This document shows positions 1 to 64,000 of a DNA stretch of 64,000 nt, piece by piece. The stretch lies in contig CALKGM010000002.1 of NCBI GenBank assembly GCA_938084675.1, positions 62,001-126,000 on the forward strand, in the 5' to 3' direction. The translations under genes and the position numbers were made by a program. The notes beneath the pieces are model-generated. The model did not search any database. It was not told the origin of the DNA and saw only the letters and a list, made by a program, of their open reading frames with translations. This stretch comes from Candidatus Poseidoniaceae archaeon (GTDB taxonomy: Archaea; Thermoplasmatota; Poseidoniia; Poseidoniales; Poseidoniaceae). Position 1 is the first letter of the stretch; the number at the start of each line of letters is the position of its first letter.

Positions 1-1175
1 ACGTCAGGACCACGAAGAATCATCTGGCGCATTTGTTCTCGGTTACGAGCGGTAGCTCGGATTGGGACAGTAAGTTCCTTTGCAATCTTGGTAGGTACTC
101 CGACTTCATTTACGCTGAGGTATGGGTCAGGTGAAATCACGGAACGTGCACAGAAGTTAACACGCTTTCCGGAAAGGTTGCTTCGGAAACGGCCTTCCTT
201 ACCCTTGAGGCGTTGTGTCAATGTCTTGAGAGTACGACCTGATCGGTGACGTGCAGGTGGGATGCCCGATGTCTGGTTGTCAAAGTAGGTGGTGATGTGG
301 TACTGCAAAAGTTCCCACAGGTCTTCAACGATCAGTTGAGGTGCACCGGAGTCACGGTTTTCACGCAGACGCTGGTTGATACGGAGAACGTCAACAAGTT
401 TGTGAGTGAGGTCGTCTTCAGAGCGGTCCCCACTGTCCAATGTGATGGAGGGTCGAACGGTAATTGGTGGGACAGGTAGGACCTTGAGAACAATCCACTC
501 GGGTCGGTTTTGCTTGTCCATTCCGATAAAGATGAGATGCTCAGCTGGAATGCTGCTCAACCACTCGCGGACGTCACGGGCGTTGAGTTTTCGCTCGGTT
601 GCCTCGTTCTTTTCCTTGAAGGTTGTTGGCTTGTCCAGAATGATTTTTCCTTGGGCTGCGCCACAGTGCATGCACACCTTGCGCTTGGTGCCTGAGGTGA
701 CCTTCTCAACTTCCTTGATCATCTTAGAGAATTCGGTTGAACCCACACCGTGCTTCGTCATGACGTCACGGATACGGTTTCGGTAGTAATCCTGTTCAGA
801 TTGTTCTGGGTTGGACGGGCTTGTTCCTTCTTCGGTGTGAAGGAGGATTTTACTGCAGGTGTTGCAGGTGGCTTTGAGCGCAGTTTTGATGAGGTTGACG
901 AAACCGATGTGAATCACAGGAAGTTCCAATTGAATGTGTCCAAAGTGACCAGGAGATTCGTCGTACTTGCATCCATCAGTCGGGCAAATGAGTCCGGGTT
1001 CGATAACACCCATGTGAGGGTCCATCAGGCCTTGCTTGTAGGCGTGTCCGTCGTCCTTGTAGGTGTCAGCAGTCTTAACTTCAACAGCAGACATCTTCTT
1101 GATTTCAATAGGGTCCATCAGTCCAAATCGGATTTGGGCAATCCGCTTGGGAATCATTGTCGTTTTTCGGCTCAT
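1..1175 (-). CDS. rpoA1: DNA-directed RNA polymerase subunit A' (partial, 3' end beyond window)
   Basis: This is the N-terminal 391 residues of the archaeal largest-subunit front half (clamp, start of the active-site region). The translation contains the near-invariant segment KGKEGRFRSNLSGKRVNF followed by ARSVISPDPYLSVNEVGVP. The CxxC pairs at about residues 104-107 (CNTC) and later (CMHC) look like one intact zinc site. The other N-terminal zinc site is altered: C64 is followed by D67, C69 and S74 where the family has C-x2-C-x6-C-x2-H. The start ATG (1173-1175) overlaps the rpoB stop as ATGA and has GGAGG about 6 bases upstream. It is the last visible gene of a tRNA-rpoH-rpoB-rpoA1 operon and is truncated only by the window edge. 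Confidence 0.96.
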   Translation of the reverse strand, partial: MSRKTTMIPKRIAQIRFGLMDPIEIKKMSAVEVKTADTYKDDGHAYKQGLMDPHMGVIEPGLICPTDGCKYDESPGHFGHIQLELPVIHIGFVNLIKTALKATCNTCSKILLHTEEGTSPSNPEQSEQDYYRNRIRDVMTKHGVGSTEFSKMIKEVEKVTSGTKRKVCMHCGAAQGKIILDKPTTFKEKNEATERKLNARDVREWLSSIPAEHLIFIGMDKQNRPEWIVLKVLPVPPITVRPSITLDSGDRSEDDLTHKLVDVLRINQRLRENRDSGAPQLIVEDLWELLQYHITTYFDNQTSGIPPARHRSGRTLKTLTQRLKGKEGRFRSNLSGKRVNFCARSVISPDPYLSVNEVGVPTKIAKELTVPIRATARNREQMRQMILRGPD

Positions 1176-4100
1176 CTTCGGTCCTCCAGTTCAAGGCGCA
1201 TGGCCACTCCTAAACTCTTCATTTCGTCTAGAAGTAGCTTGAATGCATATGAAGTCTGCACTTTGTAGACTTCTGCTCCATCTCCGTGGATGGGGCTGAC
1301 ATAAGTTCCACGCTTCGGGTCATACCAGGCAATGTGACCGGATTGAGCGCAGACATACATGTCAATACCATCTGATTCATCGAGCAAACGGTCTTTGATG
1401 ACCATTGAAGCTCCGTGTGCAATCAGACAGTCACGTTCCATCTCACCAAATCGCAGACCACCTTGTCGGGCACGTCCTTCGGTTGGCTGACGGGTCAAGA
1501 TTTGAACACGTCCACGAGAGCGAGCGTGTATCTTAGAGGAAACCAAGTGGTGCAATCGTTGGTAGAAAATACATCCAACGAAGATTTCGGCAGGGTATGA
1601 TTCACCGGTTTCACCGTTGATCATGGTTTCACGGCCTGTGTGGGCAAGTCCATTTCGGACCAAACCATCACGAAGGCTGGATTCCTTTTCTCCACGGAAA
1701 GCAGTACCGTCAACACGGCGGCCTTCCATAGCACCAACCTTACCACCGATCATTTCTAGAACGTGGGCCACGGTCATTCTCGAAGGAATTGCGTGAGGGT
1801 TGATGATGAGGTCCGGTACGACACCGTCTGCCGTGAACGGCATATCTTCTGGTTCAACCAAGCGTCCAATGACACCTTTTTGACCGTGACGGGATGCGAA
1901 TTTGTCACCAACTTCAGGAATCTTGTGGCTTCGAACCATGACACGGACCAAGCGGCCGGAGTCCAGAGATTCAGTAACATAGACGTTGTCGACCCATCCC
2001 TTTTCGCCGTGGCGAACGAGCATGGATGATTCACGTCGTTCTTGAGCCATCAAGAAAGCGCCACCGGATGTTTCCTCAAGGAAACGAGGTGGGCTGGTCT
2101 TTCCGACCAACACGTTGCCGCCGATGAGTTCAGTTTCAGGAACGGGGAGCCCGTCGTTTTCCAAGTGCATGTAGGCTTCAGGAGTCTTGAGTCCCTTGAT
2201 TTCCTGCTTTGAGGAACCAGGCTTCTCAATTTCTTCGACCTGTCCACCAGGGAATCTACGTCGTTCTGCATTGTAGGTACGGTTGAAGGTTGATCGTCCG
2301 AGAGCCCGGTCGATTGAACCCTTGTTCATGATGACTGCGTCTTGCATGTTGTACCCGTGAAGGGACATGATAGCTACGATGAAGTTTTGTCCACCTGGGC
2401 GGTCATCAAAGTTCGTGGTTGACATTGCTCGGGTCTTCGTGATGGAGCGTTGTGGGTAGTGCAAGATGTGGGCACGGGTGTCTGGGCGCATTCGGTAGTT
2501 AGCACTGGGTAGTCCAAGAGATTGCTTGACCATTGCAGTTCCACCAGTAACACGAGGTGTTGAGTTGTGTTCTGGGTAAGGGATGAGTGATGCGCAAACA
2601 CCGAGCACCAGTTGTGGGTCGATTTCACAGTGCGTGTGTTCTTCAGTGTACATGAGCGGAATTTCGAACTCAGTGGTGTTCCAGTCACCGTTAGGCATGC
2701 GGACGTTAGCTCGTAGGTGAGCAGTGCGTGCGCCTGGTTCTCCAAGGTTCATCCATTCGATGTCCTCGTTCTTGACCGTGCGGCCAGCAAGTCCAGCGGA
2801 GTCGCCTTCTGGGACGGTCTCTGGAAGAACGAACGGGCGTGGTGCGATGTAGAGGTCTTCTTCTTCCTCAGCATCAATCCACTCAACGATTCCTTCAATG
2901 ACCAAAGAGCGGAAATTCATTTCGCCGCTGGTCAACTTTGACAAGTGGTCAAGGGTTAAACGAGGAGCACCGTCGTAAAGGATGAGGACAGGTCGCAAAA
3001 TACGTCCCTTGTCAGTGTTGATGAAGATGTCCTTGTTTTCCTTGTCGTGTCGGATGGATACTTCAGATGGAATAACACCACGGCGTCGAGCAGATTTGAA
3101 GTGCATGACCAATTTCTGTCCTTTCTTGTGGATTCCGTAAATATCACCGTTAACGTGAATTCGGTCACCGTCAGTCCAGTCGTCTGGCTGGTAAACTTCT
3201 AACTCGTCAAGGCGCTCTCGGATTTCAACTTCGTCAATGTTCTCTGAAATATCGATCATTTGAGCAGCGTTCTTCACCAGTCCACAGTTTTGACCTTCAG
3301 GGGTCTCGTTAGGGCACAGGCGCCCCCATTGTGTGGGGTGGAGGTCACGAGCTTCAAAGTGAGGCTGACTTCGTACAAGAGGAGATGTGACACGGCGCAT
3401 GTGTGAAAGTGCGGCAAGATAGGTGGTTCGGTCCAGAAGTTGGCTAACACCAGAGCGTCCGCCGACCCAGTTACCTGTTGCGAGGGCGTGCATGATTTTC
3501 GAGGTCAACACGTCAGGTCGCAAACACGATGTAATCTTGAGTTCACGCTTACGGTTGTGATGTCGCTCAAGTTGGTACTTGAGGTCACGGGAAAGTTGTC
3601 CTGCGGAAACTCGGAAGAGGTCTTCAATAAGGTCTCCAGCAAGGCGGACACGCTTGTTGGCGTAGTGGTCCTTATCGTTAGGGTCTCGTCCTTCAATGGC
3701 CATTTCCAAAACTTGACGGACAATTCGGCCAAGGTAAATGGCCTTCTTGTCACGGTCTTCTTGGTTGTCTCCCAAGTGAGGGAGAAGTTCACGGTCGAGA
3801 AGTTGGTTGACTCGTGCTTCACGGTATTCTTTTTGTTGTCCGGCAGCGAATTTCTTTTGCAGCCATTCGTGGCTTTCTTCCTTGGTTTCGACTCCGTATT
3901 CTTCGTTGTCTTTGACTTCGTTGATGTTTGCGACGATAAACTTGAACGAATCGGTGTTTCCTGCAATTGCTTGGAAGATTTGTTGGTCGTTTTCAACGCC
4001 AAGGGCACGCATGAGGAGGACAACTGGAATTGCAGTTGTTCCTGCGGTGCTGATCTTGACCATGAGCATACCATCACGGCGCTTTTCAACAGTAAGCGGC

Positions 4101-4789
4101 TTGCGCATACCGTCTTTTTGCGAGAAAATCTTAGCAACTTCTGTCTGCTTTGCGTATCGCTTGTTGATTTCAACAGTAACACGGTTGGGTGCAAGGTCTT
4201 CCATTGAGATGAGGACACGCTCGGTTCCGTTGATAATGAAGTAGCCTCCAGGGTCCAGAGGGTCTTCGCCCTTCTTGCGGAGGAGGTCATGCCAGTTTGC
4301 CTTGTCTTCGTCTGAGGTAGTTGGTGCGAGGACACGGTCTCCAGCGATGTGCTTGGGGTGGAGGTTACATCGTTCAGAACGAACCATGATCGGCATGGAA
4401 CCAACTTGAACGCCCTTTTCAGTAGGTGATGGGACGCCGTTTCGCTTGATGGTGAAATCCATTGAAACCGGAGACATGTAGGTGAGCTTACGAAGTCGGC
4501 ATTGCATTGGAGTGGAATCATTGAGTGCTCCATTGGCTTCTTTGACCATGGGCTTGCCGAGTTTGACATTCTTGATTCGAATGACGATGTCTTGGTCTGC
4601 GACGTCAAGTTTGATGTATCCGCCTTCGTCATCATCGAAATCTTCGTCTGTACCAACACGAATGTTACGAATAATTTTCTCCATGCGGGATAGGGAGTTT
4701 TCTGTGGCTGGGATACAGTCGTCGTACGATGCGAGTTGGTGGTTGACCAAACTGCGTTCTCTGAAAAATGATTGAATGATTTCTTGCAT
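1172..4789 (-). CDS. rpoB: DNA-directed RNA polymerase subunit B (unsplit)
   Basis: The second-largest RNA polymerase subunit, 1205 residues, undivided (many euryarchaea split it into B'' and B'). Seen: GGYFIINGTERVLISMEDL near residue 181, RDLHPTQWGRLCPNETPEG in the middle, GDKFASRHGQKGVIGRL, and PTEGRARQGGLRFGEMERD near the C-terminus, all hallmarks of B subunits forming the catalytic cleft and hybrid-binding region. The C-terminal zinc ribbon is eroded: the expected four cysteines (C-x2-C, C-x2-C) appear as C1147, S1150, S1165 and H1168. The gene starts 12 bases after rpoH and ends in an ATGA overlap with rpoA1, so the three subunits are probably translated from one message. Confidence 0.98.
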   Translation of the reverse strand: MQEIIQSFFRERSLVNHQLASYDDCIPATENSLSRMEKIIRNIRVGTDEDFDDDEGGYIKLDVADQDIVIRIKNVKLGKPMVKEANGALNDSTPMQCRLRKLTYMSPVSMDFTIKRNGVPSPTEKGVQVGSMPIMVRSERCNLHPKHIAGDRVLAPTTSDEDKANWHDLLRKKGEDPLDPGGYFIINGTERVLISMEDLAPNRVTVEINKRYAKQTEVAKIFSQKDGMRKPLTVEKRRDGMLMVKISTAGTTAIPVVLLMRALGVENDQQIFQAIAGNTDSFKFIVANINEVKDNEEYGVETKEESHEWLQKKFAAGQQKEYREARVNQLLDRELLPHLGDNQEDRDKKAIYLGRIVRQVLEMAIEGRDPNDKDHYANKRVRLAGDLIEDLFRVSAGQLSRDLKYQLERHHNRKRELKITSCLRPDVLTSKIMHALATGNWVGGRSGVSQLLDRTTYLAALSHMRRVTSPLVRSQPHFEARDLHPTQWGRLCPNETPEGQNCGLVKNAAQMIDISENIDEVEIRERLDELEVYQPDDWTDGDRIHVNGDIYGIHKKGQKLVMHFKSARRRGVIPSEVSIRHDKENKDIFINTDKGRILRPVLILYDGAPRLTLDHLSKLTSGEMNFRSLVIEGIVEWIDAEEEEDLYIAPRPFVLPETVPEGDSAGLAGRTVKNEDIEWMNLGEPGARTAHLRANVRMPNGDWNTTEFEIPLMYTEEHTHCEIDPQLVLGVCASLIPYPEHNSTPRVTGGTAMVKQSLGLPSANYRMRPDTRAHILHYPQRSITKTRAMSTTNFDDRPGGQNFIVAIMSLHGYNMQDAVIMNKGSIDRALGRSTFNRTYNAERRRFPGGQVEEIEKPGSSKQEIKGLKTPEAYMHLENDGLPVPETELIGGNVLVGKTSPPRFLEETSGGAFLMAQERRESSMLVRHGEKGWVDNVYVTESLDSGRLVRVMVRSHKIPEVGDKFASRHGQKGVIGRLVEPEDMPFTADGVVPDLIINPHAIPSRMTVAHVLEMIGGKVGAMEGRRVDGTAFRGEKESSLRDGLVRNGLAHTGRETMINGETGESYPAEIFVGCIFYQRLHHLVSSKIHARSRGRVQILTRQPTEGRARQGGLRFGEMERDCLIAHGASMVIKDRLLDESDGIDMYVCAQSGHIAWYDPKRGTYVSPIHGDGAEVYKVQTSYAFKLLLDEMKSLGVAMRLELEDRR

Positions 4790-4801
4790 GGTATCCTCTC
4801 C

Positions 4802-5452
4802 TCAGTTCCCCTCTACAATCAGCCGGTAGGCGATTGTGCGTCCTGCCGACGGGGATTGGCGGACGACTTTCAACACTCGGTCAGCAATCCAGCCAGCAGC
4901 CAATGGCTTGTGGTCGGGGTTAGCCGCAAGCCGGGCCATGTCTTCTGCTTCTGCGAGTTCTTTGATGACCTGAACAACCGGGTCGGTGATCAGGATTTTT
5001 GGAAGCAATTCCTTGGCGAGACGATCTTCACCGGTCTCAGCGTCGGGTTGCACCATGTTCCACGGGGCGAGTTCGGACAACTCGATTGCGAGTTGGTCCT
5101 CGTCGGAGATGTTCGGTTCTCCGATGAGTTCTTGATGTGGTACGAGAATGTGATTGAGTGCGTTGAAGCGGGACGTAATCTCTGGTCGGTCAAAGTCATC
5201 AATTGCCTTTGAACGGATGGTGATCTTCTTGCTCTTCTTTGCAGCACGTCGGCGGGAGCCTTGTTCTGCGATGATGTTCATGGTGGTGACGAATTCTTCT
5301 GCATCTTTGGAAATACCGAGGACCGATGCTACTTCATCGTGACCCAGGTTCTTGATATCCGTCATGTTTCGGTCTGTTGCGAGTTTGTGAGCGTAGTCCT
5401 CAGAAACTCCCAGTTCCATTAAGCGTTTTTTAGTTGCACTTTTTACTACCAT
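4802..5452 (-). CDS. rpoH: RNA polymerase subunit H (RPB5-like) with long N-terminal extension
   Basis: The C-terminal part (about residues 122-216) matches archaeal RpoH: ILVPHQELIGEP, then LLPKILITDPVVQVI and VRQSPSAGRTIAYRLIVEG, the assembly domain equivalent to the RPB5 C-terminus. Archaeal RpoH is usually about 75-85 residues; this one is 216. The extra N-terminal about 120 residues begin with a lysine-rich helix and a segment (ELGVSEDYAHKLATDRN, then IKNLGHDEVASVLGI) that resembles a helix-hairpin-helix or small DNA-binding fold. An acidic insertion of about 25 residues also sits inside the core. It is the first protein gene after tRNA-Lys and lies 12 bases before rpoB. Confidence 0.9.
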   Translation of the reverse strand: MVVKSATKKRLMELGVSEDYAHKLATDRNMTDIKNLGHDEVASVLGISKDAEEFVTTMNIIAEQGSRRRAAKKSKKITIRSKAIDDFDRPEITSRFNALNHILVPHQELIGEPNISDEDQLAIELSELAPWNMVQPDAETGEDRLAKELLPKILITDPVVQVIKELAEAEDMARLAANPDHKPLAAGWIADRVLKVVRQSPSAGRTIAYRLIVEGN

Positions 5453-5501
5453 TCTGACACCCCGCGAACACCCTTGCTCTCAAGCCGGTAGATTCAGCAG
5501 G

Positions 5502-5575
5502 CGGGCCTGACGGGGTTCGAACCCGCGACCATCGGATTAAAAGTCCGACGCTCTACCTGACTGAGCTACAGGCCC
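5502..5575 (-). tRNA. tRNA-Lys (anticodon UUU)
   Basis: On the minus strand the sequence folds as a complete cloverleaf. The acceptor stem GGGCCTG pairs with CAGGCCC, and the D arm is GCTC/GAGC. The anticodon stem TCGGA/TCCGA encloses loop CTTTTAA (anticodon TTT). The T arm is GCGGG-TTCGAAC-CCCGT, with one G-T end pair. The discriminator is G; CCA is not fully encoded (GCC then T). No intron. The gene sits 49 bases upstream of rpoH on the same strand. Confidence 0.96.
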
Positions 5576-5614
5576 AAAGTAGCAACTTGGGCTTTTCGTC
5601 CGACCTTCAAGGTG

Positions 5615-5622
5615 TTATTATA
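5615..5622 (-). promoter_or_regulatory. Possible TATA box for tRNA-Lys / RNA polymerase operon
   Basis: TATAATAA on the minus strand lies 40 bases upstream of the mature tRNA 5' end. With usual archaeal spacing (about 25 bases) transcription would begin near 5590, giving a short tRNA leader. This rests on sequence only. Confidence 0.3.
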
Positions 5623-5747
5623 CGTTTCGGGGAGCGTGTGACGAACTATCTCTTGGCCGGCCAATTCACTACTTTGGCCAAGGGGTCATAAAAACTGCGT
5701 TTCGGCCTCGTTTCGGGTGACAACAGGTTCATTGTACGAATAGACTC

Positions 5748-7229
5748 TTGAAGGGCCTTGGCTTGGAGACCCTTGTGAAAACAGGTCCGAACTTTACCGC
5801 CGAGGCCGCCGTGGAGGAAATAGAACGGCTCCAGCGGCCTGCCAAAAAAGTCGTTTGGACTTCGCCGACACGCCAGATCTATGAGTTCGATTTACCTGTT
5901 ACAGTTTACCCTCCCAGAGAAGATACTTCGCTCTTGGCAGAGGCGCTTCATCGCTTGGGTCTGCCTAACGGAACTTCGTGTCTTGAGATTGGCTGTGGCA
6001 GCGGGGCTGTATCGATTCATGCTGCTACTTTGGGATGGAGGGTAGTTGCCTGCGATATCAATCCTTTTGCCGTCGCTTGCACTCAACATCACGCTTCATT
6101 ATACGGCCAATCTTTAACGGTCCTCGAAGGCGGTCCAGGTCCCGAACTGGATGGTGGTTCTGATCAGTGGGGTGGAGATTCCCATTACGACGTTGTGATG
6201 TGGAACCTTCCATATTTGCCTCGTCCAACTGTTGGCGATGATGTCTTGGGGCCAATGGAGGAATCAGCTCTCATTGACAGTGATGATAAGGGCCTCTTTT
6301 TCCGATACGTTGAACGACTTGCTCGTGGACGGCTCCTCAAACCGAAAGGGGTTGCTCTTGCTGTTGTTTCAAGCTTACTTGACGGCCGTCAAGCGTGCTC
6401 AATCGCTTGGCGGCAGGGTATGGCGGCTCGGGTCTTGGGCGAACAAGAATTTGATGACGGTGAATCGCTTGTTCTGGTTGCAATGTGGCACCCCTATTCG
6501 GGGAAGGAGCATACCCATGAGTCCGAGGTTGAAAGCACAAATGCAATTTTATTGGGTAACTCATCTCCCTCCGGAGTCCTGTGTACTGCTGATGTTCAAC
6601 GTCAGGGGCGAGGTCGTAGAGGACGGGAATGGGAGTCTCTAGATGGTGCTTTGGCAGCCTCTTGGGTTATTGATGACGGAACTCTTTCCCTTCACAAACC
6701 CGTTGACCAAGTTCATCTTGGATATTATTTGTATGAGTTGTTTCATTCACACGGTCCGGAGCGTATTTGTCTCAAATGGCCCAACGACCTTTATGTTAGG
6801 GCTTCAATGTCAACCCCTTGGAAAAAATGTGCAGGGGTGCTCTTTGAGGGAACTACAATGGGGACTGGTCAACGTACAGTTTTAGGAATCGGTGTGAATA
6901 TCGTAAGCCCGTCAAATTCTCAATTTGGAGGGCTTGACGAACTTAGTCCTCTTGCGAAAGGAGATGGTCTTACCGCTCAACTTCATGCAGTTGTGGCTTC
7001 AATGTTTGAGGTTCTTGATAGGCCTAATATCCCTCTGACTCATCCGGATTTACGAGCCCTCGATGAGGCCTTAATCTTTGGTTCAAATGCTTTAGGGCCC
7101 ATTTTCTATAGAGGTGATTTCGTTGAGGTTTCGGGCTTAGATGAACAAGGGTCCTTGCGTGTCAAGACCGCGTCGGGAGCGGTTGTCTTAGTGGACGACC
7201 CAGATCAATTAGAATGGTCAAACATCTAA
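5748..7229 (+). CDS. HemK/PrmC-like methyltransferase fused to biotin-protein ligase
   Basis: Two enzymes in one 493-residue chain. Residues 1 to about 250 are a Rossmann SAM methyltransferase: CLEIGCGSGAVSI (78-90) and NLPY (153-156), a variant of the NPPY signature of N5-glutamine methyltransferases acting on release factors. Residues about 257-493 are a BirA-type ligase: GRGRRGREW (287-295), LKWPNDLYV with K343, CAGVLFEG (361-368) and GIGVNI. It activates biotin with ATP and transfers it to a carrier lysine; the likely acceptor is encoded at 26493-26903. There is no BirA DNA-binding domain. The start used is TTG at 5748; GTG codons slightly downstream are alternatives. Its end overlaps a convergent gene by 12 bases. 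Confidence 0.88.
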   Translation: MKGLGLETLVKTGPNFTAEAAVEEIERLQRPAKKVVWTSPTRQIYEFDLPVTVYPPREDTSLLAEALHRLGLPNGTSCLEIGCGSGAVSIHAATLGWRVVACDINPFAVACTQHHASLYGQSLTVLEGGPGPELDGGSDQWGGDSHYDVVMWNLPYLPRPTVGDDVLGPMEESALIDSDDKGLFFRYVERLARGRLLKPKGVALAVVSSLLDGRQACSIAWRQGMAARVLGEQEFDDGESLVLVAMWHPYSGKEHTHESEVESTNAILLGNSSPSGVLCTADVQRQGRGRRGREWESLDGALAASWVIDDGTLSLHKPVDQVHLGYYLYELFHSHGPERICLKWPNDLYVRASMSTPWKKCAGVLFEGTTMGTGQRTVLGIGVNIVSPSNSQFGGLDELSPLAKGDGLTAQLHAVVASMFEVLDRPNIPLTHPDLRALDEALIFGSNALGPIFYRGDFVEVSGLDEQGSLRVKTASGAVVLVDDPDQLEWSNI

Positions 7230-7724
7230 TTCTGCATCAAGGATTTCATCCACATCTTCTTCCTCTGAAGTGTCGTCTCGTTGATACAGGCCATATGCGA
7301 GGATGAGGCCGCCGATTGGGAAGGGTAGCATGTCAATTTTGTATTTGCGATCGATGTCGAGGTCAAGCGTTGCTTCTACACCTTTTGTGTCGATTTCATA
7401 GGTATAATATCCACCCTCGTCAATGTCAAGGCTTCGCTTATCAGATTCCCCTGCAGTAATCGTGATGCTTTCAGCGCTGACGGTGGTTCCGTCTTCGGCC
7501 TTGAGCACCAACCTCACCGTAGTTGTATTCTGGACAGTAATCTCAATCTCAAACGAATCTCCAGCCCACATTGATGCCCCGTTCACATAGGGTGGGCTTT
7601 CCTCTGAATGCTCAATTGGGGTGACCCATGCAACCATGAAGAGTCCACCGAGTAATATGGTGGCTCCGGTGAGGATGAGCGCATCGCTCATCTTCATCTT
7701 TGGTGCTGCACCTCCACCGCCCAT
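7218..7724 (-). CDS. Small membrane protein with extracytoplasmic beta domain
   Basis: Not recognised as a named family. The 168-residue product starts with MGGGGAAPKMKMSDAL, then a hydrophobic helix (LILTGATILLGGLFMVAWV). A roughly 100-residue domain follows with alternating polar/hydrophobic strands and many Thr/Asp, and a second hydrophobic stretch (PFPIGGLILAYGLY) precedes an acidic tail. This predicts two membrane segments with the middle domain outside the cell. A longer frame to 7826 exists, but it would overlap the upstream gene and adds residues without family character, so ATG 7722-7724 is preferred. It lies 40 bases downstream of the 7765-8181 gene. Confidence 0.6.
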   Translation of the reverse strand: MGGGGAAPKMKMSDALILTGATILLGGLFMVAWVTPIEHSEESPPYVNGASMWAGDSFEIEITVQNTTTVRLVLKAEDGTTVSAESITITAGESDKRSLDIDEGGYYTYEIDTKGVEATLDLDIDRKYKIDMLPFPIGGLILAYGLYQRDDTSEEEDVDEILDAELDV

Positions 7725-7764
7725 ATGCTCCCGAAGCAACGACCGACCATGAAGGTTCGGCTTC

Positions 7765-8181
7765 CTAACGCTTCCTTGCGGGCTTGGGGAGGGCCATGCG
7801 TTCCCGAACAAGCCGTATTTTACCACTGGTGGTTATGCATTTTATTTCCATCCTGCGTATGGCGTCTTCGGTTCCTATGAGGGCTCGCAATCCTTTTGCT
7901 TGTTCAAGTGGGACTTGTAAAATTGCAACTCCAACATCTTCTTCGGTTAGTCCTACCGTCATCCTTAGGTGTTCCAATGCCGCCTGGGCAACATCATTTT
8001 CACTGGGATGGAACTCCATCAGTTTGATTGGTCGCTCTGATTCAAATGTAGAAGTTATTGATGAGATGAGTCCGTTTAACGATGACCTCGTTTGATATCG
8101 GCTGCTGACCAAAATGCCAATCCATCGGCGCTTACCTCGTAGCGCCTTGCTCAGCCGTTTGGCCATGGCAGTTCCAAACAT
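7765..8181 (-). CDS. Possible RNase P protein component 2 (Pop5/Rpp14-like)
   Basis: A basic 138-residue protein. It opens with a lysine/arginine-rich strand (KALRGKRRWIGILVSS) and ends with IKCITTSGKIRLVRERM, which resembles the closing VxGxSGTIKxxR element of archaeal Pop5. The middle has helix pairs and a predicted strand (VGVAILQVP). Length fits Pop5 (about 110-140). Pop5 supports the RNase P RNA in maturing tRNA 5' ends. The match is by eye and partial; an unrelated RNA-binding protein cannot be excluded. The start may instead be ATG at 8164-8166 (MAKRLSKA). Confidence 0.4.
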   Translation of the reverse strand: MFGTAMAKRLSKALRGKRRWIGILVSSRYQTRSSLNGLISSITSTFESERPIKLMEFHPSENDVAQAALEHLRMTVGLTEEDVGVAILQVPLEQAKGLRALIGTEDAIRRMEIKCITTSGKIRLVRERMALPKPARKR

Positions 8182-8249
8182 TCATGCTTCATGACCTTTG
8201 AGTAAAATCTCACCATAGTATGTAAAAAGGTCAACCTCCACCATCCTAT

Positions 8250-9665
8250 GTGGACGAAGGCGAAGTAGTACCCCCTCCTTCAGTGCAGGAAGAAGGTGAG
8301 GCCGCTTCAACAAAACTCAGCGAGTTGGAGGGGAATGATCCGTCATTACGTGCCCTTCTAAAGGTGCTTTTAGATGTGAAAACACTACCCCATGTCGTCC
8401 TTATTTTCATCCTTTCAACCCTCTTCTACGTTATGTCAACAAGGGGTGCAGAAGGTCTCAGTGCGTTGGGTTTCTTGTCACTGACCGGAGGTTACCTTAT
8501 TCTTGGCCTATTGTCAAAATACGAGCGAATTGACCGACTGACTCGCCTTCCGGAACAAAGTGAATCCCTGGATGTGGGTCGGATTAAGCGTTTTTTCTTC
8601 TCGTTCAGAATCTGTTTGTTGCCCTTGGCGTTTTCCTTGGGTTGGTTGTTGATGCTTCTGGCAGTGTTGGGTGGGGATGGTATCGGGGACAGCATACTCG
8701 AATCACTTCCGTTTGTGATGGGTAGTCTGTTCGTATTCTGGGCCGTAATGCAGGGCAGGAGCTTTGGGCACTGGTTATCTTCTGTAGCCGCTCTACGATT
8801 GCCTGATGATGGCCCTAGACAGGGCGGAATGAATCTCGAGGTAGGCGTTCATCTTCTGCTCCTCACCTTCCTTTCAGTGCTGATCTTGAGCGGTGTTGAA
8901 TTCCTCCAAGGGGACGGCAATGGATTGGTCCAAGATACCATCGAGAACGGGCTGTTTTTCCTCGGCTTTGTGGGATTGTTTGTTGGTTCAACATTTCTTA
9001 CTTGGAACCTGAGAACTTTAGCATCTCGTCACCGTTCACTTCATCGTTTTTCATCTCGCTGGTTCTTGCTGACTCAAGCCTTAATCACATGGCATTTCTT
9101 GACTGTTTGGCGTCATACTGCAATGTCTTCTGGAGGACCGATCATGTTAATCGAGGAATTGATATTGATGGTTTCAACCGTTTTCATGGCAATCTGGGGG
9201 CTTACTTCACGGTCTTACAAATCAAAATTCCGTCTGGTTGATGAACACAATGCACTCCCCATCGGCCTCGCCTTTGGGTATGCTTATGCGGGCAGTGTCG
9301 CCATGCTAACCAATGTGCTGGATGATATTCGTTATGTTATGATCAGCGGCCACATTGTCGTGATACTTACCTTCATGTGGATGCAACGAAAGGTTCTGCG
9401 GAGCGTTTTGGCAGACCATGACTCCACGGTGGGAATTCTACGTACTGTTCGTGAAGCACCACTGGGTGGGAACTCTGATGGTGGGCATGACGAAGAACAC
9501 CAGCTCGTAGATACGGGGTCAGGGGACGCAGTTGGTCAAGGGGAACCTTCCGAGGATGCAACCGGTATTGCTGTTGATGAGGAATGGGCCAAGAACAACG
9601 CAAAGGACATCGGGAGCGATGTTTCATGGAATTCAGAAGACATCATCGAGTTGATGGATGATTAG
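8250..9665 (+). CDS. Polytopic membrane protein of unknown function
   Basis: A 471-residue protein with an acidic soluble N-terminus (about 45 residues), then some eight to ten hydrophobic segments between residues 47 and 385 (for example VVLIFILSTLFYVMST and MLIEELILMVSTVFMAIW). A strongly acidic cytoplasmic tail of about 75 residues follows. No catalytic motif or transporter signature is recognised. The start is GTG at 8250 with no clear Shine-Dalgarno; an ATG two bases earlier is out of frame. It is divergent from the Pop5-like gene and its stop overlaps the end of ftsZ by 4 bases. Confidence 0.65.
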   Translation: MDEGEVVPPPSVQEEGEAASTKLSELEGNDPSLRALLKVLLDVKTLPHVVLIFILSTLFYVMSTRGAEGLSALGFLSLTGGYLILGLLSKYERIDRLTRLPEQSESLDVGRIKRFFFSFRICLLPLAFSLGWLLMLLAVLGGDGIGDSILESLPFVMGSLFVFWAVMQGRSFGHWLSSVAALRLPDDGPRQGGMNLEVGVHLLLLTFLSVLILSGVEFLQGDGNGLVQDTIENGLFFLGFVGLFVGSTFLTWNLRTLASRHRSLHRFSSRWFLLTQALITWHFLTVWRHTAMSSGGPIMLIEELILMVSTVFMAIWGLTSRSYKSKFRLVDEHNALPIGLAFGYAYAGSVAMLTNVLDDIRYVMISGHIVVILTFMWMQRKVLRSVLADHDSTVGILRTVREAPLGGNSDGGHDEEHQLVDTGSGDAVGQGEPSEDATGIAVDEEWAKNNAKDIGSDVSWNSEDIIELMDD

Positions 9666-10597
9666 GCCGGTTTAATTCCAGACAACAAGGTCACTACGCG
9701 AATGGTATCGATGAGATCTTCACTCACTCGTGCTCCAAGAATAACCTGGGCGTCGTCGTCAAGGGCCGACGTGAACAACTCTGCTACTGCATCGACTTGG
9801 CCAATGGTCATCCCAAGGCCGCCTTCAACTTGAATCAAACATCCTTTCGCTCCTCCGACATCAAGTTCTGCTAAAGGCGCTTTAAGCGCAGATTCCAAGA
9901 TCCCCCTCGGGTCGTCAGGGCGACCAATTCCAACCAACATTGTGGCCATTCCTTCCTGGTCAACAATCGCCCTAAGGTCCATCAAATCCAAGTTGATAAG
10001 TCCCATTCGCATCAGCGTTCGAACCAGACCGTCTACTAAATCTTCAATCCATTCAGCACCCATTTGCCAACTTTGCCCCTTCTCTCGTGCTTGGCGAGCA
10101 AGCCGCTCAAGTGACAATCGAACGGTGACATGAGCGATTCGCTCCAGGCGTTGGAAACCATCTTCTGCGAGTTCTAACCGGGTTGCTTGTGCTTCAAACG
10201 GAAGGCCAGCCACTGCGAGTACAATGGCCCCAGACTGTCGTGCTTGGCGCGCAAATTCATGGGCAGCTCCCGTGCCTACGCCGCCACCAAGGCCGGTGAG
10301 GAGAATCACCAGTTCAGTGTCGTTGAGGAGTTGTTGAGTCAATTTGTTCAATCCTCTCATCCGTTGTTCTGCCAACGGAGGGAGGGCAGCACAACCCATG
10401 TCGTCAAGAGCGTGCCCTAAGCGGAGAACATGAATGGTGTCGCCGGTTTTGAAACTGCTATCGTCGGCGTCAATCAGGGCGAGATGGGCTCCCATCCCAC
10501 ATCGCTCGTAGGCTTGGTGTGCCCATGAACAACCAATCCCTCCGACTCCAGCAATCAAGATGTTGGAGGGGTCCATACTCGGCAATGGCCGAAGCAT
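9662..10597 (-). CDS. ftsZ: FtsZ-family tubulin homologue (divergent)
   Basis: A 311-residue GTPase of the FtsZ/tubulin superfamily, expected to polymerise at the division site. Seen: ILIAGVGGIG at the N-terminus (nucleotide-binding loop 1); LTGLGGGVGTGAAHEF, the tubulin signature with Val in place of the first Thr of GGGTGTG; VLAVAGLPFEAQATR; and the C-terminal half AKGCLIQVEGGLGMTIGQVD with VILGARVSEDLIDTIRVV, matching the FtsZ C-terminal domain. It is shorter than typical FtsZ (350-400) and lacks the C-terminal tail peptide. The alternative start at 10576 (MDPSNILIAGV) is plausible because the Shine-Dalgarno AAGGAG abuts ATG 10597. A TPR gene precedes it; a SepF-like gene lies at 60636-61289. 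Confidence 0.85.
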   Translation of the reverse strand: MLRPLPSMDPSNILIAGVGGIGCSWAHQAYERCGMGAHLALIDADDSSFKTGDTIHVLRLGHALDDMGCAALPPLAEQRMRGLNKLTQQLLNDTELVILLTGLGGGVGTGAAHEFARQARQSGAIVLAVAGLPFEAQATRLELAEDGFQRLERIAHVTVRLSLERLARQAREKGQSWQMGAEWIEDLVDGLVRTLMRMGLINLDLMDLRAIVDQEGMATMLVGIGRPDDPRGILESALKAPLAELDVGGAKGCLIQVEGGLGMTIGQVDAVAELFTSALDDDAQVILGARVSEDLIDTIRVVTLLSGIKPA

Positions 10598-10630
10598 CTC
10601 CTTGAACTTTGGTGTGCTTGGTGTTGGACA

Positions 10631-10939
10631 TTAGTCCACGTAGCGGAGGTAGCGACGCCTTGCATCTCTCGCCCAAGCATTGTCTGGCTCAAGGGCGAGC
10701 ACTCGGTCATAATACGTGATGGCATTTTCAAATTCAGAGAGATATCTGCCGTAAAGGTGGCCAAGATTAGAGAGGACTGGAATACATTCCTCATCTCCTT
10801 TGAGCATTCCAAGAAGTATTTTTTCAGCAGCTCCAAGTGCCCCCTTAATCATCAACTCTTCTGCCTCATCGAGCATCTCAAGTTGCTTGTCAGAGAGATT
10901 GTAGGTATTGTCGAATGTGTGATTTCCCATGGGTCTCAT
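10631..10939 (-). CDS. Small TPR protein
   Basis: A 102-residue helical protein with tetratricopeptide features. AEELMIKGALGAAEKILLGML is one helix pair. CIPVLSNLGHLYGRYLSEFEN with AITYYDRVLALEPDNAWA is a clear TPR (Tyr/Ala positions and the terminal LEPDNA). TPRs mediate protein-protein contacts. It lies 33 bases upstream of ftsZ on the same strand, so a role as an FtsZ partner is possible but inferred from position only. GGAGGAG directly precedes ATG 10937-10939; a second in-frame ATG lies 9 bases downstream. Confidence 0.75.
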   Translation of the reverse strand: MRPMGNHTFDNTYNLSDKQLEMLDEAEELMIKGALGAAEKILLGMLKGDEECIPVLSNLGHLYGRYLSEFENAITYYDRVLALEPDNAWARDARRRYLRYVD

Positions 10940-11119
10940 CTCCTCCGAGCGAGCCGTACTCCATCAAACCTCCTCCGGACCAAACCCGCGAAAATAAGCC
11001 AAGGGGGCCTGTTGTTCATTTTTTGTCACAAAACGCTACACTGCGCCGCAATTTTTGTGGCGTTTTGCTGACAATGTTTAAGGAGTCCATACGAGTCGGA
11101 AACATGTAAGGGTGAGGCT

Positions 11120-11965
11120 ATGCTCAAAACTACACGAACGTCCCGAACTTCGCTGTTGGTCTTGGTGGGGCTTCTACTGGTCATTCCAGCACTCGCATCA
11201 TCCTACCACGGGGGCATTGGCGGCCCTCAGTCACATCAAGGCTCCACCGGCGCTGTTGAGATTGATGATGTTGCCAAATCCGGCTGTCTCTGCCACAACG
11301 AAGTTGCTGACAATTCCGTTCAGATTATCCTAGATGATGTCCCTTACGGATGGATTGCAGGTGAAACCTACACGCTCCGCCTTCAGCTGATCGGTGGGCC
11401 TGAGGCAACAGGCGTCTACACGGCAGGATTCTCAATGCGAGTTTCTCTTGGTTCTCTGACCGGAGATGATGTCCAGAACTGGGAAATTGACGGTGCCGTG
11501 GATGAACAAACCTTGACTCACACAGAAGCCTCGGCAGCAACCAGCGACCGTTCTTGGACGTTTGATTGGGTAGCGCCTACCGAGGCCGATGCCGGAGTTG
11601 CAACCTTCTGGATCACAGGCAACTCGGTCAATGGAGACCAAGGTCCTGGTGTTGAAGACCGCTGGAATCAACTTCAATTCGCTCTGACCGAAGGCGACGA
11701 TGCATCAACCTCCCTCGGTACACGAACGCTCTTTGCCGGTGACGGCAATGTCAGCCCTCCAGAACCCGACCATCACGGTGTTGACCTTCACCACATGGGT
11801 GCTAAGCTCCGTGCCCACTGGCTCGGATTGCTTGGATTTGGCGCAGTTATTGGAGTCATCGTCTTCGCAGGGCTCCTCCTTCGCTATGGATTCTCGACGT
11901 CTTACAAAGGCCGAAGCAACCAACTCAGGTTGCGCTACAAACTCAACCGAAGAGGTGACCAGTGA
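11120..11965 (+). CDS. Membrane-anchored extracytoplasmic protein with CxCH motif, first gene of bc-type respiratory operon
   Basis: A 281-residue protein with a signal peptide (LLVLVGLLLVIPALASSYHG) and an extracytoplasmic beta-rich domain resembling the Reeler-like choice-of-anchor domains. A C-terminal membrane helix (LGLLGFGAVIGVIVFAGLLL) and a basic cytoplasmic tail follow. Near the mature N-terminus is SGCLCHNE, a Cys-x-Cys-His reminiscent of, but shorter than, the CxxCH c-heme motif. A late His-rich patch (PDHHGVDLHHMG) precedes the anchor. It overlaps the next gene (stop TGA shares its A with ATG), so it is co-translated with the Rieske/cytochrome b genes and may be the electron-accepting or c-type subunit. 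The heme assignment is unproven. Confidence 0.7.
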   Translation: MLKTTRTSRTSLLVLVGLLLVIPALASSYHGGIGGPQSHQGSTGAVEIDDVAKSGCLCHNEVADNSVQIILDDVPYGWIAGETYTLRLQLIGGPEATGVYTAGFSMRVSLGSLTGDDVQNWEIDGAVDEQTLTHTEASAATSDRSWTFDWVAPTEADAGVATFWITGNSVNGDQGPGVEDRWNQLQFALTEGDDASTSLGTRTLFAGDGNVSPPEPDHHGVDLHHMGAKLRAHWLGLLGFGAVIGVIVFAGLLLRYGFSTSYKGRSNQLRLRYKLNRRGDQ

Positions 11966-12408
11966 TGGACGACATAATCACAAATTTGTTGCGCGGAGTC
12001 GCAGACGGCTCTGTTTCTGTAGATGATGCACGAACTGCATTGGAGGACGTGAACTTGACCGAAGACCAAATGACCTCCGCTATCGACCACGGCGTTTTCA
12101 ATCTGGCAGAGTCCGGTACTATCGTTAGTGCATCTCTAGCGCCTTCCGGAGGCTCTTACCTCACCATGTTCTTCTTGGGATGGGGTCTGTTTTGGATCTG
12201 CTACTGGAGTTTCTCAATGATATACGGCCTTGCAAAGGGTTGGGAACAACAACAACTTTCATTCCACCTCGCCATGACGTTCACCACCCTCATCATGGTT
12301 GGTGTAATTTATCTCAAATTCGTTTTGCCTGATACTATCATCGTGAAACATTCTCAGAACAAGTTCGTTCCAGAGCATATGAAAGACTGGCGGGAGTACA
12401 AGTGGTGA
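11965..12408 (+). CDS. Small two-helix membrane subunit of the bc-type complex
   Basis: A 147-residue protein whose N-terminal about 45 residues form an acidic helical segment (DDIITNLLRGVADGSVSVDDA). Two membrane helices follow (MFFLGWGLFWICYWSFSMIY and TFTTLIMVGVIYLKFVL). It belongs to no family I recognise. The ATG at 11965 overlaps the previous stop (TGATG), and the Rieske gene begins 6 bases after it. It is therefore inferred to be an accessory subunit of the respiratory complex. A GTG three bases upstream is also in frame. Confidence 0.7.
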   Translation: MDDIITNLLRGVADGSVSVDDARTALEDVNLTEDQMTSAIDHGVFNLAESGTIVSASLAPSGGSYLTMFFLGWGLFWICYWSFSMIYGLAKGWEQQQLSFHLAMTFTTLIMVGVIYLKFVLPDTIIVKHSQNKFVPEHMKDWREYKW

Positions 12409-12414
12409 TGAAAC

Positions 12415-13260
12415 ATGGCGCGTGAATACGAACTCAAACCAGCACCGAGTGAAGGTGAAGCAGGCCTTGCGGATGCTGCTACGACCATTAATCGCCGTCA
12501 ATTCCTACGCTACGGTTTCAATACTGCGGCAGGTGTCCTCACTGCATCCTTGGGCATGCTCGGCTTTGCAGCCATTTTACTGCCCCCGGGTGGCGGTGGT
12601 GGTGGAGATTTGGCCGTTAAGTTCTGGGCAAAAGGTCGTGAAGACTCTGCTTGGTACGGTGCTCAACATCTTCAATCGATGACCAAGAGTTCCTTCGTCG
12701 ATGAGGCGGCCTCTTCCTCAACAAAAACAGCCGGTGCATCTGGCGTTTGGAACGGAGTTCCTGTCGTCGTCATGTACGTTGAACACTCAAAGTATGGTGG
12801 TACACCCGAATCCAATGGAAAAGCTCGCTTCCAGTTCACTGAAGGCATCGATGAAACCGGAAAATATGTAGGTCACTTTGATGACCTGGCAGAAGCCGAT
12901 CCTCGTTTGATGCCGAGTGAAGACCTTGTTATGGTGTTTGGTCGTTGTACGCACTTGTGTTGCATCCCCGGTTGGCAACTCGTTTCGAACTCTTACACTG
13001 AGGATTCATGGACTCCTGGCGGCGGAGATGACGGTGGAACCAAACTGTTCTGCATCTGCCACTCCTCTCGTTTTGACCCGACCGTCCTTGAAATGAACAC
13101 AAACCGCAACCGCTCCAACGGTGCAACATTCAACTACGCTGGAATCCGTCGCTCAGGCGGACCCGCACCCGTGGGCCTTCCCATTATCCCCATTCAGTTG
13201 AATGGCGATGTTCTTGAAGGTCTTACTGACTATGTGGATTGGTATACATACTGTGACTGA
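12415..13260 (+). CDS. Rieske iron-sulfur protein (TAT-targeted)
   Basis: A 281-residue Rieske [2Fe-2S] subunit of a bc1/b6f-like complex; it takes an electron from quinol at the outer quinol site. The twin-arginine anchor NRRQFLRYGFNTAAGV is at residues 26-41, followed by a hydrophobic segment and a glycine-rich hinge (GGGGGGD). Cluster ligands are C178 and H180 (CTHLCC) and C213 and H216 (CICHSS). C183 and C215 are positioned as the conserved disulfide. Cys182 replaces the usual Gly and Ser replaces the Gly after His216, changes that could tune the midpoint potential. It lies 6 bases before the cytochrome b gene. Confidence 0.94.
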   Translation: MAREYELKPAPSEGEAGLADAATTINRRQFLRYGFNTAAGVLTASLGMLGFAAILLPPGGGGGGDLAVKFWAKGREDSAWYGAQHLQSMTKSSFVDEAASSSTKTAGASGVWNGVPVVVMYVEHSKYGGTPESNGKARFQFTEGIDETGKYVGHFDDLAEADPRLMPSEDLVMVFGRCTHLCCIPGWQLVSNSYTEDSWTPGGGDDGGTKLFCICHSSRFDPTVLEMNTNRNRSNGATFNYAGIRRSGGPAPVGLPIIPIQLNGDVLEGLTDYVDWYTYCD

Positions 13261-13266
13261 GGTGAT

Positions 13267-14136
13267 ATGATGACTACAATGTTCTGGATTCTTTGGTTCT
13301 TTATCGCTTTCTTGGTGGTTCTTGTTGCGTTCACACTGCGCAAAGAAAACCAAGACATGCCTCGCCGTGACATTCTACGTGCTGTAGAATCAACCGGTAA
13401 GATGGGTGTTGCTGAACGATCGTTTTTGTGGGTGTTTTCATGGCTTGATACTCGTTTCCGTCTTCAAGACTACTGGAACATGTCCAAAGGCGCTTACTAC
13501 AATATGCATCGCCAGATGCCGCTAACCCACGCTGAAAAGTACAAATTGCGCATTATTTGGTACTGGTATCCCCTTTACTGCCTTGGGGGAATCTCTTTCC
13601 TTTCATTCATTATTCTCGTCATTACCGGAACCGTCCTGGGGATTTACTACGTTCCAGGTGGAGAAGGGGACCCATCACCTGCTTATGCGAGCATGGAATA
13701 CATCATGACACAACTTCCGTTTGGATACATTCTACGAGCCGTTCACCACTGGACGACCCACTTCATGGTTGCAAGTGTCTTTTTGCACATGTGCCGTGTG
13801 TACTTCACTGGTGCATACCGCAACCCTCGAGAACTTAACTGGCTCATCGGAGTCGCCTTGATGGCCCTCACCATTGTATTCGGATATTCTGGATACCTTT
13901 TGCCTTGGGACAGTCTAGCATACGGTGCTGCAATCATCGGAATCAACTTGGCGAATTCGAGTCCGCTGGTGGGGAAGTACGTAGCAACCTTGTTGTTTTC
14001 AGGTTCAGAGTTAACTCCACTGACTGTTACACGTATGTATTTCATCCACGTGTTCATCCTACCGGTTATTGTTACAACACTCATCATCATACATTTGTTT
14101 ATTGTCTGGGTGCAAGGCATTGCGGAGCCACATTGA
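13267..14136 (+). CDS. Cytochrome b, N-terminal (b6-like) subunit
   Basis: A 289-residue cytochrome b N-terminal domain carrying the two b hemes. The ligand pairs are visible: RAVHHWTTHF and LHMCRVYFTGAY in helices B/D, with two later histidines 14 residues apart (MYFIHVFILPV, then IIIHLFIVWVQG). An N-terminal extra helix (FWILWFFIAFLVVLVAFTL) and about 60 cytoplasmic residues precede the core, longer than PetB. GYLLPWD is the conserved quinol-site region. The C-terminal helices are supplied by the next gene, so cytochrome b is split as in b6f complexes. A second ATG immediately follows the first. Confidence 0.95.
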   Translation: MMTTMFWILWFFIAFLVVLVAFTLRKENQDMPRRDILRAVESTGKMGVAERSFLWVFSWLDTRFRLQDYWNMSKGAYYNMHRQMPLTHAEKYKLRIIWYWYPLYCLGGISFLSFIILVITGTVLGIYYVPGGEGDPSPAYASMEYIMTQLPFGYILRAVHHWTTHFMVASVFLHMCRVYFTGAYRNPRELNWLIGVALMALTIVFGYSGYLLPWDSLAYGAAIIGINLANSSPLVGKYVATLLFSGSELTPLTVTRMYFIHVFILPVIVTTLIIIHLFIVWVQGIAEPH

Positions 14137-14151
14137 TACGGAGTGAGAAAT

Positions 14152-16959
14152 ATGGGATTAATCGATAATTTTGGCAGAGTTGCCTCCATGTATATGGAGG
14201 AAAAGCAACACCTTCAGGAAGCTGAAGAGAAGCGCAAGCGAACACGAACAGGGCATGGATTCTGGCCCCACGAAGTACTACGTGACAGTATCATTTTCGC
14301 ATCAATGCTTGCGATCCTTCTGTTCTATGCTTGGCTGATTCCACCGCCACTTCACGGTGCAGCAGACCCCTACGCACAAGCAGGCTTCGTTTTCCCTGAT
14401 TGGTATGTTTTGTTTTCATACGGGTACCTGCGATGGGGAGAGTATTTGCCCCAATTCGTCGTCCCAACTGGTTTCATAGGCGAAATCGTTGGCCAACCTA
14501 TGTTCCCTTGGAACGCCGCATGGTGGGGTGCTGCACTTACTGGAATCCCAGTCGGTATCCTCGCCCTTCCTCCTTTCCTCGGTGGCCGAGAAAAGCGACC
14601 TGTGGAAGACCCTTGGTTCGCCGCTGCTGGAGCAGTCTATCTCGCTCACATTTGGTTCATCTCTGTGTTTTCGATTAACATCTTCTTGGAACTTTACGGG
14701 AAGAACAGGTCGGATTTCTGTAAACTTGACTCGCACGGAGATTTACTGTGTGGTTATCGGGAACCTTGGATTGCAGAAGTATTCAATTCCATTCCCTGGG
14801 TGATGACTGGAGTATTGATGTGGATTGTAATTTACTTCGTAGGACGAGGACTGCTTGTCCGTGCATGGGGTACGAGCTTCAACGTGGCTAAGAGCCGCCA
14901 ACTTTTGGTCGGCGCCCTCATTATCTCCACCGCAGCAACCGTTGCTACCTTTGACACATATGATGATGGTTTTTGGGATGCAAAGGGCCTGTTGACCATC
15001 AAAGATTACGGAGAACTCGAAGAGATGCGTACACAACCGACTGATGTTCATGTTCACGAGACGAACGAATTCACAGACGACCGAGGATGGTCTGAATCTG
15101 GAGTTGTTCCAGCGACAGCGTTCCTTGATTGGAACATATATCAGCCTGCGAGATACATCATAACAGACTTTGCCGACGCGAATGGTCACCAAGATGCTGC
15201 GAATGGAATCAATGCTGCTTCGGGCTCTCAGACCTTCAATGGAGGCGAAGGCTGGAGCGTTAACGGTACATTTGATGTTACTGAAGATACAAGTTACTTC
15301 CCCAAGGGCCACCCCGAGGAGTTCAAGTCGCTAACTTCGGATTTCTCATGTGAATACCGATCGAGTGAGCGAAAAATTAACGATATTTCAACCCAAAGTA
15401 TGGTGACTACTACTCTCGTAGTGACCAACGCCGCAGGTTCAGACGTTGTATCCTTCTCGAACTGTGAAGGGGCGACGACCGAATTGACTGTTGGAACATA
15501 CTCGTACACCTATGATGTCGCAGTAAGCGGAGCCCTCGCTCTCAATGACAGCATTACTACCGAAACCAGTTTCACTATGAAGTCATTCCAACCCCTGCTC
15601 GTTTGGGACGAAAACGCCCCTGCAGGACTTGCAGGTCATACTGTGAACCTTTCCAGCGCTGAAGAAATGGCTCTCGGAGGTTCAGCGTTTTCATCGATTG
15701 AAAACCCAACCTATCACACCAACCCTAAGTCGTTGGATGCTAAACTAACCTATGCAATGTTCATTCCTTGTATTACCTTTGGAGCCCTCGTCTTCGTATT
15801 GCTACGATACATGGCTCGTGGCTATGAGTTTGAGATGAACAAGTGCTACGGCTGTGACCTTTGTGACGATGCTTGTCCAGTTCGTCTGTTCAATGGTGGA
15901 GATAAGTTGAACATTATCTACAACACATGGAACAACGAAGATGACGGTGTACCAATGTACTCATGTCTTACCTGCTCAGCATGTACCAATGCTTGTCCAC
16001 AACTTGTTGACTACGACTCCTACGTGGATATTCGCCGAAGCCTCATTGTTGGTGGGCCACAAGCAGAGATACCTCACACGGTACTCCAGGCAGTTCTCTC
16101 CGCAGAAGCGGATGAAGCAGCAGATGTGGAATTCATTGCAACCGAAGACTACCCTATTACGTCCAACATTGGTTACTACCCCGGTTGTGTTGACTACCTT
16201 GACCAAGAAATGGTGTTCTCGCATGTTAACGAAGGCACCATGAATTTGGGAGACTCAACAACAGCAGCCTTTACCCTCTTTGAGGAGATGGGAACCGATG
16301 TGTCCTACTTGGGCCGTGACTTCCTCAAGTGCTGTGGTCACGACCAAAAGTGGCAAGGGCTTGATGAAGTCTTTGAGAAGCTCAAGGCGTACAACCAACG
16401 TAAGATCCACGAATCTGGTATTGATACGCTCGTTTCATCCTGCGCAGAATGTTTCAGAACATTTGCCCGCGACTACGAATTGGAAGATGTCAAAGTCATG
16501 CACACCACTGAATTCCTCATTGAACAAGGATTCGATATGAATCTGAAGTCCGAAGAAACCACGGTGACATACCACGACCCATGCCGTCTTGGCCGTCAAA
16601 TGGGAATCTACGATGAACCTCGTGACCTCATCAACGCCGTTGAAGGTGTTGAGATTGTTGAGATGGAGCACCATGGAGAAGACGCAATGTGCTGCGGTGT
16701 ATCCAGTATGATGTCCTGTAACGAAGACGCTCGTTCTCTGCGTGTCTCTCGTATGGAAGAAGTCCGTGCAACGGGTGCTGAAACCATGCTTACCTCATGC
16801 CCTAAGTGTGTCTCTCACTTTGAGTGTCTCAAGTTTGAAGGCGATGAAGCCTACGAAGACATTGAAATCCTCGACGTCGTTTCTTTCCTGGCCCGACAAG
16901 TCAACGAAAAGAAGGCACAAGCAGTTGAGTCCGTTGTTGGCGAAACTGCTGAGGCTTGA
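14152..16959 (+). CDS. Cytochrome b C-terminal half fused to heterodisulfide-reductase/GlpC-like Fe-S module
   Basis: A 935-residue fusion. Residues 40-240 form cytochrome b helices with the quinol-site motif PDWY (82-85, normally PEWY), the subunit-IV part. A helix near 250-270 is followed by about 265 residues predicted to be extracytoplasmic and beta-rich, then a membrane helix (535-553). The cytoplasmic part carries two 4Fe-4S motifs, CYGCDLCDDACP (565-576) and CLTCSACTNACP (605-616). Two CCG domains follow: GC679, CCG 727-729 and SCAEC; then HDPC, CCG 847-849 and SCPKC. These match HdrD/HdrB, GlpC and LldE, which bind non-cubane clusters for disulfide or small-acid redox. ATG 14152 is preferred over GTG 14143 because GGAG precedes it by 8 bases. 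It ends the respiratory operon. Confidence 0.9.
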   Translation: MGLIDNFGRVASMYMEEKQHLQEAEEKRKRTRTGHGFWPHEVLRDSIIFASMLAILLFYAWLIPPPLHGAADPYAQAGFVFPDWYVLFSYGYLRWGEYLPQFVVPTGFIGEIVGQPMFPWNAAWWGAALTGIPVGILALPPFLGGREKRPVEDPWFAAAGAVYLAHIWFISVFSINIFLELYGKNRSDFCKLDSHGDLLCGYREPWIAEVFNSIPWVMTGVLMWIVIYFVGRGLLVRAWGTSFNVAKSRQLLVGALIISTAATVATFDTYDDGFWDAKGLLTIKDYGELEEMRTQPTDVHVHETNEFTDDRGWSESGVVPATAFLDWNIYQPARYIITDFADANGHQDAANGINAASGSQTFNGGEGWSVNGTFDVTEDTSYFPKGHPEEFKSLTSDFSCEYRSSERKINDISTQSMVTTTLVVTNAAGSDVVSFSNCEGATTELTVGTYSYTYDVAVSGALALNDSITTETSFTMKSFQPLLVWDENAPAGLAGHTVNLSSAEEMALGGSAFSSIENPTYHTNPKSLDAKLTYAMFIPCITFGALVFVLLRYMARGYEFEMNKCYGCDLCDDACPVRLFNGGDKLNIIYNTWNNEDDGVPMYSCLTCSACTNACPQLVDYDSYVDIRRSLIVGGPQAEIPHTVLQAVLSAEADEAADVEFIATEDYPITSNIGYYPGCVDYLDQEMVFSHVNEGTMNLGDSTTAAFTLFEEMGTDVSYLGRDFLKCCGHDQKWQGLDEVFEKLKAYNQRKIHESGIDTLVSSCAECFRTFARDYELEDVKVMHTTEFLIEQGFDMNLKSEETTVTYHDPCRLGRQMGIYDEPRDLINAVEGVEIVEMEHHGEDAMCCGVSSMMSCNEDARSLRVSRMEEVRATGAETMLTSCPKCVSHFECLKFEGDEAYEDIEILDVVSFLARQVNEKKAQAVESVVGETAEA

Positions 16960-16983
16960 ATTCAGTAAAAAAATGTCATGAGT

Positions 16984-16996
16984 ACCCCTTTCGGGT
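16984..16996. terminator. Weak hairpin between convergent genes
   Basis: ACCC-CTTTC-GGGT can form a 4-bp stem in the 57-base gap between the fusion gene and the convergent 17017-17307 gene. A run of seven A lies just upstream of it, which would be a U-tract for the minus-strand transcript. The signal is weak. Confidence 0.25.
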
Positions 16997-17016
16997 GCGC
17001 GTGAGTTATGACGTTC

Positions 17017-17307
17017 TTAACTGTCAGACTCGGCTTCTTCATCTTCGTTCATGCCTACGATTTCGTAGTTTGACGGGAAGAGTGCAACGATGATTCCTGC
17101 AAGAAGAGATAGGAATCCCCAAGTGAAGTTCTGATAGTAGATCAGTAGTTCTAGGGAAAGAGCCACTAAGAAAAGTCCTCCAAGGTTTGAGGTCCAAACG
17201 AGTGTCTTGAATGTGGACAGGCTCACTCCAGTTGTGCCTGGATTACGGTAAGGTCCGAATTCTCCTCCGAATCGTTGAGCTGACGGGTCCTTTCCTTTCT
17301 TTGACAT
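17017..17307 (-). CDS. Small two-helix membrane protein
   Basis: A 96-residue protein with a soluble Gly/Pro-rich N-terminus (FGGEFGPYRNPGTTGV). Two hydrophobic helices (TSNLGGLFLVALSLELLIYY and WGFLSLLAGIIVALFP) and an acidic tail (NEDEEAESDS) follow. The family is not recognised. It lies 11 bases downstream of the ferredoxin gene at the end of a minus-strand operon. Its size and hairpin topology resemble accessory subunits of membrane complexes, but this is inference. Confidence 0.65.
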   Translation of the reverse strand: MSKKGKDPSAQRFGGEFGPYRNPGTTGVSLSTFKTLVWTSNLGGLFLVALSLELLIYYQNFTWGFLSLLAGIIVALFPSNYEIVGMNEDEEAESDS

Positions 17308-17318
17308 ACTATCCTACC

Positions 17319-17651
17319 TCATCGGTCAATCATGGTGATGGCGTCTGTTGGACATGCAAGCACACACAGCCTGCAACCCGTGCAGGAGTCTCGAATAATT
17401 TTGGCCTTGCGATTGCTTTCAACTGAAAGGAGCGGGCTCTTCACATCAACAAAATAGAGTTCAATCGCATCATCGTCGCATACGATGGTACATTGGTCAC
17501 ACCCGATACACTTCCGTTCCTCAACAAAGGCGACGGTAGTCTCACCACCTTTTGTATTCGCTCGTTGTTCACCCCGTTGGCGATTGAGAGCCGTGCGGAT
17601 TCGCATGGCCTCCTCTTCTCGCCTGCGACGCAACTCATCAGGGCTGGTCAT
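17319..17651 (-). CDS. 2x[4Fe-4S] ferredoxin
   Basis: A 110-residue ferredoxin-type protein. The first cluster motif is CIGCDQCTIVCDDDAI (Asp where Pro normally follows the fourth Cys), the second CTGCRLCVLACPTDAI. A 45-residue Arg/Glu-rich N-terminal helix precedes them, and a short insertion (SPLLSVESNRKAK) separates the clusters. It carries low-potential electrons in the cytoplasm or docks to a membrane enzyme. Its ATG overlaps the stop of the upstream membrane gene (ATGA), so it is co-translated with that gene; a partner role is likely. Confidence 0.85.
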   Translation of the reverse strand: MTSPDELRRRREEEAMRIRTALNRQRGEQRANTKGGETTVAFVEERKCIGCDQCTIVCDDDAIELYFVDVKSPLLSVESNRKAKIIRDSCTGCRLCVLACPTDAITMIDR

Positions 17652-18346
17652 GTTGTTACCACCGTTGGAGGTTCCCCTTCAAACTTGGCAACGGTCAAGT
17701 TGACCAATACATCACCAAAGCAATAGAATGCTCCAACAAGAAGGGGGGGATTCCAAGCGGTCAGTCCCGTCCATGGGACCTCTGTGGCCCATGTCCAGTT
17801 TTGCAAGTAGGTTCCAAGCAGTTCCATCGCAAGAGCCGCCCATGCCATTGCAGCGTAGAGCCGAGGCTGTGGCCCCCACTGCGTGAAACCAAGAACAAGC
17901 AGGAGAAGGAAGATTCCTGACGTATCTTCGCCCGTCCATAAACCATACAAGACCATCGGGACGAAAGGTAACAAAAGTGGCATGGCCCAAGATACATTCA
18001 TCTGAAGTGCTGCCCGCCTCCCTAGGTCAAAAAGAAAATAATGCCCTGCCGGGACAAAAAGTGGCATGAGGTCGCGTTGGTATTCATACACGAGCCAAAC
18101 TTCTGAGAAAAACAATTCCATCGGTGTGGCAATGGCGACTACGGTAAGCATTTCAATTCGCTCTTTTCGGTCAGTAGAGAAATAAATCTTCCCAAAAAGA
18201 GCCCAACACCAAATGTTAACTGGCCACTCAGCCAAGGTATCAGGGAGGAGCCCTCCGAGAGCTGTAGCAGAAATCCATAAGCCAATCGCGATGGTCCCAA
18301 CGTACCAAAGCGAGCGGTTCATGGTGTAGGGGATGAGGTTCTCCAT
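17648..18346 (-). CDS. Polytopic membrane protein, unknown
   Basis: A 232-residue protein with about seven hydrophobic segments. It is rich in aromatic residues near the membrane ends (SEVWLVYEYQRDL and YLQNWTWATEVPWTGL, then NPPLLVGAFYCFGD). No family is recognised with confidence. ATG 18344-18346 is chosen because it lies one base after the stop of the dehydrogenase gene; an upstream in-frame ATG at 18385 would run deep into that gene. It overlaps the ferredoxin gene downstream. Confidence 0.65.
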   Translation of the reverse strand: MENLIPYTMNRSLWYVGTIAIGLWISATALGGLLPDTLAEWPVNIWCWALFGKIYFSTDRKERIEMLTVVAIATPMELFFSEVWLVYEYQRDLMPLFVPAGHYFLFDLGRRAALQMNVSWAMPLLLPFVPMVLYGLWTGEDTSGIFLLLLVLGFTQWGPQPRLYAAMAWAALAMELLGTYLQNWTWATEVPWTGLTAWNPPLLVGAFYCFGDVLVNLTVAKFEGEPPTVVTT

Positions 18347-18347
18347 T

Positions 18348-19385
18348 TCAGTTTGACCGCTCAATATGGTGCTCAATCTTGACACCGTTCTTGACCATCA
18401 AAGAAAGCGCTCTGTCAAGGAACGCCGGGGGTAATTCTTCGGGTGAAAAGACTCCAGGCGGTAGAATCTCATCGTTTTCGCACAAAGTAAGGGCTGTTGC
18501 TAAAGTGACAAGACCTGTTGTTCGGGCCATTGATGAGTCGCCTTTGTACCCATTGTCCTCAATCCGCCAGATGAAACGTTGAGTATCATTTTCTGCCTTG
18601 ACCTCCATCCAGGTGAATTCATCTCGCGTTGTGTCAAGTGTCCATGAGTCCAACAGTGCATCAAGGTCTAATTCTCCAGCATCTCGCTCGTCAATATAGC
18701 GCTGGATATGACCAGGCCAACGAACGGTATATTCTGACATATCATCTGCTTTCATTGTAAAAAGAAGGGATCGGAGTCCGTCTGAAAGAAAGGCTTCCAT
18801 TGTGCCCTTTCCGCCAACTTCAATGAGATGCCGTTCTTCAAGCGCAGGGAGTGTTGCTACCTCCGACTTTCTGATAACCCTTGCAGGGCGAGTATATTCT
18901 GCAATCACATCGGCAGGGGAGAACGGCGCCATATAGGACCAGTCATCATCTGGTTGAGACGGATTACCACCAACGCGAATTTCCGCATTTTTGAAGGTCC
19001 CAAGTTTGGCTTGTGCTTCAGCGAGTAACATGTTCGAGAGTCCAGGCGCAATACCGACATCCCATACGACGGTGGCGTTTGAGGCTATGGCGAGCTCTTG
19101 AAGTCGGTCGGGAGTCTCTTCCGCAAATGAAAGGTCTACGACAGTCCTGCCAAGTTGAACAAGTTTCTCAGTACATTCACCGCCAATATCACCGGGCAAC
19201 ATGTTCACTACCAAACCATCTGGCAGTTGGTGAAGTCTTTGGGTAATGTCTCCAAGATGCATGATGATGCCTTCAGTTGAGTTTGGCTTGAGGTCGTAAA
19301 CGTGAATTTCGTGTCCTGCCTCAACCAAATGCCGAACAACAAAGGCTCCAACTAAACCGCTTCCGAGGCAATGCAATGTTGTCAT
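18348..19385 (-). CDS. Saccharopine dehydrogenase / lysine 6-dehydrogenase-like oxidoreductase
   Basis: A 345-residue NAD(P)-dependent oxidoreductase of the saccharopine dehydrogenase superfamily. The N-terminal Rossmann fold shows LGSGLVGAFVVRHLVEAGH with an acidic residue (VYD) ending strand 2. VVDLSFAEET and WDVGIAPGLSNML match the family's substrate-domain entry, and TVRWPGHIQRY matches the conserved RYPGH-like element. Members act on lysine, saccharopine or carboxynorspermidine-type imines. It lies 6 bases after the GshA-type gene and one base before the membrane gene. The substrate is unknown; the neighbours suggest an amino-acid-derived small molecule. Confidence 0.82.
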   Translation of the reverse strand: MTTLHCLGSGLVGAFVVRHLVEAGHEIHVYDLKPNSTEGIIMHLGDITQRLHQLPDGLVVNMLPGDIGGECTEKLVQLGRTVVDLSFAEETPDRLQELAIASNATVVWDVGIAPGLSNMLLAEAQAKLGTFKNAEIRVGGNPSQPDDDWSYMAPFSPADVIAEYTRPARVIRKSEVATLPALEERHLIEVGGKGTMEAFLSDGLRSLLFTMKADDMSEYTVRWPGHIQRYIDERDAGELDLDALLDSWTLDTTRDEFTWMEVKAENDTQRFIWRIEDNGYKGDSSMARTTGLVTLATALTLCENDEILPPGVFSPEELPPAFLDRALSLMVKNGVKIEHHIERSN

Positions 19386-19391
19386 TTGAGT

Positions 19392-20594
19392 TCACCGTTC
19401 AATGTTTGACTCTGCACCCATGGCGAGCATGCTCAGTTCTGCGAGGAGTGCATGCCAGCCGTGAGCGTGTTCCCCGTATATGTGACCGGAGTTTGAGTAA
19501 TCCTCAAACCGTGCGCTTGGAGAATTAAGGTTATCCATGTCCGATTTTTTAGGATTAATTCTGTAAAACCATGAAGCGGCCTCACCGTCAACAAGGTACA
19601 CGACGGGTTCCACGGGTTCGCCTTCTTCGGTAAGCATGGAGGTGGGGATTCCTTCTTGGATGAGGTAATTATCCACTTCGGCTCCTCCTTTTGCATAACG
19701 AAGTTTGTTAATTTTACGATTGGAGAGATTTAGTATTGCATCTCCTGATGTCAATACCATGATTCCTAATCCATAGGTTCCGCGGTCGTTCTTCATGACC
19801 ACCGCAGGTTTTCTTTCAATTCCTAAGGCATCGTATCGGGATTGGATGTTCGCAATGAATGCATCAATCTCACCAGCGAGTTTCGTACGGCATCCGACTT
19901 CAGTTAGGCATTTGTCCTCCGAAACAAACCATTCAGGCATCAGGTGCCACGGGTCAATTTCAAGCATCTCTCCGATTTCATTGATGTACCCCTGCAAGCA
20001 AGCATAATGCTCGGATTTTCTTCGCTGGTGCCATCCCATCTCGGCAGGAGGGGACACATTAGGCGCGGTAAGTCCAGGGAGTTTGCCGTTCGTGAGGTCG
20101 TTATTCAAGAGAATAAGGTCTGGCTTTCCTCCTTCTATCGTTAAATCACCATCTCCGTTTAGCAACACTTGGTCAATGCTTAGTGGGCCAGATATTCCCA
20201 TGAGGGAACCTAGATCTTCAAATTCGGGTGAACCAATCGTACATTTGAATCCGGCCATCTGGATCAATCGCTGAATTGTTGCAATGTTTTCGATGTATCC
20301 TTGGTTCCGGGTATGGCTTTCAGGATAGATGTGCACCCACTTGCAATTTGGTTGTGTTCGCGTAATGTGAGCTTTGAATAGACTCGAAAGGGCATCTAAG
20401 TCGTTCTCTGCCACATTGTTGAATCCTGCAGGAAAATGGTTGGCATCGACTACACCGACTTTCCAGCCAGCGTCTCGGATGTCAACGCTTCCGTAAATTG
20501 GAATCGGTACTTCTTTTCGCTTTACTGCCATCCAATCCGTAATTAATTCACGTTTGGATTCCAGCAGGGAGGTTAATTCGTGTACGTGTGTCAT
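19392..20594 (-). CDS. gshA: Glutamate-cysteine ligase, GshA_ferroox type (ATP-grasp-like)
   Basis: A 400-residue protein that matches, along its whole length, the proteobacterial glutamate-cysteine ligase family first defined in Acidithiobacillus. Seen: VDIRDAGWKVGVVDANHFPAGFNN ending at residue 60 (family: LAPVDTNLFPAGFNN); PESHTRNQGYIENIAT (91-106); DLILLNNDLTNG (159-170); GWHQRRKSEHYA (187-198); KNDRGTYGLGIMVL (268-281), the nucleotide-binding loop; and EPVVYLVDGEAASWFYRIN. It would join glutamate to cysteine with ATP in the cytoplasm, or make a related gamma-glutamyl amide. Its start overlaps the asparagine synthase stop. The family is mainly bacterial, so transfer is likely. Confidence 0.82.
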   Translation of the reverse strand: MTHVHELTSLLESKRELITDWMAVKRKEVPIPIYGSVDIRDAGWKVGVVDANHFPAGFNNVAENDLDALSSLFKAHITRTQPNCKWVHIYPESHTRNQGYIENIATIQRLIQMAGFKCTIGSPEFEDLGSLMGISGPLSIDQVLLNGDGDLTIEGGKPDLILLNNDLTNGKLPGLTAPNVSPPAEMGWHQRRKSEHYACLQGYINEIGEMLEIDPWHLMPEWFVSEDKCLTEVGCRTKLAGEIDAFIANIQSRYDALGIERKPAVVMKNDRGTYGLGIMVLTSGDAILNLSNRKINKLRYAKGGAEVDNYLIQEGIPTSMLTEEGEPVEPVVYLVDGEAASWFYRINPKKSDMDNLNSPSARFEDYSNSGHIYGEHAHGWHALLAELSMLAMGAESNIER

Positions 20595-22375
20595 GGCAAA
20601 ACCTCGGTGAGTAGGGTGTGGATATCTCCGCCCTTCTTGACTCTTCCACCATCCAAAAGGTGCATGGACTCGAATAGTCCGAGTCCTAAAGCCAATTCAG
20701 ATTGTCCTTTGAATATTGGAGAGAGGCTCTCATATTTTGCTACAAGTTGCTCTGTTTCAGATGAAAAATCATCAAGGAAGGTCTGCAACATCGTAGGGGA
20801 TGTTGCTCGCCCTGCAGGCATTTTTGGCCGTCTAACAATTTCTTTGGGTAGTCCAGTGAGGTCGGCAGCTTCCCGAAGAGCAGCCTTTTCTTCCAAATTC
20901 GAGGGCAATCTCCAATCCATGGGCAGGCGGTTAGCTGCCCCTAGATGAGGTGTTCCGAGGAAAGGAACACGAACTTCGAGGGAGTGAGCCATGGAATGTC
21001 GGTCAACTAGACGCAATTGGAAATTACTGAGTTGCCCGTGGTCCAACTCAAACTGAAGGAAGGTCTCGAGGTTTTTTGCTTGTTCTTCAGGTCTCTGATG
21101 GGGTGAGAGCCATCCCTCTTCACTATCAAGGGGGCCGTTTTCAAGCGCAGTTTGGGTGGAATGGGGGAGTGATTGAAGACGTTGGCGTAGAAGGCCAGCA
21201 TGCTGTGTGAGGTCTCGATACCGAGGATAACCCGCATGCAATTCATCGGCGCCCTGTCCACAAAGCCCAACTTTGACCTTTTTAGCCATCGTTTCAAAGA
21301 GAGGTTGGAAGAACAGAACCGTCACATCAAGATCTTCGCCGTGCCAGATCAAGTTCGGAAGAGCTCGCTCAAACGCATCGGGTTCGAGAATGTGCTGATG
21401 ATGGCGGAGGTCAAAATGCGAAGCGACAAGTTCTGCCGCTTTCCAATCAGCGTTTTCCTCGCTTTCAGCCACTGTCCAACACTCCGGGACGGGTTGCTCG
21501 GCCCGAGAGGCTGCTTCTTGAGCGACCGCAGCCACGAGGCTTGAATCGAGTCCTCCCGACAAGACGATTCCGACTGGAACATCTGCCATCAATCGTTGTT
21601 GGACGCTGGAAACGAACGAATCAAGAAGAACCGGGGCTTGGGTTATTGGGTTCCATTCAGATTCTGGTTGTACCAGTTGATGTTTAATGATCGCTCTCCC
21701 AGACATGAACGCATTTCCATGTTCGTTTAGTTCCCATGTTTCCACGGTCCCGGGTTGTACTTGAGTCACACCTTTGAGTAGCGTAGTGGCGTCAAGTGGG
21801 TATTCCCAAACCATTCGCGCTGCAAGTGCAATATCATCCAGTTCGGGAACATGTCGGTCATCAGCTCGTAGCGCTTTCACTTCACTCGCAAACAGGAGTG
21901 TTCCTTCCACTTCGGTTTTCACCATAGGTTTGATACCGAGCGAATCTCTTGCGAGAATGAGTTGTTTGTTTTGGGCGTCCCATAGTGCGATTGCAAACAT
22001 CCCATCGAGCTCTTTCAACCAAGACGCGTGGTCGTTGGCGCTCGGCACAAGTTGGTTCGTTGCAAGAAACTGGTCGTGGAGTGCAAGAATAACCTCGCTA
22101 TCTCCAGATGTCGTGAAGGGATAATGGCTAAGTTTAGTGCGAAGTTTTCGATGATTGTAGATCTCTCCGTTCACGATGAGAGTTCGCTCATTTGAACCAT
22201 GGATTGGCTGTTGGCTACCGTGAACATCAACAATTGCCAATCGCGTGTGGCCAAAGGCAACATTGTCGTCCAACCAAACATTTTGCCCGTCGGGCCCCCG
22301 ATGAAGTTGGAGTTGATTCATTCGTCGAACAACGGCGATATCGGGGTTGCCTAGCATCCCGCCAATTCCGCACAT
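20591..22375 (-). CDS. asnB: Asparagine synthase (glutamine-hydrolysing)
   Basis: A 594-residue AsnB-family enzyme. The N-terminus MCGIGGMLG exposes Cys2 as the glutaminase nucleophile, followed by QLHRGPDGQNVW and ERTLIVNGEIYNH. The synthase half has the PP-loop SGGLDSSLVAA and LCGQGADELHAGYPRYRDL. It amidates aspartate with ATP and glutamine nitrogen; many paralogues amidate other carboxylates. The direct overlap with the GshA-type ligase and the saccharopine-dehydrogenase-like gene raises that possibility here. It is probably the first large gene of a six-gene unit reading to 17017. Confidence 0.93.
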   Translation of the reverse strand: MCGIGGMLGNPDIAVVRRMNQLQLHRGPDGQNVWLDDNVAFGHTRLAIVDVHGSQQPIHGSNERTLIVNGEIYNHRKLRTKLSHYPFTTSGDSEVILALHDQFLATNQLVPSANDHASWLKELDGMFAIALWDAQNKQLILARDSLGIKPMVKTEVEGTLLFASEVKALRADDRHVPELDDIALAARMVWEYPLDATTLLKGVTQVQPGTVETWELNEHGNAFMSGRAIIKHQLVQPESEWNPITQAPVLLDSFVSSVQQRLMADVPVGIVLSGGLDSSLVAAVAQEAASRAEQPVPECWTVAESEENADWKAAELVASHFDLRHHQHILEPDAFERALPNLIWHGEDLDVTVLFFQPLFETMAKKVKVGLCGQGADELHAGYPRYRDLTQHAGLLRQRLQSLPHSTQTALENGPLDSEEGWLSPHQRPEEQAKNLETFLQFELDHGQLSNFQLRLVDRHSMAHSLEVRVPFLGTPHLGAANRLPMDWRLPSNLEEKAALREAADLTGLPKEIVRRPKMPAGRATSPTMLQTFLDDFSSETEQLVAKYESLSPIFKGQSELALGLGLFESMHLLDGGRVKKGGDIHTLLTEVLP

Positions 22376-22431
22376 GTATTGCTGTCACTGACTTTCCTTT
22401 TCAAGGAATGTTCAATCCTCGGTTGAAAAAA

Positions 22432-22542
22432 TCACCAAAGTGGGTAACGGACCATTGTGATGGCGAGGAAAAGAATTGCAAGTCCAAAACCGACGTAGTA
22501 CGCAATTTGGGGCGGGTCATTATGTTGGGACTCATCTGACAT
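22432..22542 (-). CDS. 36-residue single-pass membrane microprotein
   Basis: A short frame with a convincing GAGGAG 5-6 bases before its ATG. The product starts MSDESQHNDPPQIAYYVG, then FGLAILFLAITMVRYPLW and stop. This gives a polar acidic N-terminus, one membrane helix of about 18 residues and a short C-terminus. It lies between the polyprenol-kinase-like gene (76 bases upstream) and asnB (56 bases downstream), in the same direction. Tiny proteins of this form often stabilise membrane enzymes; the partner is unknown. Confidence 0.6.
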   Translation of the reverse strand: MSDESQHNDPPQIAYYVGFGLAILFLAITMVRYPLW

Positions 22543-22618
22543 GGGCTCTCCTCGGTTGAAACGAAGAATGCCCCCCATTTGAATATGTTGAGCAAAATCT
22601 ATGCTATTGATTACTAAT

Positions 22619-23248
22619 CTACAACATCACTTGGGCAAATGGTTCCAACAAAAGAACCAATGCAAGCGGTATGAGGAGCATGGTGGCGTTGTCATCGATG
22701 TAACGCAACCGTGGCCATTCAGCAATCATGCAAACTGGAGCAAGAAGCAATGCAATCCATACTGGAGTGCCGAATTGCAGGGAACAGACGAGCCATATTG
22801 CAAGGATAACACCAGTCGATGCTAGCATCACTTGCCGTGTACCGATCCCCTTTCGTCGCAGTTCCCCCATGAGAGGGTCTCCAAAAGCCAGTGAGATAAT
22901 CAATGGATAGGCATAGGCTTCATGCGGGACCAATAACAACACCATCCCGATGCTGAAAGCCCCCCATGCAAGAGCAGATACTTGATTTGCTTCATAATCA
23001 CGTTGTCCAAAAATTGTGATTCCATATCGCAACCGGATACTTTCCGCAACAAGGGCGAACAAAACGACAGCTGCAACGATTTGGTTCAACTCCATGCTGA
23101 CGTTAGCGGCCACATCTTCTCCAAGGCCAAAGTAGAGAAGTGGTATCCCAGCCATGCTTACATGGATCACCCTACGGAGAATATGACCCTTCATTCCCCC
23201 GACCGAGGTATCAACTGGATTTGTTAGTTCAACTTGATCGCTCATCAT
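22619..23248 (-). CDS. Polyprenol/phytol/dolichol kinase-like membrane protein
   Basis: A 209-residue membrane protein with about six to seven helices. It shows the pattern of the SEC59/VTE5/DGK1 CTP-dependent kinase and CDP-diglyceride transferase-like family: a basic entry before helix 1 (HILRRVIHVSMAG), an internal GDPLMGELRRKGIG and a C-terminal IDDNATMLLIPLALVLLL. These enzymes phosphorylate isoprenoid alcohols or diacylglycerol. The start overlaps the MeaB stop by about 20 bases; MSDQ at 23245 is an alternative start. The precise substrate cannot be read from sequence. Confidence 0.65.
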   Translation of the reverse strand: MMSDQVELTNPVDTSVGGMKGHILRRVIHVSMAGIPLLYFGLGEDVAANVSMELNQIVAAVVLFALVAESIRLRYGITIFGQRDYEANQVSALAWGAFSIGMVLLLVPHEAYAYPLIISLAFGDPLMGELRRKGIGTRQVMLASTGVILAIWLVCSLQFGTPVWIALLLAPVCMIAEWPRLRYIDDNATMLLIPLALVLLLEPFAQVML

Positions 23249-24140
23249 TGTCCCCTAACAGGATAGTCAATGCGTTCTCAATATCAATTGTCCCCTTTGT
23301 GAGAAGGTCAAGACATTCATTGTAAGATGGATGGGTTAGAAGCCGGCGTTCATGGCTTGCGAGCAGCCGCTCTCTCATTCGTGCCCGAGTGGCACGCCCA
23401 GATGCTTCGAGTTGAAGCAAGAGGTCTGAGGCCGCTTCAATCCCGATTCCATGAAGGCCCGATGTCAGTAAGACAGGCGGGGCTTCACGTTGTCCTAGAT
23501 TGAAGGACTCTTGGAGTTCAGATGCATGCTTTTGCGCCCCATCAAGGTCCGCTTTATTGACGAGCACAGCGTCTGCCAGTTCGAGTAATCCCGCTTTTTC
23601 GGCTTGTATTCCATCACCTCTGGCTGGCCCTTCCACCACAATGATGCGGTCCGCTACTGCCGCACACCTCAATTCGGACTGCCCCGAACCGACTGTCTCA
23701 ATGAGTACTCTATTCCAGCCACAAGCGTGGAGAAACGAAGCCATATCTTCAACAATCAATGGTACGCTACCTGATGCTGCTCTCGTTGCGATTGACCGAA
23801 CATATACGAGATCTTTGATTTCCGGGTCGTCTACTGAAGTCATTCGTACTCGGTCACCGAGTAATGCACCTCCGGTTCGGGGTGAACTCGGGTCAACTGC
23901 TAACAAGGCGAGTTGATGTCCCTGTTTGGCCCATTGGGTCATCAATGCGTCGACAAGTACAGATTTCCCAACCCCTGGAGCCCCGGTAATGGCCATTGTA
24001 TTCCATGTTGATTTGTCGGTTTTTATCGCTGAGGTTATTCCAGCGTCATCAAGAGTAAATGTACCGTTTTCAATGGCGGACAATACGCGAGCAAGGGCTC
24101 GGCGTTCGCCGTTGAGCGCACGAGCAACTTCATCTTGCAT
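23229..24140 (-). CDS. meaB: Methylmalonyl-CoA mutase-associated GTPase MeaB/ArgK
   Basis: A 303-residue P-loop GTPase that guards and reloads B12-dependent acyl-CoA mutases. Seen: ITGAPGVGKSVLVDALM (P-loop), LLAVDPSSPRTGGALLGDR (switch region with the SIMIBI-class aspartate), DMASFLHACGWNRVLIETVG, and base-recognition NKAD. A C-terminal helical dimerisation region follows. It lies 11 bases after the B12-binding subunit of the mutase and reads into the kinase-like gene. Assignment is firm on motif order and context. Confidence 0.95.
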   Translation of the reverse strand: MQDEVARALNGERRALARVLSAIENGTFTLDDAGITSAIKTDKSTWNTMAITGAPGVGKSVLVDALMTQWAKQGHQLALLAVDPSSPRTGGALLGDRVRMTSVDDPEIKDLVYVRSIATRAASGSVPLIVEDMASFLHACGWNRVLIETVGSGQSELRCAAVADRIIVVEGPARGDGIQAEKAGLLELADAVLVNKADLDGAQKHASELQESFNLGQREAPPVLLTSGLHGIGIEAASDLLLQLEASGRATRARMRERLLASHERRLLTHPSYNECLDLLTKGTIDIENALTILLGDNDERSS

Positions 24141-24151
24141 GTGAGGTCACC

Positions 24152-24598
24152 TCATGCCTTGGATTCCCAATGCCAGTCGTTTCCTTGGCCCACTCCAGCA
24201 TCGTTCATGCCGTTCGCATGTTGAATGAATTCAAGGATTTCAGAAGTTGGCGTACCGGGTCCAAAAATTGCTTTGATACCTGCGCTGAAAAGTTCTGGTC
24301 GGTCTTCATGAGGAATGATTCCTCCACCAAAGACGATAACATCCTCAAGGCCTTCATTCACCAACAATTCGCACACTTTTGGAAAGAGATGGCTATGGGC
24401 TCCGGAAAGAGATGAAAGCCCTAAAAATCGCGCATCTTCATCACGCACTGTCTCAACAATTTGTTGTGCGGTTCGACGAAGCCCAGTGTAAATCACTTCG
24501 TGGCCAGCATCACGAAGGGTACGGGCGACAACCTTTGCTCCGCGGTCATGACCGTCCAGTCCAGGTTTGGCGACAACAATGCGTAACGGTTGGGCCAT
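24152..24598 (-). CDS. Methylmalonyl-CoA mutase, B12-binding small subunit
   Basis: A 148-residue cobalamin-binding domain: [20 protein letters not shown] contains DGHDRG, the His that ligates cobalt. GLSSLSGAH and [10 protein letters not shown] continue the B12 fold, and [15 protein letters not shown] closes it. In archaea this domain is often separate from the large catalytic subunit, which is not in this window. Together with MeaB and the divergent carboxylase operon it converts propionyl-CoA to succinyl-CoA. The gap to pccB (24599-24733) must hold both divergent promoters. Confidence 0.95.
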
Positions 24599-24733
24599 GA
24601 ACTGAGGAACAGGCGCCTCCCTATCAACACACCCCTTGGAGGGAACTTGAATCCGGGCTCAACCGCCGTTTTCACGGATTTACAAGAGCAACGCATAAGG
24701 GCGGCGTTTTCATCCATCCGAAGGGGGAAGTCC

Positions 24734-26287
24734 ATGTCAAGTACAGAAGACCGTCTAAAAGACCTCAGAAATCGGAAGTCTCGGAGTGAGGCTGGAGGAG
24801 GTCAAGCGCGAGTTGAGGCCCAACACAATCGTGGAAAAATGACTGCTCGTGAGCGTCTTGAAATGCTTCTCGATGATGGAAGTTTTCAAGAAATCGATGC
24901 GTTGGTTGAGCATCGGTGTCGTGATTTCAACATGGACAAAAACGTGATTCCAGGAGATGGAGTCGTTACCGGACACGGCACAATTAACGGTAGAGAAGTA
25001 TTTGCTTTCGCTCAGGACTTTACCGTTTACGGAGGTTCCCTCGGTGAAATGCACGGGCTGAAAATTTGCAAAGTCCTTGATATGGCGCTCAAAACAGGAC
25101 GACCAGTTATCGGAATGAACGATTCTGGCGGGGCGCGAATTCAAGAAGGGGTTGCTTCGCTTGGTTCCTACGCAGAAATTTTCTTTAGAAATGTTAGAGC
25201 TTCCGGAGTGGTTCCTCAGATCTCTGTCATCATGGGTCCGTGTGCAGGTGGTGCAGTGTATTCTCCAGCCATTACCGACTTTGTCATTATGGTTGACCAA
25301 ACCGCTCACATGTTTATCACCGGGCCGGAAGTCATCAAAACAGTCACCAACGAAGTCGTGTCCTTTGAGGATCTCGGGGGCGCATCCACTCACGGTTCAA
25401 AATCAGGCGTGTCTCACTTCACTGCCTCCGACGATGAAGATGCCATTGCCATGGCTCGGGACTTGTGCGACCTGCTGCCTCAAAACAACCTTGAGCGACC
25501 GCCGATCAAGAAAACCAACGATTCAAGAGACCGTTTGTGCGATGCTCTTGACAGTATTATTCCCGAAGATTCTTCGAAACCTTACAACGTCGTTGATGTG
25601 ATTACTGAAGTCCTCGACGACGGCGGATTCATGGAAGTTCAATCCGAATGGGCGCGGAACATTGTCATTGGATTTGGTCACTTGGACGGTAATACGGTTG
25701 GTATCGTTGCTAATCAGCCGCAAGTTCTTGCAGGATGCCTTGACATTGATGCGAGTGATAAGGCCGCTAGGTTTGTACGGTTCTGTGATGCGTTCAACAT
25801 TCCTATCCTCACCTTTGAGGACGTACCAGGGTTCTTGCCGGGGACCAATCAAGAATGGGGTGGAATCATCCGTCACGGAGCAAAACTTCTCTATGCTTTT
25901 GCAGAAGCCACTGTTCCAAAATTGACCGTCATTCTCCGCAAAGCCTACGGTGGAGCATACGATGTTATGTCAAGCAAACATATTCGGGGCGACTACAACG
26001 TGGCTTGGCCCAGTGCAGAGTTGGCGGTGATGGGTGCTGATGGTGCTGTTGAAATTATTCACCGTCGTCGTATTGCTCATGCGCGAAATCCCGAGCAAGA
26101 GCGCGAACGCTTGACTGAAGATTTCAAAGATACCTTTGCTAATCCGTACAAGGCAGCGGCACTCGGTTACCTGGATGACGTCATTGAACCGAACCAAACG
26201 CGTCAACGCCTATGCAGGGCACTTGCGATGCTCAAGGATAAAGAAGAACTTCGTCCTGCTCGTAAGCACGGAAATATTCCTTTGTGA
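24734..26287 (+). CDS. pccB: Propionyl-CoA/methylmalonyl-CoA carboxyltransferase (beta) subunit
   Basis: A 517-residue carboxyltransferase that moves CO2 between biotin and acyl-CoA. Seen: [15 protein letters not shown] (acyl-CoA oxyanion loop), [44 protein letters not shown] and [13 protein letters not shown] (biotin-side oxyanion loop). ATG 24734 with a GGGGGA ribosome site is used; the frame is open for 48 codons upstream, but these look non-coding and overlap the divergent promoter. It is followed by a small subunit and the biotin carrier. No biotin carboxylase is in the window. Confidence 0.95.
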
Positions 26288-26296
26288 GGTGAACGA

Positions 26297-26488
26297 ATGG
26301 CAGGAAAGGATGACGAATTACGAATGGCAGCCATCGCTGCCGTCCTTGCAGCTACTCGCCAACAAGGGGAAGACCCCGCTGAAGTAGCCCGTCGTCCAGG
26401 CAAGGCTTGGTCCCAAGATCACCGGCGAATGGTTACCGGCCGTTCTTCCCTTATGCATGCACGAAGTCAACGCTCACCATGGAGGTAA
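26297..26488 (+). CDS. Small carboxylase-associated (epsilon/OadG-like) protein
   Basis: A 63-residue protein with a short helix DELRMAAIAAVLAATRQQGE and a basic C-terminus rich in Arg/Ser/Trp. A GAGGTGA ribosome site follows the pccB stop. Small accessory subunits with a similar AAIAAVLA helix occur between carboxyltransferase and biotin-carrier genes in carboxylase and decarboxylase operons. This one lacks the membrane helix of OadG, so it may only scaffold the complex. The assignment rests on position and size. Confidence 0.5.
   Translation: MAGKDDELRMAAIAAVLAATRQQGEDPAEVARRPGKAWSQDHRRMVTGRSSLMHARSQRSPWR
26481..26486 (+). promoter_or_regulatory. Shine-Dalgarno GGAGGT for the biotin carrier gene
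   Basis: GGAGGT ends 6 bases before ATG 26493 and overlaps the stop of the small upstream gene. It decides the carrier start in favour of MSETRKV over an in-frame ATG at 26457. Confidence 0.7.
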
Positions 26489-26492
26489 TCTC

Positions 26493-26903
26493 ATGTCAGA
26501 AACACGGAAAGTCATTGTCAACGGAACGGAATATGAAGTTGAACTCGAAGGCGAGGGCACGTCGTGGAAGGCCACAGTTGAAGGGAAAACTTACGATATC
26601 GAAATGCCCGATGCCCCCCCCGCTCCCAAACAACGTCGGTCCGGTGGAGGGAAAAAGAAGAAGTCAGGGACAGTTTCTGCCAACATCCCTGGCAAAGTGG
26701 TTACCGTGGAAGTTTCCGTAGGCGATGAAGTGGCGGAAGGACAAGTTATTCTCATTCTTGAGGCCATGAAAATGCAAAATGAAATTCAGGCTCCAGTCAC
26801 TGGAACAGTCATCTCGGTCCATTGTGATGAAGGGGAGGCTATTGAAGCAAATGTGCCTCTCGTTGTGATTGAGCCTGTCCCTGAGCCCGAAACAGAAGAA
26901 TGA
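26493..26903 (+). CDS. Biotin carboxyl carrier protein
   Basis: A 136-residue carrier. The C-terminal biotinyl domain shows GKVVTVEVSVGDEVAEGQVI and EAMKMQNEI, whose Lys is the biotin attachment site, followed by APVTGTVISVHCDEGEAIE. The N-terminal about 45 residues form a small beta domain, and a Pro/Gly/Lys-rich linker (GGGKKKKSG) gives swing-arm freedom. It carries carboxybiotin between the biotin carboxylase (elsewhere) and PccB. Its likely modifier is the ligase domain at 5748-7229. The stop overlaps the next ATG. Confidence 0.95.
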   Translation: MSETRKVIVNGTEYEVELEGEGTSWKATVEGKTYDIEMPDAPPAPKQRRSGGGKKKKSGTVSANIPGKVVTVEVSVGDEVAEGQVILILEAMKMQNEIQAPVTGTVISVHCDEGEAIEANVPLVVIEPVPEPETEE

Positions 26904-27199
26904 TTCTTTTCGCTGGAACGAGGCAAGAGTTAATCAAGCATAGAAGGTCTGTCTTGTCTGTGGCCAACAAACCCGTCTGTGATTTACCTGGATGCGGAGA
27001 AGAGGGTACGGTAGTATCTCGGCTTTCGCCTGAAGGTTATCTCGTTGCAACGGGAAAGAAGGCGTACTCATTTCGTGAAGCCTACAGACGTTTCCATTAC
27101 TGTTCAGGACATCATGACGAACTCATGGGAGGCGTTTGGTCTCGCGTCCGCAAGCCCGATGACAAAAAGGACGGCCATGTTGCGCCAACTGCAATTTGA
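26900..27199 (+). CDS. Small Cys/His protein, unknown
   Basis: A 99-residue product whose ATG overlaps the carrier stop (ATGA). It has CDLPGC and, about 35 residues later, HYCSGHHDEL, giving three Cys and three His that could bind a metal. The remainder is basic and mostly helical. No family is recognised. Translation coupling suggests a link with the carboxylase operon, but an independent small zinc protein is possible. Internal GTG starts could shorten it by about 17 residues. Confidence 0.55.
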   Translation: MILFAGTRQELIKHRRSVLSVANKPVCDLPGCGEEGTVVSRLSPEGYLVATGKKAYSFREAYRRFHYCSGHHDELMGGVWSRVRKPDDKKDGHVAPTAI

Positions 27200-27220
27200 G
27201 GGAATTGTCGTAGTAGTGCT

Positions 27221-27228
27221 GATATACT
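27221..27228 (+). promoter_or_regulatory. TATA box for the giant surface protein
   Basis: The TATA-like gatatact is centred about 23 bases before ATG 27248, the spacing expected for a leaderless archaeal transcript starting at or near the start codon. No Shine-Dalgarno is seen. Confidence 0.4.
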
Positions 27229-27247
27229 GCGCAGTTTTGGTTAAAAC

Positions 27248-30200
27248 ATGCGCCAGCCATCTCAATCCCAACCATCTCCCACTGGAGCCAGTCTGCTTTC
27301 CTTGATGCTCATTTTTGGAATGTTGATGGGAGTTGTAGCCCCATCTGCTCAAGCCGTTGGTCCGAACCAAAATGACCTGAACTCCAGCGGTGACCTGCCG
27401 GATAATACTTCGGTCAGTGTCACCAACTATATTTTCTCCAGTACCTTCAGTGGTAGCGGAGAATTGGATATTGGCGATGATAATGATTACTTGCGGGTTG
27501 CTTTGACTTCTACACAAGGCCTCTATGCGTCACTTTCCTTCCCAGCAACCACCACTTATGCCAACGGCACAACGGTGTCAAATGATTTCGACCTGGTCTT
27601 TTACGATGCGAACCAAACTTACATGGATGATTCCATTATGAATAATCCCGAAACTCTCACTACCAACACCACTATCCCTCACGGAGGGATGGTCTACATC
27701 CAAATTGCGCGATATGCTGGAACTGGGACGTGGAACCTCTCTCTCTCCAAATTTACTGTTTCCACCAGTACCGGCGGTGGAGGCGGCCCATCAGTGACGA
27801 ACTGTACAGGAAATGCGAGCACAAACCCTGACATCCTTGAACCAAACGATACCATGGCGACAGCAACTTCTGCTTCCCTGCTCCCGTTGTACTGCACCGG
27901 TCTTTCCATCGATTCAACAGCAGATGAGGATTATTTTGAAATTGACATGATTTCAGGAGTTACATATTACGTCAACTTAACCTTCACCCATGCCAATGGG
28001 GACATCGATGGTCAATGGACGGATGCCAGTGGCTCATCTCTCTCGCTTGCTGGTTTTGGGTCCCTCGGATCTGGTTCTGATAACGAAGCAGCATCATTCA
28101 CCGCTACCAGTAACTTCACTTCTTATCTCAGAATATTCTTGTATGCCTTCAGCAGTGGCACAGCGAATGTCTACGACATCGAACTTTCAACAGACCAACC
28201 TGGTGGTGGGCAAAGTTTCGAGTCTGTGGATGTCACACTCATGAACACCACGAATGGTATGCTTTCCTTTTCCGGCCTCACCGCCAATATCACTTATAAT
28301 TACAATTTCTCTGTCGGGCAGATGCTGCTTGACGATACGGAAAGCTGGGGCAATTCAACCACAGGTTCGTTTAATGCTACCAATACAACACACAGCCTAA
28401 ATTTCACCTACTCGGCACAGATGATTGAGTCTGTTTTGATGGTTTCTTCTAACCTTTTTGATGCCTCTAATTCTTCTCTTGATAGTGACATGGCGGAACT
28501 TTATATCGAGATGCTTCAAATTCAGGCGACCTCTTCTACGACAGGGGATATTGAACTGACCAATCTCACGGTTGGTACCGATTATGAAGTCGGGTGGTAC
28601 GTGATTGATTTCGTAGAATGGGAAAGCAATTTCACCAACTCAAATGACGTCAATGCAGCCATTAATGCTTCAATGATCGACAGTGATACCTGGTATCTTA
28701 CACCGTCGATGACCTCAATGAGTTACCAGATCAACTGGACCGGTCCAACAACGATGAACGACCATCTTTTCCTCGCATTTATTTCACTGAATGGCTCGGC
28801 AATCAACCTTAGTGACAACACGAATATATCCGGTCTTCACTTTGAGGATTTCATTCCTCAACTGCCGGCCCTTGTCATTAGTTCTTACTCGGCCAGTTCA
28901 ACGTCTTCAACGAACAATGTCCGAGCCCAAGGTATGGACTTAGTGACGGGTGACAGTTACATGTATCAATATCGTGTTGAGGATTCTGGAGGGGCAAACC
29001 TTGCAGTTTCAACTATGACTACGGTGACTGCGACTGCACAAAACATGTCTCTCCCTTACTTCAATTATACAACTCCGTCATCTTCTGGAATCTATTGTGT
29101 CTTCGCTGACCTCTATTCGTCTGTGAACGTCCAACTCATTGGAGATTCTGATTGTTTCACACTTACCTTAGATGATGATAACGACGGTGTTGCAAATGAA
29201 CTGGATTTGTGTGCTAACACGACTGCTGGAGCAACCGTGGACCTCAATGGTTGTGCATTAAATCAGAAGGACAGTGACGGGGATGGATACAACGACAGCA
29301 CCGATGATTTCCCTTATGACTCCAGTCAATATTCAGATATGGACGGGGACGGCTATGGTGATAATCCAAACGGAAATGCATCGGATGCATTCCCCTCAGA
29401 CGGTTCACAATGGAACGATGCAGATGGGGATGGCTACGGTGACAATCCAACCGGAACAACTCCCGATGCTTTCCCAACAGACCCGACACAATGGTCCGAC
29501 GCAGATGGAGATGGTTACGGAGATAATGCAAGCGGTAACAATCCCGATGAATGGCCTGCGGACTCAACACAATGGGAAGACATGGACGGAGACGGCTACG
29601 GTGACAATCCATCCGGAACCAACGGAGACGCCTTCCCGAGTGATTCCTCTCAATGGTCGGACGCAGACGGTGACGGCTATGGAGACAACCCTGCAGGTAC
29701 AACACCCGACGCTTTCCCTTCAGACAACACACAATGGGAAGATGCAGACGGTGATGGTTTCGGCGATAATCCAACCGGTACAAACGGAGATCAGTTCCCT
29801 TCAGATGCCACACAATGGTTCGATGAAGACGGTGATGGATATGGTGACAACCAAGCGGGAACCGATCCCGATGCGTTCCCTACCGACTCAACCCAGTGGA
29901 GCGATGTTGATGGTGACGGCTATGGTGATAACGCAGCCGGAATGAACGGTGACGCTTTCCCTAACGAACCAAGCCAACATGCCGACCAAGATAACGACGG
30001 CTTTGGCGACAATTCAAGCGGGCTGAATGGTGACCAATGCCTTGGTACGCCACCTGGACAAGTTGTAGATTCAACCGGATGCGCCGCTTCTCAACTTGAT
30101 GCCGATTTGGACGGAGTTGACGACGCCGCTGACGCGTGCCCCGATACACCAGCCGGAGAACAGGTAGACAATGTCGGCTGTTCCTCCAGTCAAGAAGACA

Positions 30201-31330
30201 GTGACAATGACATGGTGATGAATGCGTTTGATGCATGTCCAAACACTCCACTCGGCTTCCAAGTCGACGCAGCGGGCTGTGCACTCAGCCAACTTGATAC
30301 AGATTCCGATGAAATCACAGACGACCGTGATGACTGCCCTACGACAACCGCAGGCCTACCTGTTAACGGTGTTGGGTGTGCCGCAAACGAGCGTGATACA
30401 GATGGAGACAATGTCTTCGATGCCAGCGACATTTGTGATTCCACTCCCACGAATGAAATTGCTGATGCCCAAGGATGCGCTCCTTCACAAAAGGACTCGG
30501 ACGGCGATGATGTGTACGACGACGTTGATAGTTGCCCAGGGACAGGGAATGATTTGGCCGTGGATATGCTCGGCTGTGCTACCAATCAATTGGATGCAGA
30601 TAATGACGGTATTTCAGATGCAAGCGATTCTTGCCCTGTGACTCCTGTTGGCGAGCAACCCGATTCAGAAGGCTGTTCTGCTTCACAGAAGGACGAAGAC
30701 CTTGATGATATTATGAATAACATGGATCTCTGTCCTGACACTCCAGTGACCCAACCTGTTGACCTCGACGGATGTTCTGACCAACAAAAGGATGATGATA
30801 ATGATGGAATCAAGAATCACCTTGACAATTGTCCAAACACACCGGTAGGTGAACTGATTGACGCGAGTGGTTGCGCACTGTTGCAGTTGGACTCGGATGG
30901 AGATGGAGTCAGCGACGCAGAAGACGCCTTCAAGTATGATTCTAATTTGTCGATTGACACCGATGGTGATGGAGTTGCTGACAGTTTGGATGCGTACCCT
31001 GAGGATGGAACTCGTTCGGCCATAGAGGCTGTAGAATCTGGAAACGGCATGCTCTATGCAATTATCACGCTACTGGTTCTTGCTCTCCTCGGCGGAGGAG
31101 GATTTGTGTTCATGCGAAAGCCGGATGATGCTTCAGACATGTTTGAATCCAATCCGACTACAGATTCTGCTTCAGAACAGTTTGCTGCTCAAGAAGAAAA
31201 GTCACTCCCTTCAATACATTCCACACCTGAGCAATGGGAGGAAAACGGTGTGCACTGGTCCCGTGACGGGGAAGGAAATCTATCCTACTTCGAGGCAACC
31301 TCACAAGAATGGGTTCCTTTCGAATCTTGA
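27248..31330 (+). CDS. Giant surface protein with PPC-like domains and thrombospondin-3-like repeats
   Basis: A 1360-residue secreted, membrane-anchored protein. A signal peptide (SLLSLMLIFGMLMGVVAPSA) is followed by two PPC-like beta domains (DEDYFEIDMISGVTYYVNL is typical), Asn/Thr-rich beta regions with many N-x-S/T sites, and two repeat blocks. The first has eight 27-residue units (DGDGYGDNP, then DAFPxD and QW). The second has eight 33-residue units with two Cys each (DxDxD, CPDTP, GC). Asp spacing is that of calcium-binding thrombospondin type 3 repeats. A membrane helix (MLYAIITLLVLALLGGGGFVF) and a cytoplasmic tail with PEQWEENGVHW follow. It is likely a stalk or adhesin at the cell surface. 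Confidence 0.85.
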   Translation: MRQPSQSQPSPTGASLLSLMLIFGMLMGVVAPSAQAVGPNQNDLNSSGDLPDNTSVSVTNYIFSSTFSGSGELDIGDDNDYLRVALTSTQGLYASLSFPATTTYANGTTVSNDFDLVFYDANQTYMDDSIMNNPETLTTNTTIPHGGMVYIQIARYAGTGTWNLSLSKFTVSTSTGGGGGPSVTNCTGNASTNPDILEPNDTMATATSASLLPLYCTGLSIDSTADEDYFEIDMISGVTYYVNLTFTHANGDIDGQWTDASGSSLSLAGFGSLGSGSDNEAASFTATSNFTSYLRIFLYAFSSGTANVYDIELSTDQPGGGQSFESVDVTLMNTTNGMLSFSGLTANITYNYNFSVGQMLLDDTESWGNSTTGSFNATNTTHSLNFTYSAQMIESVLMVSSNLFDASNSSLDSDMAELYIEMLQIQATSSTTGDIELTNLTVGTDYEVGWYVIDFVEWESNFTNSNDVNAAINASMIDSDTWYLTPSMTSMSYQINWTGPTTMNDHLFLAFISLNGSAINLSDNTNISGLHFEDFIPQLPALVISSYSASSTSSTNNVRAQGMDLVTGDSYMYQYRVEDSGGANLAVSTMTTVTATAQNMSLPYFNYTTPSSSGIYCVFADLYSSVNVQLIGDSDCFTLTLDDDNDGVANELDLCANTTAGATVDLNGCALNQKDSDGDGYNDSTDDFPYDSSQYSDMDGDGYGDNPNGNASDAFPSDGSQWNDADGDGYGDNPTGTTPDAFPTDPTQWSDADGDGYGDNASGNNPDEWPADSTQWEDMDGDGYGDNPSGTNGDAFPSDSSQWSDADGDGYGDNPAGTTPDAFPSDNTQWEDADGDGFGDNPTGTNGDQFPSDATQWFDEDGDGYGDNQAGTDPDAFPTDSTQWSDVDGDGYGDNAAGMNGDAFPNEPSQHADQDNDGFGDNSSGLNGDQCLGTPPGQVVDSTGCAASQLDADLDGVDDAADACPDTPAGEQVDNVGCSSSQEDSDNDMVMNAFDACPNTPLGFQVDAAGCALSQLDTDSDEITDDRDDCPTTTAGLPVNGVGCAANERDTDGDNVFDASDICDSTPTNEIADAQGCAPSQKDSDGDDVYDDVDSCPGTGNDLAVDMLGCATNQLDADNDGISDASDSCPVTPVGEQPDSEGCSASQKDEDLDDIMNNMDLCPDTPVTQPVDLDGCSDQQKDDDNDGIKNHLDNCPNTPVGELIDASGCALLQLDSDGDGVSDAEDAFKYDSNLSIDTDGDGVADSLDAYPEDGTRSAIEAVESGNGMLYAIITLLVLALLGGGGFVFMRKPDDASDMFESNPTTDSASEQFAAQEEKSLPSIHSTPEQWEENGVHWSRDGEGNLSYFEATSQEWVPFES
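29342..29989 (+). repeat. Eight in-frame 81-bp tandem repeats (27-residue units)
   Basis: Eight consecutive units, each beginning GAC/GAT-GG-GAC-GG and encoding DGDGYGDN, a Gly/Asn/Thr turn, DAFPxD and TQWxD. Third-position drift among units shows old duplication under protein-level selection. A ninth, degenerate unit follows. Confidence 0.9.
30092..30883 (+). repeat. Eight in-frame 99-bp repeats (33-residue, two-Cys units)
   Basis: The period is exactly 33 codons for eight units. Each unit starts Q/E-x-D, carries a D-x-D-x-D calcium-like loop, C-P near position 16 and G-C at positions 29-30. A related unit precedes the 27-residue block near 29171 and a partial one follows at 30884. Confidence 0.9.
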
Positions 31331-31339
31331 GGGGTCAAG

Positions 31340-31951
31340 GTGGGAGTTCCAAAAGAAGATGTTGTTGATGCAGCAGGTTCGGACGAGCTCTACCTTGGAT
31401 TTGTTTGGAATGGTTTTCGGAAATCCTTGACCTTGATTTCTTTTGTTAGTTTGGTTGTTGTCAATCGTTTTGATACTCCATTTGGCGGAGTTAGTTTTGA
31501 ACTTTCAATGTTCTTCGTACTCCTCGTCATAGTTCTTAGTACGGGGAAAACATTTCATTTTGGCACCAAAACCGATATCTTTCGCTATCATCAAACGTTT
31601 ATGCTTTTGTCGTTATCATGGATTGAAGCTGGACGGGTATCACATATGCGTGTTGCCAGATTCATCACGAAGGAAACATATACCGAAGAGGGTCATAAAA
31701 TGACTCATGAAGAACTTCCCCTCCTGTTCAGTGAGGGAGAACCGTTCCATTTTGTGTCAATTTTAGGCCGTTCTCATCTTGAACGAATTAAATCCAAAAT
31801 CAATCGTTTCCTCTTTGTTAACCGTGTTCATGGTCTTGATTTAGAAACTGTCGTCATGGCCGATCCACCATCAAATCACAACGAGGTCGATTTGAACAAG
31901 CAACCGTCACTTGGAGAGACTAAACCGGATGAAACCTCAACGTTTTGGTGA
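31340..31951 (+). CDS. Membrane protein of unknown function
   Basis: A 203-residue protein with two hydrophobic segments near the N-terminus (SLTLISFVSLVVV and MFFVLLVIVLSTGKTF). A soluble C-terminal domain of about 130 residues contains basic and aromatic clusters (RYHQTFMLLSLSWIEAGR) and an acidic tail. The start is GTG 31340 behind a GAGGGG site, 9 bases after the surface protein stop, so it may be co-transcribed with it. No family is recognised. Confidence 0.6.
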   Translation: MGVPKEDVVDAAGSDELYLGFVWNGFRKSLTLISFVSLVVVNRFDTPFGGVSFELSMFFVLLVIVLSTGKTFHFGTKTDIFRYHQTFMLLSLSWIEAGRVSHMRVARFITKETYTEEGHKMTHEELPLLFSEGEPFHFVSILGRSHLERIKSKINRFLFVNRVHGLDLETVVMADPPSNHNEVDLNKQPSLGETKPDETSTFW

Positions 31952-32022
31952 AGATTCTAAGATTGACCAACGCAGGGGACAACTCTAAATCATCGTGAAA
32001 CGGCCTCGGAATGCTGGTGCAA

Positions 32023-33846
32023 ATGTCAAATGACGAATTCGCCGAATTTGAAAGTATATGGCCCAAAGCGCCAACAGAAGAAACCACACCTGAACAACCA
32101 GTCATTTCAGATACTTCGGCAAAAAGTAACCTCTTCCCTGTTCTGGCAGTGGCAGGGCTGTTGTTGGTAACCATCACTTTGGGTGGTATCTATAGCTTGA
32201 TTAGCGGGAGTGACATGAACCAAGACGATGTTGATGGAGACGGCATTTTTAACCTCATGGATTCCTGTTACGATGGGGAACGAGATTGGACATCTTCTCT
32301 TGATACAGACCATGATGGTGACGGTTGCCGCGATGCCTCAGAGGATGATGATGATGATGATGATGGGCTTCCAGATGTGAGTGACAATTGTGCTACAGGC
32401 GAACTTGACTGGCTACGTAATTTTAACACGGACCGTGATGTAGACGGTTGCCAAGATGCTTCTGAGGATGATGACGACGACAATGATGGTGTGAATGACC
32501 TCATGGACCTTTACCCGCTTGACCCGACTGAATGGGCAGATTCCGACGGTGATGGGACAGGGGATAATGCGGACCCATTCCCCAATGACGCTCTTGAATG
32601 GCAGGATTCCGACGGCGACGGGCATGGCGATAATTCTGACCTGTTTCCTACAAATCCACTTGAATGGGTTGATTTTGACCAAGACGGGCTAGGGGATAAT
32701 GCAGACCAAGACGATGATAACGATGGAGTTCTTGACACTTATGACATCAATGATTCTCGGGATTCTGCGATTTACATCCGTCTTGAAAGGTTCAGCTTGT
32801 TGGATAATGTTGACCTCTTTGACAGCGTAGGAGAAATCTATTTCTGTACGAGTGTGAACAATATTTCCATTGGGTGTATGCCATCGTATATGTCCAATTA
32901 TGTTGAGGTTGAGACTGGAACAGAAGTACTTCTCAATGAAAATTATCACATCGACCTTGAAGAAAACTTGCGGTATCATTTTATTGAAATTACAGCCCAT
33001 GATTCAGACGCCTTTTCTGATGATGTATTGGATCTCAATCCCCTTCCAAATGTTGAGGCAATCGAATTTACCTTTGACAGTTTGACAATGTTTGAAAATT
33101 TGAGTCTGCTGGGTAACGGCTCAGCTGATGGCGAGAAAGACGACGGTGTTTTGCAATTCTCAATTCAGCCCTTTGACAACCTGGTGAGCAACGTCCGCGA
33201 TTACTACTGGGACTTTGAGGGCGCTTACTACAGTCTTTCATGGGTGCTCAATTACAGCACTTATGCATCATATAGAACTATGAATCACGCCATTGATTGG
33301 TCCAATGCTGTGACCTACGATGACATCATCCCTCAGTATGCAGCCTTTTCCACTCCTAATGAACCAGCAATCGGGGAACTGGCGTTAGAATTGCAATCCA
33401 TGGCTCAAGAAAACGGGTATACCTCAAACAATGATGTTGCCCGATTTATACAGGCATTTGTAGGAGATATTCCTTATCTTTATGATTTAGACAGTTCTCA
33501 AGAACAAACAGAATACCCAAAATATCCAATTGAAATGTTGTGGGAAGAGGGAGGGGATTGTGAAGATGCAAGTGCGCTATACATCAGTTTAGTCGAACAT
33601 CTTGGCTATGATGCTGCTCTTATGCTTGGAGATGTCAAATCCAACGCCGACGAAGAATGGGGAGGTCATGCCTGGGTTGTCATCGCCATGGATAATTATT
33701 CAGGAGATGGGTACATGGGCGAAGGTGACAAATCCAATGTCATGTATTATTTCGTAGAAACTACAGGTCACTATGATGGTTCATCCGATATCGGAATCAA
33801 TCCTTGGTACGATATGATGGATGAAGTATTCTACGACGTCGAGTAG
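32023..33846 (+). CDS. Membrane-anchored extracellular protein with calcium repeats and transglutaminase-like domain
   Basis: A 607-residue protein. An acidic cytoplasmic N-terminus precedes a signal-anchor helix (LFPVLAVAGLLLVTITLGGI). About 170 residues of Asp-rich thrombospondin-3-like loops follow (DTDHDGDGCRDASEDDDD and WADSDGDGTGDN), then a beta domain. The C-terminal transglutaminase-like cysteine protease fold shows GGDCEDASALYISLVEHLGY with the catalytic Cys, GGHAWVVIAMDN with the His, and a later acidic partner. Such domains cleave or cross-link proteins; here it faces outward. ATG 32023 is preferred over 32011 because MSNDEFAEFE resembles a natural N-terminus. Confidence 0.8.
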   Translation: MSNDEFAEFESIWPKAPTEETTPEQPVISDTSAKSNLFPVLAVAGLLLVTITLGGIYSLISGSDMNQDDVDGDGIFNLMDSCYDGERDWTSSLDTDHDGDGCRDASEDDDDDDDGLPDVSDNCATGELDWLRNFNTDRDVDGCQDASEDDDDDNDGVNDLMDLYPLDPTEWADSDGDGTGDNADPFPNDALEWQDSDGDGHGDNSDLFPTNPLEWVDFDQDGLGDNADQDDDNDGVLDTYDINDSRDSAIYIRLERFSLLDNVDLFDSVGEIYFCTSVNNISIGCMPSYMSNYVEVETGTEVLLNENYHIDLEENLRYHFIEITAHDSDAFSDDVLDLNPLPNVEAIEFTFDSLTMFENLSLLGNGSADGEKDDGVLQFSIQPFDNLVSNVRDYYWDFEGAYYSLSWVLNYSTYASYRTMNHAIDWSNAVTYDDIIPQYAAFSTPNEPAIGELALELQSMAQENGYTSNNDVARFIQAFVGDIPYLYDLDSSQEQTEYPKYPIEMLWEEGGDCEDASALYISLVEHLGYDAALMLGDVKSNADEEWGGHAWVVIAMDNYSGDGYMGEGDKSNVMYYFVETTGHYDGSSDIGINPWYDMMDEVFYDVE

Positions 33847-33852
33847 GTCGTA

Positions 33853-35079
33853 TCACGTAAGCACTTCAAGCAAACGATCTTGCTCTACAGCCATTCTTAG
33901 TTCCATGGCAATGCGTCGTCCGCTGGACATTGGTTTTCTCCATGTTGCATTCCCATAGGGGTGGCCTACGCTAACGTGAACGTTGGTACCGCCGCCCAGA
34001 CGAGGTGCAACATCGTAGATGTAGTAATTCATGTCCTTGTCGATACAGGTTTGGAGGCAAAACGGCCCAACAATTCCTGGGTCGTAATGTTCTTTGCTTG
34101 CTTCGATGAACTTTTCTCCCAATTCAAAGGCCTTCTCAAGGAGTGATTCTCGGATTGTAGCAGTGTTATGTCCAACCACTGTCATCTCTGGGATTTGTTG
34201 GTGAAGAGGCATTGTCATCTGTTGTGGTGCAGGGAGCCTGACATGTCCGTCAAGAGATGATTCGAAGCGCCAATCCACGCCCAAGAGTTCCAACCGTTCT
34301 CCTTTCTCAGCAAGAGGGCTGTAAAAGAAGTTCAAGTTGAATACAGGCCCAATGACATACCGTTCAATTCGGGCACCGTCGAGGGACTCTTGGTCAATGA
34401 CTCCTTCAGCAAGGAGTGCGGCTGATTTTTCTTGGTATTCTTTGTATGATGCACAAGTGAAGAATCCTCGTTCAAGCTTCTTCTGTGCGTGGTGAAGTTT
34501 GACGATAACCAGGCAATCAATGTCTTCCGGTGAAGGTATGGCTTCTGGATATGGGAGTCCTGCCTTCTCTAAAATCCAGTAATAATCTTGTTCTTCGGTC
34601 CGCTCCTCCATTCGTAGCATGTTTCTTGAACCAAACATTGGGACTCTGAAATCATCTTCAATATCTGAGATTTTTGAATATGATGTGAACGACCGGTTAG
34701 GGATGTAAATGACGTTCCTCTTCCTCATTTCATCTTGCATGCTGGGTTTCATTACGTCGTTGAATTCGTTAAGGACAATGGCCTTGTCAACCATTCCCCT
34801 AACAACACGTCCGGATGAATTGCGGTGAGTTTTGAAGTAGTTTGCATAGGTTTTGTGTCGTCCTTCTTTGCAGTAGGCAACTGTTGGAAAGCCCTCTTCA
34901 ATAGCCCCGTCGCAGATGTCCAGTGCAGAATGAGATGCAGTCATACCGATCCGCAATTTGAGGCGGTCATACTCTTCTACAATGCCTGCAATTTCGTCGT
35001 TCTGAATCATCAGGCTCACCTTGGTAAACTGATTGCTGTTAACGGGGGTCTTTGAGGTGTTCCCCATTTCATTCTTCAA
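33853..35079 (-). CDS. purP: PurP: formate-dependent AICAR ligase (FAICAR synthetase)
   Basis: A 408-residue ATP-grasp enzyme of archaeal purine biosynthesis that formylates AICAR using formate and ATP. Seen: IGMTASHSALDICDGAIEEG (family: ATLASHSALDI), LLGVDWRFESSLDGHVRLP, VGHNTATIRESLLEKAFELG, GIVGPFCLQTCID and DVAPRLGGGTNVHV. The start overlaps the coiled-coil gene stop (ATGA); an internal ATG at 35007 (MIQNDEIAGI) is where most family members begin, so the first about 24 residues are uncertain. Confidence 0.93.
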   Translation of the reverse strand: MKNEMGNTSKTPVNSNQFTKVSLMIQNDEIAGIVEEYDRLKLRIGMTASHSALDICDGAIEEGFPTVAYCKEGRHKTYANYFKTHRNSSGRVVRGMVDKAIVLNEFNDVMKPSMQDEMRKRNVIYIPNRSFTSYSKISDIEDDFRVPMFGSRNMLRMEERTEEQDYYWILEKAGLPYPEAIPSPEDIDCLVIVKLHHAQKKLERGFFTCASYKEYQEKSAALLAEGVIDQESLDGARIERYVIGPVFNLNFFYSPLAEKGERLELLGVDWRFESSLDGHVRLPAPQQMTMPLHQQIPEMTVVGHNTATIRESLLEKAFELGEKFIEASKEHYDPGIVGPFCLQTCIDKDMNYYIYDVAPRLGGGTNVHVSVGHPYGNATWRKPMSSGRRIAMELRMAVEQDRLLEVLT

Positions 35080-35951
35080 TCAAATCGCTGAAGTTGCATC
35101 AATTCTTCTGTTGAAAGTGTTTCACCAGAGAGCAACTTTGCCATCAAATCTTGAGTTTCATTGCTTGCAGTGGGGCGTTGGCCTTGTCCAGCACTTGCTC
35201 CTCGCATGGCTCGCAATATGTCCTGAATTGAGTGGAGGCATCGGAGTGAGACAATGTACAAACTGTGTTCCTTGTCCGCCTCTTTCTTTGAAGTTCGCAG
35301 TCGTCGGTGAGCGGCTTCTGCTTTCTCTCGTTGGCGGTCAACTTCGGAGTTCCACTCGATCATCAAATCGTGAGCGCTCTGAGCAGCCTCTGCCGCTTCC
35401 TTAACAGCATTGTGAGCTGTATCCTGCTTGATCATGGCCTCTCGTAGCGCTTCGTTTCCTTCTGTCTCGCCGCTTGCGGTTTGGGAGTCCTTTAGTTTAC
35501 GACGCTTTGAGCTCAGTTCCTTCATTTTCTTGAAGTACTTCGTTTCGTTTTTACCTTGGTGCTTTCCTTGTTCGAATTCACGCTCAAGTCGTTCCATGGT
35601 TCTGGTCAACGATTGGACAGTATCTGGGCGAATAGGTCGTCCACGCTTGTCCAATTGCGGGGGTGCTTCAGGTTGTGTACCCCGGATTGCGTCCTTCGCA
35701 TCTCGGACCATCTGATTTGCATCTTCACGTTCCTTTTTCTTGTCACGAACTCGCTCGTTCATGTTGTCTCTTAGTTCGCGTTGCTCACGTACTTGGACAA
35801 TGAGCTCACGAACTTCGTTGTTAAGTTCGTTACGGGTTGAGGTAAATTCCTTGGTTTTCTCGTTCCAATCGTCTCGAATTTCGCGGTGATGCGTGGCCTT
35901 TTCGTCAACCATTTTTCGTCGCTCGTTCAGAAGATCTTTGAGTTCTGCCAT
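35076..35951 (-). CDS. Archaeal coiled-coil protein (COG1340-like), copy 1
   Basis: A 291-residue protein, almost entirely charged coiled coil (long Glu/Lys/Arg heptads from residue 1 to about 240), interrupted by a Pro-rich loop (GTQPEAPPQLDKRGRPIRPD) that would form a hairpin tip. The C-terminal motif LMAKLLSGETLSTEELMQLQ is shared in form with the TUTase-like protein at 36908-38929. It is of the type widely conserved in archaea and annotated only as coiled coil. The ribosome site is AGGTGAG. It overlaps purP. Confidence 0.8.
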   Translation of the reverse strand: MAELKDLLNERRKMVDEKATHHREIRDDWNEKTKEFTSTRNELNNEVRELIVQVREQRELRDNMNERVRDKKKEREDANQMVRDAKDAIRGTQPEAPPQLDKRGRPIRPDTVQSLTRTMERLEREFEQGKHQGKNETKYFKKMKELSSKRRKLKDSQTASGETEGNEALREAMIKQDTAHNAVKEAAEAAQSAHDLMIEWNSEVDRQREKAEAAHRRLRTSKKEADKEHSLYIVSLRCLHSIQDILRAMRGASAGQGQRPTASNETQDLMAKLLSGETLSTEELMQLQRFD

Positions 35952-36057
35952 TGTTCATCTCACCTGGTCGCAGAAGATTCCCATCTTCCCGCATCCAAGG
36001 GGACTTTGCTCCCCCATTTAACCCTTCACGGACTGAATGACGCAGATGGGTTACTGA

Positions 36058-36414
36058 CTAGGCCAAGTTGTGCAGCGATTCAAGGCATGTTTCTGCTGTT
36101 TGGCGGACCTCGCCGAGATTGGTGGAAGGTCCGCAGTGTACCGCAAGGTGTAGGCGTTCGCCACGGTGGAGGATGACCGAACCATGTTCCATGATGAATG
36201 TTAGGCGGTTTGATTTTGGAGAGGCATCCAATGCTGAAATCCAGCGGGACATCTGTCCGTCTTCATTTGTGGTATCCTCATTTGAACGATACATGACAAA
36301 AGCATCGTTTTCAAACAGTGTGACGCTTTTTACGCCTGCAGTACCCACAAGCGGCATCATCGTTCGCTGGAGCATGATTAACCCAACAACCGCGAAAGCG
36401 AATAAGACTTTCAC
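36058..36414 (-). CDS. Small protein, possibly roadblock/LC7-like
   Basis: A 118-residue product. From residue about 14 it alternates predicted helix and strand: MMPLVGTAGVKSVTLFEND, then a charged loop, RLTFIMEHGSVILHRGERLHL and NLGEVRQTAETCLESL. That order (helix, GVxxVxL strand, later strands, NLGxVR helix) resembles roadblock/MglB regulators of small GTPases. The likeness is weak and by eye. The start overlaps the GNAT stop (ATGA); a start at 36375 is possible if the hydrophobic N-terminus is not used. Confidence 0.45.
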   Translation of the reverse strand: MKVLFAFAVVGLIMLQRTMMPLVGTAGVKSVTLFENDAFVMYRSNEDTTNEDGQMSRWISALDASPKSNRLTFIMEHGSVILHRGERLHLAVHCGPSTNLGEVRQTAETCLESLHNLA

Positions 36415-36911
36415 TCGTCAATGTAGCGAAGAAGGGGCCCTCGCATCATGTATCCCATGCCGGATTGGTAGTATCCCTCAAGATGCTTACGAACTGTCAT
36501 ACCGCGTCGTTCATAAAAGCGCTGAGCACCTCGATTACTCGCTTTTACTTCCAACTGAACTTGCTTGTATCCCGCTCTGAGTGCCGCATCAACGAATCGG
36601 TTCCAGGCTTCAGTACCCAACCCTCTTTTTTGCTGTTCAGAATGGATAACAAATGCAGCAACTCTGACGATATCATCCATGAAAGGGGTTGCCCATAACA
36701 ACCCGACAATGTGGTTTTCACCATTGGATGTTGTATCGGTGAGAATCAAATTTCCTTCCCAGTTAGGTATAGGTAAATGGCGTACAGTAGTATCGGAATA
36801 GCGCTCTCCAGTCTCGTTCAAAAAAAGAGTAAGAACCTGTTGACATGCAGCACTACTCATGTTTTTAGGCTCAATACCTTGGTTCCAAACAGGGGTGGGC
36901 ACGGCTCTCAT
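36411..36911 (-). CDS. GNAT-family N-acetyltransferase
   Basis: A 166-residue acetyltransferase. VAAFVIHSEQQKRGLGTEAW carries the acetyl-CoA pyrophosphate loop (Q/R-x-x-G-x-G/A, here QKRGLGTE), followed by LEVKASNRGAQRFYERRGM, the standard fourth-motif strand and helix with N, A, FY and GF/M positions. The substrate is unknown; the RimI-like form suggests a protein or amino group. The start overlaps the TUTase-like stop, and the gene continues into the 36058-36414 gene, so all three are likely one transcript. Confidence 0.85.
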   Translation of the reverse strand: MRAVPTPVWNQGIEPKNMSSAACQQVLTLFLNETGERYSDTTVRHLPIPNWEGNLILTDTTSNGENHIVGLLWATPFMDDIVRVAAFVIHSEQQKRGLGTEAWNRFVDAALRAGYKQVQLEVKASNRGAQRFYERRGMTVRKHLEGYYQSGMGYMMRGPLLRYIDE

Positions 36912-38929
36912 TCCTTCTTTGAATTCTGCCTTCCTTGGCCCCTTTTACCTCTACGAACTTGATAGTTCGAAGACTTATTCTTCCGTCGTTTATTCTTTTG
37001 TTGAGAGGCCGTGTCCTCCTTGGAAGTGCCCATATTGAGAACTCCTCCGTGCTGTAGCAATGTGCTCAGGTCATCCATTGAAAGTGCCTCGCCAGAATTC
37101 ATTTTTTCCTTGACTTCGCTGGGTTTTGGACCTCGGTTTTGGCGCTTCTCGCCCTTGTCTTTTCGGCGAGTGTTCTTACTTCCATTTTTAATCCGTATCC
37201 AGGATTCGAGCCGTCCTTTTTCTCGACGAAGAAACCTTGTATTCTTGCGGTTTGAGCGAATCTTTCGTTTGACGTTCTTCTCAGATTTGTTGAGGTGTTT
37301 TATGTTGCCGTGGAGGGGTTTCTTGATGTAGTGAATTTCTCTGTTGAGTCGGTCAACTTCTTTTCCAATCGGAACCATCTCTTGAAGTTCAAAGAAGAGT
37401 GAAGCCAATTCTTGTTCCCGTTCAAGAAGTGGAATGTTCATGACGTCCAACTGCTCTGTAATCCGGCCAAATGTTTGCCGAAGTGTTTCTGAAATTTTTG
37501 GAGATGAGATGACGATCTTGCTAACCAGTTCATCTCGCTTCAAAATCAGTTCGTCAAGTTGGGATTTGGATTCGCTGATTTCCGTAGATACCAGTTCATC
37601 ATCTTCGATTGCTCCCTCAGGCGGCGTATCCCGCTTTCCTAAAGCAAATTGGATGGCTTGGCCTATGGAACGGCGTTGAGAACTCAACCTTACTCCATCT
37701 TCCTCTGACCTTGTGAGTTGGTCAATGGTTTCTTGATGGAGAGCGTTGATCCTATCCATCGGTAAAGTTCGTAAATCCTCAAAGAGGTCAAATTGCTTAA
37801 TCTCAGTAGTGGCTTCTTTTTTGCTGAGTTCAGCCCAAGGCGCACCATTGAGCATGCCAATCCATGCCTTGAGCACTTCTTCTCGGATGGTTAGGTAACC
37901 CGATGGCCTCAGCACTCGGCTCAGGTCATGATGAAGCGAAAACGGGTCCTCTATGGGCATGCTATGTTCTCCGAGCCTGCGGTCAAGGTGGTCCGGTACC
38001 AATGCCCATGCATCAGGCTCCCCTTCATCCCATCTTTTTTCGATTCGAGGAATGGTACCTCCATTCCGGATTGAAACGACGTCCTGCTCAAACGGCCAAT
38101 CAAATACCATCCGCCTGATAAACGAAACAAAGCAGGATGCATGGTCCAAGGTTGGCTCCCAAGGCGATGTGGGTTTAGAGTGAAACCCTACGTTGTAATC
38201 ATCATCGAGCTTGAGGATATTTGGTTTGGCATCGTCCTGCAGATTTGGGAGGTTAATATGCGGGTCAGTCTGCATGCTTCCAATCGCAAGAAGGGTCCAC
38301 GCATACGATGATAGTGTGCCCATGAAGGCTTGATTAATCGCTCTAGAGGATGCCCAGTACTTTATGGAAAGCACACCGTTCCTAACCATGGGATGTGTGT
38401 CGGCATAAGCACGAATAAGTTCAGTATTGTACAATGCAAGTTCATTGTTGACAGAGATATCAATAGGAAGTCCAGTTTCTGGGTCTTTGAATTTAATGAT
38501 GGGCACTTTCGCTCGACCAATCACTTCGATTTCAGTCATTTCTAAACTGCTCAAGATGTTTCGAACTTTATTCAATATTTTACGGGGCGATGGCGCATCA
38601 ACGACCAAGCATAAGTCCAAATCTCCGACACCTAATGACGTACGAGACTGGGTCGATCCAAAGGCATGAAGTTGACTTCCGTTGAGTTTTCTCTCAATAT
38701 TTCGCTTCAGATGTTGATAGATTCGGTCCCTGGCCTTTGTCTCTTGTTGACTCATCCGAGAGGTGCTTATGGAGGCCTTTATCTCATCAGATAGTTCTTT
38801 CAAGTAGTCTTGGTCAATGGAATTGATATCTCCAAGTTCTAGGGTTCCCAGTTGGTGTGAATGCAACAAAGGCCACTGTTTCTGCTGTGCGGCAGAAAAT
38901 CCAGTATGAGGGCAAATCTCACGACTCAT
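36908..38929 (-). CDS. Cid1/TRF4-like terminal nucleotidyltransferase (predicted TUTase/poly(A) polymerase)
   Basis: A 673-residue protein with a eukaryote-type non-canonical polymerase core. Seen: HAFGSTQSRTSLGVGDLDLC with catalytic D103 and D105; ARVP-like RAKVPIIKFKDPETG; third acid D157 in PIDISVNNELALYNT; VLSIKYWASSRAINQ; FMGTLSSYAWTLL; and the PAP-associated motif IEDPFSLHHDLSRVL (residues 327-341). His334 aligns with the Cid1 histidine that favours UTP. The C-terminal half is coiled coil, then MNSGEALSMDDLSTLLQHGG and a very basic tail (KRRKNK, RRGKRGQGR), suited to RNA binding. ATG 38929 with GGAGG is preferred over a start at 38971. It likely adds nucleotides to RNA 3' ends. Confidence 0.85.
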   Translation of the reverse strand: MSREICPHTGFSAAQQKQWPLLHSHQLGTLELGDINSIDQDYLKELSDEIKASISTSRMSQQETKARDRIYQHLKRNIERKLNGSQLHAFGSTQSRTSLGVGDLDLCLVVDAPSPRKILNKVRNILSSLEMTEIEVIGRAKVPIIKFKDPETGLPIDISVNNELALYNTELIRAYADTHPMVRNGVLSIKYWASSRAINQAFMGTLSSYAWTLLAIGSMQTDPHINLPNLQDDAKPNILKLDDDYNVGFHSKPTSPWEPTLDHASCFVSFIRRMVFDWPFEQDVVSIRNGGTIPRIEKRWDEGEPDAWALVPDHLDRRLGEHSMPIEDPFSLHHDLSRVLRPSGYLTIREEVLKAWIGMLNGAPWAELSKKEATTEIKQFDLFEDLRTLPMDRINALHQETIDQLTRSEEDGVRLSSQRRSIGQAIQFALGKRDTPPEGAIEDDELVSTEISESKSQLDELILKRDELVSKIVISSPKISETLRQTFGRITEQLDVMNIPLLEREQELASLFFELQEMVPIGKEVDRLNREIHYIKKPLHGNIKHLNKSEKNVKRKIRSNRKNTRFLRREKGRLESWIRIKNGSKNTRRKDKGEKRQNRGPKPSEVKEKMNSGEALSMDDLSTLLQHGGVLNMGTSKEDTASQQKNKRRKNKSSNYQVRRGKRGQGRQNSKKE

Positions 38930-39458
38930 GTTGAGATCCTCCGTTTGTCTTCCTTTGTCGTGCAAGAGCATAACTGGATTTTCCTCCTTCTTTCACTCGT
39001 CGTGCATCACTGAGCAAATGGTCAAATCCTTGTTCCAAGACTAATTCCCAATACTCAATCGAGCGTTGACAGTCGTTCAACGCCATGGTGAGTCGCTTGG
39101 TTCGTGAGTCGCTTCTTCGTCGGAACAATTCATTCTCAAGATATTCATGTTCTGACTTTTCGGCATTTTCCATGAACTGTTCACGTTGAACGAGGAGTTC
39201 TTGATGCTCGGAAGTACCCTCGTCAAAGGACTTGAGTTTGTTTGAAAAGGCTTCAAGCTCAGATTTTTGGAGGTCCCTTCGCTGCTTTGCATCTCGGGCT
39301 AATGCTTCAGCGGTTTCCTTCTCATCTTTACGTGCGTTGAGTTGCTTTGGAATCATTTCGGCAAGCCTTTCCCTTCGGTGAAGGATGGCCCGAATCAACA
39401 CTTCGGGCGCGACTTCCAGCAAACGCTCGTCCTGCATTGATTGTGGGGGGTCGTTCAA
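38919..39458 (-). CDS. Coiled-coil protein upstream of TUTase-like gene
   Basis: A 179-residue, highly charged helical protein. Heptads run through about residues 25-150 (ARKDEKETAEALARDAKQRR and ENELFRRRSDSRTKRL). No catalytic motif is seen. Its end overlaps the start of the nucleotidyltransferase by 11 bases, so it is co-translated and a likely partner. The start could also be MQDERLLEV seven residues later. It is divergent from the 39529 surface protein. Confidence 0.7.
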   Translation of the reverse strand: MNDPPQSMQDERLLEVAPEVLIRAILHRRERLAEMIPKQLNARKDEKETAEALARDAKQRRDLQKSELEAFSNKLKSFDEGTSEHQELLVQREQFMENAEKSEHEYLENELFRRRSDSRTKRLTMALNDCQRSIEYWELVLEQGFDHLLSDARRVKEGGKSSYALARQRKTNGGSQHES

Positions 39459-39528
39459 TGTTGAATAAAGATGCCCTCACAACATCTTTCGGCGTGAAGG
39501 TGAAGAACCCCTTCAAACAACCAGCACC

Positions 39529-42069
39529 ATGGCCGGAGGCGATGGGGCAGTAAAGAGGCGAGTTCCCCTCCTCATCGTTGCACTCTTTCTTGTCTCCCTT
39601 ACCCCATCAGCACACGCCGTTGCCGGGGCAGGTGTCATGGACGTCAACAGTTTTGGGCTAACGGATTTTGAAACATTTTCTTCAGCAAATCACTCGTTCA
39701 CAGTTGAGGTTCACGAAACTGATGGAGGTCCTTCCGAGGTAGACCTCAACGTAACAGTAACCACATTAGAGGGAGTTCTTCTTCAAACCCTTCCAAGTCA
39801 AAGCTTGAGCCTCACCTCCTTTGAGCAGCAGAATGTGACAGTTTTTTTGACTTCAATGGAATTTGGCTACAGTCTGGTCCACGTTGAATTAAGTGGAGAG
39901 ATTGGGGTGGAAACAGGTACGCAATCAGTAAATCTAACTCGGACCGTCCAGCGGCTGAGGCCTCTTTCGGTTGGTTTAGGTGCCCCCGGAAGTTTGCTTT
40001 CTCAAGGTGTTGATTCCCTGGGCGTCCCAACGGGGAACCTCTCAGTCCACGATGGAGATTTTATTCAACTCCAATTGCCGGTTATCAACCAGGGCGATGT
40101 GAATTGGTCTGGCTCTGTTGATGTTCACATTGAAAATGGTGGGCAACATGAATCTGTTCACATTCAGGGCATGAATGTGGAAGCCATGTCTTCCTTATAT
40201 GCTACCGCAAACTCATCACTAAGGATGGTTGAGGGTATCATGAGTTGGTCATTCTCTCTGAACGGGACGTTGGGTGAACATCAGGAATCTCACATTCAAA
40301 ACGGTAGCCTTGCGATCCTACCTCCACCTCTTCCACTCCTTACAACATCTCTTTCTTCAAACGCTGGGGAAATTAATGCTGGCGAGGACTTGATCTTCGA
40401 GCTCAATGTTACCAACTCAGGAGATGTAGATTTTACTGGTAGCATACAGTGCAGTTCCCCGAGTCAAATACTGCTGAATACCTCATCAACAATCCCATCG
40501 GGCACGTTTCTTCTTTGGCAGTTTAACATGACTGCAAAGCCGGTTACGGTTGAGTGTGTTCTCCAAGACGGTAGGATATCGGCCTCCTCGACACTTCCCC
40601 ATGAACTCACCGTGGAAATGGAATCAGCGTCTTTTGCTTCTGCGGGTTCCACAACACCATCTCTAACAGGGGGTCCTTGGCATCAAGGGGATGCACTGCG
40701 TGCGAACATGCTTATTCGAAATGTAGGTGACCTTGAAGGGAGAGTGCGAATGGTTTTGATCGACCAGAATGCTGTAGCGGGAACTCAACCATCTGCTGGC
40801 GAATGGGTTGTTTTAGATTCTGGAGAAGCCGGTGAAGTTTCATCGAGTTTCCCCTTCCTGCAATCAGGGGAGCATTCACTGCAATGGTCCTTAGAGAGTG
40901 ATGATGGTAGCCTAGAGGGCGTTTATAGAGGAGATTTCACCCTGCCGGTAAACAAACAGCAATCCATTGGACTGGGCATTGACGGCATCACTTGGACACA
41001 AGAATCCGGAGTTAGTTTCGAAATTAGCTTCGATTTGGATGAGGGTAAACCCCGTGATGTACAGGTCCAGTTAGGATATGAAACTGCTGAGGCTACAGTG
41101 TATCTCTACGAATACACCCGTACGTTGGAACAAGGAACGCACACTGAATCCTTTACATTTGGTCACATTACGGCTGAAAAAATCGTTCTAAAGGTATCTT
41201 CAACAGATTGGACAATCGGTCCCGGTGCCCTTTCAACAACGGCATCCTTACCCTCGGAACGTACAAATTTTTGGATTGAACTTGACCCAATTCCCTCCCC
41301 TATACTCCCCTCGCAAGGGGACTCAGCCACAATACGATTGACCCTCTGGCAATCCGGTCCGACCTCTTCAAGTGTTGGAGATGTTATTTTGAAGGACGCG
41401 TATGATGAAATTCTCGCCACCGTAACTTCTCCCTCTTGGGGGACGTCACAATCCTCAGAAATGGAACTTGATTTGGTATGGCCCAAGGGCTCAAATGTGG
41501 TCATACATGCCGTTTGGTCTATCGATGGAGAACTTGTTACCGCTCAGGAATCCTTTGTTTCGGGAGACTCTGCTACTGAAGAATCCGATTCTCTACCCTG
41601 GGGTGCGGTGGTTTGGGGAATTGTCGCTGGAACAGTGATTGCTCTTGCATTAAGACTACGAATAAACCGTGAAGAATCTCCGACTGAAACGGACACCTCT
41701 TCTGCATCAACAAAACCTTCCACGTCTACCAGTTCTCGCAACGATCAAGAAAAGGTGGAAGTGCAATGTCCGGAATGTGACCGTCGGCTTCGAGTACCAT
41801 CCGATTATTCTGGCTCAGTTGGGTGTCCAGACTGCTCAAGTAAATTTACAGTCAAAGGAATTGTTCAGTCAGAAGTGGAGGAAGAACGCCCTGAACCAAC
41901 GCCAGCAAAGTCCGTTTCGGAACCATCCAAGCCACGGGCCTCTAAGGATGGAAAGGTCGAAATTTCATGTCCAGATTGCGCTCAAACACTTCGGATTCCG
42001 AGTTCATACGAAGGTTCAGTACGTTGCCCCGCCTGTACCAAAGTTTTCAAAGCAAAGGACCGCAAGTAG
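39529..42069 (+). CDS. Surface protein with single membrane helix and two cytoplasmic zinc ribbons
   Basis: An 846-residue protein. A signal peptide (RRVPLLIVALFLVSLTPSAHA) leads into about 650 extracellular residues of repeated beta domains of the CARDB/NEW3 type (FELNVTNSGDVDFTG and LIRNVGDLEGRVRMV are recurrent). A membrane helix (WGAVVWGIVAGTVIALALRL) follows, then a Ser/Thr-rich linker. Two cytoplasmic zinc ribbons close the protein, CPECDRRLRVPSDYSGSVGC with CPDC, and CPDCAQTLRIPSSYEGSVRC with CPAC. Such a layout could link an outside signal to an inside binding partner. The DtxR-type gene follows 20 bases later. Confidence 0.8.
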   Translation: MAGGDGAVKRRVPLLIVALFLVSLTPSAHAVAGAGVMDVNSFGLTDFETFSSANHSFTVEVHETDGGPSEVDLNVTVTTLEGVLLQTLPSQSLSLTSFEQQNVTVFLTSMEFGYSLVHVELSGEIGVETGTQSVNLTRTVQRLRPLSVGLGAPGSLLSQGVDSLGVPTGNLSVHDGDFIQLQLPVINQGDVNWSGSVDVHIENGGQHESVHIQGMNVEAMSSLYATANSSLRMVEGIMSWSFSLNGTLGEHQESHIQNGSLAILPPPLPLLTTSLSSNAGEINAGEDLIFELNVTNSGDVDFTGSIQCSSPSQILLNTSSTIPSGTFLLWQFNMTAKPVTVECVLQDGRISASSTLPHELTVEMESASFASAGSTTPSLTGGPWHQGDALRANMLIRNVGDLEGRVRMVLIDQNAVAGTQPSAGEWVVLDSGEAGEVSSSFPFLQSGEHSLQWSLESDDGSLEGVYRGDFTLPVNKQQSIGLGIDGITWTQESGVSFEISFDLDEGKPRDVQVQLGYETAEATVYLYEYTRTLEQGTHTESFTFGHITAEKIVLKVSSTDWTIGPGALSTTASLPSERTNFWIELDPIPSPILPSQGDSATIRLTLWQSGPTSSSVGDVILKDAYDEILATVTSPSWGTSQSSEMELDLVWPKGSNVVIHAVWSIDGELVTAQESFVSGDSATEESDSLPWGAVVWGIVAGTVIALALRLRINREESPTETDTSSASTKPSTSTSSRNDQEKVEVQCPECDRRLRVPSDYSGSVGCPDCSSKFTVKGIVQSEVEEERPEPTPAKSVSEPSKPRASKDGKVEISCPDCAQTLRIPSSYEGSVRCPACTKVFKAKDRK

Positions 42070-42076
42070 CATTCAC

Positions 42077-42082
42077 AGGAGG
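42077..42082 (+). promoter_or_regulatory. Shine-Dalgarno AGGAGG for the DtxR-type regulator
   Basis: AGGAGG lies 7 bases before ATG 42090 but only 1 base before ATG 42084. It supports MVGHFQEF as the true N-terminus. Confidence 0.65.
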
Positions 42083-42089
42083 CATGAAT

Positions 42090-42758
42090 ATGGTCGGTCA
42101 TTTTCAAGAGTTTGAGGATGAATACTTGGAAACCATGTATGAGTTTTACGAACATGACCCGCTTCAAAGGGTACGGACAGGAGTCCTTGCCTCTCGTCTC
42201 GGTGTCGCTCCTGCTTCCGCTACTGAAATGATTCAACGACTTGCAGCCCGTGGCTATTTGGAATATGTTCCTTACAAAGGGGCGAGTTTAACCGAATCTG
42301 GACTGGTTCACGGTCAAAAAATGAAACGAAGGCACCGTCTTGCCGAGGTCCTGCTCGAACTCCTTCCATATGAGGGGAATGCTCACGAAACTGCCTGTCG
42401 CCTTGAGCATGCAATTGATGACGACCTTGAAGTTGCGCTTTCCCGGTTGATGGGCGGCGTAATGGTTGACCCCAGTGGCAGGCCTATTCCAGTCCCGACC
42501 AAAGATATAGAAGAGAGGCTAGCGCTCCATTCAACCTCATTGTCTCTTGACTTATTAAGATCAAATCAAACTGGCTTGGTATTGGCTTTCCTGCTTCCTA
42601 AAAATATCATTACAGGTTTTGAATCAAATGGTTTAACCGTTGGTTCAACGGTCGTCCGCAACGGTGAGGGTCAATTGATTGTTGATGGGAAACAATTGAT
42701 GCTCTCGGAAGAATGGTCAAAAGCGATATTTGTTCAGTTATCAATAGAATCGGTGTGA
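42090..42758 (+). CDS. DtxR/MntR-family metal-dependent regulator
   Basis: A 222-residue regulator. The N-terminal winged helix shows VRTGVLASRLGVAPASATEM then IQRLAARGYLEYVPYKGASLTESG, very close to the DtxR helix-turn-helix. ACRLEHAIDDDLEVALSRL is the dimerisation/metal domain with Cys, Glu and His ligand candidates. A C-terminal domain of about 70 residues resembles the FeoA/SH3-like domain. It would repress iron or manganese genes when metal is bound. Its position 20 bases after the surface protein gene suggests co-transcription. Confidence 0.9.
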   Translation: MVGHFQEFEDEYLETMYEFYEHDPLQRVRTGVLASRLGVAPASATEMIQRLAARGYLEYVPYKGASLTESGLVHGQKMKRRHRLAEVLLELLPYEGNAHETACRLEHAIDDDLEVALSRLMGGVMVDPSGRPIPVPTKDIEERLALHSTSLSLDLLRSNQTGLVLAFLLPKNIITGFESNGLTVGSTVVRNGEGQLIVDGKQLMLSEEWSKAIFVQLSIESV

Positions 42759-42791
42759 ACACTTTAGAGTAGGGATTACTCAACCCAGTTC

Positions 42792-44327
42792 ATGGCAGAG
42801 GATGGAGAAGACGCTCTTGCTCCGGTCGAAACCGAAGAGGAGCCATCTTCAAGGGGCCGCTTTGGCTTCCGTCCAGCTGAAGCAATCATCCACGCTATCG
42901 ATCGCCAAATCGTGAGTTCAGGATTGCGTCTGATTATGTTCCTACCTGCTTTTGCAACGTTTACATACTTTGCAACATGGGCATTTTCCCAAGAATCGCC
43001 ATCCTGGTGGGCGGACAACATTGAGCCAAATCTAGGTATGACCTTTTCAACAGCAATGGCGAGCCTTTCATTTGTCGTTGTTCTTGGTTTTATCCTTGCT
43101 GTAGGCTTCCATCGCTACCGTGTTGGAATCTCTTTACTTGAATTTCACAAGCAAGTAGATGCTTCAAACAACGAACATCGTTCCGTACAATCACTGCATG
43201 GATATGACGGACTACTGTATCAACTTGAAAGTTCGATGTCACATCACACCCGTTCGTTGATATTTGCGATTTCCTCTGCCGTTATGCTTCTGATGGTGCT
43301 TTACTTTGAGAGCGCATCGCTTTATGGAACGCTCTTCCTTTTATCCTCTACCGCTTTCCTGATACTATCTGTAGGTCAGCACTTACCAACTCGCTCTACT
43401 CCGTTCAACATGGTTGATCGAACCGGTCTTCTTTCAGCATACTCGCCTCCAGTGCACCCTTCAACATTGAACATGGTATTCAATGACCTTTTGAAGACCC
43501 ACATGGACCCACTTCTACGTTCCCAATACGATGACTACATCAAAGAAATTGAAACGGGATTCAAGGGGAATATCAATTCACATTTTGCCCATGAAAAGTT
43601 TCTCATGACCCTTTATCGCCACGCAACGGGTCTCGACAGAAAAACCCTTGAATCCGAACTGAGTGAAATACTCAACAAAAAGGGAATGGATTTCGTCTTT
43701 TCACATCCAGTGTTCACCTTAGAAACATGGCTCGTTCTCATTGGGATTATCTCTCATACCTGCCCGGCCTTCTTCAGAATGGTAGACCGATTGAAACAGG
43801 ATCTTGAATCAGGACGCTCCCCGGCTATGAAGGACCTTATCTTTGAAGTGGACATGGAAAACGTCGTCACAGAAAAGGCGAATCTCTTCACTTTATTCCA
43901 CAATTTGTCCAATGAAACACGAACAGTGGTGTTTCGTATTCAAACCCCGAATTTCCTACCAAAAGACCTGGCACTGACGTACCGTCTTGAACCTGGTCAG
44001 AAGTATTGGTGGTCAAGTGAGGCTTTGCCGCTCGCCGCAAAAGGGAACGAAGATGTCTTGGGGAAGATGTCGGGATTGCTCAAAGATAGCACTGTTTCAT
44101 GGCAAACTCTCATTCCGATTACTCACGGAGACGCTACTGTTTCGGTCCGGTTGGAGGAAACCAATGGTGAATTGTTACTTGGCCGACAAATTAACGTACG
44201 TGTTCGGTCAGAATTCCGTCAATGGTTGCGTACAACAGGCTCATTCGTTGCCTACATCTTTGGTGGATTTGGCCTATTTGCCTCGTTTTTCCTGTTCATC
44301 TACAACATCTTTGGCGGTCCGTTTTGA
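42792..44327 (+). CDS. Membrane protein with large soluble middle domain, unknown
   Basis: A 511-residue protein. An acidic N-terminus precedes two helices (LRLIMFLPAFATFTYFATWAF and MASLSFVVVLGFILAVGF), two more near residues 155-200, a soluble region of about 270 residues, and a C-terminal helix (VAYIFGGFGLFASFFLFIYN). The soluble part ends in a beta domain with a pattern like archaeal surface-anchored modules (NLSNETRTVVFRIQTPNFL). No family is recognised. It follows the DtxR gene by 33 bases. Confidence 0.65.
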   Translation: MAEDGEDALAPVETEEEPSSRGRFGFRPAEAIIHAIDRQIVSSGLRLIMFLPAFATFTYFATWAFSQESPSWWADNIEPNLGMTFSTAMASLSFVVVLGFILAVGFHRYRVGISLLEFHKQVDASNNEHRSVQSLHGYDGLLYQLESSMSHHTRSLIFAISSAVMLLMVLYFESASLYGTLFLLSSTAFLILSVGQHLPTRSTPFNMVDRTGLLSAYSPPVHPSTLNMVFNDLLKTHMDPLLRSQYDDYIKEIETGFKGNINSHFAHEKFLMTLYRHATGLDRKTLESELSEILNKKGMDFVFSHPVFTLETWLVLIGIISHTCPAFFRMVDRLKQDLESGRSPAMKDLIFEVDMENVVTEKANLFTLFHNLSNETRTVVFRIQTPNFLPKDLALTYRLEPGQKYWWSSEALPLAAKGNEDVLGKMSGLLKDSTVSWQTLIPITHGDATVSVRLEETNGELLLGRQINVRVRSEFRQWLRTTGSFVAYIFGGFGLFASFFLFIYNIFGGPF

Positions 44328-44386
44328 CCTCAACGAATTGTTCTATCAATCCATAGGCTTGAAATGCACAACCAAGTGGTCACTGC

Positions 44387-45388
44387 ATGCGCGGGCAGAG
44401 AGATGACGGGCAACCCAACCCAGATGCAGAACTTCTTGACCAACTCCAGTCGATGGAGGGCAAGGTCCGCAAGATGCGTGAGAATCGTAATTCTCAACGT
44501 GAACAGGGTAAGGCTGTGGCTCAAAAAAGGAACGCTGTTCAGGAACAATATCGCGAGCACAAGAAGAAGCTTGATCTGATGAAAGCCGAACTTGATGCAA
44601 TTCACGCAGAACGCAATTTGCACAAAGCAAAGCGAGATACCATCCAAGCCCAACTCAGAGAATTGATTGGTCAAGCAAAAGGTCGTAGGAATGAGAAAGG
44701 AGACAAGAAATCTGCAACTGCAGAATACTCCCAACTTATGAGCGAAATTAACTCCCTTGAAGAAAAATTCCAAACCACTTCCTCCAGCACCAAAAAAGAG
44801 AAAGAAACCATGGAGCGAATCAAGCGAATGAAGCGCCGAGTCGGTGAATTGGAACCAGAAGTCGTCAAGTTTGAGATGGTCAGCGTAGACCTTTCAAACC
44901 TTGATGAGGCCATCAAGACCTTGAAATCAGAAGCAGACGATGCTCACAAAATGTTTGTTGAAGCATTGAAGCGTGCGGATGCCAAGTGGGCAGAGTACAA
45001 AGAAGGGCTTGACCACCGGAATTTCCTCAAAGCTGAAGGCGACCGACATCACCTTGAATCCGTTGAGTTCCATGAAAAGGCGAACACCATTCACGCCAAA
45101 ATTGAGGAACTCATGGTCGATGTCAACAAAGCTCGTGACCAACTCAACCTCGCTGTAGAAGAACGTAAATCTTGGATTTCCGAACACAACAATGCCGTCA
45201 AGGCAGAGATGAAGACAGGTGCTGAATCCGATGAAGTCGCAGAAAGCCTCGTTCAATCTTTATTGAAAGATGGTGAGTTGATGTTTGGCGGCTTGGGTAA
45301 GAACGATACTGCATCCTCTGCCGCGCGTACTTCTCCTTCATCAAAGAAGAAGAACATGCGCCGTCTTGGTCCCATACGCCGCCGCTGA
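44387..45388 (+). CDS. Archaeal coiled-coil protein (COG1340-like), copy 2
   Basis: A 333-residue, nearly continuous coiled coil from about residue 10 to 290, with conserved short insertions (IGQAKGRRNEKGDKKSATAE) like those of copy 1 at 35076-35951. The C-terminus has LVQSLLKDGELMFGGLGKND, then TASSAA and a basic tail (SKKKNMRRLGPIRRR). The TUTase-like protein ends with a similar LSTLLQHGGVLNMG, KEDTAS and basic tail. The gene lies 12 bases before the sugar nucleotidyltransferase. Function unknown; an RNA or ribosome link is inferred from the shared tails. Confidence 0.78.
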   Translation: MRGQRDDGQPNPDAELLDQLQSMEGKVRKMRENRNSQREQGKAVAQKRNAVQEQYREHKKKLDLMKAELDAIHAERNLHKAKRDTIQAQLRELIGQAKGRRNEKGDKKSATAEYSQLMSEINSLEEKFQTTSSSTKKEKETMERIKRMKRRVGELEPEVVKFEMVSVDLSNLDEAIKTLKSEADDAHKMFVEALKRADAKWAEYKEGLDHRNFLKAEGDRHHLESVEFHEKANTIHAKIEELMVDVNKARDQLNLAVEERKSWISEHNNAVKAEMKTGAESDEVAESLVQSLLKDGELMFGGLGKNDTASSAARTSPSSKKKNMRRLGPIRRR

Positions 45389-45400
45389 GGTGCTCCACAG

Positions 45401-46468
45401 ATGCTTGGAATCATTATGGCCGGTGGCCAAGGGTCACGACTCAGACCTCTAACGCTCACACGACCAAAACCCATGGTTGAAGTCCTCGGACGACCGGTTA
45501 TTGACTTCGTTAAAGATGCAATGGTAGATGCAGGGATCAGCGAAATTATTGTTACAACTGGGTACCGTGGAGAACAACTTGAATCCCATGTGACGTCCTG
45601 GGAGGAAGGTACTATTGGTTCACTTCAAGCCTCAGTAAATCAAGAAGCAACTCCGATGGGGACTGCAGGGAGCGTTGGTCTTCTTCGTGACAACATTGAG
45701 GCAACATGTGTTGTAGGTTCTGGAGATTCAGTCGCTTCATTTGACATTAAGCGTCTTCTTCAGCAACATCGTGAGAATGGGGCAAAAGTTACAATGGCAC
45801 TGTGGGAGGTTGACAATCCCTCAGAATTTGGAATCGTAGGTCTTTCAACATCAAAGGAAGGGGATGTTGATGGCTCTTTGAGGTCGGGCTTTATCCGCCG
45901 TTTCAAAGAAAAGCCTGCTCCTCATGAAGCATTTAGTAACGTGATTAACGCAGGCCTTTACATCATTGAGCCAGAAGTCATTGACTTGATTCCTAAAGGC
46001 GAAAAATTTGATTTCAGCAAGCAATTGTTCCCCCTTGTATTGGAGATGGGTTGGCCAATGTATGCCGAAACAATCAACGGTGTATGGTTTGATGTTGGTC
46101 ACCCAAAAGAATTGCTAAGAGCCCAAGAAACTTTACTCAAACAGTACGACACTCTTCCATTCTCATTGCCCGAGGGGTCATGGGTTGGCGACGATGGTTT
46201 TGAGTTTGCAGGAGCGACTGTAGACGGCGTTACTCGCTCCTCTGTCATCTCAGAATCATGCACAATTGAGACCTCTGCTTCAGTAACCTCCTCGCTCTTA
46301 ATGAAAGGATGTCATATCGGAGAAGGCGCTACGATTGTTGATTCGATTCTTGGGCAACATGTTCGTGTTGAATCAGGAGCATCTATTACAAACTGCGTGG
46401 TAGGTGACGGACAGATCATTTCTACAGGTGACTCGGTAGATTCGGTACTTTTACCACCGCCGGAATAA
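45401..46468 (+). CDS. Sugar-1-phosphate nucleotidyltransferase with left-handed beta-helix
   Basis: A 355-residue NDP-sugar pyrophosphorylase. MAGGQGSRLRPLTLTRPKPM is the nucleotide-binding signature, with VVGSGDSVASFD (metal-binding Asp), FKEKPAPHE, NAGLYIIEPEV and NGVWFDVGHPKELL. The C-terminal hexapeptide repeats (SCTIETSASVTSSLLMKGC) form a left-handed beta-helix. It activates a hexose-1-phosphate for surface glycans, consistent with the many glycosylation-site-rich surface proteins nearby. The base cannot be fixed from sequence. A GAGGTG ribosome site is present. Confidence 0.92.
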   Translation: MLGIIMAGGQGSRLRPLTLTRPKPMVEVLGRPVIDFVKDAMVDAGISEIIVTTGYRGEQLESHVTSWEEGTIGSLQASVNQEATPMGTAGSVGLLRDNIEATCVVGSGDSVASFDIKRLLQQHRENGAKVTMALWEVDNPSEFGIVGLSTSKEGDVDGSLRSGFIRRFKEKPAPHEAFSNVINAGLYIIEPEVIDLIPKGEKFDFSKQLFPLVLEMGWPMYAETINGVWFDVGHPKELLRAQETLLKQYDTLPFSLPEGSWVGDDGFEFAGATVDGVTRSSVISESCTIETSASVTSSLLMKGCHIGEGATIVDSILGQHVRVESGASITNCVVGDGQIISTGDSVDSVLLPPPE

Positions 46469-46486
46469 CATTTGCCGGCATAGCCC

Positions 46487-46493
46487 ATAAATA
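46487..46493 (+). promoter_or_regulatory. TATA box of a leaderless transcript
   Basis: ATAAATA, preceded by C, ends 20 bases before ATG 46514. That is the spacing for transcription starting at the start codon; no Shine-Dalgarno is present. Confidence 0.55.
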
Positions 46494-46513
46494 GGAAGCG
46501 ACCGGCCCGTTGC

Positions 46514-46762
46514 ATGTTTCATATGTCCAAAGCCACTGAACCTGTACGAAGTTACGACCGCACATGGGAAGAAATTGAAACCATGCTTGACAAAGCGACT
46601 GTCAAGATGATTCAATGGAAGGAGTGGTATGAAGAATGCAAATCCAACAAGGACAAAGAGGGAATGAAAGAGTCCGCCCGAAATCACAAAGCATTGCAAG
46701 GTGTTGTAAAAACACTCAAGTGGACGCTCGGTGAAGAGGGCGTTTCTGACCCCTTGAACTGA
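46514..46762 (+). CDS. Small helical protein, unknown
   Basis: An 82-residue charged helical protein (WEEIETMLDKATVKMIQWKE, then KESARNHKALQGVVKTLKW). No family is recognised. A well-spaced TATA box directly upstream supports it as a real gene starting at ATG 46514; ATG 46523 (MSKATEP) is an alternative. It is convergent with pdxS, whose stop is 1 base away. Confidence 0.65.
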   Translation: MFHMSKATEPVRSYDRTWEEIETMLDKATVKMIQWKEWYEECKSNKDKEGMKESARNHKALQGVVKTLKWTLGEEGVSDPLN

Positions 46763-46763
46763 A

Positions 46764-47753
46764 TTACCAACCGCGCTGGTCCATTCGGACTTCGAGGGTT
46801 TCCAGTTCGTCGCCCTTCATTGGTTCTCCAGCCATCATTGCCATTGCTTCAGCAACTTTGCTTGCATCATCGTAGTGAGCAGTCGCCATAACAATTGCAT
46901 CAGCCATGGTCTTTGGATCCGTAGACTTGAAAATTCCCGAGCCAACGAAGATACCGTCCATTCCCATTCGCATCATGAGTGATGCATCTGCTGGAGTTGC
47001 GATACCGCCCGCTGAAAACGTGACGACGGGTAGCCGGCCAAGTCGGTTTACGTCATCGAGTACGCTACGAATCCCATCGTGCATGGTGGAGTCGATTGGT
47101 CCGAACGGGGTGACATTGTGAGTTCCGGGCAGTGTTGAATGGTCTGCAAGGACCCTGTAACGTTCCATGATCATTTCCGTGGCCAAGTCAAGTCCTTTAT
47201 CGTCCAGTGTTTGTATCTGACGGATTTCTTGGTCGATAAGGCGAGCATGTGTAACTGCAGCAACTACGTTTCCGGTCCCTGCTTCTCCTTTGGTTCGGAT
47301 CATTGCTGCTCCTTCCCATATCCTGCGGGTCGCTTCTCCCAATCCGGTTGCTCCACATACGAATGGAATTTCATAATCCTGCTTATTGATGTGAAAGTAG
47401 GGGTCTGCTGGTGTCAGCACTTCACTCTCGTCAACCATGTCAACTCCCATTGCTTCCAGGATGCGTGCTTCTCCTTCGTGACCGATGCGAGATTTGGCCA
47501 TGACAGGGATTGACGTGCAGTCCAAGATGCCTTGAATCATGTCTGGATGACTCATACGGGCCACGCCTCCTGCCTTGCGAATGTCTGCTGGGACTCGCTC
47601 AAGAGCCATGACAGCGACTGCGCCAGAATCTTCGGCAACAGCGGCTTGTTCCGCATCGACGACGTCCATAATGACGCCACCTTGTTGCATGCGGGCAAAC
47701 CCACGCTTGAGCAATTCGCTTCCTTGACGAAGAGTTGAGAAATCAGTTTTCAT
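46764..47753 (-). CDS. pdxS: Pyridoxal 5'-phosphate synthase, PdxS subunit
   Basis: A 329-residue TIM-barrel enzyme that makes PLP from ribose 5-phosphate, glyceraldehyde 3-phosphate and ammonia. Seen: [39 protein letters not shown] (catalytic Lys), [18 protein letters not shown] (second Lys) and [20 protein letters not shown]. It is close to the family's usual 290-330 residues with a modest C-terminal extension. The frame stays open upstream to 47984, but those residues lack family character. The glutaminase partner PdxT is not in the window. Confidence 0.96.
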
Positions 47754-47820
47754 TTTAGACACACCTATTGGATGACGACGACCTTTATGACGCTTGGTTA
47801 TACTCCGCAGGAGAGAATCT

Positions 47821-48096
47821 TCAATCGGCGAGGACGGGTGAGTCCCCTTCAGCGATTTCAGCGTCAATGGATTCCTCAGCGTTGCGGTCAATCCAAGCCT
47901 CTTCTCCTTCAGGGACATCGGTGTCGGCGAAGATAGCATCGACAGGACATTCAGGGATACATGCGCCGCAGTCAATGCATTCATCTGGGTCTATGACCAA
48001 ATAAGTGTCAGCTTCTCTAAAGGCTTCAACGGGGCAAACAGCAACGCATTCCTGATATTTGTGATCGACGCAGGGGGATGTAACAACGTGTGGCAT
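47821..48096 (-). CDS. FdxA-type 7Fe/8Fe ferredoxin
   Basis: A 91-residue ferredoxin. The N-terminal motif [19 protein letters not shown], in which the second Cys of the classic motif is replaced by an insertion, is typical of a [3Fe-4S] site. The second motif [16 protein letters not shown] is a [4Fe-4S] site. An acidic tail follows ([13 protein letters not shown]). It carries electrons for oxidoreductases such as 2-oxoacid:ferredoxin enzymes. A hairpin lies just upstream. Confidence 0.93.
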
Positions 48097-48110
48097 GGGT
48101 ATTCCTCATT

Positions 48111-48126
48111 CACCCCAAAGGGGGTG
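48111..48126. other. Hairpin upstream of ferredoxin gene
   Basis: CACCCC-AAAG-GGGTG... forms a 6-bp stem (48111-48116 with 48121-48126), 15 bases before the ferredoxin start and 62 bases after the upstream stop. It could end the upstream transcript or shape the ferredoxin leader. Confidence 0.35.
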
Positions 48127-48187
48127 CGTACTTAATTTCTTGTAAAGTTTTGACATTCTTTTGAATCCGAGAACTTATGAAATTAGG

Positions 48188-50500
48188 CTACTGATTCATT
48201 TCAATCCATTGATGTCCGTAATGATTCCACTGCTCAAGCGTCCAACCCTCCGGTAAGCCCGTGGCTGGAACCGGTGGGGGCGTATCCAATTCTGGAATTT
48301 CAAGAGGTGGTAATGCTTTTTCCATGAGACTTGCCTGTGCGAGGCCGGGGTTGGTGTCCTTCATGTGTATGAATTCAGAAGAAGCGAGGTTCTTTTTTGA
48401 GCGTCCAGTCAATCCAATGTAGATCAGCATCCACATCCCTAGAAGTATCAGAACATAGCCCATTGCTGAGTTGATGCTCACTTCGCTCAACAAACCAGAC
48501 TGAGTTGATGGCTTAGAATCATCCTTTTGTTCATTCATAGTCGCGTTGGATGAAGTGTTGCCGTCGTTGTTAAGTGAAGCAATGGTTCCAAGCGGTGTTG
48601 AATCACAACCATCGGGGATTCCATCTTCATCGGTATCAACAGAATCATCTTCTCCAGGACATTTGTCATTGGCGTTGGCTGTTCCATCGCCATCGGTGTC
48701 AATGAGGCTATCGCATCCATCAACGAGGCCGTCGTTATCCTCGTCGATTCCGTCATCAAAGCCTTGACAGCGGTCTTCAGCATCAATGACTCCATCCGCG
48801 TCGGAATCTACGAATGAGTCGCAAGCATCAGGAGTGCCATCTTGATCCACGTCGAGCAAGTCGTCACCAATCCAACATTGGTCATACGGGTCCTTGACAC
48901 CATCACCGTCACCATCGTCAACACATCCATTTCCGTCTCTATCCCACTTCCAAGCCGATTCCTCCGGGCATCCATCTGTCCATGATTCAAGGTAGGAACC
49001 AGGAGTAAGGTTTTTGCCGACTAGGCCGGGATGAGACGCCTCATATCGGTATCCCTTGAACAGCATATTTGCTGTAGTTCCAGCAAGGTTCCCAGGGGGC
49101 AATTCGAGGCCTTGTTGAAACGAACCGCTGGTCCCGATTGGATTTGTGTAGGACCATACAACTTCCCCGCTAGGTGATACTTCGGAGAGAGTGCCAAGAG
49201 TTCCCACCGTCACCAATACGTTGCCGTTTGGTAGTCCTTGGGCTCCAGAAACAACCGATGCATACAATCCTTCTTGACTCCATATCCAGGACGGTAAGAG
49301 AGGACCGTATGTCCCGTTTTCAAGGATTGAATAATGTCCGTTCTCATGTGGTGGACTCAATATTTCTACCGTTGAGTATGGACTTGACCGCCCAGCGCCG
49401 TTGTTGAATAAGATGATGCTTCCTTCATCTGGGTGTCCTTCTCCAATCCATTGGACATCATGCTGGCCAAACAATTGTTGGTCGCTTGACAAGCCTTTAC
49501 CGTAGACCTGAGGGTTTCCCCACCTGTAGAGGAAATCTCCTCCCTTTCCATAAGTACCCCCAGTATGCCCTGCTGCTTCTTCAGTTGTCGTGCTGTGGTC
49601 AATGATGTAAAATTCATCCATCCCCTTACATGAAATCATTATCTGGTCCAATTCTGCATTGTAGTCAATGCTGTTACAATGCATCCAATCGGCCCTTCCT
49701 GCCTGGTTCCCGGTCTGAGTGACGTAGTTGATGTTGAGCAACTCCGGGTGTTCCTCAACCGTGCCGTAATTGTCCTTGGTTGGGTCGTAATTTTGGATGA
49801 GATGGTCCCATGCATTCCACTGCCAAACAATGTTTGCGTCATTTGAACCGACGGGTTCAATTTCAATAATTTGGTCAGGCCAAATATTTCCTTGACCACC
49901 GGGGGAGTCGCTTGCTATGTCTGGATTCCTTCCTGCTTGCAACGCTTCTTGTTCGCTTTTGTCTTCCCAAGCAATTGCGAGAATATTGCCGTTCGGTAAT
50001 GGTTCAATGTCATGATGGGTGATTGCGGTTGAGGAAGAATACTCCCAAGACCACATGAGCGTGCCATCCCATGCAATTCTCTCTAGTTTTCCACCTATGC
50101 CTCCACCGCTGAAATTACCCGGTGACTCATTACCAATGTTACCGGTCCTCAAGAGACTTCCATCATCAAGCATGTATGCTGACGCACCCGGGCGATGGCC
50201 GCCTGGGGACGTCCATTGGTTGATTTCACGTCCTTCCTCATCAATGAGGTAAGATGTATTGGATGGGAATGGTGAAAACAACGTGAATCCACCATGTGAC
50301 TCGTTGGTACATGAAATTAGACCGACGGTCCAATGCTCTCGTTGGGCATTGCAGTTTGGTGCATCGTTGATCAGACTTGTCTGTTCATCGGATGCTTGTG
50401 CTTGAACAAAGGCTACCGAGGTCAACATCAAAGCAGTGAGTACCATTGCCTTCTGGAAGGAAGTAGTAATGCAATCACTTCCCCTCAACGAGATTCTCAT
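48188..50500 (-). CDS. Arylsulfotransferase-like surface protein with calcium repeats
   Basis: A 770-residue secreted protein. A signal peptide (MVLTALMLTSVAFVQAQA) is followed by about 450 residues of beta-propeller-like sequence. THHDIEPLPNGNILAIAWED matches the HDxxxLPNGNxL hallmark of arylsulfotransferase (ASST) proteins, and QHDVQWIGEGHPDEGSI gives another His. About 110 residues of thrombospondin-3-like loops follow (DVDQDGTPDACDSFVDSDAD), then a membrane helix (MGYVLILLGMWMLIYIGL). The cytoplasmic tail ends LPEGWTLEQWNHYGHQWIE. ATG 50500 is chosen for the signal peptide; the frame is open to 50584, inside the next gene. Sulfotransfer is inferred only. Confidence 0.75.
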   Translation of the reverse strand: MRISLRGSDCITTSFQKAMVLTALMLTSVAFVQAQASDEQTSLINDAPNCNAQREHWTVGLISCTNESHGGFTLFSPFPSNTSYLIDEEGREINQWTSPGGHRPGASAYMLDDGSLLRTGNIGNESPGNFSGGGIGGKLERIAWDGTLMWSWEYSSSTAITHHDIEPLPNGNILAIAWEDKSEQEALQAGRNPDIASDSPGGQGNIWPDQIIEIEPVGSNDANIVWQWNAWDHLIQNYDPTKDNYGTVEEHPELLNINYVTQTGNQAGRADWMHCNSIDYNAELDQIMISCKGMDEFYIIDHSTTTEEAAGHTGGTYGKGGDFLYRWGNPQVYGKGLSSDQQLFGQHDVQWIGEGHPDEGSIILFNNGAGRSSPYSTVEILSPPHENGHYSILENGTYGPLLPSWIWSQEGLYASVVSGAQGLPNGNVLVTVGTLGTLSEVSPSGEVVWSYTNPIGTSGSFQQGLELPPGNLAGTTANMLFKGYRYEASHPGLVGKNLTPGSYLESWTDGCPEESAWKWDRDGNGCVDDGDGDGVKDPYDQCWIGDDLLDVDQDGTPDACDSFVDSDADGVIDAEDRCQGFDDGIDEDNDGLVDGCDSLIDTDGDGTANANDKCPGEDDSVDTDEDGIPDGCDSTPLGTIASLNNDGNTSSNATMNEQKDDSKPSTQSGLLSEVSINSAMGYVLILLGMWMLIYIGLTGRSKKNLASSEFIHMKDTNPGLAQASLMEKALPPLEIPELDTPPPVPATGLPEGWTLEQWNHYGHQWIEMNQ

Positions 50501-50969
50501 CACCCTGGGATGGAGGTTGCTCTGATGCATTAGCGACAATAGAATCAAATTCTGTTCGGATGGTCTGGCCAGGATAGACTTCAATCTTGATTTGTCCTTT
50601 GATGGTATCTGGCTTCGAAGCGTCAGAGAGGATTATTTTACCACCGATAAGGGCATTCAAGTCTATTCTAAAATGAATCGTATTGCTCTCATCCATTCGC
50701 GTTTCAAACTCTTTGGATAGGAGCGCTAAGTTCTCTGAGCCAAGTCGAGCAAAGGACTCAAGTGCGGCAGATTTTTTCTTACAAAATGCAGTAATCATAT
50801 GTATTTCAGAACCGTAATGTGACGTTGTACGTTCAACATCAACCCATGACTCATCTCCTACGAGCCAAGCTACTGCGTCTGCCACGGCATCAACATTGGC
50901 TACGGCGCCCGCCGTTGCTCTCCACGTGATATGATGCAGGCCCACATCTTGCGGGTAACCTTGGGGCAC
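50475..50969 (-). CDS. Exosome-associated RNA-binding protein (COG1325-like)
   Basis: A 164-residue archaeal protein of the predicted exosome-subunit family: LHHITWRATAGAVANVDAVA (family: VEVRAFVHATEDEEKVxEAL), SHYGSEIHMITAFCKKKSAA (cf. HYGNPIxILxAxxxKKKDA) and TIHFRIDLNALIGGKIILSD. It is probably RNA-binding and may regulate the exosome. Its 3' end overlaps the start of the ASST-like gene by 26 bases, and it is divergent from eS1. Confidence 0.75.
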   Translation of the reverse strand: MPQGYPQDVGLHHITWRATAGAVANVDAVADAVAWLVGDESWVDVERTTSHYGSEIHMITAFCKKKSAALESFARLGSENLALLSKEFETRMDESNTIHFRIDLNALIGGKIILSDASKPDTIKGQIKIEVYPGQTIRTEFDSIVANASEQPPSQGDENLVEGK

Positions 50970-51075
50970 ATGAGGTTACCGAATCTACGTCCAAATCCTG
51001 CAATCCCTTGGACGCAGTGAGACTGTACCGATGAGGCTCCTTCAAATAGGGGAGGTTAGTGGGCGGAGTGCAAGT

Positions 51076-51086
51076 GGGGTAGCCCC
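51076..51086 (+). other. Hairpin in the eS1 leader
   Basis: GGGG-TAG-CCCC lies about 28 bases upstream of the eS1 start. Structured leaders are used for ribosomal protein autoregulation in some operons; here only the hairpin is seen. Confidence 0.25.
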
Positions 51087-51113
51087 CGCAATACACGAAC
51101 CGAGTTGAACAAT

Positions 51114-52079
51114 ATGGCAAAGAAAATCAGTGCAAAGGCACGTGCAGCAGCACGTAAGCAACGTGACAAGTGGAAGACAAAGCGATGGTACACCATCCGA
51201 GCACCTCGACACCCCTGGGATTTCAAGCGTATTGGCGAAACAATCGGTGAATCCGATGAGCATATCATCGGTCGTGTTTACGAAATGACTCAACAAGAAT
51301 TTGGCGGAGATTTCTCCAAGATGCACGTTATCCTACGGTTCCGAGTTACGGAATGCGTTGGCCAAGATGCATTAACGACATTCATCGGCCACCACCACCA
51401 AACAGACCACATCCGTCGACAGATTCGCCGATACCGTGGAAAGGTAGACGATGTTGTTGACGTCGTGACCACAGATGGTTACCTGGTTCGAATGAAGCCA
51501 TTGATCATCACACAGCAGCGTGTTCAAACTTCAGTGAAGCAAGACATGCGTACCAAAACTCGTGAAATCATCATCGCCTTTGCTGCTAAGAATACCTATG
51601 CATCCCTACAGGATGCAATTCTTGATGGTTCATTGGAAGAAGAAATCCGAAAGGGTGTCAAACCAATTTATCCGGTTCGCTCAGTCGCCATCCGTAAGAG
51701 TCAACTCTTGCAAGATGGTGTCGTTACGACATCCGGACCAACTCTTGACGAGATCCACGCACAAGAAGCACGTGATGATGCAGAATTCAAGGCCAAGAAG
51801 GCTGCTGCTCTCGCTGCTGCTATGGCTGACGAAGGGGACGAGGAATCTGGCGAAGAAGCAGAAAGCGACGAAGTTGTTGAAGATGTTCCTAAGGAAGCAG
51901 CACCTGTTGCTGCTCCAGAAGAAGCAGTTGAAGAGGCCACAGTTGTCGAAGAAAAGGACGAAGCAGACGCTCCAGCCTATGACAAGATGACAGTTGCCGA
52001 ACTCAAGGAACTTCTCAAGGCTGCTGGGAAACCAGTTTCTGGAAAGAAGGCTGACCTTATCGCACGTCTCTCTGAATGA
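51114..52079 (+). CDS. rps3ae: Ribosomal protein eS1 (S3Ae) with C-terminal SAP domain
   Basis: A 321-residue small-subunit protein. The body (about residues 1-205) matches archaeal eS1: DKWKTKRWYTIRAPRHPWDF, then FRVTECVGQDALTTFIGHHH and YPVRSVAIRKSQLL. Archaeal eS1 is normally about 200-220 residues. Here an acidic Ala/Glu linker of about 70 residues leads to MTVAELKELLKAAGKPVSGK, then KADLIARLSE, a SAP motif usually seen in nucleic-acid-binding proteins. ATG 51114 is preferred over the upstream TTG because MAKKISAKARAAARK is the normal N-terminus. It is divergent from the exosome-associated gene. Confidence 0.93.
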   Translation: MAKKISAKARAAARKQRDKWKTKRWYTIRAPRHPWDFKRIGETIGESDEHIIGRVYEMTQQEFGGDFSKMHVILRFRVTECVGQDALTTFIGHHHQTDHIRRQIRRYRGKVDDVVDVVTTDGYLVRMKPLIITQQRVQTSVKQDMRTKTREIIIAFAAKNTYASLQDAILDGSLEEEIRKGVKPIYPVRSVAIRKSQLLQDGVVTTSGPTLDEIHAQEARDDAEFKAKKAAALAAAMADEGDEESGEEAESDEVVEDVPKEAAPVAAPEEAVEEATVVEEKDEADAPAYDKMTVAELKELLKAAGKPVSGKKADLIARLSE

Positions 52080-52139
52080 GCATTACCCTCGCAAGAGGTT
52101 ACCGGCGGTCTTTTTGATTGAGTCAGCGTAGCGTAGGCC

Positions 52140-53087
52140 ATGGGCAACAGAACCTCAACGCTTCTGTTGTTCATCATTTTAATTCTTCCAGGTTGTACAA
52201 CAGGCGGGATTGTTTCGACTTCAACAGTTGAAGAATCCCTCCCCGAAGGCATCGCATGTAACGGGCAAGTGGAATTATGCTCGAGAAGTTATGACGACGT
52301 GACCTTCCCAGAAACACATAATTCGTTCGCAACACATGAAGACGGAATTCTATACCCCGCAAGCAACCATCAAACAGGTCTCGCTGCGCAGTGGGATGCA
52401 GGCATTCGTGCATTCATGATTGACACGCATTATGAAAACCTCAACGATGAAAGCCAAGGAACCGTCCGTCTCTGCCACGGAGATGATGACCGTGGCGCTA
52501 GTCCTTGCATCTACGGAAGTATTGATGCAATTGTATGGTTGTCTGCGTTAGCAACACTTATGGATAATTCGCCTCACGATGTGGTCACGTTATTGGTTGA
52601 AAATTATGTTCAACCAGAGCACCTTGCAAATGTATTCTCCGAATCTGGATTGGATGAGCGCGCATTTGTCCATGACATGAATTCTCCCTGGCCAACACTT
52701 GAACAGATGATTGGTTCAGAGACCCCGCTTGTTGTTTTTTGGGAACAATCAGGTGACCCTAATTATCCCTGGATTCACGACTTTTTAACACACAGTTGGA
52801 CAACAAATTTCGCCGAAGAAAATCTAGAAGACATGAATTGTGACCCCCTACGTGGAGACCCGGACCAATCTGTGTATCACATGAATAACTGGCTGAGAGG
52901 CCCTCTTGGGTTGTCTGACCCAAGCCGAGGAGATCAAGCGAACGACCCTAATTTCCTTATTGAGCGAGCAAAAGAATGCTGGCAATTGCATGGCAAACGT
53001 CCTACATTTGTTGCGGTTGATTGGTGGGAAGACGGGGATGTCATTTCTGCGGTCCAAGCCATCAACGACATGAATGGATGGGAATGA
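52140..53087 (+). CDS. PI-PLC-like phosphodiesterase lipoprotein
   Basis: A 315-residue secreted protein. A lipobox-like LILPGC (Cys19) ends the signal sequence. The body resembles the phosphatidylinositol-specific phospholipase C X-box: FPETHNSFATHEDG (first catalytic His), GIRAFMIDTHYEN (metal or active acid) and VRLCHGDDD (second His). This TIM-barrel superfamily cleaves phosphodiesters. It lacks the Y-box of eukaryotic enzymes, as in bacterial forms. The substrate is unknown. It is preceded by eS1 and followed by MTA phosphorylase. Confidence 0.78.
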   Translation: MGNRTSTLLLFIILILPGCTTGGIVSTSTVEESLPEGIACNGQVELCSRSYDDVTFPETHNSFATHEDGILYPASNHQTGLAAQWDAGIRAFMIDTHYENLNDESQGTVRLCHGDDDRGASPCIYGSIDAIVWLSALATLMDNSPHDVVTLLVENYVQPEHLANVFSESGLDERAFVHDMNSPWPTLEQMIGSETPLVVFWEQSGDPNYPWIHDFLTHSWTTNFAEENLEDMNCDPLRGDPDQSVYHMNNWLRGPLGLSDPSRGDQANDPNFLIERAKECWQLHGKRPTFVAVDWWEDGDVISAVQAINDMNGWE

Positions 53088-53139
53088 ACCCTCCTTCGTC
53101 TTCCGCAGGGTTCACATGGTGGTGCTCGCTCAGCATGGT

Positions 53140-53925
53140 ATGCTGCGTTTGGGAATCATTGGAGGCACGGGTTTGGTGAACATGAACCTTGATGAGCGAT
53201 TTTCGGAACATGGAATTACTGTCGTCAGTAGAGAAGTCATTGAAACAGATACGCCTTACGGTAGCGTTCCGTTAACATGCATTACTCTTGATGCTCAAGG
53301 TGTTGAAAAGGAATTGATTTTCCTCCAACGCCATCACAACGCAAGCGGACACGGACGCCCTCCTCATCAAATCAACCATCGGGCCAACATGCGTGCAATG
53401 AATGATGCAAATCTTGACGGAATCATGGCTGTTTGTTCGGTTGGTGCAATCCATGCCTCCTTCCCCCCCGGGAAGGTTGGATTGGCCGACCAGTACATCG
53501 ATTTCACTGGCGTAGCAGCAACCTTCCACGATGATGAGTCGGTGTTTACTTCTGTTACCGTTCCTTTTGACGAGTCCATGAATGGTCTCCTTGAAGATGC
53601 TCTTAGAATCAGTCAGGACTTCAATGCCGCCGAACGGATCCGTTACACATACTGGCTGACACAGGGACCACAGTTTGAAACCAAGGCTGAAGTGGACGCT
53701 ATCGGTTTGCTTGGTGGAGACATGGTTGGAATGACGATGCCGAGAGAAGCAAAACTTGCTAAAGAACTCAGCCTTCCCTACGCGGCTGTGTGCATCTCAT
53801 CAAACTGGGGAGCAGGCCGAGAGCCGGGAGACGCTACTAAAGATCTTGATCACGAAGAAGTGTCTGCACAAGCGAACGACCGACTGGAACCCATTTGGGC
53901 ATGTTTGCTCGCACTTCTATCCTGA
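53140..53925 (+). CDS. mtnP: S-methyl-5'-thioadenosine phosphorylase (PNP/MTAP family 2)
   Basis: About 261 residues. LRLGIIGGTGLVNM is the phosphate loop, and RHHNASGHGRPPHQINHRAN matches the family RHGxxHxxPPHxINxRAN. GIMAVCSVGAIH and QGPQFETKAEVDAIGLLGGD (purine pocket) follow, then GMTMPREAKLAKEL. It phosphorolyses methylthioadenosine or a purine nucleoside. ATG 53140 aligns with relatives; ATG 53116, with a weak AGGG site, would add eight residues. Confidence 0.9.
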   Translation: MLRLGIIGGTGLVNMNLDERFSEHGITVVSREVIETDTPYGSVPLTCITLDAQGVEKELIFLQRHHNASGHGRPPHQINHRANMRAMNDANLDGIMAVCSVGAIHASFPPGKVGLADQYIDFTGVAATFHDDESVFTSVTVPFDESMNGLLEDALRISQDFNAAERIRYTYWLTQGPQFETKAEVDAIGLLGGDMVGMTMPREAKLAKELSLPYAAVCISSNWGAGREPGDATKDLDHEEVSAQANDRLEPIWACLLALLS

Positions 53926-53961
53926 CGCAAACCTCATGGTTTACCGGCTTGAGCCATCGGC

Positions 53962-54330
53962 ATGGAAGGGCGAAACGTCGACGAATGGATGGACCATGAA
54001 CCACAAGATGAATGGGAATCGATGATGAAACGGGTTGCAGCCTTTCATCACAAACATGACTTTGCCGGAAAGAACGGTCACGATATGGGGTATAGGATGG
54101 CCCTTACCATAGAGGAACTTGGAGAACTTGCAGCGGCGATTACGAAGGGGAAACCCCTTGCTGAATGCGCTGAAGAGATGGCTGATGTTCTTATTCTTCT
54201 TATGGGTCACAGCCTCGCAATGAAAATTGATCTCAAAGCTGCTTTTGAAAAGAAGTATCTACGTATCATGAAACGCGAAGCCCTTCAAGGACGACTTGGA
54301 ATTCGGGTTACTGAATACAAGCCTGAGTGA
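53962..54330 (+). CDS. MazG-like nucleoside triphosphate pyrophosphohydrolase
   Basis: A 122-residue all-alpha NTP pyrophosphohydrolase. ALTIEELGELAAAITKGK and CAEEMADVLILLMGH carry the EExxE and ExxD metal-binding pair of the MazG/dUTPase-2 superfamily. It would hydrolyse a non-canonical or excess nucleotide, consistent with convergent DHFR and thymidylate synthase genes. Its stop abuts the dhfr stop with no gap. Confidence 0.85.
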   Translation: MEGRNVDEWMDHEPQDEWESMMKRVAAFHHKHDFAGKNGHDMGYRMALTIEELGELAAAITKGKPLAECAEEMADVLILLMGHSLAMKIDLKAAFEKKYLRIMKREALQGRLGIRVTEYKPE

Positions 54331-54798
54331 TTAAACAATCCAATGTTGGAAGGTCATTGAATGGTCGTCCCGAGCGCCTGAATTGACATGTCTCTCTCCA
54401 AGTAAGTAAAATCCTACTTTTGAGATATCGGGTGCAAAGGTATCTGCGTTTTCAACAACGGTGTGAATAATTGTACGGTGAATTTCTTTTGCATCTTCGA
54501 GGAACAGGGCATAGATTTCTCCTCCGCCAATGATGACGACTTCCTCACTGTTGGCAAGTTCCAATACCTGTTCATAGGTCATGCACTCAACATCCTCAAC
54601 GCCTTTTCTTGACATTACGATGTTTCTTCTGGAGGGAAGAGCTTTTCCAAGGCTCTCCCATGTTTTCCGACCCATCACGATGGATTTATTCAGTGTAATC
54701 CTCTTGAAATGTTGCAGGTCAGTGGATTGACGCCATGGTAAATCTCCATCCTTTCCGATGGCACCTTGTTCATCACAGGCATATATCATGGAAATCAT
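54331..54798 (-). CDS. folA: Dihydrofolate reductase
   Basis: A 155-residue DHFR: GAIGKDGDLPWRQSTDLQHF (catalytic region), SIVMGRKTWESLG (NADPH loop), LPSRRNIVMSRKG and VVIIGGGEIYALFLEDA. It regenerates tetrahydrofolate after ThyA. It lies 8 bases downstream of thyA. Most archaea use ThyX or other pterins, so the folA-thyA pair looks bacterial in origin. Confidence 0.96.
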   Translation of the reverse strand: MISMIYACDEQGAIGKDGDLPWRQSTDLQHFKRITLNKSIVMGRKTWESLGKALPSRRNIVMSRKGVEDVECMTYEQVLELANSEEVVIIGGGEIYALFLEDAKEIHRTIIHTVVENADTFAPDISKVGFYLLGERHVNSGARDDHSMTFQHWIV

Positions 54799-54806
54799 GT
54801 CATCAC

Positions 54807-55601
54807 CTAAATTGAGATTGGAGCTTTGATGTGTGGATGGTGATGATAGTCAACGATTTCAATGTCCTCGTAGGTGAACTCATCGATAGAAGTAATGGTT
54901 TCGTTCAACTTCAATCGCGGAAGTGGCATTGGCTCCCGAGTGATTTGTAACGCTGATTGCTCAAGATGATTGTTGTATAGGTGTGCGTCACCGAGGGTGT
55001 GGACAAATGTTCCTGCTTCAAGTCCACATACTTGTGCCATCATGTGAGTGAGAAGTGCATAGGATGCAATATTGAACGGCACGCCAAGAAAAACATCAGC
55101 ACTTCTCTGATAGAGTTGACAATTTAATTTGCCTTGAGCGACATGAAACTGGAAAAAGGCATGGCACGGCATGAGTGCCATCTCTTCTAATTCTCCTACA
55201 TTCCACGCAGATACAATGATTCTACGGCTGTTTGGATTGGTCTTAATGGCCTCTATGGCCTGTTGGAGTTGATCGATAATTTGGCCATCCTTTCCTTCCC
55301 ACTTTCGCCACTGTTTGCCATAAACAGGACCTAAGTCTCCATTTTCGTCGGCCCATTCGTTCCAAATACGAACCCCATTTTCTTGGAGGTACTTGACGTT
55401 TGTATCGCCTTTGATGAACCAAAGCAGTTCATGAACAATGGATGGGAGGTGAAGTTTCTTCGTGGTGACCATTGGGAAACCATCACTCAGGTCAAATCTC
55501 ATTTGGTATCCAAACACAGATTTTGTTCCGGTACCGGTTCGGTCACCTTTCTCATCTCCATGCTCCAAAATGTGCCGCATCAAGTCCAAGTACGCTTTCA
55601 T
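54807..55601 (-). CDS. thyA: Thymidylate synthase (ThyA)
   Basis: A 264-residue enzyme, exactly the length of E. coli Thy[55 protein letters not shown] with the catalytic Cys, [20 protein letters not shown] and [15 protein letters not shown] are all present, and the C-terminus PHIKAPISI is the closing element of the active site. It methylates dUMP using methylene-tetrahydrofolate. It is co-transcribed with folA. Confidence 0.98.
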
Positions 55602-55651
55602 TCTGTCACCTAACGGCTGTTCATCGCCGAAAGCACTTGAGGCTTCTTACC

Positions 55652-56395
55652 TCACTCCAAGCCGGATTGGCAGATAAATCTGACATCAGACGGATTGACT
55701 GGGGACTGGAGATATGACTCGATATCATCATCGGGGATACGCATGAGATACGGTTCAATGTGTTCTTGAACCTCAACTTCAGTCCAACCTTTGCACGTGT
55801 AGCACTTACGGGAATGTTCTCCGATGGCTTGGAGAGCTCCACCATAAGTCCCGTTTTCCAATAATACATTGATGTACTCAAGGCGGTCATAATCTTCCTG
55901 AGTGATGGTTGACCCAAGAGGACTACTTCGAATGCAATCACGCAGATTTTTACGCATCATTGCAAGGGTAAGAGGTGTATATTTCGCAGGCCAACCACAA
56001 TCAGCCAACAGCACAAGCGAGATGACGGTATCAATAATGGCACATGTTGGTGCATCATTTGCAACGACTACACAAGGCGATGTTGTAGTGGAGCCTAGAA
56101 ACATGTAAGTCACCAAGTGCTCATTATCGTCTTTGTAATACCGTTCAACCGTTTCACACGGGTCGATCATAAGGCCTGGGTCATCATCAAAAGTATGAAT
56201 CACAACCTGTTTTTTATCATTTAAGCGGACATACCATTCACATGACTCCTCGATTATATTTGCCAGAAGTTTGAGCGCTCGTATTTCTGCTTGAATCTTT
56301 TCTTGAGGGGTACTCATCGGGAATTGGACTAGGCCTAGGGCTGTCGCTACTTCAATCACGAAAGATTGGATTGGCGACATTAAATAAAGTCTCAA
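55652..56395 (-). CDS. Hypothetical protein with Cys-rich C-terminus
   Basis: A 247-residue soluble protein that I do not recognise. The N-terminal half has helices and strands (RALKLLANIIEESCEWYVRL and KKQVVIHTFDDDPGLMIDP). The middle is hydrophobic (AIIDTVISLVLLADCGWPA), and the C-terminal region has RKCYTCKGW and a terminal FICQSG, so three or more Cys could bind a metal. The first ATG overlaps the PlsC stop (ATGA), implying translation coupling; a later in-frame start at 56317 is possible. Confidence 0.55.
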   Translation of the reverse strand: MRLYLMSPIQSFVIEVATALGLVQFPMSTPQEKIQAEIRALKLLANIIEESCEWYVRLNDKKQVVIHTFDDDPGLMIDPCETVERYYKDDNEHLVTYMFLGSTTTSPCVVVANDAPTCAIIDTVISLVLLADCGWPAKYTPLTLAMMRKNLRDCIRSSPLGSTITQEDYDRLEYINVLLENGTYGGALQAIGEHSRKCYTCKGWTEVEVQEHIEPYLMRIPDDDIESYLQSPVNPSDVRFICQSGLE

Positions 56396-57177
56396 GGAGC
56401 GCCAAGGGCTTGTAATGAACCCATCAGTTGGTCCGTGAAATTACGATACAACCGTGCCAGTTCCGAACGTATTTCATGGTCTTCGAGTTGAGATAATGTG
56501 TTAAGGGTTTCAAGCGTGTGATTTCCACCTGCTTCATGCCCGAGCCATGAGTGCCATGAAACAGAAGCACCTGCGTTGATGCTCATTGGCTTCCAAAGGC
56601 GTGGTAATTTATGTTCCTGAGGTTTCATGAATTGCCGTGAACCTCTAATGGCGAGCGGGACAACTCTTGCATCAGGATAAGCAGCTGCTAATCGGGCAAC
56701 TCCTGTTTTTCCAGGGAGGAGAAAGGGCGCTTCAGTTCGCTTTGAGCGGGTTCCCTCGGGGAAGATCCCCAGGGCTCTTCCACTTGAAAGAACAGTAGCA
56801 GCACTGGCAAGTGCCTCATTGCCTCCTTTCTCCCGTTGGGTTTCTATTTGTCCAGTTGCTTGCATAAGAAAGCGAACCATCGGTTTGCTAAAATGCCCGT
56901 CTTTGGCGAGATAATGTGTGGTTCTTCGGGCAGCAGCAATCACAGCGATTGGGTCAACATGGGAGAGGTGATTTGCCGCAAGAATAGTTGCACCCTTTCT
57001 TGGGATATTCCCTGCCCCTCTGATTTTCCAGCGCAACAATGGTCTCAGTAAAGGGGCCAAAAACAAACGTAGTATGCTGTATGCGGGCGTGGAAGGAACC
57101 GATGGTGCATAGGGAGGGATTTCCCAATGCTTTTTGAGTTGGAGCCAGCCCTCCACAACACCATCAGAATGGTCCAT
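56392..57177 (-). CDS. plsC: 1-acyl-glycerol-3-phosphate acyltransferase (PlsC-like)
   Basis: A 261-residue acyltransferase. AANHLSHVDPIAVIAAARR contains the NHxxxxD catalytic block, TQREKGGNEALAS follows, and GIFPEGTRSKRTEAPFLLPG is block III (FPEGTRS). GARVVPLAIRGSR-like sequence completes the fold. It transfers a fatty acyl group to a lysophospholipid. This is unexpected in an archaeon with isoprenoid ether lipids. It is co-translated with the 55652-56395 gene. Confidence 0.9.
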   Translation of the reverse strand: MDHSDGVVEGWLQLKKHWEIPPYAPSVPSTPAYSILRLFLAPLLRPLLRWKIRGAGNIPRKGATILAANHLSHVDPIAVIAAARRTTHYLAKDGHFSKPMVRFLMQATGQIETQREKGGNEALASAATVLSSGRALGIFPEGTRSKRTEAPFLLPGKTGVARLAAAYPDARVVPLAIRGSRQFMKPQEHKLPRLWKPMSINAGASVSWHSWLGHEAGGNHTLETLNTLSQLEDHEIRSELARLYRNFTDQLMGSLQALGAP

Positions 57178-57299
57178 AAACGAGAGATGGGTCGAATTTG
57201 GTTTTCATTGTTCTTCCTCTTTCAAGCATCAAATGCGTGTTTTTGCAAGTCACATGCTTCAACGACAACGGTGAAAGGCTACATCGACGAGCGGAAAGC

Positions 57300-58589
57300 A
57301 TGCGAGACGCTCGTGGTGGCAGAGGCCTGTCCTTCCTGCTCACCAGTACCTTGGTCCTCATCATGTTCCACCCTGTTGCGTTGGCTGAGGCTGCTTGGGA
57401 TGATGATGGCTGGTTGCAAACCTCATACGGCACAGACCGTTTGGATTTGGGTGATGAATTTGGATGCTATGGCATGCCCGGCTTGAGTTGGTTTAACGAT
57501 CCCGGAGCCGTAGCCCAATCCTGTAGGTCCTACATCACCGAGCGAATCAATGCGAGTCAATGGGGCGCTCACCCTCTTTCAACATACACTCCAGCGAGTT
57601 TAACCATGGCTCAGCATGAGCGAATTGCTTCACAAGGGTTTGCCGTTCATGGTGATGAAAACGAACTTACCAACACCGCGTGGCACAATTCCACCGATGT
57701 CCCGTATGACATATGGGATTGGTATAATCTCGGTCGCAGGGGTGGAAGTTTGGAAAAAGGCCTTGCTTCTCTTGAAACCATTCAAGGGGAGCTTTCTGAA
57801 GGCGGGCTTGTAAATTTGTATTGGATTGGCCGAGTGAATGATGCTACGGTTCGACATGACCGAGAGGTTCTAACCTATCTCAACGATGCAGATGACATAT
57901 GGCTCACGACTTGGGGCGAGGCATGGTCGTATTGGTCTGCACATCGGTGCTACGACCCAAGTATTTCCTCAGAAACCACAGACGAAGGAACAGTCTTGAG
58001 ATTTGAATCACTCATTTCTGAAGCCTGTACTTCTGGAGACCTTGTCGGCTGGAATCTGCCTTTGACTTGGCGTTTGAATACGAGTTCTGCAGAAGTTTCA
58101 AAGGTGCTTATCTCGGGCGATAATGCATCTTCTATAGAGGGGGAAACAAATACGATGGAAGGTTGGTGGCAACAAGAAGATGGGGTTGTTCTTCTTTCGG
58201 TGAGAAACGGAGAGCCAGTTGAACTTCATTTCAACGAATCAGAACTCGAGTTTGACATACTTGGCTTGACTGAGTTTTGGAACAACCACAGTTCAGCCGT
58301 CACCATCGCTGGGCATGAGACGAGTGATTTATTCAAATGGTCAAAGCGTTTCCTTGAAGACGACAATGTTCGGTTTACATGGCTGTTGACTCCCCGCACA
58401 TCAGCAGAAGGTGCTGCGTGGATGCCATATGCAGTGTTAGGAATTGCTTTTGCCTCAACAGTAGGCATGATGGCAGTTCTCGGGAGGGAAGGAATTGGCC
58501 CTCTTGGCCCTTACTTCGGCGCGAATTCAAAACAATTGAAACAACAGTATTCTGAACAGATGAAGCGAAGCCTTGATGCCGAAGAGTAA
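57300..58589 (+). CDS. Secreted membrane-anchored protein, unknown
   Basis: A 429-residue protein with a signal peptide (GLSFLLTSTLVLIMFHPVALA), a large extracellular domain and a C-terminal membrane helix (AVLGIAFASTVGMMAVLG) followed by a Lys/Gln-rich tail. The domain is rich in Trp and His (AWHNSTDVPYDIWDWYNLGR and WLTTWGEAWSYWSAHRCYD) and may have a polysaccharide-deacetylase or TIM-barrel-like layout. This is not certain. ATG 57300 is used because the signal peptide starts there. It is divergent from plsC. Confidence 0.65.
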   Translation: MRDARGGRGLSFLLTSTLVLIMFHPVALAEAAWDDDGWLQTSYGTDRLDLGDEFGCYGMPGLSWFNDPGAVAQSCRSYITERINASQWGAHPLSTYTPASLTMAQHERIASQGFAVHGDENELTNTAWHNSTDVPYDIWDWYNLGRRGGSLEKGLASLETIQGELSEGGLVNLYWIGRVNDATVRHDREVLTYLNDADDIWLTTWGEAWSYWSAHRCYDPSISSETTDEGTVLRFESLISEACTSGDLVGWNLPLTWRLNTSSAEVSKVLISGDNASSIEGETNTMEGWWQQEDGVVLLSVRNGEPVELHFNESELEFDILGLTEFWNNHSSAVTIAGHETSDLFKWSKRFLEDDNVRFTWLLTPRTSAEGAAWMPYAVLGIAFASTVGMMAVLGREGIGPLGPYFGANSKQLKQQYSEQMKRSLDAEE

Positions 58590-58615
58590 TTGACAAGGAT
58601 ATTGAGGCAACTGTC

Positions 58616-60001
58616 ATGGGCAACGAGGACATCACCATCGACCCGTGGGGGAGTGCTCAATCTACCGATTATGACCGCATCATTGACCAGTTTGGATTGA
58701 CGCCTCTTAATCCTTCAACAATTTCGGAACCTTCTCGCCTTCATCGGCGCGGTATTATTTTCGCTCATCGAGACCTTGATGTTGTCCAAGAATCTCAGCG
58801 AAAAGGGGATCCCTTTGGTGTGCTGACCGGACTGATGCCTAGCGGTCAAATGCACCTTGGTCATTCCATGGTGATTGAACAAGTAAAATGGTTTCAACGG
58901 CAAGGTGGCGACGTTACTATTGCGGTAGCAGATTTAGAAAGCCAGGCAACACGTGGTGTCGGACTTGAACAAGGACGAACGATTGCCTTGCAAGAGTACA
59001 TTGCAAATTACGCAGCCTTAGGCCTTGACCCAACTAAAACCAACATCTACTTTCAGTCCAGGCGACCAATCGTACAACGTCTTGGGTTCCAACTGGGTAA
59101 ACGAACCAACTTGAATGAATTTGAAGCAATTTATGGCTTTAATGGAGAAACAAATCTTGCTCACGTGCAAGCACCATTGGTTCAAGTTGGAGATATATTA
59201 CATCCACAAACGGAAGAGTTTGGTGGCCTCCGCCCCATCGTCGTTCCAGTTGGAGTTGACCAGGACCCCCATCTTCGATTAACTCGGGGACTTGCGAGTA
59301 AAACAAACTGGTTCAACCTAAAAGACGCCTCATCACGTGGATTAATCATCAGCCTTTCAATCCATGATGAAAATGCAGGAGTCTTTGGCCAAATGCCAAA
59401 CGGTCGTATTGACCGGGCCAAAGTCGAGCAAGTCTTTGAGAAGATTGTCAAGTCGCTGAAAAACCTCGGATTTTCTGACATCATGTCAAGCCCAAAACAG
59501 GGAACGGTCCACGTTCCTTCTGCAACTCAGCGGGATCGTCATGGAATTCGAATGGCATTATTATCCCTTGAGCGACAACTCGGCGGGCCCGGGCTTCTAG
59601 CCCCGTCTTCGACTTATCATCACTTTGCAGTTGGAATGACTGGAGATAAGATGAGCAGCAGTAAACCCAAAACCACCTTATTTCTCAAAGACGATATTAC
59701 GACGGTTGAGAAGAAGATTAAGCGTGCCTTTTCAGGCAGTCAAGCAACGGTTGAGGAGCACCGCAGGCTTGGTGGAAATCCTGACATTGACGTTGCCTAT
59801 CAGTACATGATGTATTTCTTTGAAGATGATGATTCATATCTTGGAGAAATTAATGCAGGCTATCGTGCCGGTAAAATCCTTGCAGGGGAAATGAAGCAAC
59901 TTTGCATTGACCGTGCAACTGAATGGATGTCTAACCTCCATGAAATGCGAGACCAGACTGCCCATTTAGTAACGGACTTCCTTGCACCAGATTCGCTTTA
60001 A
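58616..60001 (+). CDS. trpS: Tryptophanyl-tRNA synthetase
   Basis: A 461-residue class I synthetase of the archaeal/eukaryal type. GLMPSGQMHLGHSMVIEQVK contains the HIGH-equivalent MHLGH, VPVGVDQDPHLRLTRGLA follows, and TGDKMSSSKPKTTLFL is the KMSKS loop. RRGIIFAHRDLDVV is the conserved N-terminal helix of this group. It charges tRNA-Trp. Its stop overlaps the convergent ZPR1-type gene by 4 bases. Confidence 0.96.
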   Translation: MGNEDITIDPWGSAQSTDYDRIIDQFGLTPLNPSTISEPSRLHRRGIIFAHRDLDVVQESQRKGDPFGVLTGLMPSGQMHLGHSMVIEQVKWFQRQGGDVTIAVADLESQATRGVGLEQGRTIALQEYIANYAALGLDPTKTNIYFQSRRPIVQRLGFQLGKRTNLNEFEAIYGFNGETNLAHVQAPLVQVGDILHPQTEEFGGLRPIVVPVGVDQDPHLRLTRGLASKTNWFNLKDASSRGLIISLSIHDENAGVFGQMPNGRIDRAKVEQVFEKIVKSLKNLGFSDIMSSPKQGTVHVPSATQRDRHGIRMALLSLERQLGGPGLLAPSSTYHHFAVGMTGDKMSSSKPKTTLFLKDDITTVEKKIKRAFSGSQATVEEHRRLGGNPDIDVAYQYMMYFFEDDDSYLGEINAGYRAGKILAGEMKQLCIDRATEWMSNLHEMRDQTAHLVTDFLAPDSL

Positions 60002-60636
60002 TCCAATTCTTCTGATGAAAATACAGCAGGGTCAGGTCCAACTGGTAACTCGGCGAGCTCTTCTTCCGTAAGTTCTCTATCAACCGTGTCCGGGTGAAGA
60101 ATCATTGAGTGACCATGTGGGTCCAATAATACCATTGTAATCGGTTCATCAATGTGGCCCTCCTTAAGCCCTTCAAGCCGTGATAGCATCATGTTCAATG
60201 AACCCATTTCGTCCATGAGTTCCAAGCGATTCGCCTCATCTTCTGTTCGCAGGATTTCCGCTTCATGGCCCCGCTTGACCAAGTTGATAACGTCAATAAA
60301 ACGATTCAAAACACCCTCAATGTTGGATACATATCCAGTTGAGTTTCCACCAGGGTTTACCTGTAGGTCAAGTTCTGGAATGCGGACAGTGCATGATGAG
60401 GAGCGCACGACACGGGCACTGAGCAGTTCAGATGAATTCACAAACAAAGAACATCCTCCCGGTTTTTTTCCTTCGGCAGGGATGAAGTCTGTTTGCCTCC
60501 AGCCACATGCGTGGCATTGGACCGTTACTTGGGTATGTTCTCCGAAGTAAGGGATTTCGTCAACATGAGCGATCATCTTGACATTGCCGCTTACCATGCA
60601 AATCGGGCATGGAATGTCAATATCTTGTTCGTCCAT
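59998..60636 (-). CDS. ZPR1-type zinc finger protein
   Basis: A 212-residue archaeal ZPR1 homologue. CPICMVSGNVKMIAHVDEIP with PYFGE and then CHACGWRQTDFIP forms the C4 zinc finger. SCTVRIPELDLQVNPGG and STGYVSNIEGVLNRFIDVI match the ZPR1 beta domain and following helix. The eukaryotic homologue helps fold or assemble elongation factor eEF1A; the archaeal role is unproven. It overlaps the SepF-like gene (TGATG). Confidence 0.9.
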   Translation of the reverse strand: MDEQDIDIPCPICMVSGNVKMIAHVDEIPYFGEHTQVTVQCHACGWRQTDFIPAEGKKPGGCSLFVNSSELLSARVVRSSSCTVRIPELDLQVNPGGNSTGYVSNIEGVLNRFIDVINLVKRGHEAEILRTEDEANRLELMDEMGSLNMMLSRLEGLKEGHIDEPITMVLLDPHGHSMILHPDTVDRELTEEELAELPVGPDPAVFSSEELD

Positions 60637-61289
60637 CAGTTCACGTCCGTGAATTCACTTCTGTCAACGGCAAACCCTTCCATTTCCGTACCCTTCAGTC
60701 CTCGGCATCCCTCGGGCAGAAGCATCAATCGTGTTTCGGTCATCTGGATGATTTGACCCTGGAGGTCCCCTTCAATGAAGGTGTGAAGATTGTTCAAGGC
60801 TTGTGTAAACTCAGTTTTACGTTTGATCAGCCGCTTCATCTCAACGATGCATCCGTGTCCCTCAGCAACCCAATCCATGAGTTGATGGCATCCTGTGAGG
60901 TCGTGAAGTGTTGTATTGTGTAGTACCATCCCGTCTTCCTTGACGGGTACCGGTGCGTTTGGATACATGAGGTCTAAGTCATGGAATGTCATTGATGATG
61001 TCGGAGGCCTTGACACGGCTTCATGCTCAGAACTTGGCATTCGGAACCTTCGCAGTTCATCGTTATCTGAGATGTCTTCATCATGATGAGGATTCGAAAG
61101 TTTGGTCTCTGCCTGTTCAAGCAAATCCAAATCGGGCATCGCCGGGACAATGGCTTCATCCGCAGAACTGCGAATCGGCGCCTCATCAGGGGCTCCCGAA
61201 AATCGGTCCAACGAAGATTGAGCCTCGTCGGGAACCTTTGCCTTTTTTCTTCGCACAACCAAAGCAAGACGGCGGGGCTTCATCAACAC
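60636..61289 (-). CDS. sepF: SepF-like cell division protein (probable)
   Basis: A 217-residue protein. A basic N-terminus (KPRRLALVVRRKKAK), which could target the membrane, is followed by a long acidic disordered linker. A C-terminal alpha/beta domain of about 90 residues has LHNTTLHDLTGCHQLMDWVA and HGCIVEMKRLIKRKTEFTQA, then LQGQIIQMTETRLMLLPEG. This follows the archaeal SepF core (strand, helix, strand, helix, GDI-like strand, LxPxG). SepF anchors FtsZ to the membrane, and an FtsZ gene lies at 9662-10597. A DUF552-type protein of other function is the alternative. Confidence 0.6.
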   Translation of the reverse strand: MLMKPRRLALVVRRKKAKVPDEAQSSLDRFSGAPDEAPIRSSADEAIVPAMPDLDLLEQAETKLSNPHHDEDISDNDELRRFRMPSSEHEAVSRPPTSSMTFHDLDLMYPNAPVPVKEDGMVLHNTTLHDLTGCHQLMDWVAEGHGCIVEMKRLIKRKTEFTQALNNLHTFIEGDLQGQIIQMTETRLMLLPEGCRGLKGTEMEGFAVDRSEFTDVN

Positions 61290-61425
61290 TCCCCTTGATT
61301 CTTGTCATAGTGGCCAATATCGGTGTTTGTACCTCGGCTCCGACATTTCGTGACCTTCATAAGGGACATCGTCCACCGTAATCTTGAGCCTCAAGGTTCA
61401 AAGAGTGTCAACGGAAGGGAAAATC

Positions 61426-62046
61426 ATGACCGAACAACAAGGCGTCCTCAAAACCGGAACAAGTACCTTAGGAATCACTTTCAAAGGAGGTGTAGTTGTT
61501 GGAGCAGATCATCGAGCAACAATGGGGCACTTCATCGCAAACAAAAGCGTGCAAAAGCTGTTCAAAATTGGAGACAACCTTGCCCTAACTACCGCTGGGC
61601 TCGTCGGACACGCTCAATCCCTCTCGCGCACACTCACCGCCGAGGTCGCTTTGTTTGAACTTCGTCGTCAACAACCTATGACTGTCAAAGGAGCAGCAAC
61701 GCTCACTGCTAACATCCTCTCCGGACGTCCTCATTGGGTTCAGTTACTCATTGTCGGCGTTGACGCAGACGGTGGCCACGTCTATTCTATCGATTCTGCT
61801 GGTGGTTCTATTCCTGATGCTTACTGCGCTACAGGTTCAGGTTCTCCTTACATGTACGGTGTGCTTGAAGATGGATTTAGCGAAGGTATGTCTCAAGCGG
61901 ATGCATTAAAACTAGCGGCCCGCGCCCTTTACGCGTCAGGCCAACGTGATGCAGCCTCCGGAAACGGCATGGACTTGGCAGTAATCACACCCGCATCCGG
62001 CTACCAACAAGTCTCTCAAGAAGACATAGCAAAGCTCCTCAAGTGA
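61426..62046 (+). CDS. psmB: Proteasome beta subunit
   Basis: A 206-residue proteolytic subunit. The 11-residue propeptide MTEQQGVLKTG ends before the nucleophile Thr12 (TSTLGITFKGG). Asp28 (mature D17) and Lys44 (mature K33) are in place, with ATGSGSPYMYGVLEDGF and ASGNGMDLAVITP. It degrades proteins delivered by the PAN or Cdc48 ATPase. ATG 61426 with GGAAGGGA upstream is the start. A double hairpin follows the gene. Confidence 0.97.
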   Translation: MTEQQGVLKTGTSTLGITFKGGVVVGADHRATMGHFIANKSVQKLFKIGDNLALTTAGLVGHAQSLSRTLTAEVALFELRRQQPMTVKGAATLTANILSGRPHWVQLLIVGVDADGGHVYSIDSAGGSIPDAYCATGSGSPYMYGVLEDGFSEGMSQADALKLAARALYASGQRDAASGNGMDLAVITPASGYQQVSQEDIAKLLK

Positions 62047-62061
62047 GCCTCATCGTATTCC

Positions 62062-62090
62062 TGCGGATTATCCGCATTCGCCCTTTGGGC
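62062..62090 (+). terminator. Two adjacent inverted repeats after psmB
   Basis: TGCGGAT-T-ATCCGCA (62062-62076) is a perfect 7-bp palindrome, followed by GCCC-TTT-GGGC (62080-62090). They lie 16-44 bases after the psmB stop and before the FttA gene. No U-tract follows, so this could be a terminator, a processing site or an operator. Confidence 0.35.
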
Positions 62091-62132
62091 ATGTCACGGG
62101 TCGTGTGATAACGCAGGATTGAGGTAGATACT

Positions 62133-64000
62133 ATGCAAATGACCTACAAAGAACTGAAAGATGAAATTGCTAAGATTGTTCCAAAAGCAATCGACTACAG
62201 CGTGGACCTTGAAGCGGGTAACATCGCCATCATCACGACTGAAATGGACAAATTCGGAGGCAGAGACGGCCTTATTGGAAAGATTGCTAAGCGAATCAAA
62301 AGAAAGATTGTACTTCGTTCTCCAGTTGAGGCAATTATGGATATTGATGATGCCAAAGAGATTATTGAAACACTGATTCCAGAGGAATCTGAAATCACTG
62401 AAATGTATTTTGATGGATGCTACCGAGAGGTCATCATTCAATGCAAGAACCCAGGTACTGCAGTAGGTCGGCGAGGAGAAAATACTCGTAAGGTACGTGA
62501 TGAAACCGGCTGGTCTGTTAAGGTAGAGCGAACGCCGCCTTTGTTCTCAAAGACGGTTCACGACATCCGAGGTTACCGACAAGAGAAAGCAGAAGAACGA
62601 CGTAAACTCTTGAAGGATTTTGGACTTAATATCCACCGGCCCACTCGCCCTGGAGCAACTTGGGCCCGGGTAACAGCACTCGGGTCTTACCGTGAAGTTG
62701 GACGGGCATGTCACTTTGTAACCACCAATGAATCCCGGGTCATGATTGACGTTGGGGTGAACATCGCATCGGATACTGACCCTATGCCCTACTTTACAGC
62801 ACCTGAAGCATTGCCTCTTGAGAAACTTGACGCTGTTGTTTTGACACACTCGCACCTCGATCACGCTGGAATGTTGCCAGTTTTGTTCAAGTATGGATAC
62901 AGGGGTCCAGTCTACTGTACGCCTCCAACACGGGATTTGATGTTGTTATTGCAGACGGATTACCTCAAAGTCGGCGGGGCGGAAGGCAAGCGCTCCCCCT
63001 ACGATATGGAAGACATTCGTATGTGCATGAAGCACGTTGTTGACGTCGATTGGGGTGAAACAACTGATATTGCCCCCGATGTGAAACTGACGTTCTCCAA
63101 TGCGGGTCACATTCTCGGTTCATCTGCAGTTCATCTTAACATCGCAGATGGAAAGCATAACATTGTTTTCAGTGGAGACCAAAAGTATGAGAAATCCTGG
63201 CTCTTTGATGCAGCAAACACTCGGTTCCCTCGTGTGGAAACCCTTGTCATTGAATCGACATATGGTGCTTCAGGAGACTACCAGCCTTCTCGCCAAGAAG
63301 CCAACCAAGAACTACAGGATATTGTTTCAAGGACCCTACAGCGGGGAGGGAAAATCATTTGCCCTGTCTTTGCAGTTGGTAGGAGTCAGGAAGTCATGAT
63401 TGCCATCGATGAACTCTTCCGCTCAGGCACAGTAAAACCTGTCCCAGTTTGGCTGGACGGTATGATCCAAGAAGCTACTGCAATCCACGCATCGCATCCA
63501 AAGTACCTCACGAATGCACTGAGCAAGTCTCTGTTGAAGGATGACGGTGAGAATCCGTTTACCAGCGAATGGTTCCGTCCTGTAAAGGGCCGTGAACTCC
63601 GTGAAAGCATCGTTATGGACCCATCGCCATGTATTGTTCTCGCAACATCTGGAATGCTGAATGGGGGGCCAGTCATGGAGTACTTCAAGAACTGGGCTCA
63701 CGAAGAGAGGAACTCTCTCTGTTTCGTAGGTTACCAGGCAGAAGGAACTCTCGGGCGTCGCTTGCAGAAAGGCTTTGGAGAAGTTCCAATGATGATCAAT
63801 GGGAAAACAGAAATTGTGAAGATTGGTTGTGAGATGGTCACGATTGACGGTTTCTCTGGCCATTCAGATCGCCGCCAACTCTTGGAGTTCGTCGACCAGT
63901 TGAATCCTAAGCCGCGTAACATCATCTGCCATCACGGCGATTATCAGAAGTGTAACGAATTAGGTCACACTCTGAGGGAACGATACCGTTGCCGCACATA
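62133..64000 (+). CDS. fttA: KH/beta-CASP ribonuclease FttA (aCPSF1), partial at 3' end
   Basis: At least 622 residues, truncated by the window edge. Two N-terminal KH-like domains (CKNPGTAVGRRGENTRKVRD is the GxxG loop) are followed by a metallo-beta-lactamase fold: LTHSHLDHAGMLPVLFKYG (HxHxDH zinc motif), NAGHILGSSAVHLNIADG, FSGDQKYEKSWLF and a beta-CASP domain (FAVGRSQEVMIAIDEL). TIDGFSGHSDRRQLLEFV with ICHHGD gives the remaining metal ligands. FttA cleaves nascent RNA and terminates archaeal transcription. It continues past 64000. Confidence 0.97.
   Translation, partial: MQMTYKELKDEIAKIVPKAIDYSVDLEAGNIAIITTEMDKFGGRDGLIGKIAKRIKRKIVLRSPVEAIMDIDDAKEIIETLIPEESEITEMYFDGCYREVIIQCKNPGTAVGRRGENTRKVRDETGWSVKVERTPPLFSKTVHDIRGYRQEKAEERRKLLKDFGLNIHRPTRPGATWARVTALGSYREVGRACHFVTTNESRVMIDVGVNIASDTDPMPYFTAPEALPLEKLDAVVLTHSHLDHAGMLPVLFKYGYRGPVYCTPPTRDLMLLLQTDYLKVGGAEGKRSPYDMEDIRMCMKHVVDVDWGETTDIAPDVKLTFSNAGHILGSSAVHLNIADGKHNIVFSGDQKYEKSWLFDAANTRFPRVETLVIESTYGASGDYQPSRQEANQELQDIVSRTLQRGGKIICPVFAVGRSQEVMIAIDELFRSGTVKPVPVWLDGMIQEATAIHASHPKYLTNALSKSLLKDDGENPFTSEWFRPVKGRELRESIVMDPSPCIVLATSGMLNGGPVMEYFKNWAHEERNSLCFVGYQAEGTLGRRLQKGFGEVPMMINGKTEIVKIGCEMVTIDGFSGHSDRRQLLEFVDQLNPKPRNIICHHGDYQKCNELGHTLRERYRCRT

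Follow-up and report, generated by a model that had tools for sequence, protein, structure and literature searches.

A Cid1/URT1-type terminal nucleotidyltransferase fused to a resident coiled-coil protein in Poseidoniaceae archaea

The 64,000-nucleotide stretch of DNA that we analyzed, hereafter the window, comes from a Ca. Poseidonia genome (family Poseidoniaceae, Marine Group II archaea) and encodes a protein in which a complete Cid1/URT1-type, U-transferase-like core is joined in frame to an independent and nearly universal Poseidoniales protein. We consider it probable that the fusion is an active, template-independent RNA 3′-tailing enzyme that most likely adds U, is targeted by its coiled-coil half, feeds 3′ exonucleases and was acquired in a late single gain, most likely from a eukaryote. 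This reading builds on an observed set of motifs, selective constraint, fusion, synteny, distribution and decay of the enzyme, together with a predicted fold, from which we infer that the enzyme is active, which nucleotide and substrate it uses, how it is targeted and coupled to RNA decay, and what the donor was.

The fusion gene and its nucleotidyltransferase half

The fusion gene lies on the minus strand (36908..38929) and encodes 673 aa from a start methionine at 38929, within an open reading frame that extends over 36908..38971 when counted from the first ATG. We retain 38929, the start chosen in the initial annotation, because a GGAGG stands 8 nt upstream of it and the methionine is invariant among the aligned homologues; all residue numbers are counted from this position. 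The N-terminal nucleotidyltransferase, composed of a palm and a PAP-associated domain, spans residues 1-380 (37790..38929, minus strand), and the C-terminal coiled-coil domain with its basic tail spans residues 381-673 (36908..37789, minus strand).

That an archaeon should carry a eukaryote-like Cid1-type terminal nucleotidyltransferase had been proposed in the initial annotation, and domain, profile and predicted-fold comparisons all bear this out. Pfam recognizes MTPAP-like_central (PF22600, 1.5e-28), TUTase (PF19088, 2.6e-6), NTP_transf_2 (PF01909, 6.8e-5) and, right at the cut-off with 22.6 bits, PAP_assoc (PF03828) in the fusion protein, and finds in it neither the tRNA_NucTransf2 (class I) nor the PolyA_pol head (class II) domain. 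URT1 is matched directly by phmmer at 1.2e-32, and the solved proteins closest to the enzyme half are URT1, TUT7, TUT4, Cid1 and CutA. A family profile built from 22 archaeal homologues and searched against the PDB retrieves TUT4 (9.5e-86), TUT7 (1.1e-84), URT1 (1.4e-73), CutA (7.3e-61) and Cid1 (1.4e-59), with no CCA enzyme at E<0.001, and in bit scores it places URT1 (251) and Cid1 (205) above GLD2 (179) and Trf4 (93), canonical poly(A) polymerases being marginal. Set against Cid1, TRF4, GLD-2 and CCA enzymes, the family therefore falls on the Cid1/URT1 side, so that the Cid1 part of the originally suggested Cid1/TRF4 label holds, whereas its TRF4 part is weaker than the resemblance to URT1, TUT4/7, Cid1 and CutA. 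In line with these results, the AlphaFold model (mean pLDDT 86) contains the two-domain Cid1-like fold, and its top Foldseek matches are URT1 and Cid1, ahead of CutA and TUT7, with the URT1 and Cid1 alignments to this predicted model reaching target TM scores of 0.79-0.89 over ~340 columns at ~26% identity.

The window protein carries the Pol-beta palm signature, with a GS motif and the DxD...D triad formed by D103, D105 and D157, as well as the NNxLALxNT and GTLSSYxW helices, the IEDPF element of the PAP-associated domain and H334, each where it had been placed at the outset. H334 aligns with the histidine of Cid1 IEDPFEISH and URT1 IEDPFETSH, as anticipated for the UTP-selecting residue; it corresponds to Cid1 H336, and PDB entry 4fhx, which comes from a study that names the mechanism of UTP selectivity in its title, is the Cid1 H336N mutant. 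Among 43 representative homologues, obtained by greedy clustering at 85% identity, G91, S92, D103, D105, D157, N162, N168, K190, S208, Y209, E327 and D328 are invariant (43/43), and the histidine is kept in 41, the exceptions having R (genus g17) or I (L153). The same picture of conservation holds over 110 distinct ORF strings, some of which are truncated copies of one gene. Between Poseidonia species dN/dS amounts to 0.02-0.07 in the enzyme domain and to a higher 0.05-0.12 in the coiled-coil half, with dS saturated in two of the three comparisons, and the enzyme domain is under purifying selection.

Compared with known systems, the archaeal enzyme shares with URT1 and Cid1 the complete palm and PAP-associated domain, the same catalytic triad and an IEDPFxxxH element with the UTP-selecting histidine, and with URT1 also a GTLSSYA helix, but its palm is joined to the IEDPF element by a different linker, and it has a coiled-coil partner in place of the eukaryotic accessory regions. 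The catalytic module of human TUT4/TUT7 gives the highest total profile score, and TUT4 carries the same histidine in IEDPFDLNH; those proteins, however, are very large and two-module, with accessory zinc-finger regions that the archaeal protein does not have. TRF4/GLD-2 non-canonical poly(A) polymerases belong to the same superfamily and share its motifs but are weaker matches, and archaeal class I and bacterial class II CCA enzymes have the nucleotidyltransferase palm in common with it.

The coiled-coil half and its locus

When the whole fusion protein was searched against 59 relatives, full-length matches appeared in a few genomes and C-terminal-only matches in most. The latter are complete free-standing proteins, mostly of 275-440 aa, which have a common (D)LFxDLR motif at or near their start and, where the enzyme is missing, occupy the same syntenic locus. 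The coiled-coil protein occurs in nearly all Poseidoniales sampled, in both families; outside the order, the rest of the phylum sampled gives only marginal matches, with E above 1e-7, of the sort that coiled coils produce. Most of the order retains this protein while lacking the enzyme, a distribution suggesting that the protein has an older job, onto which tailing was added.

Several comparisons failed to place the coiled-coil half in a known family. It has no Pfam family and no recognized RNA-binding domain, and it is predicted to form long helices for which the predicted-structure search returned no significant or informative match; its similarity to the neighboring DUF7121 protein is weak, hhalign against the DUF7121 alignment reaching 68% by way of the coiled coil and a short GExLSxxEL motif. 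The initial annotation had described a basic, coiled-coil C-terminus, and here the coiled coil is confirmed but strong basicity is confined to the tail: the last 40 residues of the window protein have a net charge of +11, whereas the coiled coil itself is near neutral. A basic tail, with a net charge of +5 to +14 over the last 40 residues, is present in all forms of the coiled-coil protein.

The conserved locus comprises, on one side, the upstream coiled-coil gene, the coiled-coil protein, a GNAT acetyltransferase, DUF7121 and a purP-like gene, and on the other a Zn-ribbon protein, a DtxR-like regulator, a membrane protein, a coiled-coil protein and a nucleotidyltransferase-like gene. In the window, the upstream coiled-coil gene (38919..39458, minus strand, 179 aa) has its 3′ end 11 nt within the fusion gene, an overlap that makes cotranslation of the two probable. 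Next downstream of the fusion is the GNAT acetyltransferase (36411..36911, minus strand), which is kept at the locus in Poseidoniaceae, followed by a small 118 aa protein (36058..36414, minus strand) found mainly at loci of the genus Poseidonia and weakly in one g20 locus, and by the DUF7121 coiled-coil protein (PF23435; 35076..35951, minus strand), whose place at the locus is conserved in both families. Besides the fusion protein, three coiled-coil proteins of the locus (35076-35951, 38919-39458 and 44387-45388), of the DUF7121 type, are mutually related by profile comparison and conserved across the order. Elsewhere in the window, two large proteins (27248-31330 and 32011-33846), in which Asp-rich repeats of the DxDGDGxxD type are numerous, are probably secreted and calcium-binding.

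Distribution, gain and decay of the enzyme

Among 115 relatives, the palm family is found in 28 genomes, all within one family; 27 of these 28 frames measure 691-757 aa, and the last, of 607 aa, runs off a contig end. Every intact enzyme ORF that we found is fused to the coiled-coil protein: those of ~670-760 aa contain the coiled-coil half, and shorter ones lie mostly at contig ends. A survey of 293 genomes of the class produced 106 matches, all from Poseidoniaceae except a marginal one, and a survey of 293 phylum genomes gave, outside Poseidoniaceae, nothing but weak matches to the palm alone, which we took, from their length and position only, for other nucleotidyltransferases, e.g., CCA enzymes. 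The enzyme is absent from the sister family and from the rest of the class and phylum sampled. A prokaryote-wide scan, whose patterns were tuned to this enzyme family such that remote relatives would be missed, returned 97 relatives, and the 80 that were kept are Poseidoniales or marine euryarchaeote records, bar one contig filed as bacterial. Contig L140 (CALDQY010000113.1) has the archaeal gene although it is listed as belonging to a Rhodobiaceae bacterium, and looks misbinned. A viral carrier was rejected, as no relative was confirmed on viral contigs and no viral fold is comparable (best E 1.2e-4, at a target TM of 0.22).

A species tree of concatenated neighboring genes of the locus places the sister family and g5 outside, followed by the enzyme-less g2 and g6, then g16, and then a well-supported inner clade whose sampled genera all possess the enzyme; the relative order of g2+g6 and g16 is left open in this tree, and the branch leading to g5 is very long. 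Three state changes explain all enzyme states on the tree, which fits a history in which the enzyme was gained once, early, then lost all three catalytic aspartates in one genus and was cleanly deleted once within the genus Poseidonia. In each of the five g16 genomes examined, D103 is replaced by G, D105 by E and D157 by R and the IEDPF element is broken, with the domain still fused; in the two tested, Pfam recognition of the enzyme domain is lost. These g16 pseudoenzymes (L174:5151-7148, L175, L176, L177 and L178) are kept in frame, perhaps as a binding domain. In the tree, the 21 Poseidonia genomes without the enzyme group together in a single clade (UFboot 96, SH-aLRT 94), for which one change suffices; in them the coiled-coil ORF directly follows the upstream neighbor, indicating a clean excision of the domain. 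A tree of the enzyme domain reproduces the genera, which agrees with vertical descent once the gain had occurred. Because g2, g5, g6 and the sister family are without the enzyme, a single late gain onto a resident gene within Poseidoniaceae is the simplest account, and since the Cid1-type family is diverse in eukaryotes, the donor was most simply a eukaryote, donor and direction both being argued from distribution.

Two other accounts of the gene's presence in these genomes were weighed against such a gain. Eukaryotic contamination or an assembly artifact, a concern raised by the metagenome-assembled source, has a negligible probability and is ruled out by the synteny, which is kept across genera, and by the single-gain tree; moreover, the enzyme is fused in frame to an archaeal gene with archaeal flanks, evolves under purifying selection and is carried by over 100 genomes. 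These include the complete MG-II chromosome CM001443.1 and the records AG-404-K16 and AG-461-G23, whose names presumably follow the single-cell genome naming convention, and a complete chromosome and single-cell-style records argue against binning artifacts. The gene is not the recent contaminant that the initial annotation had allowed for. An inherited archaeal ancestor of eukaryotic TUTases is very improbable: it would agree with the gene's residence in an archaeon and with the deep divergence within the family, the window enzyme being only 34-41% identical to those of other genera, but neither the sister family nor the other sampled members of the class and phylum have the enzyme, which is fused to an order-specific gene that stands free in outgroups and is gained once on the tree. 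The suggestion that the protein bears on the origins of eukaryotic TUTases is accordingly not sustained; restricted to one family, with sister family and sampled phylum lacking it, a late lineage-specific acquisition does not speak to an archaeal origin of the eukaryotic enzymes.

RNA-decay setting and proposed function

RNase PH-domain proteins occur in 59/59 relatives, three per genome in most, as expected if an exosome is present, and judging by these sequences an exosome appears to exist in every genome examined. Run in reverse, by reverse phosphorolysis, the archaeal exosome (Rrp41/42, DnaG) is a known route of archaeal RNA tailing (PMC4227792), but it has an unrelated RNase PH fold and makes A-rich or heteropolymeric tails, and here it is present in addition to the fusion enzyme. 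An RNB-type exonuclease is found in g1, g3, g4, g17, g20 and a few g19 genomes, and was not found in the sister family or in g2, g5, g6, g16 and g18; in the window genome this protein has 782 aa and scores below the curated RNase R cut-off. The RNB-domain exonuclease at L209:4893-7241, like those of g1, g3, g4, g17 and g20, falls well below both the RNase R and RNase II cut-offs, and an RNB match of 374 bits at G502:C56:555-1559, far above that of any relative, may stem from a contaminant contig. As an obligate partner the RNB exonuclease was rejected: g18 and most g19 genomes have the enzyme without it, and part of Poseidonia shows the reverse. Mainly limited to the inner Poseidoniaceae clade, it overlaps with the enzyme in range but is only loosely associated with it, being neither necessary nor sufficient for it. 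In eukaryotes, oligo-U tailing directs RNA to degradation by DIS3L2 (PMC6240794), a member of the RNase II family (PMC8097288), and the parallel with the archaeal RNB exonuclease is suggestive only.

In the mechanism that we propose, D103, D105 and D157 would support two-metal catalysis, while N168, K190, S208 and Y209 would hold the nucleotide together with the IEDPF pocket and H334 would favor U, so that short, probably U-rich tails would be added to RNA 3′ ends. With its coiled coil and its basic, RG-rich tail, the coiled-coil half would recruit or tether the enzyme to a target RNA or RNP, and the tailed RNAs would then pass to 3′ exonucleases, namely the exosome and, in the inner clade, also the RNB-type RNase. 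Historically, a single in-frame addition, within Poseidoniaceae and most likely by transfer from a eukaryote, would have joined the enzyme domain to the resident coiled-coil gene, before the enzyme was inactivated in one genus and deleted in one Poseidonia subclade.

The nucleotide that is added is where an alternative has most to recommend it. Read from the alignment, H334 suggests a preference for UTP, and the best matches are the U-transferases URT1, TUT4/7 and Cid1; the histidine is not strictly kept, two of 43 representatives having R or I instead. The same enzyme and architecture could instead make A-, C- or mixed tails, as a non-canonical poly(A) polymerase or CutA-like enzyme that primes exosome decay in the manner of bacterial poly(A) polymerase. 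Such tails would suit both the close matches of CutA and GLD2 in sequence and fold and the faster degradation by the archaeal exosome of rRNA transcripts with heteropolymeric tails (PMC4227792), yet with U-transferases as best matches and the histidine retained in nearly all representatives we regard them as unlikely, though worth serious consideration. There is only a slim chance that the protein makes a nucleotide second messenger or is another nucleotidyltransferase, akin to a CBASS cyclase or 2-5A synthetase: it shares their palm superfamily and has a weak NCBIfam CBASS cyclase match (17 bits against a cut-off of 200), but its top matches in fold and sequence are without exception RNA tailing enzymes, and it has the IEDPF element of the PAP-associated domain. 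Even less probable is a tRNA CCA-adding or repair enzyme that replaces the absent archaeal type. Indeed, the class I CCA domain of archaea was found in none of 39 Poseidoniales genomes; 38 of these 39, however, TUTase-less ones included, encode a bacterial-type class II CCA enzyme, which makes service of tRNA CCA ends by the TUTase unlikely and on account of which we rejected this replacement.

Going beyond the probable U-adding tailing enzyme, we tentatively envisage that Poseidoniaceae have a dedicated system for RNA uridylation: a TUTase of eukaryotic type, once captured, would be directed by the order-specific coiled-coil protein and would mark RNAs for exosome and RNB-type decay, the whole having been assembled stepwise and one genus keeping the enzyme as a catalytically dead binding domain. 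To our knowledge, Cid1-type tailing enzymes have been treated as a eukaryotic specialty, and archaeal RNA tailing has been ascribed solely to the exosome working in reverse; an earlier description of a TUTase in these archaea was not found in the open-access literature that we searched. With the fusion protein, a Cid1-type tailing enzyme turns up in a domain of life and in an architecture that are both new for it, through the capture of a domain, probably of eukaryotic origin, by a native gene of the archaea. If our reading is correct, archaeal RNA metabolism would include a second, dedicated tailing route, in a major surface-ocean family, and a U-tail decay pathway would exist outside eukaryotes, with sister lineages in which the enzyme is live, dead or deleted at the same locus providing a natural experiment on uridylation in a prokaryotic cell.
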